DNA from: Actinomycetota bacterium
GTDB taxonomy: Bacteria; Actinomycetota; Actinomycetes; Nanopelagicales; Nanopelagicaceae
Direction: 5' to 3'
Assembly: GCA_016870895.1 (NCBI GenBank)
Contig: VGAA01000006.1
Coordinates: forward strand, 1-34,998
Length of the DNA stretch: 34,998 bases
Each line of letters starts with the position of its first letter. Position 1 is the first letter of the stretch. Below the pieces are notes generated by a model. The model saw nothing but the letters and a program-made list of their open reading frames with translations, ran no database searches and was not told where the DNA came from. Of the stretch, positions 1 to 34,998 are shown piece after piece. A program made the position numbers and the translations under genes.

Positions 1-2
1 TT

Positions 3-524
3 GATGGCACTGGAAATACCTCAATTGATACTGGTGAGCCATTTTTTAATCACATGTTAGAACAACTTGGAAAGCACTCTGGCTTTGATCTTAAGGTTAA
101 AACTGTTGGTGATATGGAGGTTGACTCGCACCATACTGTGGAAGATACCTCACTAGCTATTGGCCAAGCATTGCGTGAAGCACTTGGGGATAAGGCTGGA
201 ATTAGAAGATTTGGTGATGCATTAGTGCCATTAGATGAGGTGTTGGTACAAGCAGCGGTTGATCTATCTGGCCGGCCATACTTAGTACACAATCAACCAC
301 ATATTGTTGAATTAATTGGCACCTTTGATACCACTTTAGGTAAACATATTTGGGAATCCTTAGTTGCTACCGCTCAAATTGCACTACACATTAGAGTGCT
401 AGAGGGAGCTAATGCCCACCATGTATTAGAGGCGCAATTTAAAGCAGTTGCTAGAGCGCTTAAAGATGCTGTTGCCCTCGACAACCAGGTTAAAGGAATT
501 CCTTCTACAAAAGGTACGCTCTAA
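3..524 (+). CDS. hisB: Imidazoleglycerol-phosphate dehydratase, 5' truncated by window edge
   Basis: Frame is open upstream of the listed ATG (DGTGNTSIDTGEPFFNHMLEQLGKHSGFDL); motifs DSHHTVEDT and HHVLEAQFKAVARAL; his genes follow. Confidence 0.95.
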   Translation, partial: DGTGNTSIDTGEPFFNHMLEQLGKHSGFDLKVKTVGDMEVDSHHTVEDTSLAIGQALREALGDKAGIRRFGDALVPLDEVLVQAAVDLSGRPYLVHNQPHIVELIGTFDTTLGKHIWESLVATAQIALHIRVLEGANAHHVLEAQFKAVARALKDAVALDNQVKGIPSTKGTL

Positions 525-526
525 CT

Positions 527-1129
527 TTGATTGCCATTTTTGATTATGGCTCAGGAAACTTAAGATCAGCGCTGCGCGCATTTGAAAGTACAGGCCAACA
601 GGTTGTGGTGACAAGTGATATTCAAACTCTAAAATCTGCGCAAGGCTTAGTGATTCCAGGAGTTGGCGCATTCTCTGCCTGTGTCACCTCCCTGCTTAAA
701 TTTAAGGCAGGTGAGATTATTCAATATCGCGTAGATAAACAATTACCGATCTTTGGTATTTGTGTTGGCATGCAGATTTTATTTTCAGATAGTCAAGAGG
801 GTGCACCGGCAGATAAAAAAGCTGGAATTGGTATCTGGCCAAATCAGGTAGTGAAATTATCAAATCCAATTCTGCCCCATATGGGTTGGAATACAGTTAG
901 TGCCGGAAGTAATTCGGTGTTGTTTAATGGCTTAGATCAAGAGCAGTTTTACTTTGTCCACTCATATGCGGTGGTAGAGAGCGCTGGCAAAATTGCCAGC
1001 TGGAGTGATTATGATCAAAAGTTTTTAGCCGCCGTTGAGGATGGCACAGTAGTTGCCACCCAATTTCATCCGGAAAAATCAGGTAGGGCGGGCTTAAAAT
1101 TAATCAGTAATTGGGTGGCAAGCTTATGA
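527..1129 (+). CDS. hisH: Imidazole glycerol phosphate synthase glutamine amidotransferase subunit (TTG start)
   Basis: FDYGSGNLRSALRAFE; GICVGMQILF nucleophile motif; ATQFHPEKSG; between hisB and hisA. Confidence 0.95.
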   Translation: MIAIFDYGSGNLRSALRAFESTGQQVVVTSDIQTLKSAQGLVIPGVGAFSACVTSLLKFKAGEIIQYRVDKQLPIFGICVGMQILFSDSQEGAPADKKAGIGIWPNQVVKLSNPILPHMGWNTVSAGSNSVLFNGLDQEQFYFVHSYAVVESAGKIASWSDYDQKFLAAVEDGTVVATQFHPEKSGRAGLKLISNWVASL

Positions 1130-1851
1130 AAAAATTTGAGCTACTACCGGCGGTTGATATTAAGCAAGGCAGAGCGGTGAGATTAAAGCAGGGTGAGATA
1201 AGTGATAAGACAATTTATGGCTCACCAATTGAGTGTGCCTTAGATTTTCAACAGGCTGGCGCGGATTGGTTACATTTAGTAGATCTAGATGCCGCTTTTG
1301 GTGTGGGAAGTAATGCCGAGATTGTGCTGGAGGTAATTAACTCTCTAAATATTAAAGTTGAGCTCTCTGGTGGAATTAGAACCGATGAGAGTTTAAGTAA
1401 GGCGCTGGGCACAAATTGTGAGCGGGTTATTTTAGGAACAGCTGCACTGGAGGATCCAAGTTGGGCAAGTAAGGTAATCAAGCAGTATGGCCAAAAGATT
1501 GCGGTAAGTCTTGATGTTCGAGGTGAAATTTTAGCTGCTAGAGGTTGGGTGCGAGAGGGTGGAAATTTATATGAAGCAATTACCCGGCTGGCCGATGATG
1601 GTTGTTCGTTATTTATTGTCACTGATATCAGCAAAGATGGCACATTAGCTGGGCCAAACTTTGAATTATTAGAGCGGGTATGTAATTTTAGTAAGGTGCC
1701 AGTGATTGCAAGTGGTGGTATCTCATCATTAGCTGATTTAGAAAAACTAGTAGGTATGCAAGATATTGGTATCCAAGGTGCGATTGTGGGTAAGGCATTG
1801 TATGAAGGCGCCTTCACCTTAATTGATGCAATTAATGTGGTGAACAAATGA
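1126..1851 (+). CDS. hisA: Phosphoribosyl isomerase A (HisA, possibly bifunctional PriA)
   Basis: [43 protein letters not shown]; start at internal ATG 1126, overlapping the hisH stop as ATGA. Confidence 0.93.
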
Positions 1852-2618
1852 GTTTAAGTGTTCGAATTATCCCCTGTTTAGATGTGGATAATGGCCGAGT
1901 GGTTAAGGGAATTAATTTTAAAAATCTAACCGATGCAGGTGATCCAGTTGAGATGGCAAAGATCTATAACAGCGAGGGTGCAGATGAGCTTACCTTTTTA
2001 GATATTTCAGCAAGCTCTAACCAGTTACCGACTACGTTAGAGGTAGTTCAAAAAACAGCTGAGCAGGTATTTATTCCATTAACTGTTGGTGGTGGCGTTA
2101 GATCTGTAAATGATGTTGATACCTTACTTAGGGCAGGTGCGGATAAGGTTTCGATAAACACTGCTGCTATAAATAGACCGCAAGTTATTGCTGAGATTGC
2201 CCAAAGATTTGGCCAGCAGGTATTAGTACTCTCAGTTGATGCAAAACGGGGTAATAGTAAATCAGGTTTTGAGGTAACTACCCACGGTGGCAAAGTTTTA
2301 GCTAATTTAGATGCGATTGAGTGGGTCAAGCAAGCTTGCGAATTAGGAGTTGGTGAGATTTTACTTAACTCAATGGATGCCGATGGCACAAAGGCAGGCT
2401 TTGATCTAGAGATGATTAAGGCAGTACGTGCTGTGACCAATGTGCCACTGATTGCAAGTGGTGGTGCTGGAAAGCTAAGTGATTTTGAAGATGCATTAAA
2501 AGCTGGCGCAAATGCCCTATTGGCAGCTAGCGTATTTCACTTTGGTAGCTTTAAAATTTCAGATGTTAAGAGTTATCTATCTGCCAAGGGCTACCCTATG
2601 CGTACAGCGGTTAGTTAA
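1848..2618 (+). CDS. hisF: Imidazole glycerol phosphate synthase cyclase subunit
   Basis: [40 protein letters not shown] overlap with hisA. Confidence 0.96.
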
Positions 2619-2634
2619 GGAGAGGGGTACTTAA

Positions 2635-2970
2635 ATGCAAAATCAACTCTCAGAAGATATTTTAAAATTATTAAAAGACCCAAATACTTTAATTCCAGTA
2701 ATCACTCAGGAGGCAAGTACTGGTGAGGTGTTAATGCTGGCATATATGAATACCGAAGCTTTAAGCATTTCAATTAAAACTGGCCAAGCCACATACTGGA
2801 GTAGATCTCGAAATGAGTTATGGGTAAAAGGTGCTACCTCAGGTAACACTCAATTAATCCACGCCATCTGGCTAGATTGCGATGGAGATGCAATTTTATT
2901 AAAGGTAGAACAAAATGGTGTTGCCTGTCATACCGGTGATAAAAGTTGTTTTCATCAGAATATTAAGTAA
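2635..2970 (+). CDS. hisI: Phosphoribosyl-AMP cyclohydrolase
   Basis: [40 protein letters not shown]. Confidence 0.95.
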
Positions 2971-2996
2971 AAGTAAACTAAGTTAAAGCTTTCATT

Positions 2997-4424
2997 ATGA
3001 ATAAGAAAATATCTAGAGCATTTATCTCTGTTTCAGATAAAACTGGTTTAATCCAGTTAGCAAAGAAATTAGTAGAGCAAGAGGTGGAGATAATTGCCTC
3101 AGATGGCACCGCTGCCCACCTTAAAGCAGCTGGAATTGCCACCAAAAGTGTGGAGCGGGTAACTGGCTTTGCTCAAGTTCTAGATGGCAGGGTAAAAACT
3201 CTTCATCCTAATATTCATGCTGCAATCTTGGCGGATTTAGACCAGAGCTCACATTTAGCGGATCTAAAAACTCTAGGTATTGTGCCAATTGACCTAGTAG
3301 TAATTAATTTTTATGATGCTAGTAAGTTTGATATCGGTGGTCCAGCTGCAGTCAGAGCTGGGGTTAAAAACTCAAAACATGTTGCACTCTTAACAGATCC
3401 AGCTCAATATCCAGAGTTTATCGAAAAGTTAGTGCAAGGATTTGATCAAAGCCAGCGAGATAGGTGGGCAAAGGATGCACTCCTTAAAGTTGCAAATTAT
3501 GACCTAGCGATACTTAATAAGTTAGGACAGCCGCTGCGATATGGTGAAAATCCACATCAAAAGGCGGTTATGGTTGGAAATAAGTTAATTGCTGGTGCCA
3601 AAATACTATCGGGTAAAGAAATGTCCTATAACAATTATGTTGATGCTGATGCTGCCTGGAAAACGGTAAATTGCTATACAGAACCCACAATTGCATTTAT
3701 CAAACATGCAACTCCCTGCGGAATTGCAAGCGCACCAAATTTAAGTAAAGCATTTGCATCTAGCCTTGCTTCAGACCCAATCTCTGCCTTTGGTGGGGTA
3801 ATTGCGGCAAATCAGTTAGTAGATAAGGAGGTTGCAACCTTAGTTATTGAAAACTTTTACGAGGTTTTAATAGCACCTGACTATAGTGATGAAGCGCTTA
3901 AGTTATTAAAAAGTAAAGATAATTTAAGGGTTGTGCAAATCTCACAAGATCAAGGAGGCTCTTTGGAGTTAAAGCAGATCTTAGGTGGCTTCTTATTCCA
4001 ACAGCCAGATCAGCTCGATCAAACTGGGGATGACTTTAAGAATTGGAAATTAGTGGCCGGTACTGATGTTGAAAAATCCCAGATTGCTGACTTAAGTTTT
4101 GCTTGGCGAGCGGTTAAAAATATTAAAAGTAATGCAATCGTAATTGCAAAAAATCAAGCAACTGTTGGAATTGGGATGGGACAGACCAATCGTGTTGACT
4201 CGGTCAAAAATGCAATTAGTCGTGCCGGTAATAGGGCGCAAGGTGCGGTGGTAGCAAGTGATGGTTTCTTTCCATTTGCCGACTCCATCCAACTTTTACT
4301 TGATGCTGGAATAAGTGCGATAGTTCAACCTGGTGGGAGTATTAAAGATAACGAGGTTATCCAAGCTTGTGAAAATGCCAATATATCAATGTATTTAACT
4401 GGCGTCAGGCATTTTTCCCATTAA
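2997..4424 (+). CDS. purH: Bifunctional AICAR formyltransferase/IMP cyclohydrolase
   Basis: SVSDKTGL, DGRVKTLHPNIHAAILAD, LRYGENPHQKA, IKHATPCGIA, GMGQTNRVDS, VQPGGSIKDNEV, LTGVRHFSH; 475 aa, shorter than usual. Confidence 0.95.
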   Translation: MNKKISRAFISVSDKTGLIQLAKKLVEQEVEIIASDGTAAHLKAAGIATKSVERVTGFAQVLDGRVKTLHPNIHAAILADLDQSSHLADLKTLGIVPIDLVVINFYDASKFDIGGPAAVRAGVKNSKHVALLTDPAQYPEFIEKLVQGFDQSQRDRWAKDALLKVANYDLAILNKLGQPLRYGENPHQKAVMVGNKLIAGAKILSGKEMSYNNYVDADAAWKTVNCYTEPTIAFIKHATPCGIASAPNLSKAFASSLASDPISAFGGVIAANQLVDKEVATLVIENFYEVLIAPDYSDEALKLLKSKDNLRVVQISQDQGGSLELKQILGGFLFQQPDQLDQTGDDFKNWKLVAGTDVEKSQIADLSFAWRAVKNIKSNAIVIAKNQATVGIGMGQTNRVDSVKNAISRAGNRAQGAVVASDGFFPFADSIQLLLDAGISAIVQPGGSIKDNEVIQACENANISMYLTGVRHFSH

Positions 4425-5627
4425 TTAGACTCTTTGGTTAGAGCCTACTTTCCCAAAATAAATCAACAAACTCATAATTAAGCCCGTAAACATTAACGCC
4501 ACTGTAATTGAGGTTAATTGTGCTACCCAAGCCAATGTGGTTTTAGCAATATAGATGGCAAAGGTATTTATAAAACTTAATTGGGCAACTGCTAATGCAT
4601 TTCTTCCGTCAGAAAGTCGGCCAGCAATTGAAAAGAACATTGGCGCCATAGCTGAACTACCAAGCCCTGCGATAAAGAAACCTGAAAATGCAATTATAAA
4701 TGCTAAGTTTTTGTTTAGATCAACGATAGCGGTAGAGATGATTAAGGCTGATGCAAATCCAAGACCACCAACAAGTCCACCAGTTTTAATCCAAAACTGC
4801 TCACTTTGATGATTTAAGGCCCACCCAATTGAAAATCTACCAATAATTAATCCAACTAAATAAAATAAATATGACAAGGTGGCAACAGAGGCCCCCATAC
4901 CAAGCTCTTCTTTGCCAAATAATGTTGCCCAATCTGCAATTGTGAACTCTAAAATAGATGAACAAAAAAAGCCAATGCTTAGCAGCCAATTAATCTTAAA
5001 TTTAAACTGTCTTATCGAAGTTAATTGATAGGCATCATCTGCATCTGATTTTGGTGGGAAAGTTATAGCTAATTTAGTAACACAGTATTGCGTTACTAGC
5101 CAATTAAAAACCATCAAAGTAGTTAGATGCCAGGCGATTGAAGCGAAATCAGATATAAGAAAAGCAATGGCACTCGTGCTCATTGCACCAATTGCCCATG
5201 ATCCATGAAGCTTTGGAATAATTATTTTACCCACCTCATCTTGACGGTGAAGAGTGTGACCGCTTGATGCAATGTGATATATCGATATACCAGCACCAGC
5301 ACAGATATTTGCAATTAAAAATATTAGAGGTGATCTAGTGTGAGCTAAAATAATAAATGATAATGCAATAATACTTGAGCCAATTCTTAATCCTTTTTTT
5401 GCGCCGATAGTATGAATAATCTGACCGCCGATTAACAACATCACAATTGAACCAAGAGATGCTGCACTTAACAAGGTACCAAAAGTGCCATTATTAATGG
5501 CTAGGTTTGACTTTATATCTGGAGTTCGTGGTGCCAAGGACATTATCGAAAATCCAAACAGGAAAAAGATCAAACTTAGATATTTATTTTCCCTTTTTGA
5601 AAATACTGATTTATCAAAATTTTTCAA
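4425..5627 (-). CDS. MFS transporter
   Basis: 400 aa with about 12 hydrophobic segments; LAPRTPDIKSNLAINNGTFGTLLSAASLGS is typical of an MFS N-terminus. Confidence 0.85.
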   Translation of the reverse strand: MKNFDKSVFSKRENKYLSLIFFLFGFSIMSLAPRTPDIKSNLAINNGTFGTLLSAASLGSIVMLLIGGQIIHTIGAKKGLRIGSSIIALSFIILAHTRSPLIFLIANICAGAGISIYHIASSGHTLHRQDEVGKIIIPKLHGSWAIGAMSTSAIAFLISDFASIAWHLTTLMVFNWLVTQYCVTKLAITFPPKSDADDAYQLTSIRQFKFKINWLLSIGFFCSSILEFTIADWATLFGKEELGMGASVATLSYLFYLVGLIIGRFSIGWALNHQSEQFWIKTGGLVGGLGFASALIISTAIVDLNKNLAFIIAFSGFFIAGLGSSAMAPMFFSIAGRLSDGRNALAVAQLSFINTFAIYIAKTTLAWVAQLTSITVALMFTGLIMSLLIYFGKVGSNQRV

Positions 5628-6511
5628 AACAATAAACTCGCAAGCTCACTACGGGCTTTAACTAATCTAGGATCGGCTGGGTCCACAAGGTTAAATAGCT
5701 GAATTAAATGCGCCTTTGCTTTATCTTTATCATCCCCTGAAAATCTTCTTACGGCATTAAGTAAGCGATCAAAAGCAGCTTGATTATTACCAGAAGCAAT
5801 TTCAATATCAGCACACATTAATTGACTTGTTAAATCTGTTTCTTTTGCATTCTTTAAAGTTAGCTCGGGATTTAATCCTTCGATTCGTAGCATTAAGTTA
5901 ACTTGAGCTAAGCCAATAATTGCTACTTGTTCATTTGGTTTACGCTTAAGCCACGCCTCATAAGATTCTTTAGCAACCTTGTAATCACCTTTTTCTAGCG
6001 CCGTGTATGCAGCCTGCTCCTCTGGCTCCATTGGAATTTCAGTTGGACCTTCTGGTGCTTGGCCAATTCCTTTTTGGGATGCTAGCTCCAATAATTTATT
6101 GATAACTAACCGAACCTGTTCCATAGGTGGCACAGACTCAAACAATGGCAATAATTGTTCACCCACAATTGCAATGGCAATTGGAACTGCCTTTACCTGT
6201 AATGCTTGAGCCACTTGTGGCTGGGAATCAACATCTACTGTGCCAAGCAACCAGGCACCCTGATCTGCTGTTTCTAACTTTCCTAGAGTTTCCAATATTT
6301 CTTTTGACTGCGCACTTCTTGGTGACCAACAAAGCAGGACCACAACTTTTTCTTTAGATTTGCTAACAAAATCTGATACCAAATTCTCTTGTGTAACAGC
6401 CACGCCAGGAATTGGCAGATCTGGTTGATCTGACTTTTTTAATGTTGATAAATCAAATGCATTTCCGAAATTTGCCCCACCCCGTGGCGGTATCGCGTTG
6501 TTAAAACTCAT
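5624..6511 (-). CDS. Thioredoxin-fold/TPR protein (YbbN/CnoX-like) lacking CxxC
   Basis: Thioredoxin-like N-terminal half (KVVVLLCWSPRSAQSKEILETL, GTVDVDSQPQVAQALQVKAVPIAIAI) and TPR-like C-terminal half (ALEKGDYKVAKESYEAWLKRKPNEQVAIIGLAQV). Confidence 0.83.
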   Translation of the reverse strand: MSFNNAIPPRGGANFGNAFDLSTLKKSDQPDLPIPGVAVTQENLVSDFVSKSKEKVVVLLCWSPRSAQSKEILETLGKLETADQGAWLLGTVDVDSQPQVAQALQVKAVPIAIAIVGEQLLPLFESVPPMEQVRLVINKLLELASQKGIGQAPEGPTEIPMEPEEQAAYTALEKGDYKVAKESYEAWLKRKPNEQVAIIGLAQVNLMLRIEGLNPELTLKNAKETDLTSQLMCADIEIASGNNQAAFDRLLNAVRRFSGDDKDKAKAHLIQLFNLVDPADPRLVKARSELASLLF

Positions 6512-7743
6512 TTGCCAACAACCACTCCTGAATCCATCCGATAAGGGAGAACCTTCTCAATATAATCCTGAGTTGCAAAATCAAGACCTACATCTCGACC
6601 TAACTTCTCACCTAAATACCATCTATTTTCCAGAACTTCATGAAATAGCTGGGCTGGCTCTACTCGTCCCTTTAAGTTATCTGGAACTTGATTTACTACT
6701 CGTTTAAAAACATCAGATAGCCACTGCTTAACAACGATTGCATGAGGTGTGCTTGGTGGAAACTCTCTTGCTTTGTAACGATCATATGAGGCGAGCAATC
6801 GTTTAGCTTGCAACTCCTCGGCTTGTAATCCCATTAACTCTTCTAATCTATTTGCATGGTATCTAGCTGCTACCAGCTTCGGCTGGAATTTAATTGAACC
6901 TTTATCACCGGCAGTAGTTACCTCAACCTCTTCAACGGCAAAGCCTAAATCTTGTAATGATCGCATCGCCCGCTCTACTGCCTGGCGATCTGAAGCATCT
7001 AAAATTTGTGGCTCTTTTAGCATCTTCCATAATCTTCGATATCGCCTAATTACACCATCGGATGCTCGAACTGGATTAATATCCTTAGATAATACGCCAG
7101 CTACCGCTAGATCCTCTAACTCAGCAGCCACATTAAAATGGGTTAGTTCTAAATCATGCTCTCTTTGGCCATTACTTAAAGTTTTATGAAACTCACCAGT
7201 TTCAGCATCAACTAGATAAGCAGCAAAATCATTGGCATCTCTTCTAAACAATGTATTTGATAGTGAGCAATCTCCCCACCAAAATCCAAGTAGGTGCATT
7301 CTTACTAAGAGTAAAGCTAAAGCATTTGCCATATTTAAAATCTCAGTTGGGGTAACGCTGCCACTTAAAATTACTCGGTATGGAAGTGAGTATGGCAGAT
7401 ACTTAGTAACTAAGGCAGCAGGTAGTTCATTACCATCTTTATCAACTCTGCCCTCAATTACTGCCACCGGTTCAACACAAGGCGCTGTTCTTTGATTTAA
7501 ATCTCTAAGTAATGTGTACTCGCGATTGGCAAATTCAGGCACTGTCTCTTTAACTGCAAAAATCTCGCTATTACTTTGCTTAGGGTTAGACCTTATTAAT
7601 CGAACCACATGTCGGGAGATACCTCGCATTGAAGTTAATACTTCATCTTCTGGCCAGCTCTCCAGCGGTTGATCCCAAGGTAGGCCCGCTAAGGTGGCGA
7701 TCTCCTCACCTAATCCTTTAATTCTTAGCCCACTCATGGTCAT
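6508..7743 (-). CDS. DUF4032-type protein with kinase-like (LPS kinase-type) N-terminal domain
   Basis: FAVKETVPEFANREYTLLRDL, LLVRMHLLGFWWGDCSLSNTLFRRDANDFAAYLVDAETGE; family recalled from actinobacterial annotations. Confidence 0.75.
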   Translation of the reverse strand: MTMSGLRIKGLGEEIATLAGLPWDQPLESWPEDEVLTSMRGISRHVVRLIRSNPKQSNSEIFAVKETVPEFANREYTLLRDLNQRTAPCVEPVAVIEGRVDKDGNELPAALVTKYLPYSLPYRVILSGSVTPTEILNMANALALLLVRMHLLGFWWGDCSLSNTLFRRDANDFAAYLVDAETGEFHKTLSNGQREHDLELTHFNVAAELEDLAVAGVLSKDINPVRASDGVIRRYRRLWKMLKEPQILDASDRQAVERAMRSLQDLGFAVEEVEVTTAGDKGSIKFQPKLVAARYHANRLEELMGLQAEELQAKRLLASYDRYKAREFPPSTPHAIVVKQWLSDVFKRVVNQVPDNLKGRVEPAQLFHEVLENRWYLGEKLGRDVGLDFATQDYIEKVLPYRMDSGVVVGK

Positions 7744-7817
7744 ATTCTCTCTTATTTAACATCTACCATCTAATCAATACGGTGAGTAATTGCAAAAAAG
7801 GTGGATAAAATTGCATT

Positions 7818-8960
7818 GTGGCGATATTTAAAAAACCTCGAGTTAGTGCCAAATTTGCCGAGCTAAATCGGCGAAAACCTGCTGCCAAAAAGCGTGAAGA
7901 TTTTGGTAAACCAGGATTGCCAGTTGATACCACTCGCCCGTTTTACTTTGGTTTTATGGTTACCGCAGGAGCACTGGTTGCACTCACAGTTCTACAGGCA
8001 CTTGCTTCAGCTAGTGCAGTTTTTATCTTGATCATAGTCTCACTATTTCTTGCTGCTGGTTTAAATCCAGCTGTTTTGTATTTCCAAAACCGTGGCTTAA
8101 ATCGAGCTGGCTCAGTTGGTGTGGTTATGGGATTGGTTTTGTTGTTTGTCGCACTATTTATTGCCGTGGCTGCACCACCTTTAGTTGATCAAGGCAACCA
8201 ACTTATAAGTAATGCTCCTCAACTAGTAAAGGATTTAAATAATAATGCCTTTATAAATGATTTAAATAATCGATTTGGTGTGGTTGATTCTTTACAAAAT
8301 AGAATTGATTCAATAATTAAAGATGGTGAATTTGCAATTACCGCTTTTGGTGGCGTTATAGGGGTCGGTAAAGCAGTAGTTTCTGGCTTAGTATCGGCTT
8401 TAACTATATTGATATTAACTCTTTATTTTTTAGCATCCCTGCCGCAAGTGGTTCAAATTGGTTTAAAATTTGTGCCAGCAAGTAGGCGAGATCGCGTATC
8501 TAAGTTAAGTAATGCAATTATCACTAGAGTTGGCTCATTTGTTGGCGGACAAGCAATAATTGCAACTTTAGCTGCAATCTTTATTTTAAGCCTTGGCTTA
8601 ATAATTGATATGCCTTATTCAGGTCCACTGGCTATGGTGGTGCTAGTTTGTGGCTTTATTCCCTTAATTGGCCACTTTATCGGAATGACAATAGTAACCT
8701 TAGTTTCATTAACTAAATCTCCATCTACTGCAATCATTGCCCTAGCTGGTTATATTATTTATGTTCAAATTGAAAATTATTTGATCACACCAAGAATTAT
8801 GCGAAAATCATTGGCTATACCAGGATTGGTCACAATTATTGCCGCCCTATTAGGTACATCATTATTGGGTTTAGTTGGCGGTTTATTAGCTGTCCCAATT
8901 GCGGCCGCTGTATTGCTGATTTTAGATGAAGTAGTTTTTCCAAAAACCGAACAATCTTAA
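7818..8960 (+). CDS. AI-2E family transporter (GTG start)
   Basis: Multi-TM; VLVCGFIPLIGHFIGM and YVQIENYLITPRIMRKSLAIPGLVTIIAALLGTSLLGLVGGLLAVPIAA. Confidence 0.9.
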   Translation: MAIFKKPRVSAKFAELNRRKPAAKKREDFGKPGLPVDTTRPFYFGFMVTAGALVALTVLQALASASAVFILIIVSLFLAAGLNPAVLYFQNRGLNRAGSVGVVMGLVLLFVALFIAVAAPPLVDQGNQLISNAPQLVKDLNNNAFINDLNNRFGVVDSLQNRIDSIIKDGEFAITAFGGVIGVGKAVVSGLVSALTILILTLYFLASLPQVVQIGLKFVPASRRDRVSKLSNAIITRVGSFVGGQAIIATLAAIFILSLGLIIDMPYSGPLAMVVLVCGFIPLIGHFIGMTIVTLVSLTKSPSTAIIALAGYIIYVQIENYLITPRIMRKSLAIPGLVTIIAALLGTSLLGLVGGLLAVPIAAAVLLILDEVVFPKTEQS

Positions 8961-9667
8961 ACTTCAGTCGGTAGCGGCAACTTATCTGGAGCAATTACTC
9001 TTACGATCTCACTTAAGACTCTATGAACCATTGGTTCACCCACCCAAAGATGCTTTCCATCTTTAACATCAATTTGCTTGATATTTGGTACTTTAGAAAA
9101 CTTAACTCTAGCCTGATCAGGTGTTAGATAATCATCATGCTCTGGAATGAGTGCGGTAATGTGTCGGCCATCTTTTGCCCAAAAATCTAAATCTTCATCA
9201 GTGGTTGAAAGCATTGGTGGACTTAGCAGAATTAACTCTTTAATTCTTTTATCTCTGGCATACTGCAGAGCTAGCTCAGTACCAAAAGACCAGCCAATCA
9301 CATATAAATCCTTGACTTGGGCTTGAGTAAAACAGTGCTCAATAGCTGCTAACACATCTAATCTTTCAGATTTGCCGAAGTCATACTCGCCCTGACTTTG
9401 GCCCGCCTCGCTTTTTGTGCCTCTGGTATTAAATCTAATTATTTCAATTCCGGCTAAGGCTGGTAATCGATTAGCAGCCTTTTTATAGATATGAGAATCC
9501 ATCATTCCACCGCCAGATGGATTTGGATGGAGCATCAAAAGTGATGCGGTGATTTGGCTAAGTGGGGTGGCAATTTCACCAATTAAATTGAGTCCATCAC
9601 TTGTTTTAATCGTGATTGGTCTGCGGCTTGCCGGCAGTACTGTTGAAGGGCGGATTAACTCTGGCAC
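8957..9667 (-). CDS. Alpha/beta hydrolase (GTG start)
   Basis: LLMLHPNPSGGGMMDSHIYKK, VIGWSFGTELALQYA nucleophile elbow, LIPEHDDYLTP, DGKHLW. Confidence 0.88.
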   Translation of the reverse strand: MPELIRPSTVLPASRRPITIKTSDGLNLIGEIATPLSQITASLLMLHPNPSGGGMMDSHIYKKAANRLPALAGIEIIRFNTRGTKSEAGQSQGEYDFGKSERLDVLAAIEHCFTQAQVKDLYVIGWSFGTELALQYARDKRIKELILLSPPMLSTTDEDLDFWAKDGRHITALIPEHDDYLTPDQARVKFSKVPNIKQIDVKDGKHLWVGEPMVHRVLSEIVRVIAPDKLPLPTEV

Positions 9668-9689
9668 GAAAAGAGTTTACTCTTACCTC

Positions 9690-11153
9690 ATGAGCTCAGA
9701 TGCTACCTTTGAAAAGCTTGACCCAAAAACCGGTCAGTTGCAAGCAGAGTATAAAAACTTTTCTAGTAGTGAGGTTTTTGCAGCAGTCGATGCGGCACAA
9801 ATTGCTGCTAAAAGATGGCAAGAGTTTGGATTCACCGCACGCAAGCGCACCTTGCTTAAGTGGGCTTCCCATATAGCTAAAAATCAGAAAGAGATTGCAA
9901 AACTTGTTGCAACCGAGTGTGGTAAGCCACTTGGTGATGCAACCTTAGAGGTATCAATTGCAATTGATCATATTTCTTGGGCGGCAAAACATGCGCAGCA
10001 AATTTTGCGAGATCAGGTTCGCCCTTCAGGCCTATTAATGTTTAATATGAAAGCTAAAGTACAAAGATCCCCTCTTGGTGTGGTTGGAGTAATTGGTCCA
10101 TGGAATTATCCAATCTTTACACCAATCGGATCCATAGCTTATGCACTAGCTGCCGGAAATTCAGTAGTATTCAAACCATCTGAATTCACTCCTGGAGTTG
10201 GCAAGTGGTTATCTGATTCATTTTCTCAAATAGCACCATTTGAAAACATTCTTTCTACCGTTACCGGATTACCCGATACTGGAAAAGCGCTTACTGAATC
10301 GAAGGTAAACAAAATTTCATTTACTGGCTCAACTAGAACTGCTAAAAAGGTTGCCACCTCTTGTGCGCAACAAATGATTCCCGTAGTTCTTGAGTGTGGT
10401 GGTAAAGATCCAGTAATTGTGGCAAGTGATGCTGATATTAAATTAGCCGCGGAGTATTCACTCTGGTCTGCTATGGCAAATGCCGGTCAGTCTTGTATCG
10501 GAGCAGAGCGCGTATATGTTGTTGAGTCTGTGGCCGAAGAGTTCATTGAGGTGTTAACAAAAATGGCAAAAGATATTGAGGTTGGTAAAGATTACGGCCC
10601 CGCTACTATGCCATCTCAATTAAATGTCATTCAATCGCATTTAGATGATGCCAAGAGCAAGGGTGCAAAATTTCTTCTTGGTGACAATGATTCAATTAAA
10701 GGTGCATTTGTAGAACCCGTGATAATGATTGATGTACCAGAGGATTCAACTGCTATGACTGAAGAAACCTTTGGACCAACACTTGCAATTAATCGAGTAG
10801 TCAACACAGATGAGGCGATTCGATTATCAAATGCTAGTAACTATGGATTGGCAGCAGCAGTTTTCTCTAAGAAACAGGGTGAAAAAATTGCCGCTCAACT
10901 TGCTTGTGGAATGGTCTCAATCAATTCGGTGTTTTTATTTGCCGCTGTGGCATCTGTCCCGTTTGGTGGAGTTAAAAACTCTGGATACGGAAGAATTCAC
11001 GGCGCTGAAGGATTACTTGAATACACATATGCGCGTACCCTTGTAAAAACGAAATTTAAGATTCCATTAAAATTTACCACATTTAAGCGGACTAAAGTAT
11101 CTGAAAAAATACTTATTTTACTCGTCAAAAAACTACATGGAAGAAGAAAATAG
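9690..11153 (+). CDS. NAD(P)-dependent aldehyde dehydrogenase
   Basis: GVVGVIGPWNYPIFTPIGSIAYALAAGNSVVFKPSE, ISFTGSTRT, VLECGGKDP, NAGQSCIGAERVYV, EETFGPTLAI; start at ATG 9690 (MSSDATFEKLDPKTG) preferred over 9549. Confidence 0.93.
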   Translation: MSSDATFEKLDPKTGQLQAEYKNFSSSEVFAAVDAAQIAAKRWQEFGFTARKRTLLKWASHIAKNQKEIAKLVATECGKPLGDATLEVSIAIDHISWAAKHAQQILRDQVRPSGLLMFNMKAKVQRSPLGVVGVIGPWNYPIFTPIGSIAYALAAGNSVVFKPSEFTPGVGKWLSDSFSQIAPFENILSTVTGLPDTGKALTESKVNKISFTGSTRTAKKVATSCAQQMIPVVLECGGKDPVIVASDADIKLAAEYSLWSAMANAGQSCIGAERVYVVESVAEEFIEVLTKMAKDIEVGKDYGPATMPSQLNVIQSHLDDAKSKGAKFLLGDNDSIKGAFVEPVIMIDVPEDSTAMTEETFGPTLAINRVVNTDEAIRLSNASNYGLAAAVFSKKQGEKIAAQLACGMVSINSVFLFAAVASVPFGGVKNSGYGRIHGAEGLLEYTYARTLVKTKFKIPLKFTTFKRTKVSEKILILLVKKLHGRRK

Positions 11154-11154
11154 A

Positions 11155-12303
11155 TTATAAAATCTTAACGAGGCGATCAAATGCCTGATTAATTATTTCT
11201 TCACTAGTACCAAAGTTAAACCGGACAAAATTTGAATGCTTAGGTCCATATAAAATTCCAGCATTAAGAGCCAATTTACTTCGTTGTAAAATCTGCCCTG
11301 CTGGATCACTACCTAGTCCTAAAGAGCTAACATCAAGCCAAGCCAGGTAGCCAAAATCAGGGATGCGATATTTAATAGTAGGTATTTTGCTATCAATTAG
11401 CTTTTTTATTAAATTTCTATTTTCATTTAAGGTAATTAATACCCCGTCTAACCACTCATCTGATTCACTATAAGCTGCCGTAGAAGCAACTGCTCCGAAT
11501 AATGAAGCTCGCCATGTTAACGCTGGAGGCATTGAATTTATTTTCTCTTTTAGCATAGCAGACTCAGTAATTATTAACGCACACTTTAATCCTGCAAGAT
11601 TAAAAGATTTACTTGCACTAGTAATGATTATTCCAACCTCTTTTGCATCATCACTCACAGATAAGAAAGGATAAAATTGTTTTTTATTATAGGTTAAGGG
11701 GCCGTGAATCTCATCACTTAAAATAATTACACCGTACATTTTGGCTAGTGTTGCGATCTTTTCCAACTCTGATCGCGTATAGATAATTCCAACTGGGTTA
11801 TGAGGGTTACATAAGATGTGCAATTTGATGCCGTTTGCATACTCGCGCTCGATCGCATCTAAATCTAATTTATAATTTAATTCATTCTCAGCTAGTGGGA
11901 CATTAACTAAAGTGGCCTTAACCTCTGATATCCATTTCCAGATATTCTCATACACTGGTGAGTTAAGCATCACCTTATCCCCAGCCTTTATAAGAGTGCG
12001 CATTACCTCAACAATTCCAACACCAACATCAGTTGCAATTCTTATCTGAGTTGTGTCAGGTTGCCAGTTCCATTGTCGTTTAGAAAATTTAGAGAATGCC
12101 TCAAATAATTCAGGAAATGCTCCTAAGTAACCAGTATCTGATCTATCTAGCATATCTTGCAGGCTAGCTTTAACAGCAGGTGCAATTGGAAAATCCATTT
12201 CGGCAACTGGTAGAGGCAAAACATCGCTTGGATATTGTCGCCACTTTGAGCTCTTTCGCTTACGTAATTCATCAAGCTCTAGTGCGCGCACTGGTTTGGT
12301 CAT
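11155..12303 (-). CDS. PLP-dependent aminotransferase, MalY/PatB (cystathionine beta-lyase) type
   Basis: KRKSSKWRQYPSDVLPLPVAEMDFPIAP, HILCNPHNPVGIIYTRSEL, LSDEIHGPLTY, ITSASKSFNLAGLKCALII. Confidence 0.9.
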   Translation of the reverse strand: MTKPVRALELDELRKRKSSKWRQYPSDVLPLPVAEMDFPIAPAVKASLQDMLDRSDTGYLGAFPELFEAFSKFSKRQWNWQPDTTQIRIATDVGVGIVEVMRTLIKAGDKVMLNSPVYENIWKWISEVKATLVNVPLAENELNYKLDLDAIEREYANGIKLHILCNPHNPVGIIYTRSELEKIATLAKMYGVIILSDEIHGPLTYNKKQFYPFLSVSDDAKEVGIIITSASKSFNLAGLKCALIITESAMLKEKINSMPPALTWRASLFGAVASTAAYSESDEWLDGVLITLNENRNLIKKLIDSKIPTIKYRIPDFGYLAWLDVSSLGLGSDPAGQILQRSKLALNAGILYGPKHSNFVRFNFGTSEEIINQAFDRLVKIL

Positions 12304-12345
12304 AGTTGCAAGTATGCCACTAAAACAAACTTGTAATAAATATAT

Positions 12346-13122
12346 TTAGTAAGTAGCACGTCCACCTGAAATATCAAAGGTAAAGCCAGTGGTAAATGAA
12401 CAGGCTTTAGATCCCATAAAGGCAATCATCTCTGCAACTTCAATAGGCTCACCTAATCGGCCAGCCGGAATCTTTGAAATCATATAATCCAAAGTTTCCT
12501 TAGCTGTGTTGACATTTATTGGCGTAGCGATTACTGCCGGCGCGAGTGAGTTAATAGTGATGCCATCGGTGGCAACCTCTTTTGCCACACCTTTAACAAA
12601 ACCGATCAAGCCAGATTTTGCTGTGTTGTATGGGGCCATCTTTGGGTTGCCCTCTTTACCGGCAATCGAGGCAACTTGAACAATTCGACCATACTTTTGC
12701 TTTTTCATAATTGGTAGCACATATTGGGTTAACCAAATTGCGCCAAACAAATTTACTGAAATTACTTTTTGATAATCATCCCAATCTATATCTTCAACAA
12801 ATTTTCCGGTAGGACCTGGATAACCAGCACAATTAATAAGGGCATCGATTCTCTTATGTTTACTTGCACTTGAGGAAATAAAATCTTTGATTGCACTTTG
12901 GTTTGAAATATCAAGTAGAGCGCTCTCAGCATAATTTCCAGCAGAGGTAATAGTTGCAACTACCTCATCTAAGCCAGGTTGATTTAAATCTGCGCAAATG
13001 ACCTTAGCTCTCCGAGCAGCGATTAATTGTGCTGCAGATCTGCCGATACCACTTGCTGCCCCAGTAACGATTACTACCTGGTCTTGATATGAGGTGTTCG
13101 CAAATGCACTGTTGTCACTCAT
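12346..13122 (-). CDS. SDR-family oxidoreductase (candidate sugar / keto-deoxy sugar acid dehydrogenase)
   Basis: VIVTGAASGIGRSAAQ, INCAGYPGPTG, YNTAKSGLIGFVKG, C-terminal FDISGGRATY; start at second Met just downstream of a promoter-like motif. Confidence 0.88.
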   Translation of the reverse strand: MSDNSAFANTSYQDQVVIVTGAASGIGRSAAQLIAARRAKVICADLNQPGLDEVVATITSAGNYAESALLDISNQSAIKDFISSSASKHKRIDALINCAGYPGPTGKFVEDIDWDDYQKVISVNLFGAIWLTQYVLPIMKKQKYGRIVQVASIAGKEGNPKMAPYNTAKSGLIGFVKGVAKEVATDGITINSLAPAVIATPINVNTAKETLDYMISKIPAGRLGEPIEVAEMIAFMGSKACSFTTGFTFDISGGRATY

Positions 13123-13131
13123 TATTATCCG

Positions 13132-13160
13132 ATTATACTTGCCCAACAGTTAAATCTAAA
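13132..13160 (-). promoter_or_regulatory. Sigma70-type promoter for the SDR gene, leaderless geometry
   Basis: Minus strand TTTAGA (13155-13160), 17 bp spacer, TATAAT (13132-13137), 9 nt before ATG at 13122. Confidence 0.6.
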
Positions 13161-13180
13161 ATGATTTGAATGGAGCATTC

Positions 13181-14104
13181 ATGGCAAATTGGCCAAGTAC
13201 CCGAGATCCAAAAGGACCAATGAAGCGCTCAATTGGAATTTTAAACAAGCAAAAAATTCAATCTCAAGATGCAGATGTATTGCCCGAATCAGCCAAAAGA
13301 TTTGCTGATGGTTCACGATATAAAATTGAAATTCCATCTGTAGAAGGCCCAATAGCATTTAAAACCGTAGTAGATGAGGCCAAAAAACATAAATTAATTA
13401 TTCATCGAATCTCCCAAGGCTCTGGAATTATGATGCAAACCGATGCTGAAATTAAGCAGATGGTGACAATTGGAAAAAAGGAAAAAATTGAGGTCTGTTT
13501 ATTTGTGGGACCAAGAGCGGCTTGGGATATTGGCAAGCAGGTATCGGCTACAGCTGGTGTAATTGCCTCGCCAACACTTCGCGGAGCTGATCAACTTAGA
13601 TACGCACTAGAGGATGTAATCCATGGTGTTAACTTAGGATTACGCAGTGTGTTGGTAGGTGATCTTGGATTACTTAAGGTTTTAGGGCAGGCAAAAGTTA
13701 AGGGAGATCTACCAAAAGAGTTAATTCTTAAAACTTCAGTTGCCTTAGTGTGTAATAACCCAGCAACGGCGGCACTGCTTGAGGATTTAGGGGCCTCAAC
13801 TTTGAATTTGGCAACTGATCTATCTTTGCAACAGATTTCAGCAATTAGATCACAAGTAGATATTCCAGTTGATATCTATGTTGAAGGACCAGATGATTTT
13901 GGTGGCGCAGTTCGTCACTATGAAACACCAGATTTGGTTCGAGTAGCTGCCCCGATCTATTTGAAATTTACTATTAGAAACTCCCCTGGACTTTATCCAT
14001 CAGGTGCTCATATTCAAGGACTAGTTGAATCTTCTGCCAAAGAGCGAGTTCGCCGGGCAGCAATTAGTAAGGCGATATTAGATAGATATGGATTCAAAAA
14101 ATAG
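13181..14104 (+). CDS. TIM-barrel-like protein resembling U32 peptidase family, without the usual Cys cluster
   Basis: LKTSVALVCNNPATAALLEDLGASTLNLATDLSLQQISAIRSQVDIPVDIYVEG resembles the U32 N-x-x-A...LG...LSLxEI pattern; start MANWPSTRDP. Confidence 0.55.
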   Translation: MANWPSTRDPKGPMKRSIGILNKQKIQSQDADVLPESAKRFADGSRYKIEIPSVEGPIAFKTVVDEAKKHKLIIHRISQGSGIMMQTDAEIKQMVTIGKKEKIEVCLFVGPRAAWDIGKQVSATAGVIASPTLRGADQLRYALEDVIHGVNLGLRSVLVGDLGLLKVLGQAKVKGDLPKELILKTSVALVCNNPATAALLEDLGASTLNLATDLSLQQISAIRSQVDIPVDIYVEGPDDFGGAVRHYETPDLVRVAAPIYLKFTIRNSPGLYPSGAHIQGLVESSAKERVRRAAISKAILDRYGFKK

Positions 14105-14809
14105 ATGAGTACCTCCGGTAACTTGAAACTCTTAATTTTTGGTGGCACCGGTGTATTAGGGACAGCTATTGCCGATAAGTTTAAGGAACACGGTTATGAG
14201 GTGACTTATGGTGTTCGAAAAGTTACTAATCCAAAGAATCAATTTCTGCTACCGGTAACTGAAGCTCCAGTACCAGAGCTATTAAAGGGTGAATTATTTG
14301 ATGCTGTAGTTTTTGCGCAAGGGGCAAATATAAATGACTCAGTTATAAATAACTCGCTAGAGGATTTCAATAGATTATTTGAAGCTAATGTAACTTTTAT
14401 TAGCCAGACAACTAAAGCATTGATCTCTCATAATTTGATTAAACATAAAGCAAAAATTGTTATTTTGAGTTCATTTTGGGAGCAGTTAACCCGCCAAGAC
14501 AAGATGTCCTATACCGTGACTAAAGCAGCAGTGGGTGGCTTAGTTAGATCTATGGCAGTTGATTTGGGAAATGCTAAAAGTATTTTGGTAAATGGCTTAC
14601 TACCTGGAGTAGTGGACTCGCCTATGGCCAGAGGATTACTTAAGCCAGAGCAGATCGAGAATGTGCAGTGGCAAACTCCAGGACATAAAATGGTCATACC
14701 AAGTGATGTTGCTAGCGCCACCTATCTGCTTGGATGCGAAGAAAATACGGCAATTTCAGGTCAATCACTCTTTGTAGATTATGGCTTTTCAATAGCTAGA
14801 GTTCTTTAG
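14105..14809 (+). CDS. SDR-family oxidoreductase
   Basis: LLIFGGTGVLGTAIADKF, VILSSFWEQ, SYTVTKAAVGGLVRSMAVDLG; abuts upstream stop. Confidence 0.88.
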   Translation: MSTSGNLKLLIFGGTGVLGTAIADKFKEHGYEVTYGVRKVTNPKNQFLLPVTEAPVPELLKGELFDAVVFAQGANINDSVINNSLEDFNRLFEANVTFISQTTKALISHNLIKHKAKIVILSSFWEQLTRQDKMSYTVTKAAVGGLVRSMAVDLGNAKSILVNGLLPGVVDSPMARGLLKPEQIENVQWQTPGHKMVIPSDVASATYLLGCEENTAISGQSLFVDYGFSIARVL

Positions 14810-14820
14810 GATCTCACCGA

Positions 14821-15810
14821 GTGAGTGTTGAGTTACTAACCAAAGATAGCGTAGTTGATTACTTAATTAGTAAAAAAATTATTTCATTACAAGATAACCC
14901 AGAGGTTGAGGTTTTAACTGGTGGGGTATCAAATGTAGTTTTAGCAATTACAACTAGTAATCAGAAAATGGTCTTAAAACAAGCTTTAGCGGAATTAGCG
15001 GTGAGTGAAAAATGGGTGGCAGATCAACGAAGAGCTATTGTAGAAGCTGATGCAATTGAATTGTTTAATGAAATAAGCCCAAAGCAAGTTCCTAAGTTAT
15101 TATTTTTGGATCCAGATAGATTTGTTTTGGTCTTAGAAAGAGTGGCGCTAGGTAGCACAGTTTGGAAATCTGATTTATTAGCTGGGGTAATAAACCCTGA
15201 TATCGGCGCGAAGTTAGGCCACACACTTGCCAGCTGGCATAACTATGGGCAGCAGAATCCAAGTGCAAAAGATAAATTTATGGAGGACTCTCTGTTTGAC
15301 CAACTGCGAATTGATCCATTTTATCGATTTGTGGCCGATAAAAATCCATCATTGCAGGTGTGGATTCGAAAGTTAATTAATGAGTTAGAGGGTGATAAAA
15401 CCAGTATTGTCCATGGTGATTTTTCGCCAAAAAATATTATGATTTCAATGAGTGATGAAGTTTTTATCTTAGATTTTGAGGTCACTCATGTTGGTAACCC
15501 AGTTTTTGATATCTCCTTTCTTATCGCTCATCTTTTATGTAAATTTTTCCACGCACCAGATGCACTGCAAGCAAATTTATTAGCAAAAACAGCTACTGCC
15601 TTCAAGAAAGAGTATGAGGTGCTTAGGCAGATATCCCCATCATTTGCCCATCATGCAGCCTTAATTGCGCTGGCGCGAGTTGAGGGAAAATCACCAGTTA
15701 ATTACCTCACCCCAAATCAACAACATAAATTACAAAAACATACTAAATCTTTATTAGCCCGTGATGCTAAGTTATCTTTACTTGATCTATTTGAAATGAG
15801 CACTCGATGA
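14821..15810 (+). CDS. APH-family phosphotransferase (small-molecule kinase; GTG start)
   Basis: VHGDFSPKNIMIS and FILDFEVTHVGNPVFDISFLIAHL; Lys-containing N-lobe (MVLKQAL). Confidence 0.85.
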   Translation: MSVELLTKDSVVDYLISKKIISLQDNPEVEVLTGGVSNVVLAITTSNQKMVLKQALAELAVSEKWVADQRRAIVEADAIELFNEISPKQVPKLLFLDPDRFVLVLERVALGSTVWKSDLLAGVINPDIGAKLGHTLASWHNYGQQNPSAKDKFMEDSLFDQLRIDPFYRFVADKNPSLQVWIRKLINELEGDKTSIVHGDFSPKNIMISMSDEVFILDFEVTHVGNPVFDISFLIAHLLCKFFHAPDALQANLLAKTATAFKKEYEVLRQISPSFAHHAALIALARVEGKSPVNYLTPNQQHKLQKHTKSLLARDAKLSLLDLFEMSTR

Positions 15811-17078
15811 AGATAAGTAAATTAATTGGGTATCAGGTATTAGATTCCCGAGGTAGACCAACGGTAGCGGCATCAATTTCACTATCTGATGGCACATCTC
15901 ATACCGCTCGAGTTCCTTCTGGTGCTTCAACTGGTAAGCATGAAGCGAAAGAGTTACGTGATCTAGGTGGGCAGTACGTTGAAAAGTTTTATGCCGGCCT
16001 TTCAGTTAAACAAGCTGTTGAGAATATAAACCAAGTAATTGCACCCCGCTTAGTTGAGGAGTTAGTAGATTTAGTGGCGATTGATAATCATTTGATTGAG
16101 TTAGATCCTTCGCCAGATCACGCCAAGTTAGGAGCAAATGCAACGCTGGCAGTTTCTTTAGCTACTAGCATTGCTGCTGCGCACTCTCAAAATAGATCAC
16201 TAGCTAGATATTTTCAACCAGAGTCTTACCTAAAAATTCCAATGCCGATGGTCAATATTCTCTCTGGTGGCGCTCATGCAAATAAAGTGATGGATATTCA
16301 AGATTTATTGATTGTGCCAATAGGAGCTACCTCATTTACCCAAGCCCTCTCTTGGATCGTAGCAATTCGCGAAACCGCATCAGAATTGGGAAAGCAAGCT
16401 GGCTTTGTAAGTAATTTAATTGCCGATGAGGGTGGTTTAGCAATTCCATTTGACTCAGTTAGTAAGGCATGTGAGTTTGTAATTAGCGCTATTGAAAAAT
16501 GTGGCCTAATAGCAGGTGAGCAAGTGAGCTTAGCCTTGGATGTTGCCTCTACTCAATTTTTTGAGGATGGTAAGTATAATTTAAAAAATGCAAAACAGAG
16601 CTATTCCTCTGATCAATTTGTAACGTATATAAATAATCTAGTTTCTAACTACCCAATCGTCTCCATAGAAGATCCTTTTGCAGAGGATGATTGGCTTACC
16701 TGGCAAAAATTTATGCAGGTGGCACCTAAAAAACTTCAAGTATTAGGCGATGATTTATTAACCACAAATCTGGCTAGGCTAAATCGGGCGATTGAAGAGA
16801 AAAGTGCGAACTCAATATTAATTAAAGCTAATCAAAATGGTCTAGTTTCTTCCACATTAAATGTTTTGAAACAGGCACGGGCAAATAACTTCAATACCGT
16901 AGTCTCAGCCCGATCAGGTGAGAATGAGGACTCTTGGTTGGCAGATTTAGCAACTGGTTGGGCAGCTGGCCAAATTAAAGTTGGCTCTACCCATGGCAGT
17001 GAAAGAAATTCCAAGTGGAATAGATTGCTAGAACTTGAAGTTATTGAAAATACTAAGTTTATAAATCCGTTTAATTAA
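15807..17078 (+). CDS. Divergent enolase paralog (enolase superfamily, enolase-proper fold)
   Basis: VLDSRGRPTVAA, VPSGASTGKHEAKELRD, LGANATLAVSLA, MVNILSGGAHANKVMDIQDLLIVPIGA, IADEGG, SLALDVA, VSIEDPFAEDDW, LGDDLLTTN, ILIKANQNG; SARSGENED replaces canonical SHRSGETED. Confidence 0.92.
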   Translation: MKISKLIGYQVLDSRGRPTVAASISLSDGTSHTARVPSGASTGKHEAKELRDLGGQYVEKFYAGLSVKQAVENINQVIAPRLVEELVDLVAIDNHLIELDPSPDHAKLGANATLAVSLATSIAAAHSQNRSLARYFQPESYLKIPMPMVNILSGGAHANKVMDIQDLLIVPIGATSFTQALSWIVAIRETASELGKQAGFVSNLIADEGGLAIPFDSVSKACEFVISAIEKCGLIAGEQVSLALDVASTQFFEDGKYNLKNAKQSYSSDQFVTYINNLVSNYPIVSIEDPFAEDDWLTWQKFMQVAPKKLQVLGDDLLTTNLARLNRAIEEKSANSILIKANQNGLVSSTLNVLKQARANNFNTVVSARSGENEDSWLADLATGWAAGQIKVGSTHGSERNSKWNRLLELEVIENTKFINPFN

Positions 17079-18811
17079 TGTGAATGACGTGGTACGTAGT
17101 CGCCACTGCTACCTACTAGAAAATCAAGATCTGCTCCCAGGTGAGCTTGCTGAACATGTTCAATATACATTTTGCTCCAGCCACGATCTACCTTAGGTTT
17201 TGGTGGTACCCAAGCAGCTTTTCGCTTTACTAACTCATCTTCTGAGATCAATAAGTTTAATTTTCTATTTGGTACATCTAATTCGATTTCATCACCATTC
17301 TCAACAAAAGCTAATGGACCACCTGCAGTTGATTCTGGCGAGACATGTAAAACTACAGTTCCATATGCTGTGCCACTCATTCTGGCATCAGAAATTCTGA
17401 CCATATCGGTAACACCTTGTTCCAACATTTTCTTTGGCATAGGAAGATTTCCGACCTCAGGAAAACCTGGATAGCCCTTAGGTCCAGAATTTTTTAATAC
17501 CAAAATCGTATCTGGTGTAACTGGAAGATCTGGATCATCTGCAACCTTTAAATACTCTTCTATTTCATTAAACACTAAAGCCTTACCTTTATGGGTAAGT
17601 AATTTTGGTGTCGCAGCTGAAACTTTAATGATTGCTCCATTTGGTGCAAGTGAACCTCGGACTACAACAATGCCGGCGCCGGCTGCCTGAAATGGCTTAT
17701 TAGCTGGGGTAATAACCTCTTTATTCCAATTTTCAGCCCCTTCAATGTTTTCCTTAACAGTTTTACCTGTAACAGTAATGTGATCGGTGTGAATTAAGTG
17801 CGAAATTTCCTTCATTACCGTTGGGACGCCACCGGCATCAAAAAACTCTTCCATTAAGAATTTTCCACTTGGCATCATATTTGCAATTACGGGAACATCT
17901 TTACCTAACTTATCAAAATCATCTAAATCAAGCGGCACGCCAACTCGGCCTGCGATAGCCAATAAATGGACAACAGCGTTGGTCGAGCCACCGATTGCTG
18001 CCAATATTTTTATCGCATTTTCAAATGCTTTTCTATTTAATACTTTAGAAAGTTTTAAATCTTCTTCAACCATCTTTACAATTCTGCGTCCAGAAAGATG
18101 AGCGAGCGCAAATTTTCTAGAATCCACCGCAGGTATTGCAGCTGCTCCTGGTAATTGAACTCCCAATGCCTCGGTCACACATGCCATCGTTGAAGCGGTT
18201 CCCATAGTCATACAAGATCCCTGGCTTCGGGCTGAGCAGGACTCCATTGCCATAAACTCTTCAAAAGATATCTTGCCACTTCTAACCTGTTCGCTATATT
18301 TCCAAACTAATGTGCCAGAGCCAACTGCTTCACCATGGTATCTACCATTTAACATCGGACCGCCAGTAATCATTAGTGCTGGCAGATCAACGCTGGCAGC
18401 TCCCATTAACAACCCAGGTGGTGTCTTATCGCAATTTCCAAGCAGAACTACACCATCTAATGGATGAGATCTTATTAACTCTTCAACTTCCATAGCTAAC
18501 ATATTTCGATAAAGCATTGTGGTTGGTCGTTGCAAAGACTCACTTAGTGACATGGCTGGGAACTCAAGAGGAAATCCACCCGCCTCCCAAACACCACGCT
18601 TGACTGCTTCAGCGACATCATTTAATGAACCATTGCAGGGATTTAACTCCGACCAGGTATTTGCGATACCAATTACAGGCCGGCCATCAAATACATCTGG
18701 GGCATACCCTTGATTACGTAATCGCTCACGGTGGATATAGCCACCCTTATCCTTTAACCCAAACCAGTACTGGCTGCGGCGATCAAACTTTTCTTCGCTC
18801 AAGCCAGCCAC
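17075..18811 (-). CDS. IlvD/Edd-family sugar-acid dehydratase, L-arabinonate dehydratase-like (GTG start)
   Basis: FDGRPVIGIANTWSELNPCNGS, LLGNCDKTPPGLLMGAASVDLPALMITGGPMLNG, GSCMTMGTASTMA, NAIKILAAIGGSTNAVVHLLAIAGRVGV, VRISDARMSGTAYGTVVLHVSPESTAGGPLA, QQAHLGADLDFL. Confidence 0.9.
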   Translation of the reverse strand: MAGLSEEKFDRRSQYWFGLKDKGGYIHRERLRNQGYAPDVFDGRPVIGIANTWSELNPCNGSLNDVAEAVKRGVWEAGGFPLEFPAMSLSESLQRPTTMLYRNMLAMEVEELIRSHPLDGVVLLGNCDKTPPGLLMGAASVDLPALMITGGPMLNGRYHGEAVGSGTLVWKYSEQVRSGKISFEEFMAMESCSARSQGSCMTMGTASTMACVTEALGVQLPGAAAIPAVDSRKFALAHLSGRRIVKMVEEDLKLSKVLNRKAFENAIKILAAIGGSTNAVVHLLAIAGRVGVPLDLDDFDKLGKDVPVIANMMPSGKFLMEEFFDAGGVPTVMKEISHLIHTDHITVTGKTVKENIEGAENWNKEVITPANKPFQAAGAGIVVVRGSLAPNGAIIKVSAATPKLLTHKGKALVFNEIEEYLKVADDPDLPVTPDTILVLKNSGPKGYPGFPEVGNLPMPKKMLEQGVTDMVRISDARMSGTAYGTVVLHVSPESTAGGPLAFVENGDEIELDVPNRKLNLLISEDELVKRKAAWVPPKPKVDRGWSKMYIEHVQQAHLGADLDFLVGSSGDYVPRHSH

Positions 18812-18922
18812 TATCCAATCTTTTTTACACTCTCAAATAATGAGAATCACCCTGTGTTAAGGTTTTCATATTCTAGTTCAAATGAGTCAAAAGTTCATCT
18901 GCGACGAAAGAAGAAGGTAAAA

Positions 18923-19786
18923 ATGAGAATTGCCCGCCTAGGCCAGATTAATCAAGAAAAGCCAGCTGTGATTGTTTCCGATACCGAGGCGGTCTTTATT
19001 GATGATGTGATCTCTGATTTCAACCGCATTGAATTAGAGAATTCAGCAATCTCTAAAATTGAAAAATTAGATTTAAGTAGCAGGCCTAAGGTAAAAATTT
19101 CTGATTTTAGAATCGGTTCACCAGTTGCAAGACCGACAAAAGTAATTTGCGTTGGCTTAAATTATGCAAAGCATGCAGTTGAATCTGGTATGACTGCGCC
19201 AGCTGAACCAGTAATTTTCATGAAGGCGCCCGATACGGTAATTGGTGCCAATGATGATGTAGTTGTGCCACCAAACTCTCAAAAAACGGATTATGAGGTT
19301 GAACTTTGTGTAGTCATTGGTAAAAATGCTCTTTATTTGAAATCACCAGCAGATGCTGAATCTCATATTCTTGGCTACACAATTTCTCAAGACATTTCAG
19401 AGCGTCATTGGCAGATTGAGCGCAGTGGGCAATGGGTAAAGGGCAAATCATTTCCAACCTTTAATCCAATGGGCCCGTGGATCGTTACCAAAGATGAGTT
19501 AGCTAAAAATGGTTTAGACCCAAGTAATCTGGCGTTAAGTTGCACAATTGATGGTGAGGTAAGGCAAAACTCAAGAACTGATGATTTAATTTTTGGAATT
19601 AATCATTGCGTTTGGTACATCTCTCAGTTTATGGAGTTAAAGGCTGGAGATGTAATTAATACTGGAACTCCTGCTGGGGTGGGGATGGGATTTAAGCCAG
19701 AAAAATACTTAAAGGGTGGGGAAAATATTGTTACCACTATTGAAGGTATTGGAACTATTAAAAATAAGGTTGTAAATTACAAGTAA
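18923..19786 (+). CDS. Fumarylacetoacetate hydrolase-family protein (candidate diketo-deoxy sugar acid hydrolase or keto-deoxy sugar acid dehydratase)
   Basis: VICVGLNYAKHAVESG, VVVPPNSQKTDYEVELCVVIG, GYTISQDISERHWQ, KSFPTFNPMGPWIV, VINTGTPAGVGMGFKP; start MRIARLG at 18923. Confidence 0.9.
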   Translation: MRIARLGQINQEKPAVIVSDTEAVFIDDVISDFNRIELENSAISKIEKLDLSSRPKVKISDFRIGSPVARPTKVICVGLNYAKHAVESGMTAPAEPVIFMKAPDTVIGANDDVVVPPNSQKTDYEVELCVVIGKNALYLKSPADAESHILGYTISQDISERHWQIERSGQWVKGKSFPTFNPMGPWIVTKDELAKNGLDPSNLALSCTIDGEVRQNSRTDDLIFGINHCVWYISQFMELKAGDVINTGTPAGVGMGFKPEKYLKGGENIVTTIEGIGTIKNKVVNYK

Positions 19787-21313
19787 CTAATTAATTGCCT
19801 TCTTGCTTCTTTCAGAGTTAATAACTCGCTCAATGCCATAAGGGTTGGCGTTTTGTAACTCTTTTGGAAGTTTATTATCTGGGAAATTTTGATAAACCAC
19901 AGGTCTAACAAATCTATAAAGTGCATCCAATCCAACTGAGGTGGTATGAGTAGAAGAGGCTGGCCACTGTCCGCCGTGGTTTTGCGCAGCTGTAACCGAT
20001 ACTGCCGTAGGAAAACCATTCCAAATTACTCTACCAGCAATTTGTGATAGCTGATCTACCAAATCTTTCACATTCTCATCAGCACCGGCATGAATTGCTG
20101 CGGTTAATTGCCCTTGCATAGATTTTGCAACCTTTAGGTACTCATCAAATGGCGTACGAATTATTACTGAAGTTGGACCAAAGTGCTCTTCTAGTAAATC
20201 CTCATGATTTTTTACATCAGACCAATCGGTGACAAAAATATTGGCCGTAACACCATATCCATCGCTATTGCCGATACTGGAGATAATCTCTAACCCTTTT
20301 GATTTTGATAACTTTGAAATAGCATCTTTAAACCTAGTAGCAATTCCTTTATTTAATAATGGTGCAACCTTTTGTTGAGCTACATACTCTTTTACCTGTG
20401 AGATAAATTTATCGCCATTATCATCATTTGGCACAATAATTATTCCTGGCTTTGTGCAAAACTGCCCAGAACCAAGTAATGCTGAATCGATAGCTGCTTT
20501 AGCTAATTCATCAGCTTTTTCACTTAACGCAGTTGGGGTAAAGAAAACTGGATTCAATGATCCCATCTCGGCATAAACTGGTATTGGTACTGATCGCTCT
20601 TGCGATAAGCTAATTAATAATTTTCCAACCATGGCAGATCCAGTAAAACCAATTGCGTTCACCTCTGGCGCCTTAGCCAGCCAATGAGTAATCTCTGGAT
20701 TTTCTCCTTGGATGATGGCAAATAATTCTTTTGGCAATCCTTGTGATGTAAGGCCCTTTATAACTGCTTCATAAACGATCTGACTGGTATTTGGATGTGA
20801 TGGGTGCGCTTTAACAATTACTGGACAACCTGCAGCCAGCGCTGAAGCGCTGTCACCTCCGGCGACAGAAAATGCCAATGGAAAGTTTGATGCTGCAAAT
20901 ACCGCAACTACACCTAGTGATTGCTGAGATTTTCTTAAGTCAGGACGAGCAACTGGTAGAAAATTTGGATCTGCCAAATCAATAATAGGTAAAAGATGTC
21001 CGCCATCCTTAACTAAATTAGCAAATGATCTAATTTGAATAACTGTCCGCATTACTTCACCACTTAACCTTGGCAGTGGTAGAGCTGTCTCTAAATTGGC
21101 AGTTTGAGCCAAATTATCCTTTTCGGCCTCGATCGCATCTGCAATCGCATTTAATACTGCAGCTCGCTGCGTTGGCGTTGTTGCTGAAAGTTTCTGTTTA
21201 GCATTCGCAGCAGCCTTGATCGCAGCAATGGTCTGTTTCTGATCCCATTCCAAGATTTCAGCGCCCACCGACTGACCAGTGGCTGGATTTTTCGCGGTAA
21301 ATGTTTTACTCAT
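19787..21313 (-). CDS. Aldehyde dehydrogenase, 2-oxoglutarate-semialdehyde dehydrogenase-like
   Basis: GVVAVFAASNFPLAFSVAGGDSASALAAGCPVIVKAHPSHPNTS, GFTGSAMVGKLL, AEMGSLNPVF, GSGQFCTKPGIIIV, EEHFGPTSVII. Confidence 0.88.
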   Translation of the reverse strand: MSKTFTAKNPATGQSVGAEILEWDQKQTIAAIKAAANAKQKLSATTPTQRAAVLNAIADAIEAEKDNLAQTANLETALPLPRLSGEVMRTVIQIRSFANLVKDGGHLLPIIDLADPNFLPVARPDLRKSQQSLGVVAVFAASNFPLAFSVAGGDSASALAAGCPVIVKAHPSHPNTSQIVYEAVIKGLTSQGLPKELFAIIQGENPEITHWLAKAPEVNAIGFTGSAMVGKLLISLSQERSVPIPVYAEMGSLNPVFFTPTALSEKADELAKAAIDSALLGSGQFCTKPGIIIVPNDDNGDKFISQVKEYVAQQKVAPLLNKGIATRFKDAISKLSKSKGLEIISSIGNSDGYGVTANIFVTDWSDVKNHEDLLEEHFGPTSVIIRTPFDEYLKVAKSMQGQLTAAIHAGADENVKDLVDQLSQIAGRVIWNGFPTAVSVTAAQNHGGQWPASSTHTTSVGLDALYRFVRPVVYQNFPDNKLPKELQNANPYGIERVINSERSKKAIN

Positions 21314-21360
21314 TTGCTAACTATAACTTAGTAGTTTTAATTATAAATTCTAAATTTATC

Positions 21361-21681
21361 TCAATATTTAGGAGCATTCCGAGTTCTTTCGATCTTAGGC
21401 CTACGTAAATTGCGCTTACTCCAGCAAATACTATGCCAATGACGCCTGCCATCTTGATCATGCTCTAACCAAGCGACTGTGTGCGGAGTAGCCATCGGAA
21501 TTAATTGGTCACATCCTGGGCAACGGTATGGTTTATTTGAGGAGGAACCACTGATCTTCCTGACTATATAAACCCCATCATCATGCTCTTCAATTGCATC
21601 ACTGGCAGTTGTGATCTCATTCTCATCAAAATTATTTGAGGGCTTACTCTTGCCTTTTGGCTTATTTCTACGGGGACTCAC
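21361..21681 (-). CDS. Small actinobacterial protein with CPGC...H...C putative Zn-binding motif
   Basis: PYRCPGCDQLIPMATPHTVAWLEHDQDGRRHWHSICW; likely GTG start (VSPRRNKPKG) at 21681. Confidence 0.7.
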   Translation of the reverse strand: MSPRRNKPKGKSKPSNNFDENEITTASDAIEEHDDGVYIVRKISGSSSNKPYRCPGCDQLIPMATPHTVAWLEHDQDGRRHWHSICWSKRNLRRPKIERTRNAPKY

Positions 21682-21738
21682 AGGCTTATTCTCCCAATTA
21701 AATTGAGTAATCAATACCAATTAGGGAAAGATGTCGCC

Positions 21739-22596
21739 ATGAGCACTAATCCAGCAATACAGGTACGTGGCTTAGTAAAAAAATATGGTGATAAGACCGC
21801 TGTTGCCGGCATCGACCTTACAGTCGAGCAAGGTGAGATTTTTGCTCTTCTGGGCCCAAATGGCGCTGGTAAAACAACTACTGTTGAAATTTTAGAGGGG
21901 TATCGCAGCGCAAACTCTGGTGAGATAAAGGTATTGGGGTTTGATCCAGCCACTAAAGGAAGTGCAGCTCAAAAGTGGCGTAATAAGATAGGAATAGTTT
22001 TGCAGTCAGCAAATGATGCTGCTGATTTAACGGTAATAGAAACTGTTTCTCACTTTGCAAATTACTTTGATAATCCAAAGGGTACACATCATGTAATTAA
22101 TGCGGTTGGGTTAAGCGATAAAGAAAATTCAAAGACCAGGCAGTTATCAGGTGGTCAACGTAGAAGATTAGATGTGGCCCTTGGCATTATCGGCTCGCCA
22201 GAGCTGCTCTTTTTAGATGAGCCAACAACTGGCTTTGATCCAGAGGCTAGAAGATCTTTTTGGGATTTAATTCGAACCTTAAAATCAGAAGGAACTACGA
22301 TTCTTCTAACCACCCACTATCTTGATGAAGCACAAGAGCTTGCTGATCGAGTTGGCGTAATAAACAATGGAAAGATAATTGAAATAGCACCACCTACAAC
22401 TTTAGGTGGTAGAAATAATGCGCCGGCTAAAGTTATCTGGTTAGAAAATGGAGTAAACAAAGAAATACTTACCACCAACCCAACTGATGAGGTTATTAAG
22501 TTAAATAAGCAATTTAATGGCCCAATTCCAGAGCTGCAGGTGCTCAGACCAAATCTTGAAGAGATTTATTTAAGAATGATTGGCGAGTTAAAATGA
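21739..22596 (+). CDS. ABC transporter ATP-binding protein
   Basis: LLGPNGAGKTTTVEIL Walker A, RQLSGGQRRRLDVALGI signature, LLFLDEPTTGFD Walker B; start MSTNPA. Confidence 0.95.
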   Translation: MSTNPAIQVRGLVKKYGDKTAVAGIDLTVEQGEIFALLGPNGAGKTTTVEILEGYRSANSGEIKVLGFDPATKGSAAQKWRNKIGIVLQSANDAADLTVIETVSHFANYFDNPKGTHHVINAVGLSDKENSKTRQLSGGQRRRLDVALGIIGSPELLFLDEPTTGFDPEARRSFWDLIRTLKSEGTTILLTTHYLDEAQELADRVGVINNGKIIEIAPPTTLGGRNNAPAKVIWLENGVNKEILTTNPTDEVIKLNKQFNGPIPELQVLRPNLEEIYLRMIGELK

Positions 22597-23387
22597 AAAA
22601 TTTTAAAGATACTTTAAGAATTGGGGTATTAAGAAGCTTTCTAGAGTTGAAGCAATTTATGCGCCAGCGAGAATCTTTGGTCTTTACTCTCCTATTTCCA
22701 GTAATTTTGCTCTTTATTTTTGGCTCAGTTTTTCAAGACACTATTGCACCGGGTGTGACCTTTAGTCAGTACTTCGTAGCAGGCATGATCGCATCCGGCT
22801 TAGTCAATACGGGATTTCAGCAACTTGCAATCACCATTCCAATGGAGCGAGATGATGGCACCTTAAAAAGACTTAGAGGAACACCAATGTCTGTAACCTC
22901 TTACTTCATTGGTAAGGCTCTACTAGTAACAATTTTAATGATTATACAAACTGCACTGCTATTATTTTTTGGATCAGTGGTATTCGATTTGAACTTACCT
23001 TCAGACTCACAGCTATGGTGGAATTTCACCTGGCTAGTTATCTTAGGAAGTGCCTGCTCAACGGTGCTTGGAATTGCATTTTCAGTTGTTCCAAAAAGCG
23101 GTAGAGGTGCTTCGGCGGTTGTTTCACCAATAGTAATCATTTTGCAGTTTTTTAGCGGTGTATTTTTTGTATTCACCTCCCTACCAGATTGGATGCAACA
23201 ATTCGCTGCAATATTTCCACTTAAATGGCTGACTCAAGGCATGCGCTCAGTCTTTTTGCCAGATGATTTTGCAACTCAAGAAGTAGCACAAAGTTGGGAA
23301 ATTGGTAAAACAGCAATCGTATTACTGATCTGGCTAATCGTCGGATTATTTATTGCTATCAGAACTTTCAAGTGGAGTAGAGAATGA
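22593..23387 (+). CDS. ABC-2 type transporter permease
   Basis: Multi-TM ABC-2 pattern (LVFTLLFPVILLFIFGSVF, MERDDGTLKRLRGTPMSVTSYFIGK); ATGA overlap with ATPase gene. Confidence 0.92.
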   Translation: MKNFKDTLRIGVLRSFLELKQFMRQRESLVFTLLFPVILLFIFGSVFQDTIAPGVTFSQYFVAGMIASGLVNTGFQQLAITIPMERDDGTLKRLRGTPMSVTSYFIGKALLVTILMIIQTALLLFFGSVVFDLNLPSDSQLWWNFTWLVILGSACSTVLGIAFSVVPKSGRGASAVVSPIVIILQFFSGVFFVFTSLPDWMQQFAAIFPLKWLTQGMRSVFLPDDFATQEVAQSWEIGKTAIVLLIWLIVGLFIAIRTFKWSRE

Positions 23388-24106
23388 GAATGAAACAATT
23401 TATTGTCTTATCTGTGTCTCTAGTTTTATTGGGATCTAGTGCACATGCTGCTACTTCGACCCCTAAACCAAGTTCTAAGCCAACTCCATCTAAAAAAGCA
23501 ACTGTAAAGCCCACTGGAAAGAGCACTGTTAAACCTGATTCAACAAAAAAACCAATAAAAAAGAAAGCAACAAAAAAACCAACTAAAAAGAAGAAAAAAG
23601 TTAAAAAGACGGCAACGCCAATTCCATCACCTTCACCAATTTGGCCACCAGTTGGGTTTACGAGTAATAAAGGAATCTATGCCAAAATTCCTACTGGTAA
23701 AGAGTTGGTTGGCTTAATTTCAGCTAAACGGCGATTGGCCGAAGATGTTATCAAATGCTCAACCAATGCTTGCGGTGCTGTAATAGTCGCCGCTGATTAC
23801 AGTTGTAAGTGGTGGGAGATTAAATCAACCGTCTCCGGTACTGACCCAAATGATCCAAGTAAAAAAATTCTATTAGGAACTTTGCGTACAACCTATGGAT
23901 TACTTAATCCCAATACATATGCAAATATACTTTTGATTAGCGATGAGCCTTTATTTATGCCAGAAACATTTGATCCTGTCACTCTTGCCCCAATGCCCCT
24001 TGTGCCTCGACCAGGAATCGTGGTTGGAAATATCTCAGCTACTTGCCATAAATCATCTGCAAATGAAAAAATACCAACTAATACTTATCTTCCAGTAAGA
24101 CGGTAA
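23384..24106 (+). CDS. Secreted protein with Lys/Pro/Thr-rich low-complexity segment
   Basis: Signal peptide-like MRMKQFIVLSVSLVLLGSSAHAA, then KPxPSKK/KKPTKKKKK stretch and a C-terminal region with four Cys. Confidence 0.75.
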   Translation: MRMKQFIVLSVSLVLLGSSAHAATSTPKPSSKPTPSKKATVKPTGKSTVKPDSTKKPIKKKATKKPTKKKKKVKKTATPIPSPSPIWPPVGFTSNKGIYAKIPTGKELVGLISAKRRLAEDVIKCSTNACGAVIVAADYSCKWWEIKSTVSGTDPNDPSKKILLGTLRTTYGLLNPNTYANILLISDEPLFMPETFDPVTLAPMPLVPRPGIVVGNISATCHKSSANEKIPTNTYLPVRR

Positions 24107-24120
24107 CTTTTAAGGATTCT

Positions 24121-24444
24121 ATGCTCGGTGGAATAAACAATGCATTGTTCTTAAAGTCATTTTCTGGCTTTCTGGTGGTTGCGGTGTTAGCCATAATTTT
24201 GAGATGGGCATTTTCAAATAATAAATCTTTAATAGAAAGACCAAAAAAAATTGGCTCAGATGATGAATACGGATTACTTAAGGTAGCACACTCACCTAAA
24301 AATCATATTGAAGGTGAAATGTTGCGACAAAAGTTGTTGTCAGTTGGAATAAAAGCTACCTTATCTCAAACAAAGAGTGGGCCTAAGATCTTAGTTTTTG
24401 AAAAAGATCTAAAAATTGCTAAAGCGACTATCGAAAGTAAGTAA
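24121..24444 (+). CDS. Membrane-anchored small protein with DUF2007-like domain
   Basis: One TM (FLVVAVLAIILRWAF), then LLKVAHSPKNHIEGEMLRQKLLSVGIKATLSQTKSGPKILVFEKDLKIAKATIES. Confidence 0.6.
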   Translation: MLGGINNALFLKSFSGFLVVAVLAIILRWAFSNNKSLIERPKKIGSDDEYGLLKVAHSPKNHIEGEMLRQKLLSVGIKATLSQTKSGPKILVFEKDLKIAKATIESK

Positions 24445-24564
24445 CCGATCTAGGTGCTTCGCGTTCATATTTTGGCTGATCACCAGGTTTGAGCGTAAAG
24501 ATCTGATTACCAATACTTTTTAGGATTCAAATATCTGACATTGAGCAATTACAATAGGTTGATT

Positions 24565-25821
24565 ATGGATCGTTTTCGAGTTGTAGGTGGAGCCAGATTA
24601 GCTGGCACAGTTCGAGTTTCTGGTGCAAAAAATTCTGCGCTTAAATTAATGGCCGCATCATTGTTAGCGGTAGGTAAATCTAAAATTACAAATCTACCGG
24701 CAATTGCAGATGTTGAATATATGGCAGAGCTTTTAACTCGATTAGGTTGCAAAATTGAGATTGATGCTAAAGCTGGTGAGGTAAGTATAGATGTACCAAA
24801 AACTCTTGGTCATCGAGCAGATTACGATTTAGTTAGAAAGCTCAGGGCCTCAATAAATGTTTTAGGGCCATTGATTACTCGAGTTGGCCAAGCAGAGGTT
24901 GCACTGCCTGGAGGAGATGCGATTGGCTCTCGTGGTCTGGACTTTCATATAAATGGTTTAACCGACATGGGAGCTGAGATCAAGCTAGAACATGGTTTTA
25001 TAGTTGCGAATGCAAAAAATGGTTTATCTGGATTAACTATAACTCTTGAGTTCCCAAGTGTTGGTGCAACTGAAAATATTATGACTGCAGCCACATTAGC
25101 GAAGGGAATTACATCTATCGAAAATGCTGCCAGGGAGCCAGATCTCGTAGATCTTGGTGAGTTTCTAATTTCTATGGGGGCTAAAATCTCTGGTTTAGGT
25201 TCACATACAATAAAAATAGAAGGTGTTAGTGAATTAAAGCCAGCAACTCATGCGACGCTGCCAGATCGAATTGTTACTGGTACCTGGGCTTTTGCAGCGG
25301 CCATGACAAAAGGTGATATCACAATTGAAAATGGTCGCGCTGACCACTTAGAGTTACCATTAGATAAATTAGTTGAAGCAGGTGCAGTAGTTACCACAAC
25401 TGAAAATGGATTTAGAGTGAAAATAGATAAAAGACCTCTAGCAGTTGATGTAGCAACACTGCCTTACCCAGGTTTTCCTACAGATCTACAGCCAATGGTT
25501 ATTACCTTAAACTCAATTGCTGAAGGCACTTCGGTGGTTACTGAGAATGTTTTTGAAGGTAGATTTATGTTTGTAAATGAGTTATTGCGCCTGGGAGCCA
25601 AAATTCAAGTTGATGGTCACCATGCAGCAATTACTGGAATTGAACAACTATCTGCCGCTCCGGTGGTTGCAACCGATATCAGAGCCGGGGCTGGACTTGT
25701 ACTTGCTGCCTTAGTTAGTGATGGGATAACAATTATTGAGGACTCATTCCATATTGACCGTGGGTATCCTGATTTTCCAGCACAATTACAATCTCTTGGA
25801 GCGGATGTAACTAGAGTTTAA
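24565..25821 (+). CDS. murA: UDP-N-acetylglucosamine 1-carboxyvinyltransferase, Cys-to-Asp active-site variant
   Basis: [74 protein letters not shown]; start at MDRFRVV (24565). Confidence 0.95.
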
Positions 25822-26081
25822 TTTGCAGCACTTTCACCAAGAATTGAAACTCTATTCTTCGAAACTGAGATAAATCCACCATTTATTACAAAGTCGTTAG
25901 TGGTGCCATCTGTTGATTTAATTGAAACAGTGCCATCAGCTAAAACACCAAGAAGTGGTGCGTGATCAGGAAGCACTCCTAAATCACCTTCGAGTGTGCG
26001 AGCTGAAACCATTTTGGCTTCACCACTCCACACTCGCTTCTCTGGGGTTACTACCTCAACTTTTAGCACTGTCTCAGACAT
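25818..26081 (-). CDS. atpC: ATP synthase epsilon subunit, N-terminal beta-sandwich domain only
   Basis: [40 protein letters not shown]; 87 aa; follows atpD. Confidence 0.93.
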
Positions 26082-26082
26082 G

Positions 26083-28412
<2,330 letters not shown>

Positions 28413-28430
28413 GATTTTTCTCGTCTCTTC

Positions 28431-30068
28431 TTATCTCTTTATCGCCGGAACTTGTCTAGTAATTTGTTCATTATCGACCTCATCTAGTGCATCAGCTTTT
28501 TTCTCATTTACTACTGGTGCAACTGATGATTTAAATTGAGTCTTAAAGGTGGCAATCGCCTCTTCAAGGGAAGCGACAATGTCGTCAGATAGTTCGCGAG
28601 TTGTTGAGATTACATCAAAGATTTGTTTGCGCTCACGGGCAATAAAGTCTAAGAACTCAGATTCAAATCTACGAATATCAACTACTGGAATTGAATCCAT
28701 CTTGCCAGTAGTTCCAGCCCAGATCGAGGCTACTTGGCGCTCCACTGAAAATGGTGAGTACTGTCCTTGCTTGAGTAATTCAACCATTCGAGCACCTCGC
28801 TCTAATTGCGCCTTTGATGCTGCATCAAGATCTGAACCAAAAGCTGCGAAAGCTTCCAACTCTCGATATTGCGCAAGATCAAGGCGTAAGCGTCCGGCGA
28901 TCTTCTTGATCGCCTTAGTTTGGGCAGATCCACCAACACGAGAAACTGAGATACCTACGTTAATCGCTGGGCGAACGCCTGCGTTAAATAAATCAGTCTC
29001 CAAAAAGCACTGACCGTCAGTGATTGAGATTACGTTGGTTGGAATAAATGCTGATACGTCATTACCTTTTGTTTCAATAATTGGTAATCCAGTCATCGAA
29101 CCACCACCCATATCATCAGATAATTTTGCACATCGCTCTAATAAACGAGAATGTAAATAGAAGACATCACCAGGGTATGCCTCGCGACCTGGTGGGCGCC
29201 TTAGCAATAGCGATACTGAACGATAAGCCTCAGCTTGTTTTGATAGATCATCAAAAATAATTAATACATGTTGGCCCTTATACATCCAATGCTGACCAAT
29301 AGATGAACCGGTATATGGTGCTAAGTATTTAAAGCCCGCAGGATCAGATGCCGGAGCGGCCACAATTGTGGTGTAAGCCATTGCACCTGCCGCCTCTAAT
29401 GCTCCCTTAACGGATGCAATAGTTGATCCCTTTTGGCCAATCGCAACATAAATACATTTAACCTGCTTTTTTGGATCTCCGCTCTTCCAGTTCTCTAACT
29501 GGTTAATAATTGTGTCAACTGCAATTGCAGTCTTACCAGTTTGCCGATCACCAATAATCAACTGACGTTGACCGCGGCCGATTGCAGTCATTGAGTCAAT
29601 TGCTTTAATACCAGTTTGCATAGGCTCTTTAACTGGTTGGCGTTGAACTACAGATGGTGCTTGAATTTCAAGAGCTCGAGTAGTTTCAGCTTTAATCTCA
29701 CCTTTGCCATCAATTGGCCGACCAAGGGCATCAACAACTCGACCAAGGAAACCATCACCAACTGGAACAGAGAGAATTTCTCCAGTCCGGCGAACAGTTG
29801 TGCCCTCTTCAATTCCGGTGAACTCACCTAAAATAACCACACCTATCTCGCGAACATCTAAGTTCAAGGCAAGTCCTAAGGTGCCATTTTCAAATTTTAA
29901 TAACTCATTGGTCATTGTCGAAGGCAAACCTTCAACACGTGCAATTCCATCTCCTGCTTCAGTAACGCTGCCAATTTCATCTTTGGCTGCTGCACCTGGC
30001 TTATATGCAGCGACATGTTTTGCCAGTGCATCCCGAATCTCATTCGGGCTGATCTTTACTTCGGCCAT
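28431..30068 (-). CDS. atpA: ATP synthase alpha subunit
   Basis: [62 protein letters not shown]. Confidence 0.99.
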
Positions 30069-30120
30069 CTTCTCTCTCTTCTCTCTTTAATTAACAGGTG
30101 TTTTCTATCACCTGTTAAAA

Positions 30121-30948
30121 CTAACTTACGAGCGCTCTGCTCGCTTCTGCTAAACGATTGACAACTGTGCCATCAATTACATCATCGGCGTATCTGATTG
30201 AGATTCCACCCAAAACTTTTGGATCTATTTCGATATTTATATGCACTTCTCTGCCCATTTGCTTAGTTAAGGCTGCAATAAGTGCGGAGGTTTGGCCCTC
30301 AGTTAATGCAATTGCAGTTTTCACATGCGCAACTAATCGATTTCTACTATTTGAAACATAATGTGAGTAGGTTGCAAGTGTTGCATCAATAGAGCGACCA
30401 CGGCGAAGCACAACCACCCGCTTTAACAGATTGATGGTCAGTAATGAATACTTACCTGCCACAACCGATTCAAGTAGTGCGAGCTTATTGGAATCAGTAT
30501 CAGATGTTGTGTTTAAGGCTTGACGAAACTCTGGATTAGCGATTAAAACTCGTGCAAAATCAAATAATTGATTTTCCAGTAACTCTAACTCACCGCTTTT
30601 ATCAGTGGAAGCGCAGGTAGATTCCACTGCTAAATTTTCGACAGCGTCAGCGATCTCAGCTGGATTAGACCACCTAAGTGCTACCGCTTGAGAAAATAGT
30701 GTTTTTGCGGCCTCAGTTACATTTTTACCAAATATGTTTGATATTAACTCTGCTTTAGACGCAGCATCTCTTGAATTATCTGTTAATGCACGGCGTAGCC
30801 CAACTGATGAGCTGAGGACGGTAAGCACGGTAAAAAGGTCAGCTGAGAATTGGGTAGCCTCAGTTGCTGATTGTTTGCTAACTAAATCAGCTAAAGATTT
30901 GCGCAGAGTCAATATGGATGCTCTACTGCTTCCACCCAAAATTTTCAT
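30121..30948 (-). CDS. atpH: ATP synthase delta subunit
   Basis: ALTKQMGREVHINIEIDPKVLGGISIRYADDVIDGTVVNRLAEASRALVS C-terminal signature; position in operon. Confidence 0.95.
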   Translation of the reverse strand: MKILGGSSRASILTLRKSLADLVSKQSATEATQFSADLFTVLTVLSSSVGLRRALTDNSRDAASKAELISNIFGKNVTEAAKTLFSQAVALRWSNPAEIADAVENLAVESTCASTDKSGELELLENQLFDFARVLIANPEFRQALNTTSDTDSNKLALLESVVAGKYSLLTINLLKRVVVLRRGRSIDATLATYSHYVSNSRNRLVAHVKTAIALTEGQTSALIAALTKQMGREVHINIEIDPKVLGGISIRYADDVIDGTVVNRLAEASRALVS

Positions 30949-30950
30949 AA

Positions 30951-31490
30951 TTACTTACTCTTCTCCAGATCTGCAATAAATCGGTCAACGATTCGAGATT
31001 GACGGACCTGGTCATCTAATGCTTCTCCGACAATCTTTCCGGCCAACTCAGTTGCAAGTGCGCCAACCTCATTACGCAATGATGTAAGCGCTTGCTGACG
31101 TTCAGCTTCAATTGCAGCGGTAGCTGCAGCGGTAATTCTGGCTGCTTCTTCGGCTGCTTTACTTCTAAGATCTTCAATAATTGCAGCGCCCTGAGCTCTG
31201 GCATCCTCTCGGATCTTCTGTGCTTCACCACGAGCTTCATTTAATTGGGTTGTGTACTGAGTTAGTGCTCGCTCTGCTTCAAGTTGTGCGCGCTCTGCTT
31301 TTTCCATTCCACCTTGAATTGCCTCGGTACGCTCTGCAAATGCTTTTTCAAACATTGGCACAACTTTCGATCTTAGAACCAGGAACAGCAATGTGAATGC
31401 AACAAAACCAACGATAATCTCCGCGGTGTGCGGAATTAATGGGTTTAGCTCCTCACCCGCCGCCCAATTAGTAAGGGTATTTAACGACAT
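30951..31490 (-). CDS. atpF: ATP synthase b subunit
   Basis: Single N-terminal TM then long Ala/Glu/Arg-rich helix; position between atpE and atpH. Confidence 0.96.
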   Translation of the reverse strand: MSLNTLTNWAAGEELNPLIPHTAEIIVGFVAFTLLFLVLRSKVVPMFEKAFAERTEAIQGGMEKAERAQLEAERALTQYTTQLNEARGEAQKIREDARAQGAAIIEDLRSKAAEEAARITAAATAAIEAERQQALTSLRNEVGALATELAGKIVGEALDDQVRQSRIVDRFIADLEKSK

Positions 31491-31511
31491 GTTTTGGTAA
31501 GCCTTTGCTTT

Positions 31512-31715
31512 TTAAAGTACGAAAGCTAGAACTAGACCGAACAGAGCCAATGCTTCAGCTAGTGCAAAGCCTAGGAATGCTATCGGCTGCAAAACGGATC
31601 TAGCCTCTGGTTGGCGTGCTACACCACTTATGTAAGCAGCGAAAATCATGCCAGTTGCGATTGCCGGTCCGATTGCAGATAGGCCATAACCGACCAGGTT
31701 GAGTGTGCCTGTCAT
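31512..31715 (-). CDS. atpE: ATP synthase c subunit
   Basis: [28 protein letters not shown]...[20 protein letters not shown], 67 aa hairpin; E in helix 2 without Na+-site Gln/Ser, so H+-type expected. Confidence 0.97.
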
Positions 31716-31774
31716 TTTCTTTTCCTTCTTTCTTTGTTGGTTGGTTTCTTTATTTTGCTTCTCTATTTGTTCTG

Positions 31775-32554
31775 TTAGTGCTCATCTGCTAACGCGCCCG
31801 CTATATAGAGAGCGGTTAGTAGAGTAAAGATATATGCCTGCAGGCACTGCACCATAAACTCAAAAAAGGTTAGGGCAATACCAAAAGCAAAGGCAAATGG
31901 TGAAACTAACTTTAGGCCAATTGCACCAGAGAGCAGGTGTTCTCCTCCTAAAATAAAAACGAGCAAAAGCAGGTGGCCAGCAAACATATTCGCAAATAAA
32001 CGCAGTGAGAGTGTTAAGGGTCTGACTAAAAAGTAGGTTGCCACCTCAATCGGAGTTAAAAGAATATAGACCGGCTTAGGCACTCCTGGCATAAACATAA
32101 TCTCTTTTAGGTAGGCAATTAAGCCTTTGTGCTTTACTGCAACATAGTGAAAAACAACAAATGTAAATATAGCTAATACATACGGAAAGCTAACTCTAGA
32201 CATAGTTGGAAATTGCAAAAATGGAATAATTCCAAATAGATTGTTGGTTAAAATAAAAGTAAAAAGAGTAAATAGATATGGAACAAATCGCATGAATTCA
32301 TGCCCAATTACATCTCTTGCTAGATCATTTCGGACGAAACCATAAACTGATTCACCTGCAAATTGAAACTTTGATGGCACAATTGCAGCTTTTCTGGAAG
32401 AAAGAATGAAAAATACCGAAATTAAAATTACGGAGAAGAATGCTAAAAATACTGGTTTAGTAGTAAATGGATTATCGCTAAATACTGGAGGTAAATTAAA
32501 ATCTGCAGTACTAGGTGGTTTGAAACCATCCTCACTTGCTAGATATGCGCCCAC
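31775..32554 (-). CDS. atpB: ATP synthase a subunit (GTG start)
   Basis: [24 protein letters not shown] with essential Arg; SD AGGAG upstream of GTG. Confidence 0.97.
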
Positions 32555-32704
32555 TAGTTCTCCTGAATATTTTTATATGGACTTACCTGCGCCGATAGGG
32601 AAGAAACGGCTACGGGCGAAACCCTATTAGGTATCTAGGAATTATGTGAAATTTACAAGGGTAGAAATTGAGCACCAAATGCTGAGAATCCAGATTGGGT
32701 GATA

Positions 32705-32923
32705 TTAATCGCGTCCAAATCGAAGCCATACTAGATAAATGGAGGCCCCAGCACCTAGTAACAAGCCGATTAGTAAGAAGTAAGAGGTATCCAGCCACTG
32801 GTCAACTCCCCAGCCAATACCACCCCATATTAAAAGTCCCGATAGCAAATATCCGACAATAGACCAAAGGGCATTCTCTTCATTCTTTGAGTTATTCAAG
32901 TCATCATTTTTTGAGTTGTTCAC
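32705..32923 (-). CDS. AtpZ/AtpI-like small two-TM protein (GTG start)
   Basis: SIVGYLLSGLLIWGGIGWGVDQWLDTSYFLLIGLLLGAGASIYLVWLRFG; start overlaps upstream stop (GTGA). Confidence 0.7.
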   Translation of the reverse strand: MNNSKNDDLNNSKNEENALWSIVGYLLSGLLIWGGIGWGVDQWLDTSYFLLIGLLLGAGASIYLVWLRFGRD

Positions 32924-33351
32924 AAAATGTCTCCTTCTTTTTTCGGTAAAGGTAATTGAACACGCAACTTCAGAAAGCTACGTACCTCTCCGAATAACCA
33001 TGCCATGGTAATCAAGATGGCGCAGATTGCAAAACTTCCTCTATCTACAGTACTTCGATCGGTAAATCTCGTCACTAACAGAAGAAAAACTCCCATAAAA
33101 ACTACCTTAGCAAAATAAGAAAACATGGCCAGTGCCATAGTAATCATTGGGTCTAAATTACGGGAAATTCGAGCAACTAGTAAATGAACACTGAAAAATA
33201 TAATGACAGTAATCGATGCTAAAAATGCTCCAATCGCACCAGATCTTCCATTAAGTGTTGCCATAACGATTAGCGAAAGTAGAGCGGTAATGGATGCTGG
33301 GATTATTGCGCCTTGCCATAACGCTTTATCACTTGATTGATTATTACTCAT
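32920..33351 (-). CDS. ATP synthase operon-associated membrane protein (subunit I-like)
   Basis: Four predicted TM helices; lies between the wecA-like gene and the atp genes. Confidence 0.65.
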   Translation of the reverse strand: MSNNQSSDKALWQGAIIPASITALLSLIVMATLNGRSGAIGAFLASITVIIFFSVHLLVARISRNLDPMITMALAMFSYFAKVVFMGVFLLLVTRFTDRSTVDRGSFAICAILITMAWLFGEVRSFLKLRVQLPLPKKEGDIL

Positions 33352-34430
33352 GAGATGTTCATTACTTGTCGAAACTTAATTAATAAAATCGAAATTCCAA
33401 AGATTACAGTTCCAGCTAAGAAGGCGATCCAAATTGGCATAAATGCTGCTATTACTGTTGGTAGAGCAAACATCGCGGTCCAAAAGTATAAAACAATTGT
33501 GGTTCGCTGCTGAGTTAACCCTAACCGCATTATGCGATGGTGCAAATGCTCGCGATCGGCATCAAATGGTGATCTTCCCGCTTTTACTCTGCGAACAATT
33601 GCCATTATAAAATCTAGGAGTGGTATAGCTAAGATTGAAAACGGCAGTAAAAGTGGCAGTAGAACATTTCCACCATTTTCTTCTGTGATTGCCGAAGCAT
33701 CGACCTGACCGGTGAGAGTTATTGCCGATGCGCTAATTAGTAAGCCTAGAAACATAGCGCCAGAGTCACCCATAAAAACTTGAGCTGGATGAAAATTATG
33801 TGGTAAAAAACCAAGACAAAGGCCGATAACTATCGCGGTTATTAATGATGGTGCACCAGCTCGATTTAGACCATTTACTACCGCTAATAAATATGAGAAG
33901 GCAAAGAACGATGCGGCACAAATCATCACTATGCCGGTCGCCAATCCATCTAATCCATCAACAAAATTAATTGCATTGATAACCACCATTACAAACAAAA
34001 CTGTTAATAACTGTCCGATATTTGTTGGCAAGGTAGTAATTCCATTTATTGGTAGCCACAAAATTTGCACTCCATAAATCAACAATATGCCAGCTGAAAG
34101 TGCTTGGCCGGCAAATTTTGTAATTGGATCTAAATCAAATCGGTCATCTAACATTCCAATAAATAAAATTAAAGTTCCACTTAAAAAAATTCCAGTGGCT
34201 TCCCTGCCGAAAGATTTTTCTACTAGTGGTAGGTAATTAACAATTACTAAAGTTAAAGCCATTGCGAGCCACATTGCTAAACCACCCCACCTTGGGGTTG
34301 GTTCAACATGGACATCTCTTGATCGAATTTGAGCGATGGCCCCTGATTTAATGGCTAAATCTCTAACAAAAGGTGTAATTAGATAGGTAATTATTGCAGC
34401 CAGTAAAACTGTTACTAAATACTCGCGCAT
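33348..34430 (-). CDS. Undecaprenyl/decaprenyl-phosphate N-acetylglucosaminyl-1-phosphate transferase (WecA/MraY family)
   Basis: HVEPTPRWGGLAMW, INAINFVDGLDGLATG, VFMGDSGAMFLGLL, DREHLHHRIMRLGLTQ. Confidence 0.92.
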   Translation of the reverse strand: MREYLVTVLLAAIITYLITPFVRDLAIKSGAIAQIRSRDVHVEPTPRWGGLAMWLAMALTLVIVNYLPLVEKSFGREATGIFLSGTLILFIGMLDDRFDLDPITKFAGQALSAGILLIYGVQILWLPINGITTLPTNIGQLLTVLFVMVVINAINFVDGLDGLATGIVMICAASFFAFSYLLAVVNGLNRAGAPSLITAIVIGLCLGFLPHNFHPAQVFMGDSGAMFLGLLISASAITLTGQVDASAITEENGGNVLLPLLLPFSILAIPLLDFIMAIVRRVKAGRSPFDADREHLHHRIMRLGLTQQRTTIVLYFWTAMFALPTVIAAFMPIWIAFLAGTVIFGISILLIKFRQVMNIS

Positions 34431-34440
34431 TTAATAAGCT

Positions 34441-34998
34441 TTAATTTTTTGGTTCTGCATAAACTGGAAACTTTGCAGTTAACTGATGTATCTCAGATCT
34501 AATATTTTTGGCTTTACTTTCATCTGAGCCATCCTTTATAGCCCTGGCAATTAATCCTGCAATTATCTTCATCTCAGGCTTACCCATACCCTGGGTTGTA
34601 ATTGCCGCTGTGCCAACCCTAATTCCACTCGTTACGGCAGGGGATTCTGGATCAAAAGGAATTGAATTTTTATTTAAGGATATTCCTGATAATCCGCATC
34701 TTTCATCAGCTACTTTTCCATTTATTCCAGTTGATCGAATATCAATTAATGCAAGGTGAGTTTGCGTGCCACCGGATACGGCTCGCATTCCCTCGCTTTG
34801 TAAATCCGATGCCAAAGCTTTACAGTTTTCAATAACTTTCTTAGCATAATCTTGATACGACGGTGTAGCACACTCTTTTAGAACAACAGCTTTACCCGCA
34901 ACTGCGCTCATATTTGGTCCACCTTGAATGCCAGGAAAAACTGCTTTATCAATAGCTGCTGCATGTTGCGCTTTAGAAAGTATCATTCCACCGCGTGG
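34441..34998 (-). CDS. glyA: Serine hydroxymethyltransferase, C-terminal part (5' end beyond window)
   Basis: PRGGMILS...FPGIQGGPNMSAVAGKAVVLKE, GGTQTHLALIDIRSTGINGKVAD, PFDPESPAVTSGIRVGTAAITTQGM; frame open to window edge. Confidence 0.96.
   Translation of the reverse strand, partial: PRGGMILSKAQHAAAIDKAVFPGIQGGPNMSAVAGKAVVLKECATPSYQDYAKKVIENCKALASDLQSEGMRAVSGGTQTHLALIDIRSTGINGKVADERCGLSGISLNKNSIPFDPESPAVTSGIRVGTAAITTQGMGKPEMKIIAGLIARAIKDGSDESKAKNIRSEIHQLTAKFPVYAEPKN

Follow-up and report, generated by a model that had tools for sequence, protein, structure and literature searches.

What might a second enolase be doing directly behind a small-molecule kinase, among genes for the breakdown of sugar acids? 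The question is raised by a locus of a small freshwater or brackish bacterium of the Nanopelagicaceae (the acI Actinobacteria, an abundant freshwater group), and few enzymes in biology are regarded as so uniform in function as enolase. A first-pass annotation of the window (the whole stretch of DNA analysed, 34,998 nucleotides) had proposed that four packed genes make up one catabolic route, in which a hydroxy acid is phosphorylated at O-2 and then dehydrated to an enol phosphate. These genes and their neighbours are as follows.

12346 to 13146, minus strand: SDR0, a divergent SDR, from profile scores and neighbourhood
13181 to 14104, plus strand: U32-like TIM-barrel protein, ATG start (the longest open reading frame, 13166 to 14104, starts with TTG)
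14105 to 14809, plus strand: SDR1, a short-chain dehydrogenase, abutting the U32-like gene
14821 to 15810, plus strand: APH-fold small-molecule kinase, GTG start
15807 to 17078, plus strand: enolase paralog ENO2, with an ATGA overlap with the kinase at 15807-15810
17075 to 18811, minus strand: IlvD/EDD-family aldonate dehydratase, from profile scores and family match
18854 to 19786, plus strand: FAH-superfamily protein, from an NCBIfam match and its HxxE dyad
19787 to 21313, minus strand: aldehyde dehydrogenase, from profile scores

The ORF calls bear out the close packing of the four plus-strand genes, including the 14104/14105 junction and the ATGA overlap; the gap between SDR1 and the kinase, given earlier as 12 nt, measures 11 nt. 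For the U32-like gene the ATG at 13181, as first annotated, is preferred over the TTG at 13166 because homologues align from that Met. The IlvD gene is convergent with ENO2 and overlaps it by 4 nt, and SDR0 probably starts near 13122. The gap between SDR0 and the U32-like gene holds one promoter-like site in each direction (13112-13139, plus; 13160-13132, minus), although over the region such sites are no commoner than expected by chance, and an Rfam search of 8900-21800 gave no match. The U32-SDR-APH-ENO order recurs in dozens of Nanopelagicaceae contigs at 46-98% identity, indeed in most of the related contigs recovered, and the arrangement is therefore not a matter of chance. The setting beside sugar-acid catabolic genes also stands: in acI an IlvD dehydratase, a FAH hydrolase, an SDR and an aldehyde dehydrogenase adjoin the unit, with IlvD as its conserved neighbour in family contigs.

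In profile searches ENO2 has both the Enolase_N and Enolase_C domains, and it scores 417 bits against TIGR01060 (eno), for which the cut-off is 300. It had been called a paralog, rightly so, since a canonical enolase is found at G000:C12 (448 bits vs 263); ENO2 as the sole enolase of the genome is thereby ruled out. The residues were numbered on a yeast enolase sequence used as a ruler, and the numbering is consistent with E. coli enolase and with PDB 4yws. By this ruler ENO2 retains K345, E211, K396, H159, R374, S375 and the metal ligands; the general base, the general acid and the metal, phosphate and carboxylate ligands of an enolase are all present. The Glu168 and His373 expected of an enolase on the C3-hydroxyl side are replaced, E168 by Asp (D166 of ENO2, window 16302) and H373 by Ala (A368, window 16908). 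This D168/A373 signature is carried by all 21 tabulated kinase-linked enolases, while E and H are kept in six of six canonical controls, and enolases with the signature were kinase-linked in every case where the context was examined. The remaining substrate-contacting residues of the kinase-linked enolases are unaltered where aligned; N155S/G and G209A are further differences from the canonical enzymes. The two groups share 43-48% identity and are separated in the tree by a 100/100 branch. Judged by sequence, ENO2 is a member of a cross-domain, kinase-linked enolase subfamily with a QD / SARSG signature.

The kinase matches the APH family (PF01636) in a profile search and has the hallmarks of that superfamily, namely the HGDxxxxN motif (window 15412), the invariant metal-binding D (15472) and the invariant ATP-site K (14977). 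Its score against methylthioribose kinase (TIGR01767) is 76.5 bits with a cut-off of 275, which makes it, by profile, distantly MTR-kinase-like. Methylthioribose salvage was rejected on this score and on context, no methionine-salvage genes being seen in the kinase neighbourhood. The profile search matched neither the domains of class I and II glycerate kinases (Gly_kinase PF02595, DUF4147/MOFRL) nor that of class III (the PF00485-type P-loop) in this protein. We propose it as a candidate 2-kinase of a glycerate-type acid.

The co-occurrence check suggested with the first annotation came out clearly for the kinase and the enolase, which are found together far outside this genome, and the refuting outcome named with it, a lack of co-occurrence in other genomes, did not arise. 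Among 113 genomes of the family the kinase is present in 36 of the 36 that have ENO2, and the two genes are adjacent except at contig breaks. In 297 genomes of the phylum, the top two kinases from outside the family, those of G332 and G346, are immediate neighbours of the top two enolases; each of these genomes carries a further enolase. On plasmids an enolase match lies within about 6 kb at 21 of the 25 kinase places listed, and one further place, in Rhizobium RCAM05350, likewise has one. The pair occurs without U32 or SDR1 at L096, L097 and L120-L130 and in other phyla, with examples from Rhodococcus, Embleya, Rhizobium, Paracoccus, Sphingobium, Azospirillum, Methylobacterium and haloarchaea. 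Partial sets were found as well: U32-SDR1 without APH-ENO2 (L070), U32-APH-ENO2 without SDR1 (L132), and SDR1-APH-ENO2 without U32 (L131). The locus is thus two modules, the kinase with ENO2, and the U32-like barrel with sugar-acid dehydratases. Of the four-gene pathway as originally conceived, the kinase-enolase link and the gene order in acI stand, and the single unit is supported only in part. That U32 and SDR1 feed the kinase directly in one linear pathway is distinctly improbable: the strict gene order in most acI loci speaks for it, and the separation of the modules had already weakened it.

Could the pair be plain isoenzymes, the kinase a D-glycerate 2-kinase of a fourth, non-homologous kind and ENO2 a second, co-regulated D-2-PGA enolase feeding phosphoenolpyruvate (PEP)? 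ENO2 does exceed the enolase equivalog cut-off, and the Rhizobium loci with D-2-hydroxyacid dehydrogenase, APH, ENO and PEP carboxylase (the last near the pair in two loci) resemble the hydroxypyruvate-to-oxaloacetate limb of the serine cycle. Other glycerate kinases are also mostly missing from ENO2-bearing acI genomes: class I is absent in 13 of the 14 checked, a set that includes the incomplete genome studied here, and class II was found in none of the 14. With G621 set aside, none of the 13 ENO2 genomes has a glycerate kinase, vs three of the eight without ENO2; this absence is only suggestive. However, every one of the 36 genomes in the family that carry ENO2 also shows a canonical enolase match, and E168, which contacts 2-PGA in solved structures (PMC4450660), is altered together with H373 in every kinase-linked enolase seen. 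An active-site change fixed across domains is not needed for a plain isoenzyme and argues against one; we consider this explanation unlikely.

Gene orders around the pair include MR dehydratase-APH-ENO-SDR (L158), APH-ENO-SDR-FAH (L147) and APH-ENO-FAH-SDR (L141 and L155), and such FAH, SDR and MR dehydratase partners fit a sugar-acid role. The pair can directly follow a sugar ABC transporter, it forms part of an L-arabinose isomerase operon (AraA-ABC-APH-ENO2), and at L128 it adjoins an ordinary glycerate kinase. PPDK-like genes, read from N-terminal sequence only, lie near it in L072 and L128. In the window, IlvD scores 863.9 bits vs a cut-off of 882 for L-arabinonate dehydratase (NF009559) and exceeds the cut-off of subfamily NF004784. 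The best NCBIfam match of the FAH protein, below cut-off, is 2,4-didehydro-3-deoxy-L-rhamnonate hydrolase; the window protein carries the acylpyruvate-hydrolase dyad, His-x-x-Glu (H107AVE), as described for FAH hydrolases (PMC6336799), and the dyad is kept in the FAH proteins of acI, Paracoccus and Rhizobium. The aldehyde dehydrogenase is nearest to 2,5-dioxovalerate and ketoglutaric-semialdehyde dehydrogenases, far under their cut-offs. SDR0 is a candidate 2-keto-3-deoxy-acid 4-dehydrogenase or aldose dehydrogenase; against the specific equivalogs for the former role the SDR match is at family level, none above cut-off.

The U32-like protein is harder to place. Its sole Pfam match is Peptidase_U32 (PF01136; 33.6 bits, above the gathering threshold of 22.4, over 85 residues only), which 28 of 29 members match at E<=1; no conserved cysteines were seen in alignment A1. 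The AF2 model (pLDDT 87.9) is an eight-stranded barrel, and its fold matches are generic TIM barrels at TM 0.41-0.49 (the U32 protein Mk0906 as the best, class II aldolases, KDPG aldolase), which does not prove an aldolase; PDB sequence searches with the single protein and as a profile gave nothing significant. The Pfam and Mk0906 matches would suit a U32 protein with a peptidase-like role, or one in RNA or quinone modification, that is present here by chance. We find this very unlikely, as the U32 match is partial and the gene keeps company, across Actinobacteria and in Thermomicrobium, with sugar transporters and with dehydratases of the MR or IlvD type. Throughout Actinobacteria it comes after a sugar-acid dehydratase of the IlvD or the mandelate-racemase type, with neither kinase nor enolase alongside, and SDR1, an adh_short protein with the YxxxK motif, is its usual partner. 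Our proposal is that the barrel has a sugar acid as its substrate, or else the 2-keto-3-deoxy acid that the neighbouring dehydratase would make; it might, for instance, be an aldolase of a new kind. No description of such a U32 enzyme was found in the open-access literature, which is weak evidence of novelty.

Taken together, the locus is probably best explained as a kinase-enolase module within a non-phosphorylative sugar-acid catabolic cluster, with an enolase specialised for a short acid. IlvD would dehydrate an aldonate. SDR and FAH would oxidise and cleave the resulting 2-keto-3-deoxy acid as in Route III, or the U32-like barrel would cleave it; the products would be pyruvate and either a hydroxy acid or an aldehyde of short chain length, with glycerate or glyceraldehyde as the most plausible candidates. 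The kinase would phosphorylate the hydroxy acid at O-2; Lys340 of ENO2 (yeast K345) would then abstract the C2 proton and Glu208 (yeast E211) expel the C3 hydroxyl, giving PEP or a close homologue. Such phosphorylation and beta-elimination, as first suggested, is the natural reading because the pair is conserved over great distances, sits in sugar-acid clusters and keeps the catalytic and ligand residues in ENO2. Because the only changed contact residues in every member examined are E168 to D and H373 to A, on the C3-hydroxyl side, the natural substrate may be a glycerate unused by the housekeeping enolase: L-glycerate, or a glycerate substituted at C3, for example a tetronate. It is worth pointing out what speaks against this assignment, which we infer from neighbourhood and two residues. 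In Rhizobium, Rhodococcus and Sphingobium the pair adjoins D-2-hydroxyacid dehydrogenases, which fit a D-configured acid, and D-glycerate could be handled by a normal enolase; nor is the AraA operon obviously a source of glycerate, and the ordinary glycerate kinase beside the pair at L128 also tells against it. The pair might instead act on an intact C4-C6 aldonate, as an ATP-linked alternative to a dehydratase yielding a 2-keto-3-deoxy-acid enol phosphate. The lost His side chain and shorter Glu could leave room for the chain, and the position behind a sugar transporter would suit it, yet most such clusters already contain a normal dehydratase of the IlvD or MR type, and the PEP carboxylase nearby, like the PPDK-like genes, suggests PEP, so that we regard it as quite doubtful.

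If the specialised enolase is accepted, a substrate-pocket change fixed in a subfamily of Bacteria and Archaea implies many wrong enolase annotations, and a sugar-acid route into central metabolism would be missing from the maps, including those of acI Actinobacteria. The kinase-linked copies are named 'phosphopyruvate hydratase' in databases. The altered pair in sugar-acid clusters of bacteria and haloarchaea points to an undescribed shortcut that may feed sugar-acid fragments into central metabolism; neither the pair nor an L-glycerate kinase was found described in the open-access literature searched, an absence that is weak evidence. A bolder version we hold tentatively, with somewhat less than even confidence: that the enolase subfamily and a dedicated APH-fold 2-kinase form an unrecognised entry to PEP (or a homologue) from a glycerate-type acid beyond the reach of the housekeeping enolase, L-glycerate or one substituted at C3, with the barrel a new sugar-acid, possibly 2-keto-3-deoxy-acid, enzyme. 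The two changed residues make the idea of a specialised enolase directly testable.

Among known systems, enolase itself (phosphopyruvate hydratase, EC 4.2.1.11) shares with ENO2 the fold, both domains, the metal ligands, the base and acid, and the phosphate and carboxylate residues; ENO2 differs by the invariant E168D/H373A, by N155S/G and G209A, and by its kinase linkage. Carboxyphosphonoenolpyruvate synthase of phosphinothricin biosynthesis is a functionally diverged enolase paralog that is not known to have a kinase partner, and its context differs, no phosphonate genes being seen near ENO2. With methylthioribose kinase and the APH superfamily the kinase has the fold, HGDxxxxN and the metal-binding Asp in common, and it is set apart from the former by its score (76.5 vs 275 bits) and surroundings. 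Route III for pentoses and deoxyhexoses in Herbaspirillum has the same clustering of an IlvD-type dehydratase, an SDR and a FAH protein with the HxxE dyad; the published route ends at glycolate or lactate (PMC6336799), whereas the present locus has, in addition, a kinase and an altered enolase that would handle the second fragment. The lower limb of the branched or non-phosphorylative Entner-Doudoroff pathway, where glycerate kinase is followed by enolase (PMC2063504), has the same logic of glycerate to 2-phosphoglycerate to PEP; here the kinase lies outside the three known glycerate kinase classes and the enolase is a dedicated paralog.

The cluster consists of four genes, all of which lie where the first-pass annotation placed them and under family names that match Pfam and NCBIfam:

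13181 to 14104, plus strand: U32-like TIM-barrel gene (start ATG at 13181 preferred over TTG at 13166)
14105 to 14809, plus strand: short-chain dehydrogenase SDR1, with zero spacing after the U32-like gene
14821 to 15810, plus strand: APH small-molecule kinase, 11 nt after SDR1
15807 to 17078, plus strand: enolase paralog ENO2, with an ATGA overlap with the kinase gene

The packing is as tight as had been described, save that the gap before the kinase had been put at 12 nt. ENO2 is a real paralog, as was also claimed, because a separate canonical enolase sits apart in the same genome (G000:C12). This genome (681 kb, 64% complete) is assigned to the acI lineage (Nanopelagicaceae), and its U32-like gene is 98% identical to that of the MAG BACL4. 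Among the surrounding genes, a PatB-like C-S lyase gene (11155–12303) is found at the same place in some relatives and is absent from others, and the aldehyde dehydrogenase at 19787–21313 has the ketoglutaric-semialdehyde dehydrogenases only as distant kin.

The four genes had been proposed to form one pathway; the kinase–enolase link within it is supported, but the four genes fall into two modules rather than one. Among 113 family genomes of at least 90% completeness, surveyed together with our own, ENO2 is present in 36, and all 36 carry both the kinase and a canonical enolase match. The kinase adjoins ENO2 except at contig breaks (genomes G601 and G673); one additional kinase lies at a contig edge in G657, and genus g9 has a diverged kinase–enolase pair in three genomes. 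A close U32 copy, however, is present in only 22 of the 36. The pair also occurs without the U32-like gene and SDR1, downstream of a mandelate-racemase-type (MR) gene (loci L120–L123, L128, L130, L136), downstream of AraA and a sugar ABC transporter (L097, L124–L127), or near GlcDF, an ABC transporter and an RraA-like gene (L133, L134). Where the U32-like gene stands without the pair, about two thirds of the distant loci studied place it beside or close to an MR or IlvD dehydratase, as does Thermomicrobium. The AraA loci, from Planktophila-like genomes, form an apparent operon of L-arabinose isomerase, sugar ABC transporter, kinase and enolase, which is awkward for a glycerate reading.

The complete order, U32–SDR1–APH–ENO2, is repeated in dozens of family contigs at 46–98% identity, and its neighbours almost without exception include the predicted aldonate dehydratase IlvD, the putative hydrolase FAH, the divergent dehydrogenase SDR0 or a KGSADH-like aldehyde dehydrogenase. 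Further relatives add an SMP-30 lactonase, an MR-family dehydratase, KDG kinase, KDPG or DHDPS aldolase and a sugar ABC transporter; several of these names were read from sequence by eye, and part of them were confirmed. Because of these neighbours, we assign the cluster to sugar-acid catabolism. The same order is seen in acI-type loci (L035, L043, L048, L059, L068) of MAGs whose record titles, probably in error, give Bifidobacterium breve or Streptomyces griseus.

The kinase–enolase pair extends well beyond the family, into other phyla and into the Archaea. When plasmids were searched by tblastn, 32 records proved to carry the kinase; in 21 of the 25 listed, an enolase match lies within about 6 kb of it, a count to which two Haladaptatus records do not contribute. 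A further one, Rhizobium RCAM05350, also has the enolase with the kinase, and in Cupriavidus P-10 the two are 40 kb apart. Annotated pair loci come from Sphingobium, Methylobacterium, Rhizobium (two), Paracoccus, Rhodococcus (two), Haladaptatus and Halomarina. Across the phylum (297 genomes), the top two kinases from outside the family (G332, G346) lie 24–36 nt from the top two enolases, in genomes that both have a second enolase; the weaker kinase matches in G426 and G452 have no adjoining enolase paralog. 

On two Rhizobium plasmids (L140, 17644–22465; L153, 17889–22719), the genes for the kinase, a D-2-hydroxyacid dehydrogenase and PEP carboxylase are consecutive, with the altered enolase a few kb off, an arrangement resembling the part of the serine cycle that leads from hydroxypyruvate to oxaloacetate. 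On the haloarchaeal plasmids of Haladaptatus and Halomarina (L143, L148), the pair adjoins genes for a cupin and for a paralog of ketol-acid reductoisomerase (IlvC), in a setting with several MR-family enzymes. At L159 (1730–5338), a more distant APH kinase abuts a PPDK-like gene, and that genome's matches include no enolase paralog. On an Enterobacter plasmid (L144, 8886–10903), a phosphotransferase gene precedes one for a remotely U32-like protein (30% identity); aminotransferase, nucleotidyltransferase and MFS genes share this cluster, which seemingly has no connection with sugar acids.

The kinase-linked enolases share a distinct active site. They conserve 13 of the 15 residues known to line the yeast enolase site; the exceptions are E168 and H373, both on the C3-hydroxyl side. 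These are Asp and Ala, respectively, in all 18 kinase-linked enolases of the main alignment, in three further ones, of which RCAM05350 is incomplete, and in the remaining aligned acI ENO2 copies. Glu and His are retained in all six canonical controls: yeast, our own genome, E. coli, Azospirillum lipoferum (beside pgk/gap), Paraburkholderia (beside tpiA) and Cupriavidus EM10. Numbering follows the yeast sequence; the E. coli enolase and 4yws give the same residues. In an unrooted maximum-likelihood tree, canonical and kinase-linked enolases fall on opposite sides of a branch with 100/100 support. The equivalents of E168, E211, K345, R374 and S375 are ligands (PMC4450660), and the base, the acid and the phosphate and carboxylate ligands are retained in the kinase-linked enolases. 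Since both changes fall on the C3-hydroxyl side and this machinery is kept, the residues suggest an enzyme that is not dead but acts on a substrate that differs at C3, or presents C3 differently (the C2 epimer).

Gene linkage and conservation are the established part of the mechanism we propose. IlvD would dehydrate an aldonate, and an SDR with FAH, which has the His-x-x-Glu dyad of acylpyruvate hydrolases (PMC6336799), would release pyruvate and a short acid (glycerate if starting from a hexonate). The APH kinase would phosphorylate this acid at O-2, and ENO2 would form PEP or a homologue; PEP carboxylase genes near the pair, and PPDK-like genes identified by eye, fit PEP as the product. The APH kinase may be the missing glycerate kinase of these genomes, because among 14 ENO2-bearing genomes tested, including our own incomplete one, class I glycerate kinase was found in only one (G621) and class II in none. 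Adjoining D-2-hydroxyacid dehydrogenase genes fit a D-acid substrate, whereas the ENO2 residue changes would fit a substrate other than D-2-PGA; these clues conflict, and we therefore choose no single substrate. As for the U32-like protein, its AlphaFold2 model is a confident barrel (pLDDT 87.9), matched in fold by U32 Mk0906, class II FBP aldolases, methylisocitrate lyase and KDPG aldolase, all of them generic matches; from its gene neighbourhood, our guess is an aldolase or another sugar-acid enzyme.

No description of the kinase–enolase pair was found in the open-licence papers searched. Glycerate kinases are known in three classes (PMC2063504), and in the family searches the APH-type kinase falls outside all three. 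The folds and the pathway logic are familiar; what is distinct is a widespread enolase subfamily and a step without an assigned function.
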